From positions 62,001-126,000 of the forward strand of contig JASJCI010000001.1 in assembly GCA_030066085.1 (NCBI GenBank): a stretch of 64,000 nt of DNA, read 5' to 3'. A program made the translations under genes and the position numbers. The stretch comes from Gammaproteobacteria bacterium. GTDB lineage: Bacteria > Pseudomonadota > Gammaproteobacteria > GCA-001735895. Positions 1 through 64,000 of this stretch are shown here, piece after piece (the first letter of the stretch is position 1; every line of letters starts with the position of its first letter). The notes beneath the pieces were generated by a model. The model did not search any database, was not told the origin of the DNA, and saw only the letters and a program-made list of their open reading frames with translations.

Positions 1-100
1 CCCAGGGACTAACCATTGCGGATGCGCCAGCGGGATTCTCCCGCTTGTGCAGACGTACATTCACCTGCTGTTACCGGCCTCCGGCAGGCGACTTTGAACC

Positions 101-574
101 TCAGCGATAACTCGCCGCGGTAATGAACTCGCCGAAGGATTCGCACCAGACCAGTACGGCGCGGTAGTCTTCCGGGTTAACCCCGGCCGGTATCTCCAGG
201 ATGAAACGGTCGAAGGTCTTGACCGGTCCAACTTCGACCGACTGGTTCTTGATCGCGTTGAACCCGGCCTCGGTCTGGACGAATTCCGGCGTCAGGTAGA
301 GGCGATAATCAGGCCCCGGCGCCATTGCACCGGAAAAACTGACACGCCGGGCGGAAATGGAAACCTCGCCTTCGCCCCAGTGCAGGAAATCGCTGTCCGT
401 GAGCTCGCGCACGAAGGTGGTTTCGAACATTGCCTGCTGCGCATTGGCGGCAACCTCGGCATCGCTCGGTCCCTCGGGCGCAATCAGGATCGGCAGCAGG
501 TAGATACCCAGCGCGAAACCGATCGCAAGCGCGATCCCGTGCGTGATCAAAAAACGAATCAGCTTGCCCACCAC
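101..574 (-). CDS. DM13-domain protein, membrane anchored
   Basis: 157-residue protein. Residues about 5-22 form one hydrophobic segment near the N-terminus (signal anchor), followed by a DM13 domain (about residues 45-157) with the typical GPDYRLYL, FDRFILEIP and VLVWCESFGEF blocks; the WC cysteine expected of DM13 domains is present. DM13 is proposed to be a redox or adhesion-related fold; the actual role here is unknown. The GTG start at 574 is chosen because AGGAG lies 5 nt upstream; the open frame continues much further upstream, but only as antisense of the glutathione reductase gene. It is divergent from that gene. Confidence 0.75.
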   Translation of the reverse strand: MVGKLIRFLITHGIALAIGFALGIYLLPILIAPEGPSDAEVAANAQQAMFETTFVRELTDSDFLHWGEGEVSISARRVSFSGAMAPGPDYRLYLTPEFVQTEAGFNAIKNQSVEVGPVKTFDRFILEIPAGVNPEDYRAVLVWCESFGEFITAASYR

Positions 575-673
575 ATATTCTCCTGCCTGAACGGCGCAAT
601 TATGGCCGTGCGGGGGTAAAAAAGCCACGGCAAACCTGTTACAGTGCGCGCCGAGCAAGCCGCGCGAGTTATC

Positions 674-2029
674 ATGCCACACGACTACGATTTCGACCTG
701 ATCACCCTCGGCGCCGGTAGTGGCGGACTGTCGATAATCGAACGCGCCGCGGCCTATGGCCAGAACTGCGCCGTGATCGAACACGGCCGCATCGGCGGAA
801 CCTGCGTTAATGTCGGCTGCGTACCGAAAAAGATCATGTGGTTCGCCGCCAACCTGGCGCACACGCTGGAGGATGCGCGCGGCTACGGCTTCGATATACA
901 GCGGCATGGCTTCGACTGGGCACAGCTGGTAGCGAAGCGCGAGCAGTACATCGACAACATCAACCGCTACTATCACGGTTACATGGCCGAACTCGGCGTT
1001 ACCGAGATCGAGGGCTCGGCGACCTTTGTCGATCCGCACAGGGTCGCGGTCGGGGATACCGTTTACAGCGCCAAACATATTTGTATTGCCACCGGCACCC
1101 GCCCCGTCCTGCCGCAGATTCCGGGCATCGAACACGCGCTTACATCCGACGGTTTTTTCGCGCTGCACGAGCAGCCCCGGCGCGTCGCGATCGCGGGTTC
1201 AGGCTATATTGCGGTGGAGCTGGCCGGCGTTCTCGCGGCGCTTGGCACGGCGGTGACGCTGTACCTGCGCAAAGACCACGTGCTGCGCGAATTCGATGGC
1301 ATGCTGCAAACGACCCTGCTCGAGCAGCTCGAACACAGCGGTATCGAAATACGGCTGCGCAGCGAAATTACCGCGATCGAACGCGGCGCGGATGGCGCGC
1401 TCGACATCGACGACAACCACGGTGAGCGTATGACCGCGCTGGACGCGGTGATATTCGCCATTGGACGTTCGGCCGATCTCGAATCCCTGCGCCTCGACCT
1501 GGCCGGGGTCGAAACCAATGACGCCGGTTTCATCGAAACCGATCTTTACCAGTACACCAGTCAGCCACATATTTTTGCGCTCGGTGACGTCACCGGGCGC
1601 GCGCCGCTGACACCGGTTGCAATTGCCGCCGGCCGACGGCTGGCCGATCGCCTCTACGACAACCAGCAGGGTCGCCACCTCGATTATCGGCTGATCCCGA
1701 GCGTGGTCTTCAGCCACCCGCCGATCGGCACCGTCGGCATGACCGAGGAAGAGGCGCGCGCCGAGTACGGCGAGCGCATTCGCGTGTACCAGACACGGTT
1801 TACCGCGATGTACAACTCGATCAGCGGCCACGAGGTACCAACCGCGATGAAGCTGGTCTGTCTCGACGACGAGGAAAAGGTGATCGGCTGCCACATGATC
1901 GGGCCGGCCGTCGACGAGATGTTGCAGGGTTTTGCGGTCGCGATGCGCATGGGTGCAACCAAGCGGGATTTCGACGATACCGTGGCGCTTCACCCCACCA
2001 GCGCGGAAGAACTGGTGACCATGCGCTGA
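674..2029 (+). CDS. gor: Glutathione-disulfide reductase
   Basis: 451-residue FAD/NADPH-dependent flavoenzyme, the usual length for Gor, that reduces oxidised glutathione in the cytoplasm. Visible are the N-terminal FAD-binding GAGSGG, the redox-active disulfide motif [13 protein letters not shown], the NADPH-domain [11 protein letters not shown], the FAD site ALGDVTG, and the C-terminal interface motif LHPTSAEE, where the catalytic base His is followed by Pro-Thr. The ATG at 674 gives the standard N-terminus; the ATG-equivalent 30 nt upstream would add residues not seen in the family. It is monocistronic and convergent with dapB. Confidence 0.93.
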
Positions 2030-2124
2030 AGCGCAGTACGCAGGCATCCCGCCCGATAAATCAGGGCCACGCGGGCCGCGTATCGTGGATTGGTTTACGC
2101 CGGGTCAGGCACAACAATTGTCAA

Positions 2125-2157
2125 CAGTAAATATCTATATTTTTCATATATTTACTG
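2125..2157. repeat. AT-rich perfect inverted repeat between gor and dapB
   Basis: Perfect 10-bp arms CAGTAAATAT / ATATTTACTG are separated by 13 nt in the 146-bp gap between convergent genes. The arms are too AT-rich for a classical intrinsic terminator, and the sequence is much more AT-rich than its surroundings. It may be a weak bidirectional terminator or a protein binding site. Confidence 0.6.
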
Positions 2158-2175
2158 CCAAAACTTAAAGCAAAA

Positions 2176-4082
<1,907 letters not shown>

Positions 4083-4102
4083 GACTCCTCGGCTACAAAC
4101 GG

Positions 4103-4134
4103 AAAAAACCTGGCGTGCCGGGCACGCCAGGTTT
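4103..4134 (-). terminator. Intercistronic terminator-like hairpin between dnaK and dnaJ
   Basis: Arms AACCTGGCGTGCC / GGCACGCCAGGTT at 4107-4119 and 4121-4133 form a long GC-rich stem, followed on the minus (transcribed) strand by a run of six T. This fits a rho-independent terminator that could lower dnaJ-dapB transcription relative to dnaK. dnaJ has no obvious promoter of its own after it, so read-through is presumably substantial. Confidence 0.8.
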
Positions 4135-4154
4135 GGTTTCAGCTCGGTAGCTTA

Positions 4155-6086
4155 CTATTTTTTGTCGTCTTTGACTTCCTCGAATTCCGCGTCGACGACA
4201 TCGTCGTTGGCGTCCTGCTGCTGCGCGTTGGCATCGACCGGCTCGGGACCGTCGCCACCATCGGCGCCCGCCGCGGAATAAGCCTTTTCCGCGAGCTTGC
4301 TGGATGCAGTGGCAAGCGCCTCGGTCTTGCTCTTGATCTCTTCCTGGTCGCTGCCTTCCAACGCCTTCTTGAGATCAGCAATCGCGGCTTCGATCGCGCT
4401 CTTGTCCGCTTCTTCGACCTGGTCAGCAAGGTCTGTCAGCGTCTTTTCGGCGGCATGGATCATGGCGTCTGCCTGGTTACGCAGCTCGACCGTTTCACGA
4501 TGCTTGCGGTCCTCGTCGGCATGCGCCTCGGCATCCTTGATCATGGCGTCGACTTCGTCGTCCGACAGGCCGCTGGAAGCCTTGATCACGATCTTCTGCT
4601 CCTTGCCGGTCGCCTTGTCCTTGGCCGAGACATTCAGAATACCGTTGGCATCGATGTCGAAAGTGACCTCGATCTGCGGCACGCCGCGCGAAGCCGGCGG
4701 AATGTCGGTCAGGTCGAAGCGTCCCAGCGACTTGTTGGCGGTGGCCACTTCGCGCTCGCCCTGCAGCACGTGCACGGTAACCGCGGTCTGGTTGTCCTCG
4801 GCGGTCGAGAAGGTCTGCGATGCCTTGGTCGGAATCGTCGTGTTCTTCTCGATCAGCTTGGTCATGACACCGCCCAGCGTTTCGATGCCCAGTGACAGCG
4901 GGGTCACGTCGAGCAGCAGCACGTTCTTGACGTCGCCGCCGAGTACGCCGCCCTGGATCGCGGCGCCACAGGCGACGGCCTCGTCCGGGTTGACGTCGCG
5001 GCGCGCATCGCTGCCGAAGAAGTTCTTGACCACTTCCTGCACCTTGGGCATGCGCGTCTGGCCGCCGACGAGGATGATGTCGTCGATATCGGAGACCGAT
5101 ACGTCGGCATCGTCCAGCGCCACCTTGAGCGGGTCGATGGTGCGCGCGATCAGGTCGTCGACCAGTGACTCCAGCTTGGCCCGGGTAATCTTGAGATTCA
5201 TGTGCTTCGGACCGGAAGCGTCGGCCGTGATGTACGGCAGGTTGACGTCGGTCTGCTGGCTCGATGACAGCTCGATCTTGGCCTTTTCCGCAGCCTCCTT
5301 GAGGCGCTGCATCGCCAGCGGGTCGCCGCGCAGATCCATGCCCTGCTCTTTCTTGAACTCGTCGGCCAGGTAGTCGATCAGGCGCATGTCGAAGTCTTCG
5401 CCGCCAAGGAAGGTATCGCCGTTGGTCGACAGAACCTCGAACTGGTGCTCGCCGTCGACCTCCGCAACCTCGATAATCGAGATGTCGAAGGTACCGCCGC
5501 CAAGGTCGTAGACCGCGATCTTCTTATCGCCCGTCGACTTGTCGAGACCATAGGCGAGCGCCGCCGCGGTCGGTTCGTTGATAATGCGCTTGACCTCGAG
5601 ACCCGCGATCTTGCCGGCATCCTTGGTGGCCTGGCGCTGCGAATCGTTGAAGTAAGCCGGTACCGTGATGACCGCCTCGGTGACTTCCTCGCCGAGATAT
5701 TCTTCGGCGGTTTTCTTCATCTTCTGCAGTACCCGCGCCGAGATCTCCGGCGGCGCCATTTTCTTGCCCTTGGCTTCGACCCAGGCATCGCCGTTGTCGG
5801 CCTTGATAATCTTGTAGGGCACGAGGTCGATGTCCTTCTGTACCGCCGATTCGTCGAAGCGGCGGCCGATCAGGCGCTTGACCGCGTAGAGGGTGTTGTC
5901 GGGGTTGGTGACTGCCTGGCGCTTGGCGGGCTGACCCACCAGCACTTCTTCATCGGCACCGAACGCGACGATCGACGGCGTTGTGCGATCACCCTCCGCG
6001 TTCTCGATAACGCGCGGCTTGTCGCCCTCCATCACCGCCACGCACGAATTCGTGGTGCCGAGATCAATTCCGATAATTCTGCCCAT
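4155..6086 (-). CDS. dnaK: Molecular chaperone DnaK (Hsp70)
   Basis: 643-residue Hsp70 with the ATPase domain signatures [14 protein letters not shown] (start), [12 protein letters not shown] (about 193-204) and [13 protein letters not shown] (about 340), the linker [12 protein letters not shown], the substrate-binding domain, and the acidic C-terminal tail ending EEVKDDKK after a Gln/Ala-rich lid end. It folds client proteins with DnaJ and GrpE, both encoded alongside. ATG at 6086 is preceded by GGAG. The sigma32-like promoter just upstream indicates heat induction independent of the grpE promoter. Confidence 0.98.
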
Positions 6087-6126
6087 TGAAATGCTCCAAA
6101 TCTGTTCTGAATTAAACTAACACTCG

Positions 6127-6154
6127 AAGTAGGGATATATCCGCTGCTTTCAAC
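6127..6154 (-). promoter_or_regulatory. Sigma32-like heat-shock promoter of dnaK
   Basis: Read on the minus strand, GTTGAAA (6148-6154) is followed after 13 nt by CCCTACTT (6127-6134), close to the sigma32 consensus CTTGAAA-N13/14-CCCCATnT. A start point near 6120 would leave a leader of roughly 35 nt before dnaK. A single sequence GAGTGTTAG just downstream resembles one arm of a CIRCE element, but the other arm is missing. Confidence 0.65.
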
Positions 6155-6178
6155 CGATCCACATGTTTTTTCGCGGAT

Positions 6179-6766
6179 TTATTTGGCCACTACGACCATC
6201 GCCGGGCGTACCAGTCGCTCGTTCAGGGCGAAACCCTTTTGCATGACCTCGACGACCGTACCCGACTCGGCACCTTCCATTTCGACCATGCTGATCGCCT
6301 GGTGCTGCTCCGGATCGAACTTTTCACCGACCGGGTCGATGTGTTCGAGACCGTTCTTTTCGAGCACCTGGAAAAACATGTTCATCGTCAGGCTCGATCC
6401 CTCGCGAATGTTGTCGAGGGTCGCGTTCTCCGCGGCGGCCGCGTTGTGCCCCATTTCCATGCTGTCGACAACCGGCAGGAGTTCCTCGATGAAACCCTTG
6501 AGCGCATACTTGTGCGCATTCTCGAGATCACGCTCGGCACGCTTGCGATTATTCTCGATCTCGGCGCGTAAGCGCATCATCTGGTCCCAGTAGTCCTTGA
6601 TCGTTTCCTGCGCCTGGGCGAGTTGCTGGTCGACGGAGGCTTCGTCGGCCGCCACCTCGTCGTCGACCGGGTGCGGCACGACATCCTCCAGTTCCGCTGA
6701 TTCGCCGGCCTCTTCGGCCAGGTCGTGTGCTTCGTCCGGGTCGATATTGGACTGTTCTGAAGACAT
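6179..6766 (-). CDS. grpE: Nucleotide exchange factor GrpE
   Basis: 195-residue co-chaperone that releases ADP from DnaK. An acidic N-terminal region (residues 1-50) is followed by the long coiled coil (QLAQAQETIKDYWDQMMRLRAEIENNRKRAERD) and the C-terminal beta-domain with the family signature (about VVEVMQKGFALNERLVRPAMVVV). ATG at 6766 is preceded by GGAG at 6-nt spacing; an in-frame ATG four codons upstream has no such site. It lies between hrcA and dnaK in the same orientation. Confidence 0.96.
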   Translation of the reverse strand: MSSEQSNIDPDEAHDLAEEAGESAELEDVVPHPVDDEVAADEASVDQQLAQAQETIKDYWDQMMRLRAEIENNRKRAERDLENAHKYALKGFIEELLPVVDSMEMGHNAAAAENATLDNIREGSSLTMNMFFQVLEKNGLEHIDPVGEKFDPEQHQAISMVEMEGAESGTVVEVMQKGFALNERLVRPAMVVVAK

Positions 6767-6846
6767 GCAGAGCTCCATTGATAGGTTAGTCGTGTTTGCC
6801 GCTGTACCCGGCCTGGGTCGCCGGTTGCCCGCGTAGAAGTTAAGGC

Positions 6847-7887
6847 TTATTTCTGGGTATTCAAGGCGGAAGTCAATAATTTTGCGGTGATATCGACCAC
6901 CGGGATGACTTTCTCGTATGCGATGCGGGTTGGTCCTACCACGCCGAGTACACCGACGATTTCACCGTTGATCTGGTAGGGGGCGCCGACCACGCTGCAA
7001 TCGCTCAGCACCGAGTAGCCCGACTCGCGCCCGATAAATATCTCCACGCCGTCGGCCGAGGTGCAGCCATCCAGCAGCCGAAGCAAGTCGGTTTTTTCAT
7101 TAAAAACATTAAATAAGTCTCGTAACTTATTGATATCACTCAATTCAGCATATTCGAGCAGGTTGCTTTCACCGGAGGTAACCAGTTCATCACTGGCGCT
7201 GTCCTGGCAAACCTCATGCATCGCGTCCAGCACTCGCGGCATGATATCGTTGACCGAGTTGCGCAGGTCCGAGAGCTCTTCCTGCAGGCGCAGGCGCGCG
7301 TCCTCGAAGCTGCGCCCCAACAGGTAACGACCCAGGGTCTGTGCCGCCTGGTGCAGTTCGAGGTCGGTGTAATCGCGCTCGACGTGAATCACCTTGTTGT
7401 GCACTTCGTCCTGGTTGATCACCAGGATTACCAGCACCCGCCGATCACTCAGTTTCATGAACTCGATGTGCCTGATTTCGGTGGGATTGTGATGCGTCAG
7501 GCTGACGATACCGGTCAGATGCGTAATGCGCGAAAGGATGTCGCTGGCGCTGTGGATCAGGTCGGAAGAAGTCATTTCCGTGCTGAAGCTGTCGGAGATG
7601 GTCTGCCTGGCTTCGCGATCGAGGTTGTCTACCTCGAGCAGGCTGTCGATGAAAAAGCGATAGCCTGCCTCGGTAGGAATACGGCCGGCAGAGGTATGCG
7701 GCGAATCCACCAGCCCCATATCTTCCAGTTTGGCCATGATGTTGCGAATAGTCGCCGAGCTGACGTGCAGCCCCGATTTTTCCGCGAGGCTCTTGGAGCC
7801 GACAGGCTGTGCGTCACGGGTGTACGACTTGATCAACTGTCGCAGCAAAATCTGCGCACGCTCGTCAAGTTCGTATTTTTCGCTCAT
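6847..7887 (-). CDS. hrcA: Heat-inducible transcription repressor HrcA
   Basis: 346-residue repressor that in other bacteria binds the CIRCE operator and is modulated by GroEL. The N-terminal winged helix (DERAQILLRQLIKSYTRDAQPVGSKSL...SSATIRNIMAKLEDMGL) and the C-terminal GAF-like HrcA domain (FIGRES..YSVLSDCSVVGAPYQ) are clear. ATG at 7887 gives the standard N-terminus MSEKYELDER; the longer open frame upstream is not family-like. No complete CIRCE element is found in this window, so its targets are likely elsewhere (for example groESL). Confidence 0.95.
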   Translation of the reverse strand: MSEKYELDERAQILLRQLIKSYTRDAQPVGSKSLAEKSGLHVSSATIRNIMAKLEDMGLVDSPHTSAGRIPTEAGYRFFIDSLLEVDNLDREARQTISDSFSTEMTSSDLIHSASDILSRITHLTGIVSLTHHNPTEIRHIEFMKLSDRRVLVILVINQDEVHNKVIHVERDYTDLELHQAAQTLGRYLLGRSFEDARLRLQEELSDLRNSVNDIMPRVLDAMHEVCQDSASDELVTSGESNLLEYAELSDINKLRDLFNVFNEKTDLLRLLDGCTSADGVEIFIGRESGYSVLSDCSVVGAPYQINGEIVGVLGVVGPTRIAYEKVIPVVDITAKLLTSALNTQK

Positions 7888-7917
7888 CGGGTCTGATATA
7901 TTGTTGCGATTCAGCCA

Positions 7918-7947
7918 AGTGTAGCCGCAAACGATTTTGAGTAACAA
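7918..7947 (-). promoter_or_regulatory. Candidate sigma70 promoter of hrcA
   Basis: On the minus strand TTGTTA (7942-7947) and TACACT (7918-7923) are separated by 18 nt, about 31 nt before the hrcA start. Each hexamer matches 4 of 6 consensus bases. It lies in the 113-bp divergent region shared with nadK. Confidence 0.45.
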
Positions 7948-8000
7948 GCCTTCGCGGCCGGCTTTTTTACGGCTGCGGTCGAGCAGCTGGACCCTAGATA

Positions 8001-8870
8001 ATGACAACAGGATTCAAATCAACAGGCCTGGTGGTGCGCAGCGACATGCAGGCACGCGAGACGGAAATCATGCAGGTGGTCGACGTACTCGCCCGCCACG
8101 TCGAGGTGCTGGTTCACTGCCTGGATTTTGATGCGCCGCTGGAGACCGTGACGAGTATCCCGCTGGACCGGCTGGTGGAGGAATCCGACCTGGTCATCTC
8201 GCTCGGTGGCGACGGCACCCTGCTGACCGCGGCGCGGGCACTGGTGGACAAAAATACGCCCCTGCTCGGCATCAACCTGGGCCGGCTCGGATTCCTCGCC
8301 GACGTATCATTCGCCGATTTCGAATCCTACCTCGAGGCCGTGGTCGAAGGTCGCTACAGCGTGGAATCGAGATTTTTCATCGAGGGCGAGTACTACGCCG
8401 ATGATGAGCTGATATCGAGTAATATCGCCCTCAACGACATCATCGTTCACAGTGCCGAATCCGCCAGCATGATCGAGTACGAGATATCCAGCGGTGGCAG
8501 CCTGATCCACGTACAGCGTTCGGACGGCGTCATCGTCACCACCCCGACTGGCTCCACGGCTTACGCGATGTCCGGTGGCGGCCCTATCATGCACCCCTCG
8601 CTGGAAACGCTGGCGATCGTGCCGATTTGTCCGCACACGCTGAGTAACCGTCCCATCGTGCTGCCGGCCGCGCAGGAAATCGAGGTGCGCCTGGGCCCCG
8701 ACTCACTCGATGCCAAGGTCAGTTTCGACGGGCATTCGACGCGCAGCGTGCAGCATCACAACCGGATCCGCATAACGCGTTACCCGCAGCCGATCACGCT
8801 GCTGCATCCCGAGGATTACGATTACTTCGAGGTTCTGCGGGCCAAGCTCTACTGGAGTACCAATTACTAG
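8001..8870 (+). CDS. nadK: NAD kinase
   Basis: 289-residue ATP-NAD kinase making NADP+. The conserved GGDGTLL (about residues 71-77) and the Gly-rich TPTGSTAYAMSGGGPI block with downstream HTLSNRPIV are present. Its position divergent from hrcA/grpE and before recN matches many gammaproteobacteria. The stop codon TAG shares its last base with the GTG start of recN, so the two are coupled. Confidence 0.95.
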   Translation: MTTGFKSTGLVVRSDMQARETEIMQVVDVLARHVEVLVHCLDFDAPLETVTSIPLDRLVEESDLVISLGGDGTLLTAARALVDKNTPLLGINLGRLGFLADVSFADFESYLEAVVEGRYSVESRFFIEGEYYADDELISSNIALNDIIVHSAESASMIEYEISSGGSLIHVQRSDGVIVTTPTGSTAYAMSGGGPIMHPSLETLAIVPICPHTLSNRPIVLPAAQEIEVRLGPDSLDAKVSFDGHSTRSVQHHNRIRITRYPQPITLLHPEDYDYFEVLRAKLYWSTNY

Positions 8871-10534
8871 TGCTCGAATCCCTGCAAATCCGGAACTTCG
8901 CGATCATCGATGCGCTGCAGCTGGAATTCGACCGGGGTCTGACCGCGCTTACCGGGGAAACCGGTGCCGGCAAATCGATCCTGCTGGACGCACTCAAGCT
9001 GGTGGCGGGCGACCGGGCCGACAGTGATTCGATCCGCACCGGTTGCGATCGCGCCGAGATCAGCGCCTGCTTCGATCTCACGGACTGCCCCTCCGCGCGC
9101 GACTGGCTCGAACACAACGAGATGCTCGCCGATGGCGAGTGCGTCATTCGCCGCATCCTGTCGAGCGGCGGTCGCAGCAAGGCTTTCATCAACGGCGCCA
9201 GCGCCACGCTGACCCAGTTGCGCGAGCTGTGCGATCGCCTGGTCGACATTCACGGCCAGCACGAACACCAGTCGCTGCAAAAGGCTGCCGTGCAGCGAGA
9301 ATTGCTGGACGCGTTCGTCGGCGAACGCCGCCTGCTCGGCGAGGTAGCGCAGAAATACGCCACCCTGCGCGACCTCGAGCAACACCTGCAGCAGGCCGAG
9401 GCCGGTGCCCGGGAACGAGAACAGCGTATCGATCTGCTCCAGCTCTATTGCGAGGAAATGGCGCAGCTCGATCCAGCGGGCGTCGATTTCGATGGCTTGC
9501 TGGCCGAGTTTCGTCGCCTGTCGAACGCCGAGTCCCTGTTGCAGCAGAGCGGCGATGCGCTCGCGCGCCTGTACGAGGACGAAAATCACAATGTCCAGGC
9601 CGCGCTGAGCCAGTGCGTGCGCGAACTTGCCGAGCTGGCGGCCACCGACGGCGGACTCGCCGCCAGCCACGAGCTGCTCAACGGCGCCCTGATCCAGGTC
9701 CAGGAAGCCGTGGCCGAACTGCGCGCTTACCGGGACGCGATCGAAATCGACGATGCCCGCCTCGACGCGGTCAACCAGCGGATTGCCGGCCTGCAATCGC
9801 TGGCGCGCAAGCACCGGGTCGAGGTAGGCGAGCTGGCGCCGCTCGCGCAGTCGCTGGCTGCCGAACTCGACGAGCTACAGGGTGATGCCTACGACGTCGA
9901 TGCGCTGCAGGCAAGGCTCGAGCAGGCGCGCGCCGACTACGCTTTCAGCGCGGACGAACTGTCGCGCAAACGCCGGCAGACTGCCGCCAGCCTGTCCGAG
10001 CAAATCAGCCAGGTCATGCAGCAGCTTGGCATGTCCGGTGGCCGCTTCATCATCGAGGTGGAAGCAGACGACCCGCCCTCGGCGCATGGCAGTGACCGGA
10101 TACGCTACCTGGTCAGCGCCAACCCCGGCCAGCCGCCGAAAACGCTCGCGCGGGTGGCCTCGGGCGGCGAGCTGTCGCGCATCAGCCTCGCAATCCAGGT
10201 CATCATGAGCGAGTCCTCCCTGATTCCGACCCTGATATTCGACGAGGTCGATAGCGGAGTCGGTGGCGGTGTCGCCGAAATCGTCGGCCGCAAACTGCGC
10301 GAACTGGGCCGTGATCGCCAGGTCTTCTGCGTCACCCACCTGCCGCAGGTTGCATCGCAGGCGCATCACCATTTTCGGGTCGAAAAGCTGAGCGGTGACG
10401 GTGACACCCGCACCGACGTGACCTCGCTCGACGCCGATGCCCGCCTCGAGGAAATCGCGCGCATGCTTGGTGGAGTTGAAATAACGGCGCAGACGCGTGC
10501 TCACGCCAACGAAATGATCAACGCGGCGGAGTGA
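8870..10534 (+). CDS. recN: DNA repair protein RecN
   Basis: 554-residue SMC-like ATPase acting in double-strand break repair. The Walker A motif GETGAGKS lies near residues 29-36, there is a long central coiled-coil region, the ABC signature LARVASGGELSRISLA at about 424-439 and Walker B LIFDEVDSGVGGG at about 454, followed by the H-loop VTHLPQVAS. Starts with GTG overlapping the nadK stop by one base. No LexA box is apparent immediately upstream, as expected if it is transcribed with nadK. Confidence 0.96.
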   Translation: MLESLQIRNFAIIDALQLEFDRGLTALTGETGAGKSILLDALKLVAGDRADSDSIRTGCDRAEISACFDLTDCPSARDWLEHNEMLADGECVIRRILSSGGRSKAFINGASATLTQLRELCDRLVDIHGQHEHQSLQKAAVQRELLDAFVGERRLLGEVAQKYATLRDLEQHLQQAEAGAREREQRIDLLQLYCEEMAQLDPAGVDFDGLLAEFRRLSNAESLLQQSGDALARLYEDENHNVQAALSQCVRELAELAATDGGLAASHELLNGALIQVQEAVAELRAYRDAIEIDDARLDAVNQRIAGLQSLARKHRVEVGELAPLAQSLAAELDELQGDAYDVDALQARLEQARADYAFSADELSRKRRQTAASLSEQISQVMQQLGMSGGRFIIEVEADDPPSAHGSDRIRYLVSANPGQPPKTLARVASGGELSRISLAIQVIMSESSLIPTLIFDEVDSGVGGGVAEIVGRKLRELGRDRQVFCVTHLPQVASQAHHHFRVEKLSGDGDTRTDVTSLDADARLEEIARMLGGVEITAQTRAHANEMINAAE

Positions 10535-10562
10535 AGCCTGGCCGATTCATGGCGTTGTCCGC

Positions 10563-10979
10563 CTAGTTAGCCTTACCCGGTTTATTGAAGTGGCCGTAGA
10601 GCACCATCGTGTGCCCGGTGATGGTGAAGTTGTATTTTTTCGCGATCGCTTGCTGGCGCTCCTCGATGACCTCGTCGAAGAACTCGACGACTTCACCGCT
10701 GTCGAGATCGACCAGGTGGTCGTGGTGGTCGCCATCGTTGAGTTCGAACACCGCGTGTCCGCCGTCGAAATGGTGCCGCGTCACCAGCCCGGCCGCCTCG
10801 AACTGGGTCAACACGCGATAGACGGTTGCAAGCGCAATTTCCTCGCCGGAATCGAGCAGTAGCTTGTAGATATCCTCGGCCTTGAGATGACGCTCCTCCG
10901 ATGACTCGAGCAGCTCGAGTATCTTCATCCGCGGCAGGGTTACCTTGAGGCCGGCGTTTTTGATATCTGCAGATTCCAT
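10563..10979 (-). CDS. fur: Ferric uptake regulator Fur
   Basis: 138-residue metal-responsive repressor with an N-terminal winged helix (LPRMKILELLESSEERHLKAEDIY..ATVYRVLTQFEAAGLV) and the metal-binding H-rich segment HHDHLVDLDSGEVVEF. The CxxC that in E. coli Fur sits in HDHLICLDCG is replaced by D..S here, as in some Pseudomonas-type Fur proteins that lack the structural zinc cysteines. It is convergent with recN and divergent from bamE; the fur-bamE pair is conserved. No Fur box was found in the short upstream region. Confidence 0.95.
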   Translation of the reverse strand: MESADIKNAGLKVTLPRMKILELLESSEERHLKAEDIYKLLLDSGEEIALATVYRVLTQFEAAGLVTRHHFDGGHAVFELNDGDHHDHLVDLDSGEVVEFFDEVIEERQQAIAKKYNFTITGHTMVLYGHFNKPGKAN

Positions 10980-11053
10980 AGACGTTCCAGATCGTTGCGG
11001 CGAGTTCAGCGGGCAAGTATCATCCGGCCTTCAGCGCATTTCGGAGCAACATC

Positions 11054-11374
11054 GTGTTGCGATTTTTCAGACTGTCAGTCGTCCTCGGGGTCGTTATTGT
11101 AACACTGACCGCCTGCGTATATCGAATGGACATAGAACAGGGCAACCGTATCGACCCCGCCCTGATCGAGCAGCTCGAGATCGGAATGTCGCGCAAACAG
11201 GTCGAGTTTCTGCTCGGATCACCCGCCGTGGTGGACCTGTATCAACCCGACCGCTGGCATTACGTGTTCTTTTACAAGACCGGCGAAGACAGCAGCATCG
11301 AGCAGCGCCAGATGACGCTGACGTTTACCAACGACCTGTTGTCATCGATCGAGGGCGACCTCACTCCGGGTTGA
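11054..11374 (+). CDS. bamE: Outer membrane protein assembly factor BamE
   Basis: 106-residue lipoprotein of the BAM complex (SmpA/OmlA family). The N-terminus has a hydrophobic signal with lipobox LTAC (Cys 21), and the mature domain carries the conserved GMSRKQVEFLLGSP and WHYVFFYK segments. The GTG start follows GGAG at 7-nt spacing. The last 14 nt overlap the convergent rnfH gene. Confidence 0.93.
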   Translation: MLRFFRLSVVLGVVIVTLTACVYRMDIEQGNRIDPALIEQLEIGMSRKQVEFLLGSPAVVDLYQPDRWHYVFFYKTGEDSSIEQRQMTLTFTNDLLSSIEGDLTPG

Positions 11375-11681
11375 GTTCGCCGCCGCCTTTTTTCATCGCC
11401 AGGCCCTGGGCCGCGCGCTGGCGGCGTATCTCTTTCGGATCGGCGATCAGCGGCCGGTAAATTTCGATCCGGTCGCCGTCGATCAGCTCGTAATCCGCCG
11501 GAACCAGCTTGCCGAAAACCCCGAGGTCGCAGTTTTCGACGTCGATTTCGGGAAAGTGCCGCTCGATGCCGGACAGGCGCACGACATCACGCGGAGTAAT
11601 CCCGGCATCGACCTCGCACTCGAGAATCAACTGTTTTTGTGGCGTCGCGTACGCGACTTCAATCCTTTGTTTGGCGTTCAT
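11361..11681 (-). CDS. rnfH: RnfH family protein
   Basis: 106-residue ubiquitin-like (beta-grasp) protein of the RnfH/UPF0125 family, with IEVAYATPQKQ at the start and GVFGKLVPADYELIDGDRIEIYRPL at the core. In E. coli the equivalent gene (ratB) also follows ratA next to bamE; a biochemical role is not established. Overlaps the 3' end of ratA by 23 nt and convergent bamE by 14 nt. Confidence 0.9.
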   Translation of the reverse strand: MNAKQRIEVAYATPQKQLILECEVDAGITPRDVVRLSGIERHFPEIDVENCDLGVFGKLVPADYELIDGDRIEIYRPLIADPKEIRRQRAAQGLAMKKGGGELNPE

Positions 11682-12105
11682 GCAACTGGTGGGCGCGCGC
11701 GCAAAAGCTGTCTACCATGGTATCGGCGATGCGGGTAAATGCGGCCGACATTATCGCAGACCTGAGACCCGGCTTCATGCGAAAACTCAACGCGAGTTCG
11801 ATCCGGCAGCCGCTGGAGTCGAGCGGTGTGAATTGCCAGCAGCCTTCCAGTGCCTCGAAAGGACCGTCCACCAGGGTCATTTCGATAGACCGGTTATCGA
11901 CGTTGCGATTACGCGTGCGAAACCAGCGCTGAAAGCCGGCCCGGTCAACCTTGAGCGAAGCCTCCATGCCATCGGCATGCAGCATATCGATGCGGGCACC
12001 ACCGCACCACGGCAGGAATTCGGGGTAGGATTCGACGTCGTTGACGATCGCGTACATGAACTCGGCAGAATAAGGCAACAGCACGCTGCGGCGGATTTCG
12101 GGCAT
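11659..12105 (-). CDS. ratA: RatA-type SRPBCC (START-like) protein
   Basis: 148-residue member of the RatA/Coq10 START-like family: MPEIRRSVLLPYSAEFMYAI, YPEFLPWC and the C-terminal amphipathic helix. E. coli RatA was reported to inhibit 70S ribosome assembly, while homologous Coq10 proteins bind ubiquinone, so the physiological role is ambiguous. The gene is usually adjacent to smpB; here a sodium symporter gene precedes it, separated by 1 nt. Confidence 0.9.
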   Translation of the reverse strand: MPEIRRSVLLPYSAEFMYAIVNDVESYPEFLPWCGGARIDMLHADGMEASLKVDRAGFQRWFRTRNRNVDNRSIEMTLVDGPFEALEGCWQFTPLDSSGCRIELALSFRMKPGLRSAIMSAAFTRIADTMVDSFCARAHQLHERQTKD

Positions 12106-12106
12106 G

Positions 12107-13504
12107 TCAGACGATGCCCAGAGATGCGAGGATTACGATCAGAAGGAGCACCGGAACGACGAAGCGAACGAGATAATTCCACAGTTCGAACCAGTAATGG
12201 TGGCGCAGATCGAGCGCCTTGTGGCTGACTTCGCGCGGTATGATCCAGGCCACGAACAGGCACAGGAAGAGCGCGACGAAAGGCTGGATGAGATGACTGG
12301 AAAGGAACACCAGCACGTCGTGGAATCCCGCGTTGTTGACCAGGCGCAGCGCTTCGTCGCCGATGAATACCGCGATGGTCATGCCATCGCCATTCCATAT
12401 GCTGTGTGCCAGCACCACGCCGAGGCCGAACAGCCAGACACCGATACCGAGCCAGCACGTGGCTTTCAGCCGACTGATAGCGCATTTGCGCTGCAGGTAA
12501 CAGATCGGCGCCTCGAGCAGCGCAATCGAGGTAGTCAATGCTGCCACCGTCATCAGGCAGAAAAACAGGCCGGCAAACAGGCTGCCGGAAGCAAAACGTT
12601 CGAGCACTACCGGCATGACGCGGAACGCGAACTGCGTATCGATACCCGGCTGTTCGCCTGCCGACAGCATCAGCGCGTGGATCGAGAGTCCGGTGAAAAT
12701 GGAAAACAGCAGGTCGACCGCGATCACCAGCGTAGCGGAGTAACCGATCGATATCCCGTCCGGCAGGTAACGTCCCAATGCCATCATCACGCCGAGGCCG
12801 AGCGCGAGCGTGTAAAACGCCCGCTGCAGCGCCAGGATCGGTGTCTGCGAGTCGATCGCGCCGAAATCGGCATACAGCAGGTAGCGGATACTGCTGCCCA
12901 TGCCAGGCGACATCAGCGCCAGCAGCAGACCGATCACCAGCAGCAAAACCATCAACGGTACCAGGACCAGCATGATGCGTTCGAGCCCCTTGCGCAGCGG
13001 TTGCGCGCAAACGGCGACCAGCAGGATCACGAACAGCGTATGCCACAGCGTCATGCGTTCGCCGTCGAGCGTAAATGCATCGAACAGCGCGCGCGACTCG
13101 TCCAGGCCGAGGCCGGCGAAGCTGCCGCCAAAGGCTCGCATCGAGTAGGCCATCGCCCAGCCGCCGACGACGCTGAAGGTTGCAATGATCAGGAATGCGG
13201 CAAGCATGGCGCCGATTCCTGCGAGTTTCCAGTAAACGGAAGCCTTGTACCGGTGCGACAACAGGCGCAAACAGGCTGCCGGGTCACGCCGGTTGATGCG
13301 CCCCAGCATCAGCTCGCTGACCAGCAGGGGTAAGCCGAGTACGAACAGGAACAGCATGTACAGCAGCAGGAAGGCGCCGCCGCCATTTTGCCCGGCAAGC
13401 ACCGGGAAAGTGAGGAAGTCGTTGAGGCTCAACGTCGCACCGGCCGCGACGAGCACGAACACCTGCTGTGACTTCCAGTTGAATCCGTTTTCGGTTGTGT
13501 TCAT
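12107..13504 (-). CDS. Sodium-dependent transporter, NSS (SNF) family
   Basis: 465-residue integral membrane protein with about 11-12 hydrophobic segments. The first helix carries FVLVAAGATLSLNDFLTFPVLAGQNGGGAFLLLY, which matches the LeuT/NSS TM1-TM2 region (family typically GNxWRFP; here NDFLTFP). NSS proteins are Na+-driven importers of amino acids or related compounds; substrate is unknown. ATG at 13504 follows GGGAG. A strong promoter-like sequence lies about 95 nt upstream. It sits where smpB commonly precedes ratA. Confidence 0.87.
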   Translation of the reverse strand: MNTTENGFNWKSQQVFVLVAAGATLSLNDFLTFPVLAGQNGGGAFLLLYMLFLFVLGLPLLVSELMLGRINRRDPAACLRLLSHRYKASVYWKLAGIGAMLAAFLIIATFSVVGGWAMAYSMRAFGGSFAGLGLDESRALFDAFTLDGERMTLWHTLFVILLVAVCAQPLRKGLERIMLVLVPLMVLLLVIGLLLALMSPGMGSSIRYLLYADFGAIDSQTPILALQRAFYTLALGLGVMMALGRYLPDGISIGYSATLVIAVDLLFSIFTGLSIHALMLSAGEQPGIDTQFAFRVMPVVLERFASGSLFAGLFFCLMTVAALTTSIALLEAPICYLQRKCAISRLKATCWLGIGVWLFGLGVVLAHSIWNGDGMTIAVFIGDEALRLVNNAGFHDVLVFLSSHLIQPFVALFLCLFVAWIIPREVSHKALDLRHHYWFELWNYLVRFVVPVLLLIVILASLGIV

Positions 13505-13566
13505 GCCGCTCCCGTGTCGGCCGGCCGTTCATTCACGAGCCAGCTTGCAGCTCGACGAACAAACAC

Positions 13567-13590
13567 GATAAATTCTTATTTTTATCAGTA
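13567..13590. promoter_or_regulatory. Possible operator in the leader of the NSS transporter gene
   Basis: An inverted repeat GATAAA-N8-TTTATC (13567-13572 / 13581-13586) lies at the likely start point of the NSS promoter. The segment TTTATCAGTA (13581-13590) recurs exactly at 15212-15221 in the promoter of the helix-turn-helix gene, which suggests a shared binding protein. Confidence 0.4.
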
Positions 13591-13598
13591 TTTTAGTG

Positions 13599-13626
13599 AT
13601 TATAGTTAAAGTCGATTCAGGTTCAA
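13599..13626 (-). promoter_or_regulatory. Sigma70 promoter of the NSS transporter gene
   Basis: Minus strand: TTGAAC (13621-13626), 16-nt spacer, perfect TATAAT (13599-13604). It lies in the AT-rich 153-bp gap between the endonuclease-fold gene and the NSS gene, giving a leader of about 90 nt. Confidence 0.65.
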
Positions 13627-13657
13627 CGCGCATGCCTTCGCGTCGAACTCGCGCGGG

Positions 13658-14425
13658 CTAGGTTAGCGCAAAGCGGGCGAGCAGTGGAAGATGATCCGAG
13701 AGATCGCTCCACGGGCGGCGCTCCAGTCTGCGCGCCTGCAGCAGGCGGATATTACGGAAATAGATCCGGTCCATGCGCAACATCGGCAAATGCGACGGGA
13801 AAGTCTTGGCATAGGTCCCCTCGGCCTCGCGAAACGCCTCGGACATACCGAGCTGGGATTCGAGCATGCGCCCGAGACCCCCGTGCCAGTCGTTGAAGTC
13901 ACCGCCGATGATAACGGGATCGCGCGGACCGATCTCGATATCCATGTAGCGCCGGAGCTCACGCAATTGTCGCTTGCGCTCGAAACCCAGCAGGTCCAGA
14001 TGCACGCAGAGCAGGTGAATCGGCCCGCGGCCACCCTCCAGGTCGATGCGTCCGTGCAGCAGGCTGCGGCTGGCGCGGCGAAAGCGCGACAGGTTGAGAT
14101 TGTTCCATTCCGAGATGTTGTACTTGCTCAGGATGGCGTTGCCGTGGTGACCCTTGCGGTATATCGCGTTTTTCCCGTAAGCGTAGTGCGGCCAGATGCT
14201 GTCGGCCAGGAACTCGAACTGGCTGACCTCGGGCCAGCTATGGATCTGGGTTTCGTGGCGGTAATGACGGCCCTGGATTTCCTGCAGCAGAACGATATCG
14301 ACCCTGGCTTCGCGCAGCTGATCGCGAATCCGGTGCAGGACAAAATCGCGATTGAATCGATCGAAACCCTTGTGAATGTTGTAGGTCAGTATGTCGACTG
14401 TGGCGTTATCCGAAAACGCGTTCAT
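13658..14425 (-). CDS. Endonuclease/exonuclease/phosphatase family protein
   Basis: 255-residue protein of the DNase I/EEP fold, YbhP-like. Active-site landmarks are TYNIHKGFD (Asn of motif I), LLQEIQG (metal-binding Glu), the VHLDLLG His, GGDFNDW (Asp/Asn) and SDHLPLLARF (catalytic SDH) at the C-terminus, so catalysis should be intact. Substrate could be nucleic acid or a phospholipid; no signal peptide is seen. The first 20 nt overlap the 3' end of the helix-turn-helix gene, implying one transcript. Confidence 0.87.
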   Translation of the reverse strand: MNAFSDNATVDILTYNIHKGFDRFNRDFVLHRIRDQLREARVDIVLLQEIQGRHYRHETQIHSWPEVSQFEFLADSIWPHYAYGKNAIYRKGHHGNAILSKYNISEWNNLNLSRFRRASRSLLHGRIDLEGGRGPIHLLCVHLDLLGFERKRQLRELRRYMDIEIGPRDPVIIGGDFNDWHGGLGRMLESQLGMSEAFREAEGTYAKTFPSHLPMLRMDRIYFRNIRLLQARRLERRPWSDLSDHLPLLARFALT

Positions 14426-15161
14426 CCTTTTCCCGGCGCAGTTCCTGGAATACCTCGATCTCCCATGGCCGGATCGCCATCATCAGGCTGGTGCCGAAAC
14501 GCTGGTCCAGCGGCAGGGTTTCCGAGGCTATGTTCATTTCGCTCATTTCGTTCGCCAGGTGCTGCATCTTGCGCACGATTTCGGCGTTGGCAGAGCGCGG
14601 TATCATACCCGAAACGAACACGCGAAACTCGCCGTCGCCGTTAAACGACGAATTCAGGAACTCGAGCTGTACCTTGCTCTCGAAGAACTTCTGGATCGGT
14701 CCGGCGGGAATCCACTTGAAAGTGGGTGAAATCATCAGCTTTACGCGGTTGCCCGGCTGCAGTTCGATAAGCTTCATCCGGTCGAGCCTCGCGAGCAGTC
14801 GAATCCCCTCGGTTTCCTCGATGTCGTAGGTTCGCAGGATATCCTCGAATCCCAGCCGGTTCATCAGCAGCAGCGCGACGAGCAACAGCTTGTTGTCAGA
14901 CACCAGCTCCTGTTCCTGCTCCAGCGACAGCTCCGTCGTAAGCTCGATGTTGCGTTCCATCTGGTGCACCAGGTCGCTGAGATCCATGTGCAGCAATTCG
15001 CAGACTTTTTCCAGTCGTTTGAGCGAAAAAGCTTCCTCGGAAAACAGCCGCTTCACGCTCGTTTCCGACAGATCAAGTGCTACTGAAACATCGCGGTAGG
15101 TAATACGTTGCTTGCGCAACTCCTGCTTGAGCGTATCGACCAATGACCTTGTTTGTGACAT
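14406..15161 (-). CDS. XRE-type helix-turn-helix transcriptional regulator
   Basis: 251-residue regulator. The N-terminal Cro/C1-type HTH (residues about 10-66, [22 protein letters not shown]) is followed by a helical linker and a C-terminal domain of unknown ligand (about 85-251) with [17 protein letters not shown] and [17 protein letters not shown]. Such proteins occur widely in gammaproteobacteria without a characterised function. Its promoter contains a perfect palindrome, pointing to autoregulation; the downstream EEP gene overlaps and is probably co-expressed. Confidence 0.82.
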
Positions 15162-15168
15162 GGCTAGC

Positions 15169-15187
15169 CCTGATAGCTGTTATCAGG
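15169..15187. promoter_or_regulatory. Palindromic candidate operator upstream of the HTH gene
   Basis: CCTGATA-GCTGT-TATCAGG is a perfect 7-bp inverted repeat 8 nt before the HTH start codon, placed at the expected transcription start of the promoter at 15192-15219. Position and symmetry suit binding of a dimeric repressor, most simply the HTH protein itself. Confidence 0.5.
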
Positions 15188-15191
15188 TCGG

Positions 15192-15219
15192 ATTATAGGA
15201 CTTTATTGGCTTTTATCAG
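15192..15219 (-). promoter_or_regulatory. Candidate promoter of the HTH-EEP operon
   Basis: Minus strand: CTGATA (15214-15219), 16-nt spacer, TATAAT (15192-15197). The -35 element lies inside TTTATCAGTA (15212-15221, plus strand), the decamer also found at 13581-13590. Confidence 0.5.
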
Positions 15220-15323
15220 TAAATTCCGACGAATCGCGGATCGTTTTCCGGCGGGTGGAGAGCGACGGATTGCTCGCGGCGCGCCGAAACAGCGCATCCA
15301 TGCGCCTCGTCCCTGCGGGCGCC

Positions 15324-15346
15324 CAAAATTGCTCCTGGCAATTTTG
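15324..15346. repeat. Stem-loop between the HTH gene and tRNA-Ser
   Basis: CAAAATTGC-TCCTG-GCAATTTTG forms a perfect 9-bp stem in the roughly 230-bp non-coding stretch (15188-15386). The surrounding sequence looks like a repetitive intergenic element, including a near copy of the tRNA 3' end at 15254-15271, and holds no credible gene. Confidence 0.5.
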
Positions 15347-15386
15347 TCGAAGGGGTTCTCACCAGGGCCTCGCACTTCCCCAAACA

Positions 15387-15416
15387 TAAAAAAACCCCCT
15401 GGCGGGGGCTTTTTAT
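15387..15416 (-). terminator. Rho-independent terminator of tRNA-Ser
   Basis: CCCCCGCCAGGGGG-type stem with flanking A and T runs (plus strand AAAAACCCCCTGGCGGGGGCTTTT core) directly downstream of the tRNA on the minus strand; the minus strand ends in a run of seven T. The symmetric A/T tracts could make it act in both directions. Confidence 0.85.
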
Positions 15417-15419
15417 GTT

Positions 15420-15507
15420 TGGCGGAGAGCGAGGGATTCGAACCCCCGGACCCTTTCGGGTCAACGGTTTTCAAGACCGCCGCATTCGACCACTCTGCCA
15501 GCTCTCC
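15420..15507 (-). tRNA. tRNA-Ser (anticodon UGA)
   Basis: 88 nt including an encoded CCA (15420-15422). Acceptor stem GGAGAGC pairs with GCTCTCC; discriminator G73; D-arm with TGGCAGAGTGGTCGAATGC; anticodon loop CTTGAAA giving UGA between CGGT and ACCG; long variable arm TTGACCCGAAAGGGTC characteristic of serine tRNAs; T-arm GGGGGTTCGAATCCC. Reads UCA and related serine codons. Confidence 0.97.
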
Positions 15508-15551
15508 TGAAGATATGAATCGTTGTCGTCGCGCTTTAGCGACGCTGGCGT

Positions 15552-15579
15552 ATTATAAACGTTTCGGCTGTCGAGTCAC
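15552..15579 (-). promoter_or_regulatory. Promoter of tRNA-Ser
   Basis: Minus strand: GTGACT (15574-15579), 16-nt spacer, perfect TATAAT (15552-15557), followed by a GC-rich ACGCCAGCG discriminator typical of stable-RNA promoters under stringent control. About 40 nt separates the start point from the mature tRNA 5' end. Confidence 0.65.
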
Positions 15580-15602
15580 CCCGATTTCTGTTTTCTTCGC
15601 GA

Positions 15603-15630
15603 CTTGAAATAAGACCGTTTACTACCATAT
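15603..15630 (+). promoter_or_regulatory. Sigma32-like promoter upstream of yccA homologue
   Basis: CTTGAAA (15603-15609) matches the sigma32 -35 element fully; 13 nt further lies TACCATAT (15623-15630), matching CCCCATnT at all but the first two bases. The spacing equals that of the dnaK promoter. A sigma70 reading (TTGAAA, 18 nt, TATTAA) is also possible. About 120 nt of leader follows. Confidence 0.45.
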
Positions 15631-15755
15631 TAACCCCTTGTTTATGCAGGGTTTTGTCTGTAGCTCCGTGCACCGGAATCACTTGCTATCGGGGTATCCG
15701 GAACTTAGAATTAGGCCCAATTGTCCAAACCGACGTTTTGTGAACGGAGATAAAA

Positions 15756-16418
15756 ATGGAAATGAACACTGCCGTAACCCGCTCCCAGGAAGCGATACTG
15801 CAGACCAACAAGGTCATTCGCAACACCTATATCCTGTTGTCGATGACGCTGCTCTTCAGTGCCGTGATGGCGGCTGTCGGCGTTATGTCCGGCATCGGCT
15901 TCGGCGTCGCGCTGATCGCCAACATCGCCGCCATCGTCATGCTTTGGTTCGTACTGCCACGCACCGCCAACTCGGCGGCGGGTATCCCGACCATCTTCGG
16001 CATAACCGGCCTGCTCGGTTTCGGCCTCGGTCCGCTACTGGCGCATTACCTGACGATGGATCCGAGGATCGTGATGACCGCCCTCGGCGGCACCGGCGTG
16101 ATTTTCCTCGGTCTGTCGGGTTACGCGCTGACCACGCGCAAGGACTTCAGCTTCCTCGGCGGATTTGTCATGGTCGGCATGCTGGTGGTTCTCGGCGCCG
16201 CGATCCTCAACATTTTCATGGGCATCCCCGCGCTGTACCTCGCGATCAACGCCGCCGTGATCATGATCATGAGCGCTTTTATCCTGTGGGAGACCTCGTC
16301 GCTGATCCACAACGGCGAGACCAACTACATCATGGCGACCGCGGGCCTGTTCCTGTCGATCCTGAATATTTTCCAGGCCCTGTTGCACCTGCTCGGTGCG
16401 TTTAGCGGCGACGACTAG
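15756..16418 (+). CDS. yccA: Bax inhibitor-1/YccA family membrane protein
   Basis: 220-residue protein with seven predicted transmembrane helices. In E. coli YccA interacts with the membrane protease FtsH and modulates its activity. The ATG at 15756 follows GGAG at 6 nt. The N-terminal cytoplasmic segment (SQEAILQTNKVIRNTYILL) and the C-terminal SILNIFQALLHLLGAF are typical of the family. Monocistronic, flanked by a promoter with sigma32 character and a strong terminator. Confidence 0.9.
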   Translation: MEMNTAVTRSQEAILQTNKVIRNTYILLSMTLLFSAVMAAVGVMSGIGFGVALIANIAAIVMLWFVLPRTANSAAGIPTIFGITGLLGFGLGPLLAHYLTMDPRIVMTALGGTGVIFLGLSGYALTTRKDFSFLGGFVMVGMLVVLGAAILNIFMGIPALYLAINAAVIMIMSAFILWETSSLIHNGETNYIMATAGLFLSILNIFQALLHLLGAFSGDD

Positions 16419-16451
16419 GCGACGACCGGGACCCGACACGGGTACAGATCA

Positions 16452-16482
16452 ATAAGCCCCGGACTCCGGGGCTTATTTTTTT
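16452..16482 (+). terminator. Rho-independent terminator after yccA
   Basis: ATAAGCCCCGG-ACT-CCGGGGCTTAT, an 11-bp stem with loop of about 4 nt or less, followed by an uninterrupted T run (16476-16482). Confidence 0.92.
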
Positions 16483-16501
16483 CGGCTACGGGAGAAAATT
16501 T

Positions 16502-16681
16502 ATGGACTGGGTACAGATCGGATCGGCGCTGTTCATGCTGGCAATGGTGATATTCCTGTTCCCTCGGGCCAAGGCCGCAATCCAGAACTCGCCCAAGGGC
16601 AGCGCCAGTGACTGGATGGGCTACATCCTGCCGATGGCGGCAATCGCCCTATTCATCATCCTGCTGATCGCTCTGGTCTAG
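16502..16681 (+). CDS. Small two-helix membrane protein, 59 residues
   Basis: Short gene with its own Shine-Dalgarno (GGAGA, 6 nt before ATG at 16502). The translation starts MDWVQIGSALFMLAMVIFLF, then a positively charged stretch (PRAKAAIQNSPKGSASDW), then a second hydrophobic segment (about residues 40-58) ending at TAG. Two predicted transmembrane helices with a short basic linker. It follows the yccA terminator and overlaps the 3' end of convergent ispD by 33 nt. I do not recognise a named family; hydrophobic pattern and ribosome-binding site argue it is real. Confidence 0.7.
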   Translation: MDWVQIGSALFMLAMVIFLFPRAKAAIQNSPKGSASDWMGYILPMAAIALFIILLIALV

Positions 16682-17368
16682 CCAGATCAGCTCCGCCAGG
16701 CGCAGGTCCTCCGGGCGGGTTATCTTCAGGTTCGATTCATCACCGCTGACCAGTGCGGGCGTAAAACCCATACCCTCGACCGCCGCGGCGTCGTCGGTTA
16801 CCGCCAGGTTCCGGTCGATGACCCTGCGCAGGCCGTTGAGCAGCGGTTGCAGGTGGAATACCTGCGGCGTCAGTGCGCGCCACAGGCCTTCGCGCACGAC
16901 GGTGCCCTCGATTTCGCCCCGCTCGTTCTGGCGCTTCAGCGTATCCGCCACCGGCGTGGCCAGGATGGCGCCGGCCGTATGGGCCCGCGCGGCGGCGATC
17001 ACGCGGCCAAGGTCCCGTGGACTGACCAGCGGGCGAACCGCGTCGTGCACCAGTGCGAGCACGTCGTTGCCGCAACGATACTGCAGCGTGGTCAGACCGC
17101 TGTACACCGAGTGCTGACGCTGTTCACCACCCTCGGTGGTGAACAGCGGTTTACTCGGCTTGTAGTCCAGCGCTTCCCAGTATGGGTCGTCGGCGCGCAG
17201 CACCAGCACGGCACCGGCGATATCGGGATGCATCAAGAGACGGTCGAGACAGTGCTCGAGGATCGTTTTACCCTGGAATTCGAGGTACTGCTTGGGTATC
17301 TCGCGCTGCATGCGGCTGCCGATGCCAGCCGCCGGCACCACTGCCCACACCGGCGGTTCAGTTGCCAT
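16649..17368 (-). CDS. ispD: 2-C-methyl-D-erythritol 4-phosphate cytidylyltransferase
   Basis: 239-residue enzyme of the MEP isoprenoid pathway, transferring CMP to MEP. The nucleotide-binding VVPAAGIGSRMQREIPKQY, the VLVHDAVRP active-site segment and the C-terminal NLKITRPEDL signature are all present. ATG at 17368 (MATEPPVW) overlaps the ftsB stop by 11 nt, as expected for the conserved ftsB-ispD pair; the in-frame ATG further upstream lies inside ftsB. ispF, often the next gene, is not here. Confidence 0.95.
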   Translation of the reverse strand: MATEPPVWAVVPAAGIGSRMQREIPKQYLEFQGKTILEHCLDRLLMHPDIAGAVLVLRADDPYWEALDYKPSKPLFTTEGGEQRQHSVYSGLTTLQYRCGNDVLALVHDAVRPLVSPRDLGRVIAAARAHTAGAILATPVADTLKRQNERGEIEGTVVREGLWRALTPQVFHLQPLLNGLRRVIDRNLAVTDDAAAVEGMGFTPALVSGDESNLKITRPEDLRLAELIWLDQSDQQDDE

Positions 17369-17654
17369 CGCCACCCCCGCCTTCCTCGGGAATGAGCTGG
17401 ATGAAGGTTTCACCCTGCTTGATCATGCCGAGATCGTTGCGCGCCTTTTCCTCGAAGGCGTCGAGTCCGTTCTGCAGGTCGAGGACCTGGGCCTCGAGGA
17501 TCCGGTTGCGTTCTTCCAGTTCACGCAAACGCTGCTTTTGCAGTTCCAGTTCACGCGATAGCTGTACGACCTCGGACAGGCTGCCATCGCCGAACCAGAG
17601 CCGGTACTGCAGCGCAACCAGCAGCAGGATCAAAATCGCGATCAGGATCTTCAT
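17358..17654 (-). CDS. ftsB: Cell division protein FtsB
   Basis: 98-residue bitopic divisome protein: one N-terminal transmembrane helix (residues 2-18, ILIAILILLLVALQY), the conserved LWFGDGSL, then a leucine-zipper coiled coil (about 28-70) that pairs with FtsL, and ARNDLGMIKQGETFIQLI near the C-terminus. It ends with a Gly-rich tail. Precedes ispD with overlap. Confidence 0.93.
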   Translation of the reverse strand: MKILIAILILLLVALQYRLWFGDGSLSEVVQLSRELELQKQRLRELEERNRILEAQVLDLQNGLDAFEEKARNDLGMIKQGETFIQLIPEEGGGGDGN

Positions 17655-17737
17655 TAGCCGGCGGATTATACCCCAGCGGGCCGGCCCGGTTTATACCGTG
17701 CAGGCAGACCGCCGGATCCGCTTGTCCGCAACGGAAT

Positions 17738-21590
<3,853 letters not shown>

Positions 21591-21708
21591 TCAGGCACGA
21601 TTTCGAGGCTTAATTTCAGCCCCCGGGCTCAAGAATCCCGCCACCTGGTCGATACGCCCTGCAGGAGCGATGTACCTGTTAAACACCAACAATACGCCAG
21701 GACTCAAG

Positions 21709-23013
21709 ATGCGTGCACTGATCATCGAAAACAATCCCGCTTACCGGGATATGCTGGAGCATTCCTTTGCCGAGCAGGGTTTCGACAACGATACCGGCGA
21801 CAGTATCGAAATCGCCCGCGAATACGCGGCTGACGCCGATTACGACATCATCTGCGTCAACCAGGATCTGAAGGACGGCGACGGCGAACAGTTCGTTGCC
21901 TGGTGTAACGAGCACGATCGGCACCGTGACACGCCGATCCTGTTCCTCACCGAAAACACGAAGCTGGAGCCGCAGGATCTCGAGGTTCGTGTCGACGGGG
22001 TGATTCACGAACTCAACGAGCACCAGATCGAGGACCAGATCGTGCACTTCGTTGAATTGCACCTGGACCCGGTCTTTTTCGAGGGCCGGATTCTGTTCGT
22101 CGAGGACGACGAAGAGGTCATCAACGATATTTTGTCGCAGCTCAAGGAGACGGGTTACCAGGTAACCCATTTCCGCACCGCCGAGGAAGCCGCGCAAGAA
22201 TTCGACCAGGTCGAGGTATATGGTTCCCACACGGACGCTTACGACCTGCTGCTCACAAGGCTCAAATTCAAAGAAACGATGAGCGGTGACGAGCTGATAG
22301 AACGTATCCGGTCCTATGAAGATGGCAGGGGATTTATCCCGATTATCGTCATTACCGACATCGAGTGTGACGAACGGCGGATCTCTCTGTATCGGGCCGG
22401 TGTCAACGATTTCCTGTACAAGCCGATCCTGCACGAAGAGCTGATGGTGCGCATCGGCAACCTGATCACCAACAAGCGCCTGCTCGACAAGGTTCACGAC
22501 ATTCGCCGCGAACTGTTTGCGCTGGCCACTACCGACAAGCTGACCGGTTGTCACAACCGCCACAGCCTGATGGAGTTTTCCGACAAGTTCATCGCCCAGG
22601 CGAAACGCCACGAGTACCCGGTAGCGATGCTGGTCATCGATCTCGACCACTTCAAGGCGATCAACGACAACCACGGCCATGCTGCCGGCGACGAAGTCCT
22701 CGCGCAGACCGGCGCCCTGCTCAATCGCAGTTTTCGCGACGGCGACCTGGTCACGCGTTACGGTGGCGAAGAGTTCGTCGTGCTGATGCCCCACTGCAAT
22801 GGCGAGGACGCCATGGCCAAGGCCGAATCGGTGCGCGTCGCGATCGAGGAACTCAAGCCCTGCGGTCTGCCGATCACCACCAGCATCGGCGTCAGCTCGA
22901 TGGAGGTGGGTGTCGAGCGCGATTTCGAAGCGCTGTTTCACGCCGGCGACGAGGGGGTCTACGCGGCCAAGGAAAACGGCCGCAACCAGGTCGTGTTCGT
23001 CGGCCTCGACTGA
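21709..23013 (+). CDS. Diguanylate cyclase with two degenerate receiver domains
   Basis: 434 residues: receiver-like domain 1 (about 1-120), receiver-like domain 2 (about 126-250), GGDEF domain (about 266-434). The GGDEF domain looks active: DKLTGCHNRHSL, DLDHFKAINDNHGHAAGDE, GGEEF at 352-356, with an RxxD inhibitory site (RDGD) just before. Neither receiver has the phospho-acceptor Asp: position 51 is Asn (DIICVNQDL) in the first and Thr 183 in the second; domain 2 keeps the acidic pocket (VEDDEE) and the conserved Lys 238. ATG at 21709 follows AGGA; an earlier ATG at 21670 has poor spacing. Confidence 0.88.
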   Translation: MRALIIENNPAYRDMLEHSFAEQGFDNDTGDSIEIAREYAADADYDIICVNQDLKDGDGEQFVAWCNEHDRHRDTPILFLTENTKLEPQDLEVRVDGVIHELNEHQIEDQIVHFVELHLDPVFFEGRILFVEDDEEVINDILSQLKETGYQVTHFRTAEEAAQEFDQVEVYGSHTDAYDLLLTRLKFKETMSGDELIERIRSYEDGRGFIPIIVITDIECDERRISLYRAGVNDFLYKPILHEELMVRIGNLITNKRLLDKVHDIRRELFALATTDKLTGCHNRHSLMEFSDKFIAQAKRHEYPVAMLVIDLDHFKAINDNHGHAAGDEVLAQTGALLNRSFRDGDLVTRYGGEEFVVLMPHCNGEDAMAKAESVRVAIEELKPCGLPITTSIGVSSMEVGVERDFEALFHAGDEGVYAAKENGRNQVVFVGLD

Positions 23014-23014
23014 A

Positions 23015-23971
23015 TCAGGCCGCGCGGCTGGCGATCAGCACCGCGCGTTTCGGCGCCGGCAATCCTTCCACCGTCCGCGTCGGATCCGCCGGATCCAGCG
23101 CCTGCGCCAGCGATTCGAACGTCATCCACGCGGTCGATCGCTGCTCTTCGACCGTCGTCGGATACTGGTCGACGACCCGCGCATCCGTGAAACCGCAGCG
23201 TTGCAGCCAGTTCAGCAGTTCCGCTACCGAGGGCAGAAACCAGACATTGCGCATGCGCGCGTAACGCCCCTCGGGCACCAGCACCTGCCCGATATCGCCA
23301 TCGATGACGAGCGTTTCCAGGCACAGTTCGCCGCCCTCGGCCAGCAACCCGCGCAGCTGGTAGAGGTGGTCGATCGGGCTGCGCCGGTGATACAGCACCC
23401 CCATGGAAAAGACGCTGTCGAATAGTCCGAGATCCGGCGGCAGCGCCTCGATACCGAGCGGCAACAGGCCAATGTCCGTTCGTTCGAGGTAGCGCTGCAA
23501 CGCGGCAAACTGCAGGTTGAACAACACCGACGGCTCGATTCCGACCACCATGCGCGGCTTGTCGGCCAGCATGCGCCAGGCGTAGTAGCCGTTGCCGCAG
23601 CCGACATCGAGTATGCGCCGACCGCCAAGCGGCGACAGGTGCGGACGCACGCGCTGCCACTTGAGATCGGAGCGCCATTCGCTATCGACGTATATCCCGG
23701 CGAAATCAAACGGGCCCTTGCGCCAGGGCATCAGGCCGCGTAACGAGGCTTCGAGCGCTGCCGGATCCTCGCAGGCACCCCGCAGCGTAACCGCCGGGTC
23801 GTCGAAAACCGCCGCCGGGTCCGTGATCGCGGGCATCGACTCGAGTGCGGCCGACCAGCGCGCGTAGTCGCCGTGCCCGCGCAGCCAGCCAGCGCTCTGA
23901 TCCGCCAGCTGTGCCACCCAGTCGCCCCGCCCTTGCGCCCGCAGGAAATCGAATACGGCCCGCCAGGTCAC
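23015..23971 (-). CDS. cmoB: tRNA U34 carboxymethyltransferase CmoB
   Basis: 318-residue enzyme that transfers a carboxymethyl group from carboxy-SAM to 5-hydroxyuridine at tRNA position 34. SAM-fold motifs ILDVGCGNGYYAWRM and SVFSMGVLYHRRSPIDHL are characteristic, with the upstream W.GIYVDSEWRSDLKWQR. It overlaps cmoA by 4 nt, and ends 1 nt from the convergent GGDEF gene stop. Its substrate tRNAs include those of the wobble U34 class; the serine tRNA(UGA) in this window is a plausible client. Confidence 0.95.
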   Translation of the reverse strand: MTWRAVFDFLRAQGRGDWVAQLADQSAGWLRGHGDYARWSAALESMPAITDPAAVFDDPAVTLRGACEDPAALEASLRGLMPWRKGPFDFAGIYVDSEWRSDLKWQRVRPHLSPLGGRRILDVGCGNGYYAWRMLADKPRMVVGIEPSVLFNLQFAALQRYLERTDIGLLPLGIEALPPDLGLFDSVFSMGVLYHRRSPIDHLYQLRGLLAEGGELCLETLVIDGDIGQVLVPEGRYARMRNVWFLPSVAELLNWLQRCGFTDARVVDQYPTTVEEQRSTAWMTFESLAQALDPADPTRTVEGLPAPKRAVLIASRAA

Positions 23972-24699
23972 GCCTTGATCGCCAGGTAGGAAACAAAATT
24001 GAAGCAGCGGAAGCAGAGAAAAACCTCGCCAAATCCGGCATGCCGCAGGCGCTCCTCGAGTCGCGACTGTAGATCGGGCACCAGCACGTTTTCGATCGCG
24101 CTGCGTTTCTGGGCTATTTCCAGGTCGCTGTAGCCCATGGTCTTCTTGAACGCGAGGTGCAGTTCGTTCATGCGCTGCTGCTCGAGCGCGTGGTCCAGCT
24201 CGATTTTCTCGCTGAGCACCAGTGCGCCACCGGCATCGAGCCCGTCATGGATGCGCTGCAGCAAGGCCTCGCGCTCGGCGGGCGGCAGGAACTGCAGCGT
24301 CAGGTTCAGCACCACCAGCGAGGCATCAACGATCTCGGTATCGCGGATATCTTCGCAGCGCCAGTCGACCGATGCCCCGTCGAGCGGCAGCTCGCGCGCA
24401 CGCTCGATCATGGCCGGCGCGTTGTCGACCGCGATCAGCTCGCGCTCGATTCCACGGGTCTGCGCGGCAATCCGGCGCGTTGCATCACCGAGCGAACAGC
24501 CCAGGTCGTAAACCCGGCTGCCCGGCGTCACGAACAGGTCGGCGTACAGGCCGATCAGGTGCAACAGCAGCGGATATCCCGGTACCGAGCGCGATATCAT
24601 GTCCTCGAATACCGCCGCAACATCGGCGCTGAATTCGAATGCCTTGACGTCGCTGAGGCGACGCGCGAACACCCGGTCGCGACGATCGTCCTTGCTCAC
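23968..24699 (-). CDS. cmoA: Carboxy-S-adenosyl-L-methionine synthase CmoA
   Basis: 243-residue enzyme making carboxy-SAM from SAM and prephenate. Motifs: VYDLGCSLGDATRRI (SAM loop), IAVDNAPAMIERA, VVLNLTLQFLPP. Overlaps tilS upstream and cmoB downstream by 4 nt each, so three tRNA-modification genes form one coupled unit. Prephenate, its co-substrate, is made by the aromatic pathway genes later in the window. Confidence 0.96.
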   Translation of the reverse strand: MSKDDRRDRVFARRLSDVKAFEFSADVAAVFEDMISRSVPGYPLLLHLIGLYADLFVTPGSRVYDLGCSLGDATRRIAAQTRGIERELIAVDNAPAMIERARELPLDGASVDWRCEDIRDTEIVDASLVVLNLTLQFLPPAEREALLQRIHDGLDAGGALVLSEKIELDHALEQQRMNELHLAFKKTMGYSDLEIAQKRSAIENVLVPDLQSRLEERLRHAGFGEVFLCFRCFNFVSYLAIKA

Positions 24700-25913
24700 G
24701 GCAGGATACCGACCAGGCGCTCGCCGAGGTAAACCTGGGCCACGGAATCACGCCGCCATGGTGGCACCCGGCCCTTCTGGAACAGCCGCTTGAGGCGGTG
24801 CCGGTCGACATTTTGCGCGCCGCGGTTGCGCAGCCGGATCGACAGGGGTTGACGGTCGTCCTCGATCCCGAGACGGGTGAGAATAGCCGCCCGCGTACTG
24901 TCGAGATCCAGCGCTTCGACCGCGATCTCCTGCGCCAGGCCGAAGTCGAAACGGTCGCTGGTCGGCCGGGGGACCTCTTCCGGCACGAGGAACAGGCGCC
25001 GATCGTAGACGCGGATCGAGTATCCGGACAGATCGATCCTCGGGCTGGCGTCGGGCCTGGCGCGCAATTGCTGCAGCAGGGTCACGAGGCGCGTCTGCGG
25101 CGGCGATGCCAGGCCGGACGCGGCGATCCAGTGCCGCAGCAGGTTCTTGCGCCGCGCCGCTGTCAGTGCCAGCAGCGCATCGATGTCGATGGTGGCGGGA
25201 TGACCGTTATCACTGGCGCCGCATGCGGCCAGGTCCATGTCGGCAACCTCGTCGAGGATATGCCGCGTTTCACGCTGCAGTTCCGCGGCGGCAGCGAAAC
25301 CGCGCAGTGCGTGCGGCCAGCGAGCCTTGAGCACCGGCATGACCTCGCGTCGCAGGTAGTTGCGATCGAAGCGCGTTCCCGAGTTGCTCGGATCGTTACA
25401 CCACGCGATCTCGCGGTCTGCCGCGTAATTCTCGAGATCTTCGCGGCTGTATTCCAGCAAGGGACGCACCAGGAGGCCCTTGCCGAGCGCGCGCTGCGGC
25501 GCAATTCCGCGCAACCCCGCGCTACCCGAGCCGCGCAGGGCATTCAACAGGAAGGTTTCGGCCTGGTCGTCGGCATGATGGGCGGTCAGCAGCAGGTCGC
25601 CGGTTTCGAGTACCGCGGCAAACAAGCGGTAGCGCCGATGGCGAGCCTCGGCTTCCACGTTGCGCTCGACGTCACGCATATCGAGTCGGTCGACACGCAG
25701 TTCGACATCCAGCAGCCGCGCCTGTTGTCGGCAAAACTCTTCCATTTGCCCCGCGGCCGGCTGCAGTCCGTGGTTGACGTGCCAGGCAACGATATCGTCC
25801 GCCGGCCGTTGCTCGAGCAGGCAATGCAGCAGCACGCTGGAATCCAGCCCGCCGCTGAAGGCGACGTAGATACGCCGCGCGTCGACGGGTAGGTTCTGGT
25901 AGCAAGTCAACAT
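24696..25913 (-). CDS. tilS: tRNA(Ile)-lysidine synthase
   Basis: 405-residue N-type ATP pyrophosphatase that converts C34 of tRNA-Ile(CAU) to lysidine. The P-loop SGGLDSS lies near residues 20-26; HHADDQAETFLLNALRGSGSAGLRGI is the family signature; the C-terminal lysidine-domain VDRHRLKRLFQKGRVPPWRRD is present. Slightly shorter than E. coli TilS (432). Lies after accA, as is usual, with a 30-nt gap. Confidence 0.95.
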   Translation of the reverse strand: MLTCYQNLPVDARRIYVAFSGGLDSSVLLHCLLEQRPADDIVAWHVNHGLQPAAGQMEEFCRQQARLLDVELRVDRLDMRDVERNVEAEARHRRYRLFAAVLETGDLLLTAHHADDQAETFLLNALRGSGSAGLRGIAPQRALGKGLLVRPLLEYSREDLENYAADREIAWCNDPSNSGTRFDRNYLRREVMPVLKARWPHALRGFAAAAELQRETRHILDEVADMDLAACGASDNGHPATIDIDALLALTAARRKNLLRHWIAASGLASPPQTRLVTLLQQLRARPDASPRIDLSGYSIRVYDRRLFLVPEEVPRPTSDRFDFGLAQEIAVEALDLDSTRAAILTRLGIEDDRQPLSIRLRNRGAQNVDRHRLKRLFQKGRVPPWRRDSVAQVYLGERLVGILP

Positions 25914-25943
25914 GCCGCGATCCGGGTGTGTCTCGCGGAGGGA

Positions 25944-26903
25944 TCAGGCCTCGCGGAACTGGCCGAAAGCCATCAGCTTCTGGTAACGCTGTTCGAGCAA
26001 CTTGTCGATACCCACCGATGCGAGCGCGTCGATGCCTTCCAGCAGGTTTTCCCTGAGGCTGGCGGCTACCTGGTCGTAGTCGCGGTGAGCGCCCCCCAGC
26101 GGCTCCGGAATGATGTTGTCGATGAGCTGCAGGGAATGCAGGCGCTGCGCGGTAATTCCCATCGCCTCGGCGGCCTGCGGCGCCTTTTCCGCGCTTTTCC
26201 ACAGGATCGACGCGCAACCCTCGGGCGAGATCACCGAGTAGGTCGAATACTGCAGCATGTTGATGCGGTCACCGACGCAGATCGCAAGTGCGCCACCGGA
26301 TCCACCCTCGCCTATCACCGTACAGATGATCGGTGTCTTCAGTTCAGCCAGCGCAAACAGGTTGCGCGCGATCGCTTCACTCTGGCCACGCTCTTCGGCG
26401 CCTATACCCGGATAGGCGCCCGGGGTGTCGACCAGGGTCAGCAGCGGCATGCGAAATTTTTCCGCCATCCGCATCAGTCTCAGCGCCTTGCGGTATCCCT
26501 CGGGCCGGGGCATGCCGAAGTTGCGGGTTATCTTTTCCTTGGTATCGCGACCTTTTTGCTGACCGATGACCATCACCGGTTTCCCTTCCAGCCGGCCGAT
26601 ACCACCTACGATCGGCGCGTCGTCCGCGTAGCTTCGATCGCCGTGCAGGTATTCGAAATCGGTAAACAGGCGCTCGATGTAGTCGGTCGAGTAAGGCCTG
26701 TTGGGGTGGCGCGACAGCTGCGAAATCTGCCATGCCGACAGCTTGGAGAAAATCGACTGGGTCAGGCTTTCGGCCTTTTTTTCCAGCGTCTGGATTTCCT
26801 GGCTGATATTGACCTCGGAATCGTCGGTCACGTAGCGCAGTTCCGAAATCTTGGCCTGCAGCTCGGCGATAGGTTGCTCGAAATCTAGGAAGTTGGGATC
26901 CAT
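25944..26903 (-). CDS. accA: Acetyl-CoA carboxylase carboxyltransferase subunit alpha
   Basis: 319-residue subunit of the enzyme that commits acetyl-CoA to fatty acid synthesis. The N-terminal helical region ([17 protein letters not shown]), [39 protein letters not shown] and [15 protein letters not shown] are typical. In many relatives accA follows dnaE; here dnaE lies 16 kb away on the same strand. Upstream 67 nt to pyrF hold no clear promoter. Confidence 0.97.
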
Positions 26904-26970
26904 GAAACGCGTGGGATTTGGGCCTGGGGAGATAGTTTAACGATTCGGATTTTGGCTGTCATCCGCGCAG

Positions 26971-27672
26971 TCAGGCCGCCGCGCCGATTGCACGTGCAAT
27001 CGACAGCAGCGCCGCCGCAGGATCCGGATGCGTTGTAATCGGTCGACCGATGACGAGGTAACTCGCGCCATCGGCCAGCGCCTGCTCCGGCGTCACGATG
27101 CGCTGTTGATCATTGCGCTCGGCCCAGTCCGGGCGAATACCCGGCGTCACCAGCAGGGCTTCTTCGCCAATGCGCCCGCGCAACGCGGTACATTCACGCG
27201 CGGAACAGACCACGCCATCGAGACCGGCCGCAATCGAGGCGGATGCCAGTCGCTCGACCATTTCCGGCAGTGATCGATCGATACCGATGGTGTGCAGCTG
27301 GTCTTCGTCGAGACTGGTCAGCACGGTAACACCGACCAGGAAAGGTGGACGCGATACCGTCTCGACGCCCTCGCGGGCCGCGCGCATCATCGAGTCGCCC
27401 CCCAGGGCGTGGACATTCAGCATCCAGATCCCGAGCCGGGCCGCCGCGGCGCAGGCCTTGTTGACCGTGTTGGGAATGTCATGAAACTTGAGGTCGAGGA
27501 AAACGTCGAAGCCGCGATCGACCAGTTGCCTGACCAGCTCGGGGCCGGCCGCGGTGAACAGCTCCTTGCCGACCTTGAGCCGACACAGTTCCGGATTTAC
27601 CCGGCGCGCGAATTCGAGCGCCGGACCGGCTTCAGCGTAGTCCAGCGCAACGATGATTCTGGAATCGTTCAT
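26971..27672 (-). CDS. pyrF: Orotidine 5'-phosphate decarboxylase
   Basis: 233-residue enzyme producing UMP. IIVALDYAEAG at the start, and the catalytic signature VFLDLKFHDIPNTV (Lys-Asp-x-x-Lys-like Asp/Lys tetrad) are present; the C-terminal GASYLVIGRPIT is the phosphate loop. ATG at 27672 overlaps the lapB stop by 4 nt; a longer frame into lapB adds non-family sequence. Confidence 0.95.
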   Translation of the reverse strand: MNDSRIIVALDYAEAGPALEFARRVNPELCRLKVGKELFTAAGPELVRQLVDRGFDVFLDLKFHDIPNTVNKACAAAARLGIWMLNVHALGGDSMMRAAREGVETVSRPPFLVGVTVLTSLDEDQLHTIGIDRSLPEMVERLASASIAAGLDGVVCSARECTALRGRIGEEALLVTPGIRPDWAERNDQQRIVTPEQALADGASYLVIGRPITTHPDPAAALLSIARAIGAAA

Positions 27673-28823
27673 GTCTTGACCGGTTTCATCGAGGCCCAGT
27701 TGCGGCAACTGGGGCAAAGCCATTGTATGGCATGGCTTTCGTATCCACAACGCGAACAGACGAACTGGGTTTTTTTCTTCTGCAGTGACTTGAAGAAGGT
27801 CGACAGCGAATCCCAGGTTTCGCCGAGATGATCAGGATTGGATCGCAGGAATCGCAGCGCGAACTCGAATGCCTCGAACGACGGCGATCGATGCAGTATG
27901 TCGGACAGGAACTGGCGAGCTTTCTCGATCTCGTCGTTGCGCGCGTAGTCTTCCAGCAGGGCCATGGCGAGCTGCGTGGACGGATGTTTGCGATACTGGT
28001 CCTGCAGGAACTGCTGGTACACCCGCGGCTCGTTGCCGAGGTAGATCTGGCGTGCCGGGTCGATATAAAGCCCGAGGAAATCGGGATTTTCACGCACCAG
28101 TCGCTGGAAGAGCTTTTTAGCCGCCGTCAGGTTTTGCGTATTCAGGTTGAGCTGGATCAGCAGCAGGGCCGCGCGCACGCAGTCGGCATCGATGTCGAGC
28201 GCCTTTTCCAAGCTCTTGCGTGCCAGTCGGTTGTTACCTGCCTCGATCGCTTCTTCGCCGATCTCGCACAGGCACTGGCTGTAGAGCACCGCCGAATCGG
28301 CCTCTCCCATGTCGTAGAGCGCTTTTGCACACTCGACCGCTTCCTGCCAGGACTTTTCCGCCACGTACAGGTCCAGCAGACGCCGATAAGCCGTGCGCGG
28401 GTTCGAACCAAGCTCGATCATCTCGCGGTAGAGCTTTTCGGCACGATCGAGCAACCCGGCCTTGAGATAATCCCCGGCAAGCTCGGACAGTGCCATGTGG
28501 CGCTGGCGGCGCGTCAGGTTGGGCCGCGCCAGCAGGTTCTGGTGCACCTTGATCGCACGGTCGACCTCGCCCTTCGAGCGAAACAGGTTGCCCAGCGCGA
28601 TGTGTATTTCGATCGTATCCGAGTTAACCTCGATCAGGTCGGTAAATACCTTGATCGCGTTGTCGGAGTCATCCGCCAGCAGGTAGTTCAGGCCGCGGGC
28701 ATAACTCTCGGTGAAGCGACTCGAGTCATCATCGTCTCCGGACCTGCGAAAAGGTTGCCAGCGTCCGAGCAGCCAGCCGATGAAGATGGCGACGAGTACT
28801 AACGGAAATAGCCAGGGATCCAT
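27669..28823 (-). CDS. lapB: Lipopolysaccharide assembly protein B (LapB/YciM)
   Basis: 384-residue inner-membrane adaptor controlling LpxC degradation by FtsH. One N-terminal transmembrane helix (WLFPLVLVAIFIGWLLG), about nine TPR-like repeats, and a C-terminal rubredoxin-type metal site CSRCGYESHAIQWLCPSCRNW (two CxxC pairs) characterise the family. Regulating lipid A output, it fits with lpxB, gnnAB and yccA in this window. Precedes pyrF (4-nt overlap). Confidence 0.94.
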   Translation of the reverse strand: MDPWLFPLVLVAIFIGWLLGRWQPFRRSGDDDDSSRFTESYARGLNYLLADDSDNAIKVFTDLIEVNSDTIEIHIALGNLFRSKGEVDRAIKVHQNLLARPNLTRRQRHMALSELAGDYLKAGLLDRAEKLYREMIELGSNPRTAYRRLLDLYVAEKSWQEAVECAKALYDMGEADSAVLYSQCLCEIGEEAIEAGNNRLARKSLEKALDIDADCVRAALLLIQLNLNTQNLTAAKKLFQRLVRENPDFLGLYIDPARQIYLGNEPRVYQQFLQDQYRKHPSTQLAMALLEDYARNDEIEKARQFLSDILHRSPSFEAFEFALRFLRSNPDHLGETWDSLSTFFKSLQKKKTQFVCSRCGYESHAIQWLCPSCRNWASMKPVKT

Positions 28824-28859
28824 GTCGAATCCGAAGTCCGGGATGCACCCGGCAGTGGT

Positions 28860-29171
28860 TTATTTTTGGTTGTTGGCGCGATCGCGCAGCTCCTTGCCGG
28901 GCTTGAAGTGCGGGACGTACTTGCCGGGAAGGTCGACCTTGTCACCGGACTTGGGATTGCGCCCCGTGCGCGGCGGACGATAGTGCAGGCTGAAACTGCC
29001 GAATCCCCGAATTTCGATTCGTTCGCCGTTGGACAACGCGGTACTCATCATTTCGATCAGGCTCTTGACCGCGAGCTCGACGTCCTTGTAGGCGAGATGA
29101 CTCTGATTGCGCGACAGGTTGTCGATCAGGTCGGATTTGGTCATCGAAGGTACAAAATCTGCGTCTTTCAT
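28860..29171 (-). CDS. ihfB: Integration host factor subunit beta
   Basis: 103-residue DNA-bending protein of the HU/IHF family. The core [17 protein letters not shown], the arm [29 protein letters not shown] and the conserved P in the DNA-intercalating loop identify the beta subunit. ATG at 29171 with AAGG at about 4 nt is favoured by its ribosome-binding site; the more common family start MTKSD at 29144 lacks one, so an N-terminal extension of nine residues is likely. Follows rpsA, as in other gammaproteobacteria. Confidence 0.93.
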
Positions 29172-29212
29172 ATCGCCTTCCGGTTATCGCATATCGCCAT
29201 CCGTTTATTGGC

Positions 29213-29238
29213 CGGACGGCGGGTATTCCCGCCGTCCG
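29213..29238 (-). promoter_or_regulatory. Intercistronic stem-loop between rpsA and ihfB
   Basis: GGACGGCGGG-TATT-CCCGCCGTCC (arms 29214-29223 and 29228-29237) is a strong 10-11-bp hairpin without a T run on the minus strand. It may stabilise the rpsA mRNA end or attenuate read-through to ihfB rather than terminate fully. Confidence 0.6.
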
Positions 29239-29244
29239 CCAGTA

Positions 29245-30918
29245 TCAGGAGTCCATTTTTTCCTTGAGCAGGTCGCCGAAGCTGGTAGTTGTGCCACGGG
29301 AATCGTTACTCGCGGCGTAATCCTTCAACGCCTCCTGTTCCTCGTCGCTGTCCTTGGCCTTGATCGACAGGTAGATACTGCGCCCCTTGCGATCCATACC
29401 CGTTATTTTAGCTTCTATCTGGTCACCTTCGTTAAGAAATGAACGTGCGTCCTCGACCCGGTCCTTGGCCATCTCCGAGGCGCGCAGCAAACCCTCGATA
29501 CCGTCGCCGAGATCGACGATCGCGGCCTTGGCGTCGACCGAAATAACGGTACCGGTGACGATGCTGCCCTTGGGCTTGTCGGCGATGTAGCTGGCAAACG
29601 GATCTTTTTCGATCTGCTTGATACCGAGCGAAATGCGCTCGCGCTCGGGATCGATCGACAGCACCATGGCTTCGACGTCCTGGCCTTTCTGGTAATCGCG
29701 CACGGCTTCCTCGCCGGGCTTGTTCCAGGACAGGTCGGTCAGGTGGATGAGACCGTCGATGCTGCCGTCGAGACCGATAAAGATACCGAAGTCGGTAATC
29801 GACTTGATCTTGCCGGTGATGACATCACCCTTGTTGTTGTTGGCGGCGAACTCTTCCCACGGATTCGGCTTGCACTGTTTCATGCCGAGCGAGATACGCC
29901 GGCGCTCCTCGTCGATTTCGAGGATAACCACTTCGACCTCGTCACCGAGGGTAACCACCTTGTTCGGGTTGACGTTCTTGTTGGTCCAGTCCATTTCCGA
30001 GACGTGCACCAGGCCTTCGACTCCGTCCTCGATCTCGACGAAGCAGCCGTAGTCGGTGATGTTGCTGACATTGCCGAACAGGCGCGTGCCTTCCGGGTAG
30101 CGGCGCATGATGTTTTCCCAGGGATCGTCGCCCATCTGCTTGAGACCCAGCGACACGCGATTCTTTTCGCGATCGAACTTGAGCACCACGACATCGATTT
30201 CCTGTCCGATTTCGACCACTTCCGAGGGATGCTTGACCCGCTTCCAGGCCATATCGGTGATGTGCAGCAGGCCGTCGATGCCCCCGAGGTCGAGGAATGC
30301 ACCGTAATCGGTGAGGTTCTTGACGATACCGCGTACGCGCTCGCCTTCCTTCAGCGTTTCGAGCAGCTTTTCGCGCTCGGCGCTGAATTCCTTTTCGACC
30401 ACCGCGCGCCGCGAAACCACGACGTTGTTGCGCTTCTGGTCGAGCTTGATGATCTTGAATTCGAGTTCTTTTTCCTCGAGGTACGAGGTGTCGCGCACCG
30501 GGCGCACATCGACCAGCGAACCGGGCAGGAAGGCGCGGATTTCGCCGATATCGACGGTGAAGCCGCCCTTGACCTTGCCGGTGAAACGGCCGGTAACAAT
30601 CTCGTCGGCAGCCTGTGCCTGCTCGAGCCGGGTCCAGGCACGGGCACGCTTGGCCTTTTCGCGCGACAGGCGCGACTCGCCGTAGCCATCTTCGAAGGCA
30701 TCCAGCGCAACTTCGACGGTTTCGCCAACGGTGACATCGAGTTCACCGTTTTCGTCATAAAACTGTTCTACCGGGATAACGCCTTCGGACTTGAGCCCGG
30801 CGTTGACGATAACGACGTCACGGTTGATGTCAACGACTTCGCCGGTGATGATTTCACCGGGGCGCATATTCATTTTGCTGATGCTCTGCTCGAACATTTC
30901 TGCAAAGTTTTCGGACAT
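29245..30918 (-). CDS. rpsA: 30S ribosomal protein S1
   Basis: 557-residue six-domain S1 protein, full length for proteobacteria, binding mRNA on the 30S subunit. Repeated S1 motifs (for example [27 protein letters not shown]-like blocks) are seen six times, the N-terminal domain [15 protein letters not shown] at 30918 follows AGGA. Located between cmk and ihfB as in E. coli. The leader holds a hairpin whose loop is complementary to the Shine-Dalgarno, a possible autoregulatory site. Confidence 0.97.
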
Positions 30919-30925
30919 GGAAGAA

Positions 30926-30964
30926 TCCTGAGTGATTAGCCGACGATCGTTCAGGAGTACGATC
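30926..30964 (-). promoter_or_regulatory. rpsA leader hairpin with loop complementary to the Shine-Dalgarno
   Basis: In the mRNA sense, GATCGT-ACTCCTGA-ACGATC (30945-30964) forms a 6-bp stem with an 8-nt loop. The loop's TCCTGA is exactly complementary to TCAGGA (30926-30931), which contains the rpsA ribosome-binding site, so a pseudoknot could form. S1 is known to repress its own translation in E. coli through leader structure; the present use is inferred. Confidence 0.4.
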
Positions 30965-31010
30965 ACCGGGTCAGTTAATTAACCCTTTCGACTTGCGTCT
31001 CCGGGGACCT

Positions 31011-31688
31011 TTAAATTTCGCTTTCGATATGTTCCATCACCAGCTCGACGACCTGCGTCAGGTCGAGCAGGCTGGAATCGACCACGATTGCATCCTCGGC
31101 GGGTACCAGCGGCGCGACGCTGCGACTGCGGTCGCGTTCGTCCCGTTCCTCGATCTCCGCGAGAAGGTCGGCGATATTAGCTGATAATCCCATAGTTATC
31201 AACTGCTTATACCGCCTTTCTGCCCGTATTTCGGGACTTGCCCATAAAAAGAACTTGAATCGGGCGTCGGGGAAAACCACCGTGCCCATGTCTCGCCCGT
31301 CGGCAACCAGGCCGGGAGACCGAAAAAAGCCGCGCTGCAGCTGCAGCAGGTTGCTGCGCACGCCGGCGTGCCGCGCCACGCGCGAGGCGGCATCACCCGT
31401 GCGCTCCTGGCGCAGTTCGCGCGCAACGTCGATACCGTCGAGAAAGGGTATCGTGAGTTCCTCGCCCGGCTCGAAACGAATATCGAATTCCCGCAGCAAC
31501 TCGATCAGCGCGGCTTCATCATCGAGGTCGGTGCGCTGCTGCAGCGCCTTCAGCGCCAGCAGGCGATAGATCGCGCCGCTGTCGAGCAGGTGGAAACCGA
31601 GCCGCTCGGCAATGCTGCCGGCAAGCGAGCCCTTGCCGGACCCGCTGGGGCCATCGATGGCGACGACGAAGGGTGCTTCAGGCGTCAT
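31011..31688 (-). CDS. cmk: Cytidylate kinase
   Basis: 225-residue CMP/dCMP kinase. N-terminal P-loop GPSGSGKGSLA (family usually GPSGAGKGT), DSGAIYRLLAL, and the NMP-binding VADGRDMGTVVFPDA motif are present. ATG at 31688 lies inside the 3' end of aroA (11-nt overlap), which is the standard linkage; an upstream extension has no family similarity. Followed by rpsA after 92 nt. Confidence 0.94.
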   Translation of the reverse strand: MTPEAPFVVAIDGPSGSGKGSLAGSIAERLGFHLLDSGAIYRLLALKALQQRTDLDDEAALIELLREFDIRFEPGEELTIPFLDGIDVARELRQERTGDAASRVARHAGVRSNLLQLQRGFFRSPGLVADGRDMGTVVFPDARFKFFLWASPEIRAERRYKQLITMGLSANIADLLAEIEERDERDRSRSVAPLVPAEDAIVVDSSLLDLTQVVELVMEHIESEI

Positions 31689-32982
31689 CCGCTTCGATAC
31701 CGATACCCGCCTCGCGCGCGAGCCCGACGAATCCCGGAAACGAGGTGTTGACGTTGGCGCAGTCGTCGATCTCGATTGCGCCATCGGCGCGCAACGAGGC
31801 CACGCTGAAGGCCATTGCAATGCGGTGATCGCCGTGCGAATCGACGCGCCCGCCGCCGTAGCTGCCGCCCTCGATCACGATACCGTCCGCCTGCGGACGC
31901 GCATCGACTCCGAGGGTCGCAAGCCCGTCGGCCATGACCTGGATTCGATCGCTCTCCTTTACCCTGAGCTCCTCGGCGCCGGTAAGGCGGGTTTGCCCGC
32001 TGGCGTTGGCGGCGGCCACGAACAGTACCGGGAATTCGTCGATCGCCAGCGGCACCAGTTCCGGCGGAATGTCGATACCGTGCAGCCTGGCGCTGCGCAC
32101 GCGGATATCGGCGATCGGTTCACCGCCGATTTCACGCGGATCGAGCAACTCGATATCGGCACCCATCAGGCGCAGGATCTCGATCACCCCGGTGCGTGTC
32201 GGGTTGATACCGACGTGACGTAACTGCAGATCACTGCCGGGCGCGATCGAGGCGGCCACCAGGAAAAAAGCCGCCGACGAGATGTCCGCGGGGACGTCGA
32301 CATCGCAGGCCGCCAGCGACTGGCCGCCAGCGAGGCGGATTTCGGCGCCGTCGGTTTCGACCCGGCAGCCGAATCCGCGCAACATTCGCTCGGTGTGGTC
32401 GCGCGTCGGCGCCGGTTCGCGCACGCGGGTTTCGCCGTCGGCATAGAGGCCGGCGAGCAACAGGCAGGACTTGACCTGCGCGGAAGCGACCGGCATGTCG
32501 TAATCGATCGCGTGCAGCGGCTTGCCGCCATGAATCCGCAGCGGTGCCCTGCCCCCGGTGCTGCTGTCGATAACGGCGCCCATGGCCTGCAGCGGATCGA
32601 TTACGCGCCCCATCGGTCGACCCGACAGCGATACATCGCCAACCAGGCAACTGTCGAACTGTTGCCCGGCGAGCAGGCCCAGCAGCAGGCGCATCGCGGT
32701 ACCCGAGTTACCCATATCGAGGTCATCGGCGGGTGCCTGCAGTCCTCGCATGCCGACGCCGTCGACCTCGACCCGATCCCCGTCGCGCGCTATTTCGACC
32801 CCCATGGCACGAAACGCACGGATGGTATTGAGACTGTCTTCTCCCTGCAGGAATCCCCGGATGTGGCTGCGGCCGATGGCCAGCGAAGCCAGGATGATCG
32901 AACGGTGGGAGATCGACTTGTCGCCCGGAACACGCAGGCTGCCGGCGATACGACCGCCCGGGGTACAGAGGAAACGGGTCAT
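31678..32982 (-). CDS. aroA: 3-phosphoshikimate 1-carboxyvinyltransferase (EPSP synthase)
   Basis: 434-residue shikimate-pathway enzyme. GDKSISHRSIILA, LDMGNSGTAMRLLLGLLAG and the C-terminal RVKESDRIQVMADGL contain substrate-binding Lys, Ser, Arg. Residue at the Gly-Ala site is unaltered as far as can be judged (GNSGTAMR). It shares its start base with the tyrA stop and overlaps cmk by 11 nt. Confidence 0.97.
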   Translation of the reverse strand: MTRFLCTPGGRIAGSLRVPGDKSISHRSIILASLAIGRSHIRGFLQGEDSLNTIRAFRAMGVEIARDGDRVEVDGVGMRGLQAPADDLDMGNSGTAMRLLLGLLAGQQFDSCLVGDVSLSGRPMGRVIDPLQAMGAVIDSSTGGRAPLRIHGGKPLHAIDYDMPVASAQVKSCLLLAGLYADGETRVREPAPTRDHTERMLRGFGCRVETDGAEIRLAGGQSLAACDVDVPADISSAAFFLVAASIAPGSDLQLRHVGINPTRTGVIEILRLMGADIELLDPREIGGEPIADIRVRSARLHGIDIPPELVPLAIDEFPVLFVAAANASGQTRLTGAEELRVKESDRIQVMADGLATLGVDARPQADGIVIEGGSYGGGRVDSHGDHRIAMAFSVASLRADGAIEIDDCANVNTSFPGFVGLAREAGIGIEADDA

Positions 32983-33845
32983 CAGCAGTGCCCTATCAGT
33001 GAATCGCGTTCCGACTTGGCGCGGCTGAACAGGCGCAGCAGTTCGTCGGCATCAGCTGCCCGAATCGCGGCGGCAATTTGTCCCAGCTCGACCTGGTACT
33101 GCTCGATCAGGTTCACCAGCGCCTCGTCGTTGGCCAGGCAGACATCGCGCCACATCACCGGGCTGCTCGACGCGATACGGGTAAAATCGCGAAAGCCGCC
33201 GGCCGCGTAGCGAAAGATTTCATCGTGTTCGTTCATACCCGAGAGATGGTGTACCAGCGCGTAGGCGAGCATGTGCGGCAGGTGCGAAGTTGCCGCCAGC
33301 ACCCTGTCGTGATGCTCGACATCGAGCAGTTCGACCGCGGCGCCACAATCACGCCACATGGCCTCGACGCGCGCGAGCGCCGCGGGATCGGTTTCCGCGA
33401 CCGGCGTCAGGATTACGCGCCGATCCTGGTACAGGGTCGCGAAACCGGCCTCGACGCCGCTGCGCTCGGTGCCGGCAATCGGGTGCCCGGGCACGAAGCG
33501 CGCAAAAGCCTCGCCCAGGGCAGCGCGCGCCGCCTCGATCACCGAACCCTTGGCGCTGCCCGCGTCGGTGACCAGCGTCCGCGCCCCGAGTGCCGGCGCA
33601 AGTTCGCGAAAAACACCGGCCATCGCGCCCAGCGGCACGGAGACCATGACAATATCGGCGCCATCGACGCAATCGACGATAGACCCGGCCGCTTCGTCGA
33701 GTACACCGATTGCGAGCCCCTTGTCCAGGTTTTCCCGGTTGCGGCCATAGCCGACCACCTGGCCGACCGCGCCGGCCTGCTTCAGCGCCAGCGACAGCGA
33801 GCTGCCGATCAGGCCGACGCCGATGATGGCCAGGCGCTCGATCAC
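32982..33845 (-). CDS. tyrA: Prephenate dehydrogenase
   Basis: 287-residue NAD(P)-dependent enzyme of tyrosine synthesis. Rossmann motif IIGVGLIGSSLSLALK, DAGSAKGSVIE, PGHPIAGTERSG and ATSHLPHMLAYAL mark the catalytic and substrate residues. No chorismate-mutase domain, unlike E. coli TyrA. A single shared base with aroA and 4-nt overlap with hisC show strong coupling. Confidence 0.94.
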   Translation of the reverse strand: MIERLAIIGVGLIGSSLSLALKQAGAVGQVVGYGRNRENLDKGLAIGVLDEAAGSIVDCVDGADIVMVSVPLGAMAGVFRELAPALGARTLVTDAGSAKGSVIEAARAALGEAFARFVPGHPIAGTERSGVEAGFATLYQDRRVILTPVAETDPAALARVEAMWRDCGAAVELLDVEHHDRVLAATSHLPHMLAYALVHHLSGMNEHDEIFRYAAGGFRDFTRIASSSPVMWRDVCLANDEALVNLIEQYQVELGQIAAAIRAADADELLRLFSRAKSERDSLIGHC

Positions 33846-34951
33846 AGGATATCGTCCAGCGCCGCGAACAGGCGCTCGAGTTGCGGTTCCGTGCCAACGC
33901 TGATACGCAGGTACTCACCGAGTTCGTAGTTCGCTACCGGGCGCACGATTACGCCGCGTTCGAGCAGGCCCTGGTAAACCTGCATCGTCCCGCTGCCGAA
34001 TTTGGCGCTTACGAAGTTACCTGCCGACGGGATGTAATCGATCGAGCGCGCGGCGAGCTCGCGGCGCATGAACTGCAGCCCGTGGCTGTTGGCCTGCCGG
34101 CTGCGCAGCACGAAATCATCGTCGTCGAGCGCGGCTTTTGCCGCCGCCAGCGCGAGCGAGTTGCCGTTGAACGGCTGGCGCACGCGATTGAACAGGTCGC
34201 ACAGTTCGGCACTCGATACCGCGTAGCCGACGCGCAGGCCGGCGAGCCCGTAAATCTTGGAGAAGGTACGGCTCACGATCAGGTTCGGATAAGTTGCCAG
34301 CCAGTCCAGCGCATTCGGGTAGTCCTGTTCGTCGACGTACTCGAAATAGGCTTCGTCGATTACGACCGCGACCCGCTCGGGCACGGCCTCGAGGAAACTT
34401 TCCAGCGCCGCGCGCGCAACCCAGGTACCCGTCGGATTATTCGGGTTGGCGATGAATACCAGCCGCGTGCGCTCGTTGATCTCGGCCAGCATCGCGTCGA
34501 GATCGTGGCCGTACGCCTGCGCGTGATCGGCCGGCAACGCCGCCGCCACGCGCGCGCTTGCGCCGCAGGCCCGGGTTACCAGCGAGTAGACCAGGAACGC
34601 GTGCCGGGAAAAAACGGCCTCGGTGTCGCGCTCGAGGAAGCAGCGCGCGATCAGGTCGAGCACGTCGTTGGAGCCGTTGCCGATCGTGACCTGGTTTTCG
34701 TCGACACCGAGCTTTTGCGCCAGCGCCTGTTTCAGGTACCAGGCATTGGCATCGGGATAAAGCCAGATATCGTCGAGCGCGTTTTCGATCGCGGCCCGCG
34801 CCAGGGGCGAACAGCCCAGCGGGTTTTCATTCGATGCCAGCTTGTCCGCGTTGCGGATACCGAGTTCGCGCTCGAGTTCCTCGACCGGCTTACCCGGCTG
34901 GTATGGCTGTAGCTGGTGAATTTGCGCCAGCGCGCTGTCAACAACCGACAT
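33842..34951 (-). CDS. hisC: Histidinol-phosphate aminotransferase (HisC/aromatic type)
   Basis: 369-residue PLP class I/II aminotransferase. The pattern KLASNENPLG, FIANPNNPTG, IDEAYFEYV and the catalytic Lys in SRTFSKIYGLAGLRVG are present. Between pheA and tyrA, it is most plausibly used for phenylalanine/tyrosine synthesis or histidine synthesis, as for the hisC2-type genes of Pseudomonas. It is flush with pheA (no gap) and overlaps tyrA by 4 nt. Confidence 0.92.
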   Translation of the reverse strand: MSVVDSALAQIHQLQPYQPGKPVEELERELGIRNADKLASNENPLGCSPLARAAIENALDDIWLYPDANAWYLKQALAQKLGVDENQVTIGNGSNDVLDLIARCFLERDTEAVFSRHAFLVYSLVTRACGASARVAAALPADHAQAYGHDLDAMLAEINERTRLVFIANPNNPTGTWVARAALESFLEAVPERVAVVIDEAYFEYVDEQDYPNALDWLATYPNLIVSRTFSKIYGLAGLRVGYAVSSAELCDLFNRVRQPFNGNSLALAAAKAALDDDDFVLRSRQANSHGLQFMRRELAARSIDYIPSAGNFVSAKFGSGTMQVYQGLLERGVIVRPVANYELGEYLRISVGTEPQLERLFAALDDIL

Positions 34952-36046
34952 TTACAGCGACGCCCTGGGGTAGGATCCGAGTACCTTGAACAGCGACGAC
35001 TGCGCGCGCAGCGCATCGAGCGCCCGGATCACGTCTTCGTCCTGCTGGTGACCATCGATATCGATGAAAAATACGTAGGCCCACTTGCGCCCCTGCGCCG
35101 GGCGTGACTCGATCTTGTTCATGCTAATGCCGTTGTCTGCCAGCGGCTGCAGGAGGCCGAGCAGTGCACCCGGAACGTTCCTGGTGGATACCAGGATCGA
35201 GGTCTTGTCGTTGCCGCTCGCATCCACCTCGTGTCTGCCGATGATGACGAAGCGGGTCGTGTTGTCCGCCATGTCCTCGATATTTTCGCGGCATATCTTG
35301 AGGTCGAATTTTTCTACCGCGGGGCGGCCGCATATCGCGGCGGCGTCATTTTCCTCGCGGGCGAGGCGGGCTGCCTCGGCGTTGCTGCTGACCGGGATGC
35401 GCTCGATACCCGGGAGGTTTTGATTGAGCCAGCGACGGCACTGGGCAAAAGACATCTGGTGCGAATAGATGTAGCGAATCTGGCTGAAGTCCTGGGACTG
35501 GTTGGCGAGATGGTGATGTATCGGGATCTCGACCTCGCCGCAAACCTTGAGATCGGAATCGATGAACATGTCGAGCGTGTGGCTGACTACGCCCTCGGTG
35601 GAGTTCTCCACCGGCACCAGGCCATAATCGGCATGGCCGGAATCGACCGAGTTGAATACGTCCGGGATACTGCTCATCGGCACGGTCGATACCGAGTGGC
35701 CGAAGTGCTTCAGCGCGGCGCTCTGGGTAAAGGTGCCCTCCGGCCCGAGGTAGGCGATCTTGAGCGGTTGCTCCAGCGCAAGGCAGGCCGACATGACCTC
35801 GCGAATCAGGCGGCCGATCTCGTCATCGCTGAGCGGGCCCGCGTTCAACTGCTTGAGCCGCTGGATGACCTGGGCCTCGCGGTCGGGCCGGAAAAAGCTG
35901 ATAGCCTCGTCGTCTTCGCTGCGCGCCCGCTTGACTTCGGCAACCTCGACCGCGCACTGCGCGCGCCGGTTGAACAGCTTGAGCAGACGTTCGTCGATTT
36001 CGTCGATATGCTGGCGTAGTCGGTGCAGGTCGTCGTCGTCGGTCAT
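34952..36046 (-). CDS. pheA: Chorismate mutase/prephenate dehydratase (P-protein)
   Basis: 364-residue bifunctional enzyme: chorismate mutase domain about 1-90 (RQHIDEIDERLLKLFNRRAQCAVEVAEVK), prephenate dehydratase about 95-275 (YLGPEGTFTQSAALKHFG, VPVENSTEGVV, SNAEAARLA), and an ACT domain with the Phe-binding ESRP motif (MNKIESRPAQG). Serves phenylalanine synthesis; the ACT domain indicates feedback control. ATG at 36046, 10 nt downstream of gyrA; serC, usual between gyrA and pheA, is absent. Confidence 0.96.
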   Translation of the reverse strand: MTDDDDLHRLRQHIDEIDERLLKLFNRRAQCAVEVAEVKRARSEDDEAISFFRPDREAQVIQRLKQLNAGPLSDDEIGRLIREVMSACLALEQPLKIAYLGPEGTFTQSAALKHFGHSVSTVPMSSIPDVFNSVDSGHADYGLVPVENSTEGVVSHTLDMFIDSDLKVCGEVEIPIHHHLANQSQDFSQIRYIYSHQMSFAQCRRWLNQNLPGIERIPVSSNAEAARLAREENDAAAICGRPAVEKFDLKICRENIEDMADNTTRFVIIGRHEVDASGNDKTSILVSTRNVPGALLGLLQPLADNGISMNKIESRPAQGRKWAYVFFIDIDGHQQDEDVIRALDALRAQSSLFKVLGSYPRASL

Positions 36047-36056
36047 GCCCGCCCCC

Positions 36057-38612
<2,556 letters not shown>

Positions 38613-38659
38613 AAAACTCGTTTCTCAACAGGAAAGAACGTCGCAGGAATGGATCATTT

Positions 38660-38700
38660 TGGATCTGCGGGATTTTATCACAAACCAAAGGGGCAGAACT
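38660..38700 (-). promoter_or_regulatory. Candidate promoter region of gyrA
   Basis: The 215-bp gap 38613-38827 separates gyrA and mtaD. On the minus strand an extended -10-like TGTGATAAAAT lies near 38677-38687 with weak -35 possibilities about 18 nt upstream. No well-matched promoter for mtaD was found in the same gap. Confidence 0.3.
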
Positions 38701-38827
38701 ACTTTCGCAATCTCTCCTCCAGGGCGAAATCAGGGCGATTGAGACGAGTCGAGATTTCTGTTCACGGCGTCCCGCGCGCTCGCCGGATTTGATTTGCAGC
38801 ACGGCGCAAATCTTGTAAGGTTCGCCT

Positions 38828-40153
38828 ATGCCACACGCTTACCAGATACTGCTGCCCGAGCGGGTACTGACCGTCAATGCGGCTTTCGAATGCCTGCAGG
38901 ATACCGCCGTGGTGCTCGAAGACAACCGCATTCACGCACTGATCGACCGCGAGGAGATCGGTCAGCTGGAGTGCTACCCGCAGGCGCAAATCGTGGAGCT
39001 GCCGCATGCCGTGCTGATGCCGGGGCTGGTCAACGCGCACACGCACGCGTCCATGAGCCTGTTTCGCGGCATCGCCGACGACCTGCCGCTGATGGAGTGG
39101 CTCGGCGAGCACATCTGGCCGGCCGAGGCGCGCTGGGTCGACAGCACTTTCGTCGCCGACGGGCTCGAACTCTCGGTTTGCGAAATGATCCGCTCCGGCA
39201 CCACCTGCTTCAACGACATGTATTTCTTTCCCGACGTGGCCGCCGCCACGTCGCAGCAGCTCGGCATGCGCAGCGTGGTCGGGCTGATCGTGCTCGATTT
39301 CCCGACGATCTGGGCCGGGGATGCCGACGAGTACCTGCACAAGGCGCTGGCGGTGCACGACGAAATCCGGGAATACCCGCTGGTGACCAGCGCCTTCGCG
39401 CCGCACGCACCCTATACGGTATCGGACGAACCGCTGCGCCAGCTGGCGATGTACAGCAGCGAACTCGATATCCCGGTACACATGCACGTGCACGAAACCG
39501 CGCACGAGGTGGCCGAGGCACAGCAGAAAACCGGTATGCGACCGCTGGAGCGGCTGGATCAGCTAAACCTGCTCAATCCGGGGCTGGTCGCGGTGCACAT
39601 GACCGAGCTCGACGACTTCGAGATCGAACGCATTGCCGAGGCCGGGGTCAGCGTCGCTCACTGCCCCGAATCCAATCTCAAGCTGGCCAGCGGCACCTGC
39701 CCGGTCGGCGCGCTGCAGGAGCGGGGCGTCAACGTCTGTCTCGGGACCGATGGCGCCGCCAGCAACAACGACCTGGATCTGTTCGGCGAAATGCGCACTG
39801 CCGCCCTGCTCGCCAAGGCCGCGGCCGGCGACGCCCGGGTCTGCGATGCGCGCCAGGCGATCGAAATGGCGACCATCAACGGCGCACGCGCGCTCGGCCT
39901 GGCCGACAGGATCGGCAGCATCGAGGTCGGCAAGCTCGCCGACCTGGTCGCGATCGACCTGTCGGCGCCCAATACGCAGCCGGTCTACGATCCGGTGGCA
40001 CAGCTGGTTTACGCACTCAACAGCCGCCAGGTTCGCGATGTCTGGATCGACGGTGTGCGTCAGCTCGACAACTTCGAATTCTGCCGGCTGGACCCGGCCG
40101 CGATCGCCACCCGTGCGCAGAGCTGGGCGGCACGAATAGGGAGCGAGGCATGA
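38828..40153 (+). CDS. mtaD: TRZ/ATZ family hydrolase (MTA/SAH deaminase-like)
   Basis: 441-residue amidohydrolase. The metal-binding VNAHTHASMSLFRG, HVHETAHEV, VAHCPESNLKLASG and the GTDGAASNNDLDLFGE aspartate are in the order expected of the 5-methylthioadenosine/S-adenosylhomocysteine deaminase group. The assignment mtaD is by the Pseudomonas operon (mtaD-ubiG-mupP-SDR); the substrate (MTA, SAH or 8-oxoadenine-like) is not proven by sequence. It overlaps ubiG by 4 nt. Confidence 0.88.
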   Translation: MPHAYQILLPERVLTVNAAFECLQDTAVVLEDNRIHALIDREEIGQLECYPQAQIVELPHAVLMPGLVNAHTHASMSLFRGIADDLPLMEWLGEHIWPAEARWVDSTFVADGLELSVCEMIRSGTTCFNDMYFFPDVAAATSQQLGMRSVVGLIVLDFPTIWAGDADEYLHKALAVHDEIREYPLVTSAFAPHAPYTVSDEPLRQLAMYSSELDIPVHMHVHETAHEVAEAQQKTGMRPLERLDQLNLLNPGLVAVHMTELDDFEIERIAEAGVSVAHCPESNLKLASGTCPVGALQERGVNVCLGTDGAASNNDLDLFGEMRTAALLAKAAAGDARVCDARQAIEMATINGARALGLADRIGSIEVGKLADLVAIDLSAPNTQPVYDPVAQLVYALNSRQVRDVWIDGVRQLDNFEFCRLDPAAIATRAQSWAARIGSEA

Positions 40154-40860
40154 GTACCCGAAGCAACGTCGATCCCGCCGAACTCGACAAGTTCCAGGCC
40201 CTGGCGAGCCGCTGGTGGGACCCGCACAGCGAGTTTGCGCCGCTGCATCAGATCAACCCGTTGCGGGTCGACTATATCGATCGCCATTGCGGCGGGCTCG
40301 ACGGCAAGCGCGTGCTCGACATCGGCTGCGGCGGTGGCCTGTTATGCGAGGCCATGGCCAGCCGCGGCGCGCGCGTGACCGGCATCGACCTGGCGGAAAA
40401 ATCGCTCCAGGTCGCGCGCCTGCACCTGCACGAGTCCGGCCTCGAGGTCGACTACCAGCATACCTCCGCGGAGGATTTTGCCGCCGGCAGCGCTACCCGC
40501 TACGACGTCGTCACCTGTCTCGAGATGCTCGAACACGTGCCCGACCCGGGTTCGATCGTGCACGCGGCCGCCACCCTGCTCAAGCCGGGCGGCAGGCTGC
40601 TGCTGTCGACCATAAACCGCAATCCGAAAGCCTTTGCGCTCGCCATCGTCGGCGCCGAATACCTGCTGCGCCTGTTGCCGCGAGGTACGCATACCTATCG
40701 CAGGTTCATCAAGCCGTCGGAACTCGCGCGCAGCCTGCGCGCCGAAGGTATGCATATCGAGGACCTGACCGGCATGACCTACGATCCGCTGACGCGCAGC
40801 TACGCGCTGGCCGCGGATATCGACGTCAACTACCTGTTGAGCGCGGCCTTCGATGATTGA
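40150..40860 (+). CDS. ubiG: Ubiquinone biosynthesis O-methyltransferase UbiG
   Basis: 236-residue SAM enzyme performing both O-methylations in ubiquinone synthesis. DPAELDKFQALASRWWDPHSEFAPLHQINPLR is the family N-terminus; VLDIGCGGGLLCEAMA is the SAM loop; LEHVPDPGSI the central region. ATG at 40150 shares an ATGA overlap with mtaD; the next gene starts 8 nt before its stop. Confidence 0.96.
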   Translation: MSTRSNVDPAELDKFQALASRWWDPHSEFAPLHQINPLRVDYIDRHCGGLDGKRVLDIGCGGGLLCEAMASRGARVTGIDLAEKSLQVARLHLHESGLEVDYQHTSAEDFAAGSATRYDVVTCLEMLEHVPDPGSIVHAAATLLKPGGRLLLSTINRNPKAFALAIVGAEYLLRLLPRGTHTYRRFIKPSELARSLRAEGMHIEDLTGMTYDPLTRSYALAADIDVNYLLSAAFDD

Positions 40861-41515
40861 AGCCGTCCTGTTCGATCTCGACGGCACGCTGGTCGACACC
40901 GCACCCGACATGGGCGGTGCGCTGAACAACCTGTTACGCGAAGAGAACCTCGCCCCGCTGCCGCTCGAGCAAATACGGCCCTACGTGTCCCAGGGCGGCC
41001 TGGTGCTGACCCGGCTGGGTTTCGCCGACAAGGTCGCCGATACAGAAATCGAGCCGTTGCGTCAGCGTTTCCTGCATCACTATCGCGCGATCGTGGCCGA
41101 CGAATCACGCCTGTTCGACGGCTTCGCCGCGGTCCTGGACGACCTCGAAGCGCGCGGCCTCGCCTGGGGAATCGTCACCAACAAACCGGAATGGCTGACC
41201 TGGCCACTGCTCGAGCAACTCGGTCTCGCGACGCGCGCGGCGGTCGTCATCGGCGGTGATACGCTGGAGCGCCGCAAGCCCGATCCAATGCCGCTGCAGG
41301 TTGCCGCCGAGCGTATTCGGATCGATCCGGCCAGCTGTGTTTATCTCGGCGACGACGAGCGTGACATCGTCGCCGGCCGGGCGGCCGGCATGAAAACCCT
41401 GGTAGCCGACTGGGGATATATAGAGGCCTCGATCGATACCGCGGCATGGCAAGCCGATGGCAGCGTGGCCAGCCCCGGCGAACTGCTGCGGCACGACCTG
41501 TTCGACCGGTCATGA
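40853..41515 (+). CDS. mupP: HAD phosphatase, MupP-like (N-acetylmuramic acid 6-phosphate phosphatase) or phosphoglycolate phosphatase
   Basis: 220-residue HAD-superfamily hydrolase with catalytic DLDGTLVDT near the N-terminus, ITNKPEW..LTWPLL and VYLGDDERDIVAGRAAGM. The gene follows ubiG exactly as mupP in Pseudomonas, where the enzyme works in peptidoglycan-sugar recycling; the sequence alone cannot exclude a phosphoglycolate phosphatase (gph). ATG start is overlapped by ubiG. Confidence 0.85.
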   Translation: MIEAVLFDLDGTLVDTAPDMGGALNNLLREENLAPLPLEQIRPYVSQGGLVLTRLGFADKVADTEIEPLRQRFLHHYRAIVADESRLFDGFAAVLDDLEARGLAWGIVTNKPEWLTWPLLEQLGLATRAAVVIGGDTLERRKPDPMPLQVAAERIRIDPASCVYLGDDERDIVAGRAAGMKTLVADWGYIEASIDTAAWQADGSVASPGELLRHDLFDRS

Positions 41516-42255
41516 CGCAAATTCCGGCCAACTTCAGCGCCGCGCCGGACAGGCTGCAAGACAGGGTCGTGCTGGTTACCGGCGCCACCGGCGGTTTCGG
41601 CAGACCGCTCAGTCTCACGCTGGCGGCCCATGGCGCCACCGTGATCCTGCTGGGTCGAAACCTGCGCCTGCTCGAGGGCCTGTACGACGAAATCGAGCAG
41701 GCCGGCTACCCGACCCCGGCGATTTACCCGATGAACCTCGAGGGCGCGGTCGAAAGCGACTATACCGACCTTGCCGATAACGTCGAGCGCGAACTCGGCC
41801 GGCTCGACGGCCTCGTGCACGCCGCCGCCCTGCTCGGCGCACCCACCCCTTTTGCCCACAGTGACGTCGAGACCTGGTACCAGGTACACCAGGTCAACCT
41901 GCATGCACCCTACCTGCTGACGCGCGCCTGCCTGCCGCTGATCGGTCGCGGCGGGCCCGGATCGATCGTATTTTTCGTCGACGACAAGGCAGGCGCTTAC
42001 TGGGACGCTTACCAGGTCAGCAAGCGCGGGCTCGCGGCAATGGCGGACCTGCTCGCGGCGGAGTACGAGGGCAGCAGCCTGCGGGTCAACTGCTTCAATC
42101 CCGGCAAGACGCGCACCGCGCTGCAGTTACGCGCCTTTCCGGCCGCGGACGACAACGACAGCCTGCCCCGACCGGAAGCTCACCTCGACGTGCTGCTGTA
42201 CCTGCTCGGCGATGACGTCGGCGAACACGGCAGCGTTTTCACGCCGCGCGCCTGA
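41512..42255 (+). CDS. Short-chain dehydrogenase/reductase, YciK-like
   Basis: 247-residue SDR. Cofactor motif TGATGGFGRPLSLTLAAHGATV, NVERELGRLDGLVHAAALLG (NNAG-equivalent AALLG) and the catalytic YxxxK as YQVSKRGLAAM. Belongs with the YciK group that follows mupP in Pseudomonas; its substrate is unknown. ATGA overlap with the preceding gene. Ends 18 nt from convergent dnaE. Confidence 0.88.
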   Translation: MTQIPANFSAAPDRLQDRVVLVTGATGGFGRPLSLTLAAHGATVILLGRNLRLLEGLYDEIEQAGYPTPAIYPMNLEGAVESDYTDLADNVERELGRLDGLVHAAALLGAPTPFAHSDVETWYQVHQVNLHAPYLLTRACLPLIGRGGPGSIVFFVDDKAGAYWDAYQVSKRGLAAMADLLAAEYEGSSLRVNCFNPGKTRTALQLRAFPAADDNDSLPRPEAHLDVLLYLLGDDVGEHGSVFTPRA

Positions 42256-42272
42256 ACTCGTCGTCCACTGCC

Positions 42273-45200
42273 CTAGTAATCGAAGTAGTAGCGCGATCGA
42301 TCGAGGCAGCGGTTGAGCGCCAGCAGGCAGGTTTCGTCCGGTTTCAGCGACCAGTGACCGTTGGTGCGCAGCTGGTAACTGTAGTCCTCGCGCCGCAGGT
42401 GAAACACCACCGGCATCGCGCCGTTTGCGCGGTAGCCGTCGAGCAGTTCGATCAGCGAATCCAGCTGCTGCTCGCTTTCGCCATTGAGGCTGATGTGCAG
42501 GGCACGGGCGTTGGCCGCGCGGTAATCGTCGAGCAGCTGCACGCGCGTCGCGCGCAGCTTGACCCCGTTGTTGAAATCGTCGTAGGCGATACCGCCCTCG
42601 ACCACCCACACCAGGTCCTTGTGCAGGATCGCTTCGACCGCCGCCAGCATGTCCGGCGCCACGCGCACGTCGACCCGGCCACTGCGATCGTCGAGCGTAA
42701 CGAAGGCCTCGCGGCCGCGAAAACCGTTGCGCATGCGAATGTCGACCACCAGCCCGCAGACCCGCGCGTCCTGTTCGCGGCTGCGAAAGCGCTCACCCCC
42801 GCCGCCGTTATCGAGCTTTTCGAGCCAGGCGGCGAGCCTGGTCGGCGATATCTGCTCGATCTCGGCCGCAACCATGTCGAGCGGATGGCCGGTCAGGTAC
42901 AGGCCGAGCGCTTCTTTTTCCAGCGCCAGGCGCTGCTTTTCGTCCCAGGATTCGACCTCTGGCAGCGGCTGCGCCTCGCCGCCGGCCGGTGAAATCTCGC
43001 CGAACATGTCGCTCATGCCGGCATCGAGATTGTGCTGTTGCTGCTCGGCCGCGAGCAGCGCCTGCGGCAGGTGTGCCATCAGCGCCGCGCGATTGCCGCT
43101 GAAACAGTCCATCGCGCCGCCCTTGATCAACGCCTCGATCACCTTGCGATTGGCCTTGCCGGAATCGACCCGGCGGCAAAAATCGTCCAGCGAGCTGTAG
43201 TCGCCGTCCGCGCGTGCGTCGATAATGCTGTCGATGGCCGACTGGCCGACACCCTTGATTGCGCCCAGGCCGTAGAAGATCGAGCCGTCGTCGGCCGCGC
43301 TGAACTGCCAGGCCGAGCGATTGACGTCGGGCGGGTGAATCTCGAGCGCCATGCCGCGGCAATCGTCGATCAGGGTCACGACCTTGTCGGTATTGTCCAT
43401 GTCGGCCGACAGTACCGCGGCCATGAATGCGGCGGGATAGTGGGTCTTGAGCCAGGCCGTCTGGTAGGACACCAGCGCATAGCCCGCCGAATGCGACTTG
43501 TTGAAACCATAGCCGGCGAACTTCTCCATCAGGTCGAAGATATAGGTCGCGGTGTCGGCCTCGACCTGGTTGGCTACCGCGCCCTCGGTGAAGATCGCGC
43601 GCTGTTTCTCCATTTCCTCGGGCTTTTTCTTGCCCATCGCACGGCGCAGCATGTCGGCGCCGCCAAGCGTGTAGCCAGCCAGCACCTGGGCGATCTGCAT
43701 GACCTGTTCCTGGTAGAGAATCACGCCATAGGTCGGTTGCAGAATGCTCTCGAGCGCCGGGTGCGGATATTCGACCCGCGCGCGGCCGTGTTTACGATCG
43801 ATAAAGTCGTCGACCATACCCGACTGCAGCGGCCCGGGGCGGAACAGCGCGACCAGCGCGATGATATCCTCGAAACTGTCGGGCTGCAGGCGCCGGATCA
43901 GGTCTTTCATCCCGCGTGACTCGAGCTGGAACACGGCCGTCGTCTGGTACGCCTGCAGGAGTTTGAACGTATCCGCGTCGTCGAGCGGGATGCGTTCGAT
44001 CTCCAGCGGATCCTCGGCCCGGTCGCGGTTGATCGCCGCTACCGCCCAGTCGATGATCGTCAGGGTACGCAGGCCGAGAAAATCGAACTTGACCAGGCCC
44101 ACGGCCTCGACGTCGTCCTTGTCGTACTGGGATACCAGGCCGCCGCCGCCTGCTTCGCAGTAGAGCGGCGTAAAGTCGGTCAGGTCGCTGGGCGAAATGA
44201 CGACACCGCCGGCATGCTTGCCGACATTGCGCGTGAGACCCTCGAGCGAACGCGCCATGTCGATGATCATCGTGACCTCTTCTTCCTGCTGGTAGAGTTC
44301 GCGCAGGGCCTCTTCCTGTTCCAGCGCCTTGTCGAGGGTCATGCCGACCTCGAACGGCACCAGCTTGGCGATGCGGTCGACGAAGCCGTAGGGATGCGAC
44401 ATCACCCGGCCGACGTCGCGAATCACCGCCTTGGCCGCCATGCTGCCGTAGGTAATGATCTGCGATACCTGGTTACGACCGTAGTGCTCGGCGACATACT
44501 CGATGACCTCGTCGCGCCGGTCCATGCAGAAGTCGATATCGAAGTCGGGCATGGACACCCGCTCGGGATTGAGAAATCGCTCGAACAGCAGGTCGTAGGC
44601 GAGCGGATCGAGATCGGTGATCTCGAGCGCGTAGGCTACCAGCGAACCGGCGCCCGAGCCGCGCCCGGGTCCAACCGGAATCCGGTGCCGCCTGGCCCAG
44701 GCGATAAAATCCATCACGATCAGGAAGTACCCGGGGAAACCCATCTCGACGATGACATCGAGCTCGAGCTCTAGCCGCTGGTCATAGGGCTCGCGCGCGA
44801 GGATTTCATCCTCGGGCAGCTGCTGCTGCAGGAACACCAGGCGCTTCTCCAGGCCCTCGCGCGCGACGTGGCGAAAATAGGACTCGGTATTGAAATCGTC
44901 GGGGATCGGATACTCGGGAAGGCAGGCCTGCCCCAGGTCGAGCCGCAGGTTACAGGCGGTCGCAATCGCAACGCTGTTTTCGATCGCCTGCGGTATATCG
45001 GCAAACAGCTCGACCATTTCTTCTGCGCTGCGCAGGTACTGCTGTGGCGAATAAAGGCGCGGTCGACGTTCGTCCTCGAGGGTAAAGCCGTTGCAGATAC
45101 AGACCCGGGCCTCGTGCGACTCGAAGTCGGCCCGGTCGAGAAAGCGCACGTCGTTGGTTGCAACCAGCGGTACACGCAACGACTGCGACCAGTGCACGGC

Positions 45201-45749
45201 CTGCGCGATATAGGCTTCCTCCTGTGCTCGCCCGGTACGCTGCAGCTCGAGGAAAAAGCGCTCGCCGAACAGCTCGCGCCATTCGCCCAGGCAACTTTCC
45301 GCAAGCTCGGTGTTCTGCAGGCGCAGGGCCATGCCGATGTCACCGTCGAGTGCCGCCGATAACGCGATCAGCCCGTCGTTCGCCTCGCGCAGCCACTCGA
45401 CGTTCACGGTTGCGCGGTCGGCCAGCTGGCCCTCGAGATAGGCCCTGCTGACCAGGCGCTTCAGGTTCAGGTAGCCGGTATCGTTCTGGCACAGCAGGAC
45501 CAGCCGGCTGATCGGTTCGCTGCGGTCGGCATGGCGCACCCACAGGTCGGCGCCGACGATCGGTTTCAGGCCCTGCGCCAGCGCACCGCGGTAGTGCTTG
45601 ACTACCGCGAACAGGTTGGCGAGATCGGTCAGCGCAATCGCGGCCATGCCGCGCGCGCGCACCTGCTGCATGAGCGGCGGCAGGCGCAGCGTGCTGTCCT
45701 GCAGCGAATACTCGCTGTGTACGTGCAGGTGGACGAACCCGGTGGTCAC
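42273..45749 (-). CDS. dnaE: DNA polymerase III subunit alpha
   Basis: 1158-residue replicative polymerase, standard length. PHP domain at the start ([17 protein letters not shown]), palm-domain acid motif [18 protein letters not shown] (two catalytic Asp) with the third Asp in the [11 protein letters not shown] neighbourhood, helix-hairpin-helix in the tail, OB-fold domain and the beta-binding region. GTG start overlaps the rnhB stop by 4 nt (GTGA). Start chosen because the PHP HxH immediately follows. Confidence 0.97.
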
Positions 45750-46339
45750 GGCAACAGCTCGCGCACCGGCCTGAAACTGCGCCGGTGTACCGGCGAAACG
45801 CCGTGCCGGCGCAGCAGTTCGCAGTGCAGGCGAGTCGGGTAACCCTTGTGGCGGGCGAACTGGTACTCGGGGTAGAGCCGATCGAGCTCGAGCATCTGGC
45901 GGTCGCGATGCTCCTTGGCCAGGATCGACGCGGCGCAAATACAGGCCTCGCTCTGATCGCCACGGACCACCGCGGTCATATCGTAGCCGTCCACCGCGGG
46001 CACACGATTGCCGTCGACCAGCACCCGCGCCGGCCTGATTTGCAGCCCCAGCAATGCTCGCTTCATCGCCAGCAGCGCCGCTTCCAGCACGTTGATCTGG
46101 TCGATTTCGCGCTGGCTGGCTTCGGCGACACACCAGGCGCGGGCGCGCTGCTTGATTTCGACTTCGAGGCTGGCACGCCGCCCCGGCGACAGTTTCTTGG
46201 AATCGTCGAGGCCCGGGATCGGATCCCGATGGTCGAGGATGACGGCCGCTGCAACCACGGAGCCGGCCAGGGGCCCGCGGCCTGCCTCGTCGATGCCCGC
46301 GACCAGTTTTTGCGCCTGGCCGAGCGTCATCGACGGCAT
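45746..46339 (-). CDS. rnhB: Ribonuclease HII
   Basis: 197-residue enzyme cleaving RNA primers and misincorporated ribonucleotides. [23 protein letters not shown] with catalytic [13 protein letters not shown], and [13 protein letters not shown] with downstream DG..P are typical type 2. Preceding dnaE with a 4-nt overlap is the usual arrangement. Either ATG at 46339 or a second at residue 4 could start it. lpxA/lpxB normally lie upstream of rnhB; here gnnA-gnnB-lpxB are divergent instead. Confidence 0.95.
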
Positions 46340-46373
46340 GGCGGGTAAACGCTGGCAGAGGACTCGAGTTGGC

Positions 46374-46403
46374 TTCGCAATTGGGATTTCATGTATATAT
46401 AAT
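46374..46403 (+). promoter_or_regulatory. Candidate promoter of the gnnA-gnnB-lpxB operon
   Basis: A perfect TATAAT (46398-46403) inside GTATATATAATGCGG, with a weak -35 (TTCGCA, 46374-46379) 18 nt upstream. It lies in the 91-bp divergent gap with rnhB, about 27 nt before the gnnA ATG. Confidence 0.55.
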
Positions 46404-46430
46404 GCGGCGTTTCAACTCGCCCGATCCTAT

Positions 46431-47375
46431 ATGTCTCGTTCTCTCAGGGTTGCCGTGGTCGGCGTCGGCCATCTCGGCAAGTGGCATGCGGACAAGTACG
46501 CCGCGGCGGCGGATTGCGAGCTGGTTGCCGTGGTCGACAGTAATCCGGAGGCGGCACGTGAAATCGCGCAAAAACACGGCGCTGAAGCCTGTACGGATTA
46601 TCGTGATGTCCTCCGGTCGGTCGACGCCATCAGCCTGGTAGTACCGACCAGCCAGCATTATAAAATTGCGCGCGAATTTCTGAAAGCGGGAATTCACTGC
46701 CTGATCGAAAAACCGATCACGGAGACGGTTGCCGAGGCCGATGAACTGGTCGCGCTGGCGGCGCAGCGCGACCTGGTACTGCAGGTCGGGCACATCGAGC
46801 GTTTCAACAGCGTAATCACCGGAATCGCCGAGCGACTGCAGGCGCCACAGTTCATCGAGTCCACGCGCCTGGCGCCGTTTACCCTGCGCGCAACCGACGT
46901 CAGCGTGATCCTGGACCTGATGATCCACGATATCGACCTGATCCTGGACCTGATCGGTCAGCCACTGGCCAGCATTTCCGCCAGCGGCATCTCGGTGCTG
47001 ACCAATGAAATCGATATCGCCAATGCCCGTCTCGAGTTCACCGGCGGCTGCGTCGCCAACGTCACCGCCAGCCGCATCAGCCGCAAGCGGGAACGCAAAC
47101 TGCGCATCTTCCAGAAAGACGCCTACCTGTCGGCCGACCTGCAGGACAAGCTGCTGGCGGTCAACAGCAAGGGCGAAACCGATAATCCCGAAGGCTACCC
47201 CGGCATTACCCACGAAGAGTTCAGCTTCGAGGATAACGACGCGCTCAACCTCGAAGTGCTCGATTTTATCGGCGCCATCCAGGCCGGCCGGGCACCGGTC
47301 GTGACCGGCGAGGACGGGCGGCGCGCGCTCGCGACCGCCATAGACATCACCAGCCAGATTACAGAGGCACTATGA
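46431..47375 (+). CDS. gnnA: Gfo/Idh/MocA oxidoreductase, UDP-GlcNAc 3-dehydrogenase (GnnA-like)
   Basis: 314-residue NAD(P)-dependent dehydrogenase. N-terminal Rossmann motif VAVVGVGHLGKWHADKY and the EKPI motif (CLIEKPITETVAEAD) are family hallmarks; the C-terminal domain has the sugar-binding VGHIERFN and MIHDIDLIL. Placed directly before a DegT aminotransferase and lpxB, it matches GnnA of Acidithiobacillus ferrooxidans and Leptospira, which oxidises the 3-OH of UDP-GlcNAc. By sequence alone WlbA/WbpB-type enzymes are possible; context favours GnnA. Confidence 0.75.
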   Translation: MSRSLRVAVVGVGHLGKWHADKYAAAADCELVAVVDSNPEAAREIAQKHGAEACTDYRDVLRSVDAISLVVPTSQHYKIAREFLKAGIHCLIEKPITETVAEADELVALAAQRDLVLQVGHIERFNSVITGIAERLQAPQFIESTRLAPFTLRATDVSVILDLMIHDIDLILDLIGQPLASISASGISVLTNEIDIANARLEFTGGCVANVTASRISRKRERKLRIFQKDAYLSADLQDKLLAVNSKGETDNPEGYPGITHEEFSFEDNDALNLEVLDFIGAIQAGRAPVVTGEDGRRALATAIDITSQITEAL

Positions 47376-48463
47376 AAGTACCCATGGTCGATCTCAAGGG
47401 TCAGTACCAGGCCCTCAAAGCCGAAATCGATGATGCGCTCCTCGGCGCGCTCGCGGAGACCCGTTTTATTCTGGGCCCCAACGTGCAGGAATTCGAACGC
47501 GAGGCCGCCGACTATCTCGGCGTCGCGCACGCAATCGGCTGCGCCAACGGCACCGACGCCTTGCACCTGGCCCTGCTCGGCGCTGGCATCGGCCCGGGCG
47601 ACGAAGTCATCACCAGCCCGTTCACGTTCATCGCCACCGCCGAGGCCATCCGCTACGTCGGCGCGACGCCGGTGTTCGTCGACATTCGCAGCGACAGCTT
47701 CAATCTCGATCCGGAGCTGATCGAGGCAGCGCTAAGCAAGCGCACGCGCGCGATCCTGCCGGTACACCTGTTCGGCCAGCCAGCCGACATGGACGAAATC
47801 ATGTCCCTGGCGGCAGCGCGTGATCTGCTGGTTATCGAGGACTGCGCGCAGTCCTTCGGCAGCCGCTACCGCGGACGAGCAACGGGTGCGATCGGCGCGG
47901 CCGGCGCATTCAGTTTTTTCCCGAGCAAGAACCTCGGCTGTTACGGCGATGGCGGCATGGTGACCTGCAACGACGACGAGATTGGCGCCCGCATTCGCAT
48001 GTTGCGCAACCATGGCAGCAGCCGTCAGTACTACCACGACGTCATCGGTTACAACAGCCGCCTGGACGAATTACAGGCGGTAATATTAAGAATCAAGCTG
48101 GGCCATATCGACGAGTACAACCGGCGGCGCAATGCGGTTGCGCGGGGCTACAACGAACGCCTGGCCAGCAGTGGCATCACCACACCGTCCATTCCCGAGG
48201 ATCGCGATCACGTGTTCCATCAATACACCCTGCTGCTGGACGAGCGCGATGCGCATCGCGAGGCGATTCTCGCGCACGAGGTCGCCTGCGCGATCTACTA
48301 TCCCGTGCCGCTGCACCGACAGCAGGCTTTTGCCGATTTCGACCAGCCCGAGCTACCGGTCGCAGAAGCCTGCGCCGAGCGTTGCCTGTCGCTGCCGATA
48401 TTCCCCGAGATGACGGAACAGCAGATCGATTTGGTGTGCGAGGCGGTGCTGGGCGCTGCATGA
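47372..48463 (+). CDS. gnnB: DegT/DnrJ/EryC1 aminotransferase, GnnB-like
   Basis: 363-residue PLP enzyme. VPMVDLKGQYQALKAEID, EDCAQSFGSRY (Asp157 contacting PLP) and the Schiff-base lysine in SFFPSKNLGCYGDGG (Lys186) are present. With GnnA it would make UDP-GlcNAc3N (2,3-diamino sugar), giving lipid A with amide-linked chains at position 3. Overlaps gnnA and lpxB by 4 nt each. Could alternatively aminate another 3-keto-sugar. Confidence 0.78.
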   Translation: MKVPMVDLKGQYQALKAEIDDALLGALAETRFILGPNVQEFEREAADYLGVAHAIGCANGTDALHLALLGAGIGPGDEVITSPFTFIATAEAIRYVGATPVFVDIRSDSFNLDPELIEAALSKRTRAILPVHLFGQPADMDEIMSLAAARDLLVIEDCAQSFGSRYRGRATGAIGAAGAFSFFPSKNLGCYGDGGMVTCNDDEIGARIRMLRNHGSSRQYYHDVIGYNSRLDELQAVILRIKLGHIDEYNRRRNAVARGYNERLASSGITTPSIPEDRDHVFHQYTLLLDERDAHREAILAHEVACAIYYPVPLHRQQAFADFDQPELPVAEACAERCLSLPIFPEMTEQQIDLVCEAVLGAA

Positions 48464-49626
48464 GCGCCGACCACGTCATGATCCTCGCCGGTGAAGCCTC
48501 CGGCGATGCGCATGCCGCCGAGTTTGTCGACCGGCTGCGCGAAATGCGGCCGGACACCCGTTTCAGCGGCATGGGCAGCAGCGCCATGCGTGCAGCCGGG
48601 GTGGAGGTATTTTTCGATTCCGCGTCGATCGCGGTGGTCGGGCTGGTGGAGGTATTGCGCCACTGGGGTGATATCCGGACGGCCATGCAAATCGTGCGCG
48701 AGCGCCTCGAAACCACCCGGCCAGACCTGCTGGTGCTGGTCGACTATCCCGAGTTCAATCTCAAGATGGCGCGCCGCGCGCGCGAACTGGGCATCCGCGT
48801 GCTGTTCTACATCAGTCCACAGGTATGGGCCTGGCGGCCGCGACGGATTCACAAGATCGGTCGCCTGATCGATCACATGGCGGTGCTGTTCCGCTTCGAA
48901 CAGCAGTATTACGAAGCGGCCGGTATCCCCGTCAGTTTTGTCGGCCACCCGCTGGTCGATCGCGTGAATACCGGTATCGACCGTGACGCGGTGCGCCGTC
49001 GGCTGGGTTTCAGCGCCGACGCTCGCATTGTCGGCCTGTTTCCGGGCAGCCGGCAAAGCGAGATTCAGCGCCTGCTGCCGCTGCTGTGCGACGCCGCGCG
49101 CGCGATCCGGGAACGCGACCCGTCCATCCGTTTCATCCTGCCGGTGGCACCGACGCTTGCTATCGACGAAATCCGCGCGCAGGTGCCGGCAGCGCAACTG
49201 GATATCCAGGTCAGCCGCGAACCGGTTCACGAACTGGTGCGTGCCTGCGACGCCATCGCTACCTGCTCCGGTACCGTCACGCTCGAAATCGCGTTGCTCG
49301 GCACGCCGATGTGCATCGTTTACCGGGTATCGTGGCTTTCCTACCAGGTATTGAGCCGCCTGATCACCATCCCGCACATCGGCCTGGCCAATATCGTCGC
49401 CAATGGCCCGGTAGTGCGAGAACTGCTGCAGGACGACGCCAGCCCGACGGCGATTCGAGACGAGATCTTGCGCCTGCTGGATGATGTGCCCTATCGCCAG
49501 GGCGTGGTACAGGGACTGTCGCGGGTGCGCGACAATCTCGGCGAAGGCCGGGGTGCAGAACGGGTGGCGCAGCTGATAATATCCCTGCTCGAAGACAAAC
49601 CCGCAGCGGCGGAGGGTGCGGCATGA
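48460..49626 (+). CDS. lpxB: Lipid-A-disaccharide synthase
   Basis: 388-residue GT-B glycosyltransferase condensing lipid X with UDP-diacylglucosamine. MILAGEASGDAHAAEF at the N-terminus, ISPQVWAWRPRRI, GHPLVDRV and LFPGSRQSEIQRLLP are diagnostic. ATG at 48460 overlaps the gnnB stop. It should accept the diamino sugar product in this organism. lpxA, lpxC and lpxD are not in the window. Confidence 0.96.
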   Translation: MSADHVMILAGEASGDAHAAEFVDRLREMRPDTRFSGMGSSAMRAAGVEVFFDSASIAVVGLVEVLRHWGDIRTAMQIVRERLETTRPDLLVLVDYPEFNLKMARRARELGIRVLFYISPQVWAWRPRRIHKIGRLIDHMAVLFRFEQQYYEAAGIPVSFVGHPLVDRVNTGIDRDAVRRRLGFSADARIVGLFPGSRQSEIQRLLPLLCDAARAIRERDPSIRFILPVAPTLAIDEIRAQVPAAQLDIQVSREPVHELVRACDAIATCSGTVTLEIALLGTPMCIVYRVSWLSYQVLSRLITIPHIGLANIVANGPVVRELLQDDASPTAIRDEILRLLDDVPYRQGVVQGLSRVRDNLGEGRGAERVAQLIISLLEDKPAAAEGAA

Positions 49627-50729
49627 GCGAGAGCAGTCATTCCGAGGGCATAACCATGAGCGGTGGCGGCGTTTATTCGCTGGCCACGCTCGGTGCCAGG
49701 CACGTCATCGACGCGGCCACGCCGCTGGTGACGGATGCGATCCACAGCCTGCCCGAGGCGTCGCTCGCCGCGGGTTTCACGCTGTCGGACATGGGCACGG
49801 CGGACGCCGGCACCTCGCTTACCATGGTGGCACAGGCAATCGAGGCGGCGCGCACGCGCAGACCCGGGATCCCGGTTACCATCGTGTATTCGGACCAGCC
49901 GCGCAACGACTTCAATGCGCTGGTTGCCAACGTGCACGGGCTCGGGCCGTTCGAGACTTACCTGGATCGCTTCGACGACGTATTTCCGCTGGTGTCCGGG
50001 ACCAGCTTTTACGCGCGCATAATGCCGCCCGAAAGCGTGCACATCGGTTTCTCGGCAACCGCGATGCACTGGCTCAGCGCCAAGATCTGCAATATCAGCA
50101 ATCACGTGCAGGCGGTTGGTGCCGAGGGTGAGGAACTGGCCGCATTTCGTGCCCAGGCGCACGCGGACTGGCGGCGAATCCTGCACCATCGCGCGGCCGA
50201 GCTCAAACCGGGCGGCAAACTGGTGCTGATCAACTTCGCGCGTGACGAGCAGGGGCGCTATCTCGGCAATACCGGCGGCGTCAACATGTTCGATACCTTC
50301 AACCGGATCTGGCTCGATTTTGTCGCGCAAAACCGCATCACGCGCGAAGAGTATCAAAACATGACCCTGCCGCAGTATTACAACACGGTCGAAGAATTCT
50401 GCGCACCGCTGCAGGACCCCGATGACCCCGTATACCAGGCCGGCCTGCGACTCGAACACATCGATACGCGCATCGTGAAATGCCCGTTTGCCGAATCCTT
50501 CGCCGAGCATGGCGACGCGGCGCGCTTCGCCGATGAATACATTCCGACCATCCGAACCTGGAACGAAAGCATCTATTACAGCGGCCTGTCGAGCGCACGT
50601 CCAGAGGCCGAACGGCGCCAGATCATCGAGGACTACTACGCGACCTATCGCGACCTGGTACGCACCGCGCCCGCGGGGCACGGCATGGATTACGTCCACG
50701 CCTACATGGTAATTTCTAAGCAGGCCTGA
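49623..50729 (+). CDS. SABATH-like SAM-dependent carboxyl methyltransferase
   Basis: 368-residue protein resembling plant SABATH methyltransferases: SAM-site DMGTADAGTSL (56-66, plant DLGCSSGPNTL), NDFNAL (95-100), GTSFYARIMPPESVH and SATAMHWLS (about 126-152, plant GSFYGRLFP..SSYSLHWLS). It overlaps the lpxB stop by 4 nt (ATGA) with a plausible internal ATG 33 nt later. Small-molecule carboxylates are the usual substrates; no candidate is evident here. Linkage to lipid A genes is unusual. Alternatives: another class I methyltransferase with a convergent fold. Confidence 0.7.
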   Translation: MSESSHSEGITMSGGGVYSLATLGARHVIDAATPLVTDAIHSLPEASLAAGFTLSDMGTADAGTSLTMVAQAIEAARTRRPGIPVTIVYSDQPRNDFNALVANVHGLGPFETYLDRFDDVFPLVSGTSFYARIMPPESVHIGFSATAMHWLSAKICNISNHVQAVGAEGEELAAFRAQAHADWRRILHHRAAELKPGGKLVLINFARDEQGRYLGNTGGVNMFDTFNRIWLDFVAQNRITREEYQNMTLPQYYNTVEEFCAPLQDPDDPVYQAGLRLEHIDTRIVKCPFAESFAEHGDAARFADEYIPTIRTWNESIYYSGLSSARPEAERRQIIEDYYATYRDLVRTAPAGHGMDYVHAYMVISKQA

Positions 50730-50744
50730 GCCTGCGCCCCGTAC

Positions 50745-50886
50745 CCGTCGTTGCGAGGGCCCGCAGGGCCCGCGGCAATCTCCCCGGGATTATCGCAATA
50801 CCCGCCAGTGAACCCTGCGCAGTAGATTGCTTCGCTGCGCTCTTGTGCCCTGCGGGTATTTAGGCCCTTTGGGTCCGCAATAACCG
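50745..50886. repeat. Intergenic repeat-like element, palindromic
   Basis: In the 163-bp gap after the SABATH-like gene, segments GAGGGCCCGCAGGGCCCGCGG (imperfect palindrome) and inverted copies of GCAATCT (about 50774-50780 and AGATTGC 50824-50830) with GC-rich stretches look like an extragenic palindromic element. No gene is present. Confidence 0.45.
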
Positions 50887-50892
50887 GTGATG

Positions 50893-51930
50893 TCAGGTTT
50901 CGACCGGGTAGCCCGCCTTTTCCCAGTCGGGCATGCCGCTGTGGCTGACGCAAACCACGTGATTCAGCCCCTGGAAACTCAGGTTGGTCATGGTCGTTTG
51001 CGCGCGCCGGCCCGAGCGACAGTAGAGGTAAACACGCTCGAACTGGCGCAGTTCATCGACGTGGCCGTTCTCGGTTCCCATCGGTATGTTGCGCGCACCC
51101 GGCACGTGACCGCGGGCAAATTCGTCGGGCGTTCGATTATCCATGACCAGCGTGCTCTTCGGCAGGTCCTGCCACACGCCATGCAGATCATCCATACTGA
51201 AATCGCGTAATAGATAGCGGTTGGCGTCGAAATTGATGCCGACGCTCATGTTGGCCGGAACCGCCTCGTTGATGCGCTTGGGCATGTCGAGGTTGAGGTT
51301 GTTCATCAGGTCGACGAATTCCTGCCGCGGCCGCCCGCCGCCGAGGCGCGGATTCCAGCGTTTCTCCTCGCCGATGGTCGAACTGGTGCGGCCGTTGTAA
51401 TCGTGCGCGGGGTACACGATCGTGTCGTCGCTCAGCACGAACAGTTTGTGCGTGATGCTGTCGTAGAGCTGGCCAGCGTCGCCATTCTGGAAGTCAGTTC
51501 GTCCGCAACCGCGAATCAACAGCGTATCGCCACTGAACAGCATGCCGTCGACAAAGTAACAGGTGCAGCCGTTGGTATGCCCGGGCGTGAACAGCGCACG
51601 CACCTGGTAATGACCGAGGGTAATCGTTTCGCCGTCAGCAAGCGGGATATCGATGGCCTCGATGCCGGAATCGCGGCCGTATACCAGCCTGGCGCCGACC
51701 TGCTCGCGCAGCTTGCCGGACGAGGTGATGTGATCGGCATGCGCGTGGGTCTCGATCGCGTACAGCAGCTCGACCCCGAGTTCGTTGATGATTTGCAGGT
51801 CGCGCTCGAACAGCTCGAGCACCGGGTCGATAATCGCGCCCTCGCCCGTCTGCGGATCGATCAGCAGGTAGGTGTAGGTACAGCTTTCGCGGTCGAACAG
51901 CTGTTTAACGGTCAGGCGGGGCGTGGTCAT
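50893..51930 (-). CDS. Persulfide dioxygenase-rhodanese fusion
   Basis: 345-residue protein: N-terminal metallo-beta-lactamase domain (about 1-230) of the ETHE1 persulfide dioxygenase kind, with THAHADH at 61-67, His118 (PGHTNG), Asp135 (FSGDTLLIRGCGRTDFQ) and His176 (YPAHDY) as iron ligands; C-terminal rhodanese domain (about 255-345) with active-site Cys304 in YLYCRSGRRA. Such fusions act on glutathione persulfide and thiosulfate. ATG at 51930; longer frame upstream is not family-like. Divergent from a NERD gene. Confidence 0.9.
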   Translation of the reverse strand: MTTPRLTVKQLFDRESCTYTYLLIDPQTGEGAIIDPVLELFERDLQIINELGVELLYAIETHAHADHITSSGKLREQVGARLVYGRDSGIEAIDIPLADGETITLGHYQVRALFTPGHTNGCTCYFVDGMLFSGDTLLIRGCGRTDFQNGDAGQLYDSITHKLFVLSDDTIVYPAHDYNGRTSSTIGEEKRWNPRLGGGRPRQEFVDLMNNLNLDMPKRINEAVPANMSVGINFDANRYLLRDFSMDDLHGVWQDLPKSTLVMDNRTPDEFARGHVPGARNIPMGTENGHVDELRQFERVYLYCRSGRRAQTTMTNLSFQGLNHVVCVSHSGMPDWEKAGYPVET

Positions 51931-52018
51931 GATCGAAAGCTCGCGCAACGGGAAGCGCCAGTTTAGATTTTGCCGCCGCGGATGGCAATTTGGCGTGCTT
52001 GGGATAATATTCAGACTC

Positions 52019-52633
52019 ATGGCAAACGAACAATGGACATCGTCGATCGATTTCGCCTCGGGAGCGATCGCGCTGGCAATCCTGCTGGTTGGCCTGGCCC
52101 TGATCCTGTATCTCAACCGCGCACCTCTGCTGCTGCGCTGGCGCGACTGGCGCCTGCAGCGCAGCCTGGACCGGATCGGCTGCGAGCAGATTCGCCGGCT
52201 GGCCTGCGATGACGGCCTCGACGGCACGCACGAAATCGACCGCCTGGCGCTGGTCGACGACGCCATCCTGATCGTTTCCTACAAACCCTACCGGGGCAAT
52301 ATTTACTGCGCCGAGCAAATCGACCAGTGGACCCAGGTTATCGGCCAGAAGAGTTTCAAGTTCGCCAACCCGCTGTTCGAACTGGAAAACCAGATCGCAT
52401 CGCTGCGCCTGCTCGTCGGCAATGCCCCCGTGCGCGGTTTTCTCTACTTCGGCCAGGGCGCCGTCTTTCCCAAGGGTCATCCCGAAGCGGTACTTTATCC
52501 CGACAATATGCCGGCTTCGCTGCTGGCGGCGAACTGTACTTCCCCGCGCAAGGATGTCGCCACGGCCTGGGCACTGCTGAAAGCGCACCGGGATGGCGCT
52601 CCGACCGCGGACCGGATCGGCGCGAAAACTTGA
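52019..52633 (+). CDS. Small NERD-domain membrane protein
   Basis: 204 residues. One transmembrane helix (about 12-32, ASGAIALAILLVGLALILYL) followed by a nuclease-related domain (LDRIGCEQIRRLACDDGLDGTHEIDRLALVDDAILIVSYKPYRGNIYCAEQIDQWTQ), then a C-terminal variable region. NERD domains occur in nucleic-acid-linked proteins; catalytic acid (D) and SYKP Lys positions are present. No partner helicase is nearby. ATG 52019 is preceded by GGATAATAT, an AT-rich -10-like site rather than a good ribosome site. Confidence 0.65.
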   Translation: MANEQWTSSIDFASGAIALAILLVGLALILYLNRAPLLLRWRDWRLQRSLDRIGCEQIRRLACDDGLDGTHEIDRLALVDDAILIVSYKPYRGNIYCAEQIDQWTQVIGQKSFKFANPLFELENQIASLRLLVGNAPVRGFLYFGQGAVFPKGHPEAVLYPDNMPASLLAANCTSPRKDVATAWALLKAHRDGAPTADRIGAKT

Positions 52634-52749
52634 AATGTCCCGGTAGAAAGCCGAGAATGTGCGCGTTGTTAAGGAGGAGGCCCGCATCCCAGGCCGCCTG
52701 ACTTCATAAAAACACCCAAGCATTACCATAATAACGGAGACAATCAGCA

Positions 52750-53841
52750 ATGAAACGTCGTGACGTACTCAAAGGTGGCGTTGCCGCCGCACTCGCAACC
52801 GGCGCAGGCGCGGTATCCGCTCCCGCCATCGCGCAGGGACGCATCGAGATCAACATGGTATCGACCTGGCCGCGGGATTTCCCGGGTCTCGGTACCGGCG
52901 CGCAGCGCTTCGCCGAGCGCCTGACCGCCATGACCGATGGCCGCATGAAGGTCAACTACTTCGCCGCCGGCGAGCGGGTCAAGGCCTTCGACTCCTTCGA
53001 CGAGGTCGCATCCGGCAACGCGCAGATGTACCACGCCGCGGATTACTACTGGAAAGGCAAGCACCCCGGCTGGGCTTACTTCACCGCGGTTCCGTTCGGC
53101 ATGACCTACACCGAGATCAACTCCTGGATCCAGTTCGGTGGCGGCCAGGCGCTGTGGGACGAAGTCGCCGCTGAATTCGGCCTCAAGTGCCTGCCCTGCG
53201 GCAACACCGGCGTGCAGATGGGCGGCTGGTTCCGCAAGGAAATGCGCTCCGCAGCCGATTTCAAGGGCCTCAAGATGCGTATCCCGGGCCTCGGCGGCGA
53301 CGTTCTCGCCAAGCTCGGCGCGTCCCCGGTCTCGCTGCCGGGCGGCCAGATCTACGAAAACCTCGTATCGGGCGCGATCGACGCCACCGAGTGGGTCGGT
53401 CCGTGGAACGACAGCTTCATGAAGTTCTACGAAGCCGCCAAGTTCTACTACTACCCGGGAATGCACGAGCCGGCGGCCCAGCTGGCGGTTGGCATGAACA
53501 AGAAGTGGTGGGATGGCCTCAGCAAGTCGGACCAGATGATCATCACCGCCGCGGCGGAGATGGAAAACTCGGTCATGATGTCGGAATACAACGCCAAGAA
53601 CGGCGCCTCGCTGGCAAGCCTGATCTCCGACCAGGGCGTCAAGCTGCGCAGCTTCAGCGACGATATCTACGACAGCTTCGGCGATGCCGCGGCGGAAGTC
53701 TTCGAGGGAGTGCAGCAGCACAGCCCGCTGGCCAAGAAGATCCACCAGAGCTTCCTGGCTTCGCGTGACGAGGTCGGGGCCTGGGCCAAGATCTCGGACC
53801 AGGCCTACGTTGCCCAGCGCAACCGCGTACTGGGCCTGTAA
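52750..53841 (+). CDS. TRAP transporter substrate-binding protein (DctP/TakP-like)
   Basis: 363-residue periplasmic binding protein with a twin-arginine signal (MKRRDVLKGGVAAALATGAG). It is nearest to the TakP group for 2-oxo acids: Arg177 (GLKMRIPG) and Glu214-Trp215 (ATEWVGPW), the residues known in TakP for carboxylate and sodium binding, are present. Length matches TakP. It lies upstream of the two permease genes, with a hairpin between, so it is probably made in excess. The real ligand cannot be read from sequence. Confidence 0.88.
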   Translation: MKRRDVLKGGVAAALATGAGAVSAPAIAQGRIEINMVSTWPRDFPGLGTGAQRFAERLTAMTDGRMKVNYFAAGERVKAFDSFDEVASGNAQMYHAADYYWKGKHPGWAYFTAVPFGMTYTEINSWIQFGGGQALWDEVAAEFGLKCLPCGNTGVQMGGWFRKEMRSAADFKGLKMRIPGLGGDVLAKLGASPVSLPGGQIYENLVSGAIDATEWVGPWNDSFMKFYEAAKFYYYPGMHEPAAQLAVGMNKKWWDGLSKSDQMIITAAAEMENSVMMSEYNAKNGASLASLISDQGVKLRSFSDDIYDSFGDAAAEVFEGVQQHSPLAKKIHQSFLASRDEVGAWAKISDQAYVAQRNRVLGL

Positions 53842-53863
53842 CCGGTCAAGGTAAGCCAAGCAG

Positions 53864-53889
53864 AAAACGGAGTCCTCGGACTCCGTTTT
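53864..53889 (+). terminator. Hairpin between the TRAP binding protein and permease genes
   Basis: AAAACGGAGTCC-TC-GGACTCCGTTTT (53864-53875 and 53878-53889) is a perfect 12-bp stem ending in four T and continuing CG. It is an intrinsic terminator or attenuator lowering permease expression relative to the binding protein. Confidence 0.75.
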
Positions 53890-53914
53890 CGTTGGTCCCC
53901 GTTGTGTTCGCAAT

Positions 53915-54961
53915 ATGTTGACAGAGAAGACGCCAGTGCTCGCCCGTGCCTTTGCTTACGCGATGGTGGCCAGCGTTTTTCTCTACCTGCTGAATAATTA
54001 CCTGGTGTTCTGGCAGGATCTGCCCGGCACCTACGGCCTCGCGCTGCATTACGGCTGGTTCGGTCTCGAAGTCGAGGCGCTGGACGAATCCCGAATCGGC
54101 GCGGGCTGGGCCCAGTTGCTGTTCTACCTCGCCGTAATCCTGCTGAGCATCGGCTACGCGTTCAGGAGCAGCGATCGCAGCCTGGAGGATGACAGCATCC
54201 GCTTCGCCCGCCTGTCGGCCTACCTCGTGCGCTTCGCTTTCTGGTCCGTGCTGCTGGTCGGCGCGGCCGACATGATCATTTCGCTGCTGCGCGTGGAAGG
54301 CCTGCTCGAATACGTGGTTGGCGAGTGGTTGGCCAACCAGCTGGGGCGCTCGATTTTTCGCGGCACCTGGGTGCACTACCCGCTGATTTTCGTCTCGCTG
54401 TTCGTGGCGGCCCGCTTGCGCAACATCAGTTTTACCTGGCTGGCGCTGCTGTGTGTACTGGCTGAGTTCATGATTGTCATCACGCGTTTCGTGTTTTCCT
54501 ACGAGCAGGCCTACATGGGCGACCTGGTGCGTTTCTGGTATGCCGCGCTGTTCCTGTTCGCCAGTGCCTACACGCTGGTCGAGGAAGGGCACGTGCGCGT
54601 CGACGTGCTCTACGCCGGTTTCCGCCGGCGGCGCAAGGCGACCTTCGACACCATCGGCTGCCTGCTCCTCGGCATGCCGATCTGCTGGGTCATCCTGATG
54701 CAGGGTATGGGGGGTCGCGGTAACAGTATCAACAGCCCGCTGCTCTCCTTCGAGGTTTCGCAGAGCGGCTTCGGCATGTACGTCAAGTACCTGATGGCGG
54801 CGTTTCTGATCATTTTCGCGGTTACGATGCTGATCCAGTTCGTCAGTTACCTCCTCTACAACGTCGCCCAGCTGCTCGACCGCGGCGAGCACGAGGAGCG
54901 GTTGACCTACTACCAGTTGATATCCGGCGACCATACCGGCAACGTGGGCGCGGGACACTAG
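53915..54961 (+). CDS. TRAP transporter small permease subunit, enlarged (DctQ)
   Basis: 348 residues, about twice the usual DctQ length (roughly 170-200). It contains seven to eight hydrophobic segments; the C-terminal half (EEGHVRVDVLYAGF, then GCLLLGMPICWVIL..YLMAAFLIIF) is the conserved DctQ domain, and the N-terminal half adds about four transmembrane helices with several charged loops. ATG at 53915 has no clear ribosome-binding site. Ends 1 nt before dctM. Confidence 0.85.
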   Translation: MLTEKTPVLARAFAYAMVASVFLYLLNNYLVFWQDLPGTYGLALHYGWFGLEVEALDESRIGAGWAQLLFYLAVILLSIGYAFRSSDRSLEDDSIRFARLSAYLVRFAFWSVLLVGAADMIISLLRVEGLLEYVVGEWLANQLGRSIFRGTWVHYPLIFVSLFVAARLRNISFTWLALLCVLAEFMIVITRFVFSYEQAYMGDLVRFWYAALFLFASAYTLVEEGHVRVDVLYAGFRRRRKATFDTIGCLLLGMPICWVILMQGMGGRGNSINSPLLSFEVSQSGFGMYVKYLMAAFLIIFAVTMLIQFVSYLLYNVAQLLDRGEHEERLTYYQLISGDHTGNVGAGH

Positions 54962-54962
54962 C

Positions 54963-57626
54963 ATGGAACTGTATTTCCTCCTGCTGCTGGTCCTGTTGAT
55001 GGTTTTTGCCCTGACCTCGGGCTTTCCGGTGGCCTTTGCGCTGCCCGGGTCGGCGGTGCTGGCAATTGCAATCGCGGCGCTCTGCGGCTGGCTGTTCGAG
55101 GGTAACGTCGACGCCTACTTCGCGCTCGGCGGGCCCAATCAATGGCTCAGTGCCGGGGTCACCAATTACCGAAGTCTGTACTGGGTCGTGGAACGGGATA
55201 CGCTGATCGCGATCCCGCTGTTCATCTTCATGGGCATCATGCTGCAGCGCTCGCGCATCGCCGAGGACCTGCTGGTGGCGATGGCGCAGCTGTTCGGCCC
55301 GATTCCGGGCGGTCTCGGCATCTCGGTAGTATTCGTCGGCGCCCTGCTCGCGGCCACCACCGGTATCGTTGGCGCCACGGTCATCGCCATGGGCCTGATT
55401 TCGCTGCCGGCGATGTTGCGCAACAATTACTCCAAGTCGCTCGCCTGCGGCACGATATGCGCGTCGGGTACGCTCGGGCAGATCATTCCACCCTCGATCG
55501 TGTTGATTATCCTGGCCGACCAGCTATCCAACGCGGCCGACCAGGCCGCCACCGCGCGCAAGGCCGAGTACAAGGAAGCCACCGGCGAGTTCTCGATGCC
55601 GGGCGATTTCGACGTCGTTACCGCCAGCGCCGGCGACATGTTCATGGGCGCCTTTATTCCGGGCCTGATCCTGGTCGGCATCTACATGCTGTACATCCTG
55701 GTCTCGGCCCTGATCAAGCCGGCCAACGCGCCGCCGGTTCCGTTCGAAGGCCAGTACGATCGCAAGTTCATCCTCAAGGTGGTGCTGGCGCTGGTGCCGC
55801 CGCTGACGCTGATATTCATCGTCCTCGGCTCGATCATCCTCGGCGTCGCCACGGTCAACCAGGCCGGCGCCATCGGTGCGGTCGGCGCGATGATCATGGG
55901 CAGCTACCGCCTGCTGGAAGGCAAGAAAAGCGCCTATTACCCCGCGATCCTGGCAATTGCCTCGATCGTCGCACTGGTTATCCTGCTCAATATCTTCGAC
56001 CTTAACATCAAGAACGTGACCAGCGGCTTCGATGCCTTCGGTATCGCGCTGGCCTGTATCGCCGTTATCGGGTTGATTACCGCAGTCGGCTGGGCAACGG
56101 TCAGGGCCTACCAGATCGACGATACCCTGCGCGGCGTCATGCTGGACACCGCCAAGACCACGTCGATGGTCTTCATCATCCTGCTCGGCGCGGCCATGCT
56201 GACCTCGGCGTTTCGCGCCTTCGGCGGCGAAGAACTGGTCAAGGAGCACCTGACCGCGCTGCCCGGCGGTTTCTGGACCCAGTTCATCGTCGTCATGGCG
56301 GTTATCTTCTTCCTCGGCTTCTTTCTCGACTTTCTCGAGATTGCCGTGGTGGTGGTACCGATCGTCGCGCCGATCCTGCTGGCCGACCCGAGCGCCAACG
56401 TCACCGCGGTCTGGTTCGGCGTCATGGTGGGGCTCAACATCCAGACGTCGTTTTTGACACCACCCTTCGGCTTTTCGCTATTTTATCTACGCGGGGTGGC
56501 GCCCAAGGAAGTGCGCACGCTGCAGATTTACCGGGGCGCAGTTGCGTTCATCGCACTGCAGCTCACCGGTCTCGCCATCGCCGGCACCTTCCCGAGCCTG
56601 GTCAACTACCTGCCGAACAAGACCCAGCTGATTTCCGAGACCGCGCCGCCGCCGAGCAATCCGAAGCTGCAGGAGTGCCTCGAGGAGTACCAGTTCGTCA
56701 TTTACGATCGTGACCGCGCACAGATCGAAGCCAGTATCGAGCGTATCCGTGGCGTGAACATCGATTTCCTGCCGGACGAATACCAGCAGCGCCTGAACGA
56801 AAGCTACCAGATGGCGGCCGCCAGCTTCGACAGGATCGAGAACATCCGTGAGGCCGAACAGGCGATGGCCGAATTTGCGCCGAGCTACCGGCCGCTGCAC
56901 ATCGAGGTCCGCGGTATCCAGAAGTCGAAGCGCCGTCTCGATGCCGACATCGAGGATCTAAACGAGGAACGCCAGCGTCTCGCGTTCACCGAGCCCGTCG
57001 ACGAACAACGGATCGAGCAGATCAAGGCCCGCATGGCCGGACTCGCGGCCGAACGGGACGCGCTCGCCACCGGTATCCCGGAAAACTGGGAGGCTGAACG
57101 CGCCCGTTTCAACGAGTTGGCGAAGGCCGAGACTCGCGCGCGGCGCGAATATCGGCAAAACGCCGACGACGCCTACTCGATGATCGTGACCATGCGCAAG
57201 ATGATCGACCAGACCGATGCCCTGGCGGCGCTGGAACCGCGCTACCAACCGCTGATCCAGGAGATCCGCGACAAGTCAGCCGAAGAGGGACTGGAAGCGA
57301 TCAAGGCGCTGGAGTTCGAGCTCGACTCGCTGATCGAAACCCACCGGATCAAGTCGAAACTGTCGCGCGCCAAGCGCGCCCTGCGCGGCACCAACCCGGA
57401 CAAGGACAAGGCCATCGACGAAATCATGCAGTCGGCCGAACGACTGCGCGAAGAAATCGTTTGGTACCAGCGCGCCCGCAGCGACCTGGGTGAAGAACTG
57501 GCGGCATACGACGAGGCAATTCGCCTGACCATCGGCATGCGCCTGCAATCGCGCCTGACGAGCGAACAGGCCGAGTCCATCGCCAGCTGCCGCGCGGTGC
57601 ACAAAGACCTGACGCTGTTCTTCTAA
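54963..57626 (+). CDS. TRAP transporter large permease, with inserted helices and coiled-coil C-terminal tail (DctM)
   Basis: 887 residues; usual DctM has about 430. The transmembrane part (1-550) starts FLLLLVLLMVFALTSGFPVAFALPGSAV and has conserved GGLGISVVF..ATTGIVGATVIAMG; a longer loop (about 185-220), and an insertion (about 314-390) that adds two helices, are atypical. From about residue 552 to 887 there is a hydrophilic, Glu/Arg/Gln-rich tail with strong heptad character (for example EDLNEERQRLAFTEPVDEQR), predicted cytoplasmic and coiled coil. No known domain was recognised. Followed by AEC and MFS carriers. Confidence 0.8.
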   Translation: MELYFLLLLVLLMVFALTSGFPVAFALPGSAVLAIAIAALCGWLFEGNVDAYFALGGPNQWLSAGVTNYRSLYWVVERDTLIAIPLFIFMGIMLQRSRIAEDLLVAMAQLFGPIPGGLGISVVFVGALLAATTGIVGATVIAMGLISLPAMLRNNYSKSLACGTICASGTLGQIIPPSIVLIILADQLSNAADQAATARKAEYKEATGEFSMPGDFDVVTASAGDMFMGAFIPGLILVGIYMLYILVSALIKPANAPPVPFEGQYDRKFILKVVLALVPPLTLIFIVLGSIILGVATVNQAGAIGAVGAMIMGSYRLLEGKKSAYYPAILAIASIVALVILLNIFDLNIKNVTSGFDAFGIALACIAVIGLITAVGWATVRAYQIDDTLRGVMLDTAKTTSMVFIILLGAAMLTSAFRAFGGEELVKEHLTALPGGFWTQFIVVMAVIFFLGFFLDFLEIAVVVVPIVAPILLADPSANVTAVWFGVMVGLNIQTSFLTPPFGFSLFYLRGVAPKEVRTLQIYRGAVAFIALQLTGLAIAGTFPSLVNYLPNKTQLISETAPPPSNPKLQECLEEYQFVIYDRDRAQIEASIERIRGVNIDFLPDEYQQRLNESYQMAAASFDRIENIREAEQAMAEFAPSYRPLHIEVRGIQKSKRRLDADIEDLNEERQRLAFTEPVDEQRIEQIKARMAGLAAERDALATGIPENWEAERARFNELAKAETRARREYRQNADDAYSMIVTMRKMIDQTDALAALEPRYQPLIQEIRDKSAEEGLEAIKALEFELDSLIETHRIKSKLSRAKRALRGTNPDKDKAIDEIMQSAERLREEIVWYQRARSDLGEELAAYDEAIRLTIGMRLQSRLTSEQAESIASCRAVHKDLTLFF

Positions 57627-57631
57627 GCCCG

Positions 57632-58522
57632 ATGTCCCAGGCCGACCTGGTTTATCGCATTTTTGCGATCATCTTTCCCGTGTTCTCGATCGTGACCGTG
57701 GGCTACCTGTATGCCCGGATGCGCCACGATACGGACATGTCGTCGGGCAACCGTCTCAACATGGATATCTTCACGCCGGCGCTGATCTTCGACATCATGT
57801 CGGCCAGCAACTACGCGCTCTCCGACTACCTGTGGCTCGGGTTGGCCGGGGTCGCGGTGGTGCTCGGCTCGGGCCTGGTCGCGTGGCCGGTGGCGAGGTT
57901 ATTCGGCTACCAGTGGAAAACCCTGGTGCCGCCGATGATGTTCAACAACTGCGGCAACATGGGCCTGCCGCTGATCGTGCTGGCTTTCGGCGAACCGGCG
58001 CTGGCGCCGGCGGTGATCCTGTTTGCATTGTCCAACTTCCTGCACTTCGGGGTCGGGCTGCAGCTGATCACGCAGCACTGGTCGCCGCGCGCGGTACTGC
58101 AAAACCCGATGATTCTCGCCACGGTGCTCGGTATCGGTGTTTCGCTGCTCGGCATCGAGCTGCACGAAACCCTGCGCCTGCCGATCCACCTGCTCGGCCA
58201 GATCGCGATACCGCTGATGCTGTTTTCGCTCGGCGTGCGCATGATCGGCATCGATTTCCGCGACTGGCAGCCGGGCGTGCTCGGCGCCCTGCTGTGCCCG
58301 CTCAGCGGCCTCGTAATCGCGGTCGCCTGTATCCTGTTCATCCCGTTGCCGGCCGATCAGCAGGCCGTCCTGTTGCTGTTCAGCGCGCTGCCACCGGCCG
58401 TGCTGAACTTCATGGTGGCCGAGCGCTATAACCAGGAACCGCAGCGCGTGGCCTCGATCGTGCTGATCGGCAATCTTGCCAGTATCCTGGTCATACCCGG
58501 CGTGCTCTGGTTCATCCTGTGA
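57632..58522 (+). CDS. AEC (auxin efflux carrier) family transporter
   Basis: 296-residue membrane protein with about ten helices in two inverted halves: IFAIIFPVFSIVTVGYLYARM at the start, FTPALIFDI, the conserved NCGNMGLPLIVLAFGEPALAPAVILFA mid-motif and ALPPAVLNFMVAERYN near the C-terminus. Members move organic acids or amino acids. Starts 6 nt after dctM; likely same transcript. Confidence 0.87.
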   Translation: MSQADLVYRIFAIIFPVFSIVTVGYLYARMRHDTDMSSGNRLNMDIFTPALIFDIMSASNYALSDYLWLGLAGVAVVLGSGLVAWPVARLFGYQWKTLVPPMMFNNCGNMGLPLIVLAFGEPALAPAVILFALSNFLHFGVGLQLITQHWSPRAVLQNPMILATVLGIGVSLLGIELHETLRLPIHLLGQIAIPLMLFSLGVRMIGIDFRDWQPGVLGALLCPLSGLVIAVACILFIPLPADQQAVLLLFSALPPAVLNFMVAERYNQEPQRVASIVLIGNLASILVIPGVLWFIL

Positions 58523-59715
58523 ATCGCAACGTTTTCCTGCTGGCGCTGGCGCAGGCGATGATGATTTCGGTCAATTCGCTGATGATAACCACCGCCGCGA
58601 TCGTCGGCAGCGACCTGAGCCCGGAGCCCGCGCTGGCGACACTACCGCTGGCGTTGCAGCTGATCGCGGTCATGAGTACCGCGATTCCGGCCTCGCTGCT
58701 GATGCGCCGCATCGGCCGCCGCGCGGGATTTCTCTGCGCCAGCCTGGTCGGTATCTGTGCCGGTGTCGCGGCCACGCTGGGACTTCATTTCGACTCTTTC
58801 GCGCTGTTTTGCCTCGGATCCATCGGTGTCGGCATCTTCACCGGTTTCGGCAACTATTTTCGTTTTGCCGCGACCGAGGTATCGCCGCCGGAACGCAAGA
58901 ACACCGCGATCAGCTACGTGCTTGCCGGCGGTGTGCTGGCCGCGGTCGTAGGCCCCAACCTTGCCAATTACACGCGCGACCTGTTCGCGATCGCTTTTGT
59001 TGGCAGCTATTTCGCCGTCATCCTGGTTTACCTGCTGAGCGCGATCAATTTCCTCGCCATGCGCCTGCCACCGCCCGCGACCTTCGCGCACGGCGGCGAC
59101 AGCCGGTCGCTGACGCGTATCGCGGCCCAGCCGACCTTCGTGGTCGCGGTATGCAGCGCGACCATCGGCTACGGCCTGATGGCAATGTTGATGACCGCGA
59201 CCCCGCTGGCAATGACACACGCGCACGGCCACGTGTTCGGCGATGTCGCGTTCGTGATCCAGTGGCACGTGCTCGGCATGTTCGTGCCATCGTTTTTCAC
59301 CGGGCAGCTGATCAACCGTTTTGGCGCGCAGCGGATCGTTACTGCCGGTAGCCTGCTGATGCTGGTCTGCGTCGCACTGAACCTGCACGGTGCGAGCGTA
59401 ACCCACTTCTGGGCCGCGCTGCTGCTGCTCGGCGTGGGCTGGAACTTCATGTTCATCGGTGGCACCAGCCTGCTGACCGAAACCTACCGCCCGAGCGAGA
59501 GCGCAAAAACCCAGGCGCTCAACGACAGCATCGTCTTCAGCGGCGCCGCGCTCGGTTCGCTCGGCGCCGGAGCCCTGATTCACTGGCTCGGCTGGCGCCT
59601 GGTAAACGTTGCCGCCATACCTTTCATCCTGCTCGCGCTTGGCCTGCAGTTATGGCTTTGGCGGCAGCGATTGCGTGCTCGCGTTTCCGAGTCGCTCAAG
59701 GTTGCAGGCCAGTGA
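58519..59715 (+). CDS. Major facilitator superfamily transporter
   Basis: 398 residues with 12 predicted helices. Loop 2-3 signature LLMRRIGRRAGFLCASLVG; second-half LINRFGAQRIVTAGSLLM (loop 8-9). Begins with GTG overlapping the AEC stop (GTGA). No substrate hint other than sharing a probable transcript with the carriers upstream. The last 20 nt overlap the convergent DUF192 gene. Confidence 0.87.
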   Translation: MNRNVFLLALAQAMMISVNSLMITTAAIVGSDLSPEPALATLPLALQLIAVMSTAIPASLLMRRIGRRAGFLCASLVGICAGVAATLGLHFDSFALFCLGSIGVGIFTGFGNYFRFAATEVSPPERKNTAISYVLAGGVLAAVVGPNLANYTRDLFAIAFVGSYFAVILVYLLSAINFLAMRLPPPATFAHGGDSRSLTRIAAQPTFVVAVCSATIGYGLMAMLMTATPLAMTHAHGHVFGDVAFVIQWHVLGMFVPSFFTGQLINRFGAQRIVTAGSLLMLVCVALNLHGASVTHFWAALLLLGVGWNFMFIGGTSLLTETYRPSESAKTQALNDSIVFSGAALGSLGAGALIHWLGWRLVNVAAIPFILLALGLQLWLWRQRLRARVSESLKVAGQ

Positions 59716-60127
59716 AGGTATCGCCAATCTGCACGGGGTGCTCCCGGTCGCTGAGTTCGAGAATGTAACGCGACGCCGTATCCGCGCCATACACTGGACA
59801 TGGTGATGTCTCGCAGGGCTCCAGGCGGCGGCTGGCAATAACGCGGAAATCCTCGTCGAGCCAGAACACCCGCAGCGCAATCGTCATGTTTTTCATCCAC
59901 ACGCGGTGATCGCCGCTTTGCGGATATACCAGTAACATACCGCGATCGTCGCCCAGTTCGCGCCGGAACATCAGGCCGAGCTGGCGCTGGCGGCTGGTAA
60001 CCGCCATTTCGACCCGGTAGGCCTGCCCGTTGACCCGCATTTCCCGCTCCTCGAGAACCTCGCCTTCGACATCCACCGACAGCAGCGCGACAAGCAAAAA
60101 AAGGGCCAGATTGAATTTCCCAAACAT
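59696..60127 (-). CDS. DUF192 family secreted protein
   Basis: 143 residues: N-terminal signal-like segment (FNLALFLLVALLSVDV), then DUF192 (about 35-140) with RQLGLMFRRELGDDRGMLLVYP, WMKNMTIALRVFWLDEDFRV and the Cys pair region EPCETSPCPVYGAD. Function of this family is not established. Convergent with the MFS gene; about 220 bp of AT-rich sequence lies upstream. Confidence 0.85.
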   Translation of the reverse strand: MFGKFNLALFLLVALLSVDVEGEVLEEREMRVNGQAYRVEMAVTSRQRQLGLMFRRELGDDRGMLLVYPQSGDHRVWMKNMTIALRVFWLDEDFRVIASRRLEPCETSPCPVYGADTASRYILELSDREHPVQIGDTFTGLQP

Positions 60128-60347
60128 CGCCAGAATACCTGCTATATAGATATCAGCATATAACGATAATACTTAATGTATTTTATTATATTTATAACCT
60201 AACCGATTGATTAAAAATAAAAAAATGAGGTAGCGGCATCAGCCAAGTCTGTGACCTGGTTCAAATATCCACTTTAAGATCACAACTCAAGTCATTGATA
60301 TTGCTACCATAGTAGATCCTGTTTGAATCAATCCGGGGTGAGATAAA
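60128..60347. other. AT-rich intergenic region, no gene seen
   Basis: 220 bp with an AT-rich core (60130-60235, long runs of T/A such as TATTTTATTATATTTATAA) between DUF192 and the rpfG-like gene. It must hold promoters for both, but no match to standard promoters was convincing. Nothing else was recognised. Confidence 0.6.
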
Positions 60348-61481
60348 TTGATTTCGAGCAACGACACCAGAACCGATATTCCAAAGGACTCCAATATCGA
60401 ACCGTACGAGAATGCCCGCCGCCTCAGCATCCTGCGGCGACAGCGCAAGGTCCTGATCGTGGACGACGAATCGACCGGCCGCACCATTCTCGCGAAGATC
60501 ATACAACAGGCGGAGGAAGACGTCGCCGTCGAATCCTTTGCTGATCCACTCGAGGCGCTGCAGTGGCTCGAAAGCAATCACCCCGACCTGATCATCACCG
60601 ACTATCGCATGCCCGAACTGAATGGCGTGGAGTTGATCAAGCAGATCCGCTCGAGGCCGTCCTGCCAGGATATTCCGATCATGATGATCACGGTGGTGAG
60701 CGAAAAGTCGGTACGTTACGACGCGCTCGAAGCCGGCGCCACGGCCTTCCTGACCCGCCCGATCGACCAGATCGAGTGCCGCACCAGTTGTCGCAACCTG
60801 CTGAAACTGCACGAGCAGCAGTCGATCATCCAGGACCGCGCGGACTGGCTCGCGCGCCAGGTCGAGGTTGCCACCCAGCAAATCGTCTCGCGTGAACACG
60901 AAACCCTGCTGCGACTGGCCAAGGCCGGTGAATACCGCGACGAGGTTACCGGCAACCACGTCGTACGCATGGCGAAGTATTCGCGTGAGATTGCCGAGGC
61001 GCTGGGGCTGTCGGAAAAGGAGTGCGACGAGATCGAGTATGCCGCACCGATGCATGATATCGGCAAGATCGGCATCCAGGACAAGATCCTGCTGAAGCCC
61101 GGCAAGTTCGAACAGCATGAATGGATGACGATGCAACAGCACACGATCATCGGCCATTCGATCCTGTCCAACAGCCAGTCCCGCTATATCCAGACCGGCT
61201 CGATCATCGCCCTCAATCATCACGAACGTTTCGACGGTACCGGTTATCCCAACGGCATTGCGGGTAAGGACATCCCGCTGGTCGCGCGTATCGTCGCGGT
61301 TGCCGATGTCTACGACGCGCTCGTTTCGACCCGGCCCTACAAGCGTGCCTGGGAGGAAAAAGACGCGCAGGACTACCTGCACCAGCATGCCGGCACCCAG
61401 TTCGACCCGATCTGCGTCGAAGCCTTTTTCGAGCGCCTCGACAACATCATGCAGATCCACAGCACTTTCAACGACGGATAA
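60348..61481 (+). CDS. Two-component response regulator with HD-GYP domain, RpfG-like
   Basis: 377 residues, same length as RpfG. Receiver domain (about 33-150) has acidic DD at 39-40, the phospho-acceptor Asp85 in LIITDYRMPE and Arg137 in place of the conserved Lys (FLTRPID); the HD-GYP phosphodiesterase domain (about 185-370) keeps HD (236-237, MHDIGKIG) and HHERFDGTGYP (291-301), so cyclic-di-GMP hydrolysis is predicted. Start is TTG at 60348, the only start keeping the N-terminus, preceded by GGGGTGAG. Followed 23 nt later by an RpfC-like kinase. Confidence 0.88.
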   Translation: MISSNDTRTDIPKDSNIEPYENARRLSILRRQRKVLIVDDESTGRTILAKIIQQAEEDVAVESFADPLEALQWLESNHPDLIITDYRMPELNGVELIKQIRSRPSCQDIPIMMITVVSEKSVRYDALEAGATAFLTRPIDQIECRTSCRNLLKLHEQQSIIQDRADWLARQVEVATQQIVSREHETLLRLAKAGEYRDEVTGNHVVRMAKYSREIAEALGLSEKECDEIEYAAPMHDIGKIGIQDKILLKPGKFEQHEWMTMQQHTIIGHSILSNSQSRYIQTGSIIALNHHERFDGTGYPNGIAGKDIPLVARIVAVADVYDALVSTRPYKRAWEEKDAQDYLHQHAGTQFDPICVEAFFERLDNIMQIHSTFNDG

Positions 61482-61504
61482 TACTGCCCGTTCGATCGCA
61501 TTTC

Positions 61505-64000
61505 ATGGAAGCAACCGAAACAAGGCGAGGCTGGCTGCAAAGGCTAAACCAACGGCTGGCGAAAACCGGCGATTCGGAACCCGAGCAGGCGAAAATCCGG
61601 CTCGCGATTGCCGTTTTTCTGCTGGGCTATTTTTGCCTGCCCTGGGACGAGGGCGAGAGTTTTCCCGAAATCCTGACGACGACGCCGAACCTGATCATCC
61701 TGACGGCTTCCACGATCGCGGTGCTCCTCTTCGTAGCGATTCTTTACAACCCGCGTCCGTCGCCGGCCCGGCGCGTAGCCGGCATTCTGCTCGACATCAT
61801 ATCGCTGTCGATCGTACTTTTCTGGACCGGCGTCGATTACATCCCGTTATTCGTCTTCTACCTTTGGGTTATCCTCGGTAACGGGTTTCGCTACGGCACC
61901 CGCTACCTGTATATCTCCTTTGGTGTCAGCCTGGTCGGATTCGGTGCCGTGGTTTTTGGCAGCAAGTACTGGCAGGAGCATCAATCCTTCGCCATCAGCC
62001 TGATGCTCATCCTCTTGATGCTGCCGCTTTACGCAGCTTTCCTGTTGAAGAAACTGCACGCGGCAATCGATTACGCGAAGCAGGCCAACGAGGCCAAGAG
62101 TCGATTCCTCGCGAACATGTCGCACGAGCTGAGAACGCCGCTGAATGGCGTCATCGGCATGGGCGAATTACTGCGCGAAACCCGCCTCGATGCAAAACAA
62201 CGCGAACTCGTAGGCACCCTGCACAGTTCCGCCCAGTCACTGCTCGAGTTGATCGAGAACGTACTCGATATCGCCAAGATCGAAGCGGGCAAGGTCACTA
62301 TCGACAAAAAACCGATGGATTTGCACGCGCTGGTGAACTCGGTGATTTACATGCTGTCACCGATGGGCCAGGCCAAGAACCTGCAGGTATCCTGCACGAT
62401 CGATACCGACACGCCCTTTTCGCTGATGGGCGACAAGCAACACCTGCGCCAGGTGCTGATCAACCTGGTCAACAATGCCATCAAGTTTACCGAGGAAGGC
62501 CGGGTCAACCTGCGGGTCTTCAGGGCGGGCGGCAGCGAAGAAACACCCCTGATCCGCTTCGAGATTCATGATACGGGCGTTGGAATTCCCGCGGACGCCC
62601 TGCCGCGGATTTTCGACGATTTTACCCAGGCCGAGCAGGCGGCGAACCGCAGTTACGGCGGCACCGGCCTCGGCACGACAATTTCGAGGGAACTCGTCGA
62701 GTTGATGGGGGGCCGCATCGGGGTCGAAAGCGAACTTTACAAGGGCTCGGTGTTCTGGTTCGAGCTGCCGTTCGACAGCTTGCCGCACGACGAGAGTTTT
62801 ATCGCCAACAACCGGGTTTTACTGCTGGCTACCGAGGATACCGCGACGGTGGTTCGACCGGCGCTGAAAAACTGGGATCTCGACTTCGACTGGGTCCAGT
62901 CCTCCGCCCGTGCAATCTCGCTGCTGGTGCAGGCGGTTGAACAGGGCGCCGGGTACGATTGCGCAATCGTCGATCACAACTGCCTGTCCGATATCGATCC
63001 GATCCAGTTCGCGCAGATGGTCCGTTCCGAAACCGTGCTCGAAGACATATCGTTAATCCTGGTCAACTCCTCGGATACGATGCTCAACATCAACAGCGTC
63101 AACCAGTACTACATATCGACCCTCGCCGACCAGGAAGACAGGCGCGGGCTGTTCAACGCCATACACGCGGCTCAAAGCGTGCATGGCGGTGGCGAAAAAG
63201 TCGTCAGCCTGGCCGATTACTACCAGGAACAGGTCGACGCGAAACCGCTCAATATCCTGGTCGCAGAAGATAACGTGGTGAATCAGAAAGTTATAGAAGG
63301 GATTCTCAATCACGCTGGCCACCAGGTCCGCCTGGTCACCAATGGCGAGGCGGTACTCGATATCATCGGCGAGGAACCGGAATCGGTCGATCTGCTGATC
63401 GTCGATATGAACATGCCGCAAATGAGCGGGCTGGAAGTCGTCAAGACCGTACGTTTCATGGATGCCAGTCATAGCCTGCCCATCATTATGCTTACCGCGG
63501 ACGCCACCACCGAGGCCCGGGAGACGAGTCGCGAAGCCGGCGCCGACAAGTTCCTGACCAAGCCGATCGATGCCAAGCACCTGCTGGCCTGCATCGCCGG
63601 ATTTTCGATCAACGTAGAAAGCTCGCTACAGGCGAAAACCGTTGCCCCTGTCAGAGCGACACAGAACCGTGCCGCCGATAATGGAATCCATCGCGTGACG
63701 GAGTGGCCCGAATCGGACTGGTACAAGGCCGAAGCTCTCGCCGAACTCTCGCGCCTGGGCGGCGCTGACTTCGTTCAGGAACTGGTGACCAACTTCGCAA
63801 GCGGCGGACAAAAACATATCGAACGCATGATGAATGCCCTGCAAGACGACTACCTGGAGTATCGCGAAGCCCTGCATGCGCTCAAGGGCTCCTCGATGGA
63901 GATGGGCGCCCTGCGGCTGGCGAACGCCTGCGAGAGCGCCGAACAGGTCAAACCCTATGACCTTGGCAGTGAAAAAATCAGGCAGGCAGCCGCCGAGGTC
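61505..64000 (+). CDS. Hybrid sensor histidine kinase, RpfC-like (partial, runs off window end)
   Basis: Open through the end; 832 codons visible. N-terminal membrane region (about 30-185) with five or so helices and little periplasmic domain, HisKA with MSHELRTPLNG (His207), HATPase (DTGVGIPADALPRIF, SYGGTGLGT), then a REC-like linker, a receiver domain with phospho-acceptor Asp634 (LLIVDMNMPQMSG), and an Hpt domain (His791 in ALHALKGSS). This is the RpfC architecture, which senses DSF fatty acids and phosphorylates RpfG. ATG at 61505 has no evident ribosome site. rpfF is not in the window. Confidence 0.85.
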   Translation, partial: MEATETRRGWLQRLNQRLAKTGDSEPEQAKIRLAIAVFLLGYFCLPWDEGESFPEILTTTPNLIILTASTIAVLLFVAILYNPRPSPARRVAGILLDIISLSIVLFWTGVDYIPLFVFYLWVILGNGFRYGTRYLYISFGVSLVGFGAVVFGSKYWQEHQSFAISLMLILLMLPLYAAFLLKKLHAAIDYAKQANEAKSRFLANMSHELRTPLNGVIGMGELLRETRLDAKQRELVGTLHSSAQSLLELIENVLDIAKIEAGKVTIDKKPMDLHALVNSVIYMLSPMGQAKNLQVSCTIDTDTPFSLMGDKQHLRQVLINLVNNAIKFTEEGRVNLRVFRAGGSEETPLIRFEIHDTGVGIPADALPRIFDDFTQAEQAANRSYGGTGLGTTISRELVELMGGRIGVESELYKGSVFWFELPFDSLPHDESFIANNRVLLLATEDTATVVRPALKNWDLDFDWVQSSARAISLLVQAVEQGAGYDCAIVDHNCLSDIDPIQFAQMVRSETVLEDISLILVNSSDTMLNINSVNQYYISTLADQEDRRGLFNAIHAAQSVHGGGEKVVSLADYYQEQVDAKPLNILVAEDNVVNQKVIEGILNHAGHQVRLVTNGEAVLDIIGEEPESVDLLIVDMNMPQMSGLEVVKTVRFMDASHSLPIIMLTADATTEARETSREAGADKFLTKPIDAKHLLACIAGFSINVESSLQAKTVAPVRATQNRAADNGIHRVTEWPESDWYKAEALAELSRLGGADFVQELVTNFASGGQKHIERMMNALQDDYLEYREALHALKGSSMEMGALRLANACESAEQVKPYDLGSEKIRQAAAEV

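Follow-up and report, generated by a model that had tools for sequence, protein, structure and literature searches.

A TRAP transporter large permease with a C-terminal helical tail, inferred to be periplasmic, and an enlarged small permease

Overview

The window analyzed here, a continuous stretch of 64,000 nucleotides of gammaproteobacterial DNA, contains at 52750-57626 a complete P-Q-M TRAP operon whose large permease (M) carries a helical tail of 335 residues beyond its membrane part. We propose, at a probability of roughly 0.5, that this operon encodes a 2-oxo-acid TRAP importer in which M has gained a C-terminal periplasmic stalk and the small permease (Q) about four extra helices, and in which the stalk provides a mechanical link to the binding protein (P). 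A literature search for a tailed TRAP large permease (coiled coil, C-terminal extension, unusual domain), with most subscription papers outside its coverage, returned no description of one, in agreement with the initial annotation of this DNA, which knew of no TRAP subtype of this shape.

A P-Q-M operon with a tail-bearing M subunit

M is an open reading frame of 887 amino acids on the plus strand (54963-57626) that starts one base past the Q stop codon. Residues 1 to ~552 (54963-56618, plus strand) correspond to Pfam DctM (PF06808), with a match of 206 bits against a curated cut-off of 23.8 (E 1e-60); on the NCBIfam dctM subfamily model TIGR00786, M scores 259.4 bits, slightly below the curated cut-off of 268.45. 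The last 335 residues (553-887; 56619-57626 including the stop codon, plus strand) are hydrophilic and bear out the large, heptad-rich C-terminal tail first noticed by eye. The genes for P (363 amino acids, 52750-53841, plus strand) and Q (348 amino acids, 53915-54961, plus strand) lie immediately upstream, within 52750-54961, and the P-Q-M order is kept across relatives. The other TRAP M subunits of the same genome are open frames of ~470-610 residues, none of them tailed.

Among the relatives, no neighbor gene is conserved beyond P-Q-M, and the neighborhood therefore gives no hint of the substrate. In the window, M is directly followed on the same strand by a gene for an AEC-type membrane transport protein (57632-58522; Pfam Mem_trans), which adjoins only a few relatives, and the minus-strand open reading frame at 50893-52266 has a C-terminal part that, by eye, resembles a metallo-beta-lactamase-fold protein with a rhodanese domain.

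Distribution and origin of the tail

The tail is widespread and conserved: we collected 171 distinct tail-bearing M homologs, nearly all with tails of 326-338 residues, and no Pfam family describes them (across 79 tails, none matches more than seven, and all of those that match are of coiled-coil or helical type). Full-length homologs of the same architecture occur in the genus and family of the source genome, and the wider range takes in gammaproteobacteria, alphaproteobacteria, Pelagibacteraceae, SAR324, and Desulfobacterota, the bacteria being mostly marine. In the genomes sampled, the tail was found in 49 of 296 from the family of genome G267, in 21 of 289 from the class of genome G138, in about 12 convincing cases out of 369 from the window's own class, and in 8 of 397 from its phylum. 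Throughout the ~1,400 genomes scanned, tail matches above the coiled-coil background sit in DctM-sized frames, with a few exceptions cut by contig ends, and no stand-alone tail gene was found; weak profile matches in non-DctM frames (E 1e-5 to 1e-3) look like coiled-coil background. Three genomes (G032, G317, and G991) each hold two tailed copies, which are paralogs.

A maximum-likelihood tree built on the membrane part of M alone, with 30 tail-bearing rows and tail-less relatives, separates all 30 tailed rows from the tail-less ones by a branch of 100/100 support, which makes a single gain of the tail most likely; taken together with the wide spread, the single origin suggests horizontal transfer as well. 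Within the tail clade, the lineage that splits off deepest is L139, one of the two G317 copies. A frameshift or an assembly fusion of two genes, which should have shown itself as loss of the tail in relatives, is ruled out by the 171 homologs, in which the tail is kept, and by their one origin. In one draft genome (L058, 4991-7532), a tail-type M is divided between two frames, split near residue 435, probably through a sequencing or assembly error.

Two candidate variants were set aside. Matches in Phaeobacter plasmids seemed to reach query residues 710-790, as if from shorter, intermediate tails, but the annotated M proteins are ~516 amino acids long and tail-less. The 706-residue M of a genome of the same genus (L131, G003:C255, 3351-5468) owes its length to big internal insertions and has no tail; with an adjoining Q of at most 303 amino acids, it is another odd TRAP variant.

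The extra helix pair is a separate feature

Relative to ordinary M subunits, the membrane part also contains an extra helix pair (residues 318-387, 55914-56123, plus strand), modeled as helices 326-344 and 355-384 and probably a scaffold element that lies between TM8 and TM9. The initial annotation had pointed it out along with the tail. The pair is present, as claimed, but is not tied to the tail: the tail-less relatives L099, L127, L129, L130, and L136 have 60-66 equivalent residues, whereas the tail-less L002, L006, L104, L133, L134, and L144 have only 6-8. By these sequence comparisons, the pair is a feature independent of the tail.

Location of the tail

We hold with high confidence, as a strong inference, that the tail is periplasmic and that Cys572 and Cys876 form a putative disulfide. 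The N-out/C-out topology of PpSiaM is the standard topology of TRAP M subunits (PMC9971032). In our model, residues 6-561 align with the whole PpSiaM chain (7qha_B, 1-427; Z 25.1, rmsd 4.0 over 388 residues), and the next matches are 9pym_A (Z 22.7), followed by ArsB, DASS, and VcINDY, which identifies an elevator fold of the SiaM/VcINDY-like kind, with moderate model confidence in the membrane part (pLDDT 50-60 around the hairpins). Since SiaM ends where the tail begins, and ends outside, the tail would emerge on the periplasmic side, the inserted helix pair keeping the parity. Charge follows the same pattern, with 3.2 K+R per sequence in residues 508-524, before the last helix, versus 1.0 in residues 541-560, after it.

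The cysteines point the same way. Every complete tail has exactly two, Cys572 (56676-56678, plus strand; C in 171/171) and Cys876 (57588-57590, plus strand; C in all 168 sequences that reach the position), and no other position of M is cysteine in at least half of the 171 sequences, so the membrane part has no conserved cysteine. Structural disulfides of this kind normally form in the periplasm. A lone invariant cysteine pair in a fast-evolving domain is typical of such a disulfide, and hence of the periplasm, and the pattern suggests that a putative 572-876 bond closes the base of the tail.

The tail was initially described as cytoplasmic if the topology is standard; the standard topology would place it on the other side. 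A tail on the cytoplasmic side, serving to bind a partner or to sense the cytoplasm, would agree with the coiled-coil appearance and the hydrophilicity, the only points that speak for it, but it conflicts with the C-out topology of SiaM and its end-to-end alignment, with the invariant cysteine pair, and with the charge distribution, and we regard it as highly improbable; cytoplasmic sensing, which the initial annotation had suggested, becomes unlikely with a periplasmic placement.

Architecture of the tail

Modeled alone with AlphaFold2, the tail folds confidently (mean pLDDT 95.5, pTM 0.86) and displays a coiled-coil arm. Mean-field covariation over 171 sequences independently yields an antiparallel hairpin, with pairs at i+j ~246-254 running, in tail numbering, from 62-189 to 118-135 (62-189, 65-184, 69-181, 86-160, 93-156, 100-152, 101-153, 104-150, 108-146, 111-139, and 118-135), and more antiparallel packing near the tail base. 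Judging from the covarying pairs 21-321 and 23-326, which flank the cysteine pair 20/324 in the same numbering, the first and last tail helices lie together.

The tail thus modeled is composed of three parts: a base closed by the probable disulfide, a helical bundle (residues ~745-843, 57195-57491, plus strand), and an antiparallel coiled-coil arm (residues ~614-742, 56802-57188, plus strand) with ~60 residues per strand and a hairpin tip near 675-680. The initial description as a coiled-coil tail therefore holds for the arm of ~130 residues, supported by both AlphaFold2 and covariation, and fails for the remainder, which is a compact helical domain. Structural alignment of the tail recovers generic four-helix bundles only (Z up to 10.8), the bundle itself resembling them at Z ~10 over 84-99 residues in a manner uninformative on function, and a Foldseek search with the tail gave no match below E 1e-3 (best E 0.02). 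The matches of the tail to PDB, viral, and Pfam entries reflect merely generic helical similarity, which by itself does not prove that the fold is novel. The periplasmic coiled coil of mycobacterial MmpL4 (9syj) offers an analogy only: it is a coiled coil that a transporter of the inner membrane extends into the periplasm. MmpL4 belongs to an unrelated transporter superfamily, and its weak match (Z 7.1 over 69 residues) is what any long helices would give.

Conservation is highest at the two ends of the tail. At the first, a PPP-NP linker (residues 562-567, 56646-56663, plus strand) leads from the last membrane helix into the tail, with P562, P563, N566, and P567 invariant in 79 sequences and P564 kept in at least 90%. 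At the second, the C-terminal segment (residues 856-887, 57528-57623, plus strand) follows the family pattern TIGLRxQ ... C ... HRDISLxF, with G858 and R860 invariant and Q862, H880, D882, S884, L885, and F887 conserved in at least 90%. The arm between them is variable in sequence and nearly fixed in length, and its tip is poorly conserved.

By residue count, the arm would reach 80-90 Angstrom, a length that could let it extend across the periplasm to peptidoglycan or to an outer-membrane partner such as a porin. We consider such a role very unlikely, as the tail has no Pfam peptidoglycan-binding domain, no outer-membrane gene is conserved next to the operon, and the tip that would make the contact is poorly conserved.

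The tail occurs together with an enlarged Q subunit

The Q subunit, whose enlargement in step with the tail was missed at first, is 348 residues long versus the usual 170-240 or so. Pfam DctQ covers only residues 185-312, the DctQ core starts at about residue 172, and the N-terminal extension (residues 1-171, 53915-54427, plus strand) has, from hydropathy and loop charges, about four predicted extra membrane helices and two predicted periplasmic loops. An N-in orientation is predicted for these four helices, the N-terminus and loop 82-104 being rich and loop 30-62 poor in K+R; loop 125-151, predicted to be periplasmic, has mixed charge, and the assignment is weaker there. The enlargement, of ~170 residues, is a constant companion of the tail: Q measures 317-361 residues in 161/161 tail systems with a readable Q, and no tail without an enlarged Q occurs in this sample. 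The Q subunits of the tail-less relatives compared match only from about residue 172 onward and thus lack the extension. Covariation between tail and Q (N=161) and between tail and P (N=142) is dominated by hub columns (M722, Q63, and P307) and gave no usable contacts.

The Q subunit extends the scaffold of a TRAP transporter (PMC9971032). Tail and enlarged Q are most simply read as working against each other. Their strict co-occurrence in this sample could also mean that tail and Q extension together only stabilize or dimerize the transporter, and oligomerization is indeed common for coiled coils, with many related elevator transporters being dimers. We find a static brace of this kind quite unlikely: by homology the tail sits on the moving domain, an odd site for such a brace, and an antiparallel hairpin better suits an intramolecular arm.

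The binding protein and the likely substrate

The P subunit is a TakP-like substrate-binding protein (Pfam DctP) with a twin-arginine-type signal (MKRRD), and its closest solved structures are 5cm6, 4pet, 2hzk (TakP), and 7ug8 (ketoacid-binding). TakP is a helix-swapped dimer, assembled through a long C-terminal helix, and the C-terminal region of P aligns with TakP up to query residue 353. In TakP, pyruvate and the cation are held by Y100, Q156, R177, E214, W215, and E240 (PMC1839085); all six are identical in the P of the window and are kept in 141-142 of the 142 P proteins of tail systems, which makes a 2-oxo acid, e.g., pyruvate, the likely substrate class. Tail-less systems also use TakP-type binding proteins, and the tail is therefore not required for such a substrate or binding protein. 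Of 71 tail systems, 67-68 retain an RR motif at the start of P, which suggests that P is exported by the Tat pathway. Unlike its relatives, the P of tail system L047 (2706-3884) has a lipobox-like motif (LLSGC) followed by a heptad-like spacer and is probably a lipoprotein anchored via a helical spacer.

A model for coupling between elevator and binding protein

The moving transport domain of SiaM consists of TMs 4-6 and 10-12, and the remainder stays fixed together with Q (PMC9971032). By homology, the tail would be attached to the moving elevator domain via TM12. We envision that the tail, beginning after this last M helix through a rigid PPP-NP linker and shut at its base by the probable Cys572-Cys876 disulfide, projects its coiled-coil arm into the periplasm and rides the elevator, while the Q extension enlarges the static scaffold. 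The arm or the base may then brace on the enlarged Q and on a docked P of the TakP-like kind. The position of the elevator would in this way be coupled to how P is captured, opened, or retained. Such coupling by the stalk is possible but still tentative. At a similar, tentative level, the system may be a TRAP subtype not described before, with a periplasmic stalk on the elevator that is closed by a disulfide and acts with an enlarged Q stator to keep the binding protein engaged through the cycle.

The arm might instead act as a periplasmic tether that merely keeps the TakP-like binding protein nearby, at high local concentration, with no transmission of elevator movement. A long arm of variable sequence and nearly fixed length would suit a tether, and the seeming anchorage of P by lipobox and heptad spacer in the close relative L047 hints at a possible benefit of tethering within the group. 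Yet tethering alone would leave unexplained both why the tail is so strictly paired with additional Q membrane helices and why the best conserved parts of the tail are its two ends near the membrane, and it appears unlikely to us.

Relation to known systems and significance

The sialic acid transporter SiaQM (P. profundum 7qha; H. influenzae 7qe5/8thi) shares with the present system the end-to-end M elevator fold and the P-Q-M organization, but SiaM stops at the tail start, SiaQ has 4 helices against ~8 predicted here, and its binding protein is of a different type. TakPQM of Rhodobacter sphaeroides (TakP, 2hzk/2hzl) has a closely related P with the six pyruvate and cation ligands identical; structural studies of that system cover TakP only. 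The tail-less M subunits of ~515-570 amino acids (Sneathiella L099, Phaeobacter plasmids L127 and L128, and others) have the DctM fold in common with the tailed ones but come with a short Q and no tail and fall on the opposite side of the fully supported branch.

How the binding protein is coupled to the elevator is poorly understood in TRAP transporters (PMC9971032). Here, a large domain on the presumed moving part and extra helices on the static part, always paired, including in Pelagibacteraceae, make this coupling directly testable, in a system that probably concerns the marine uptake of pyruvate-like acids.
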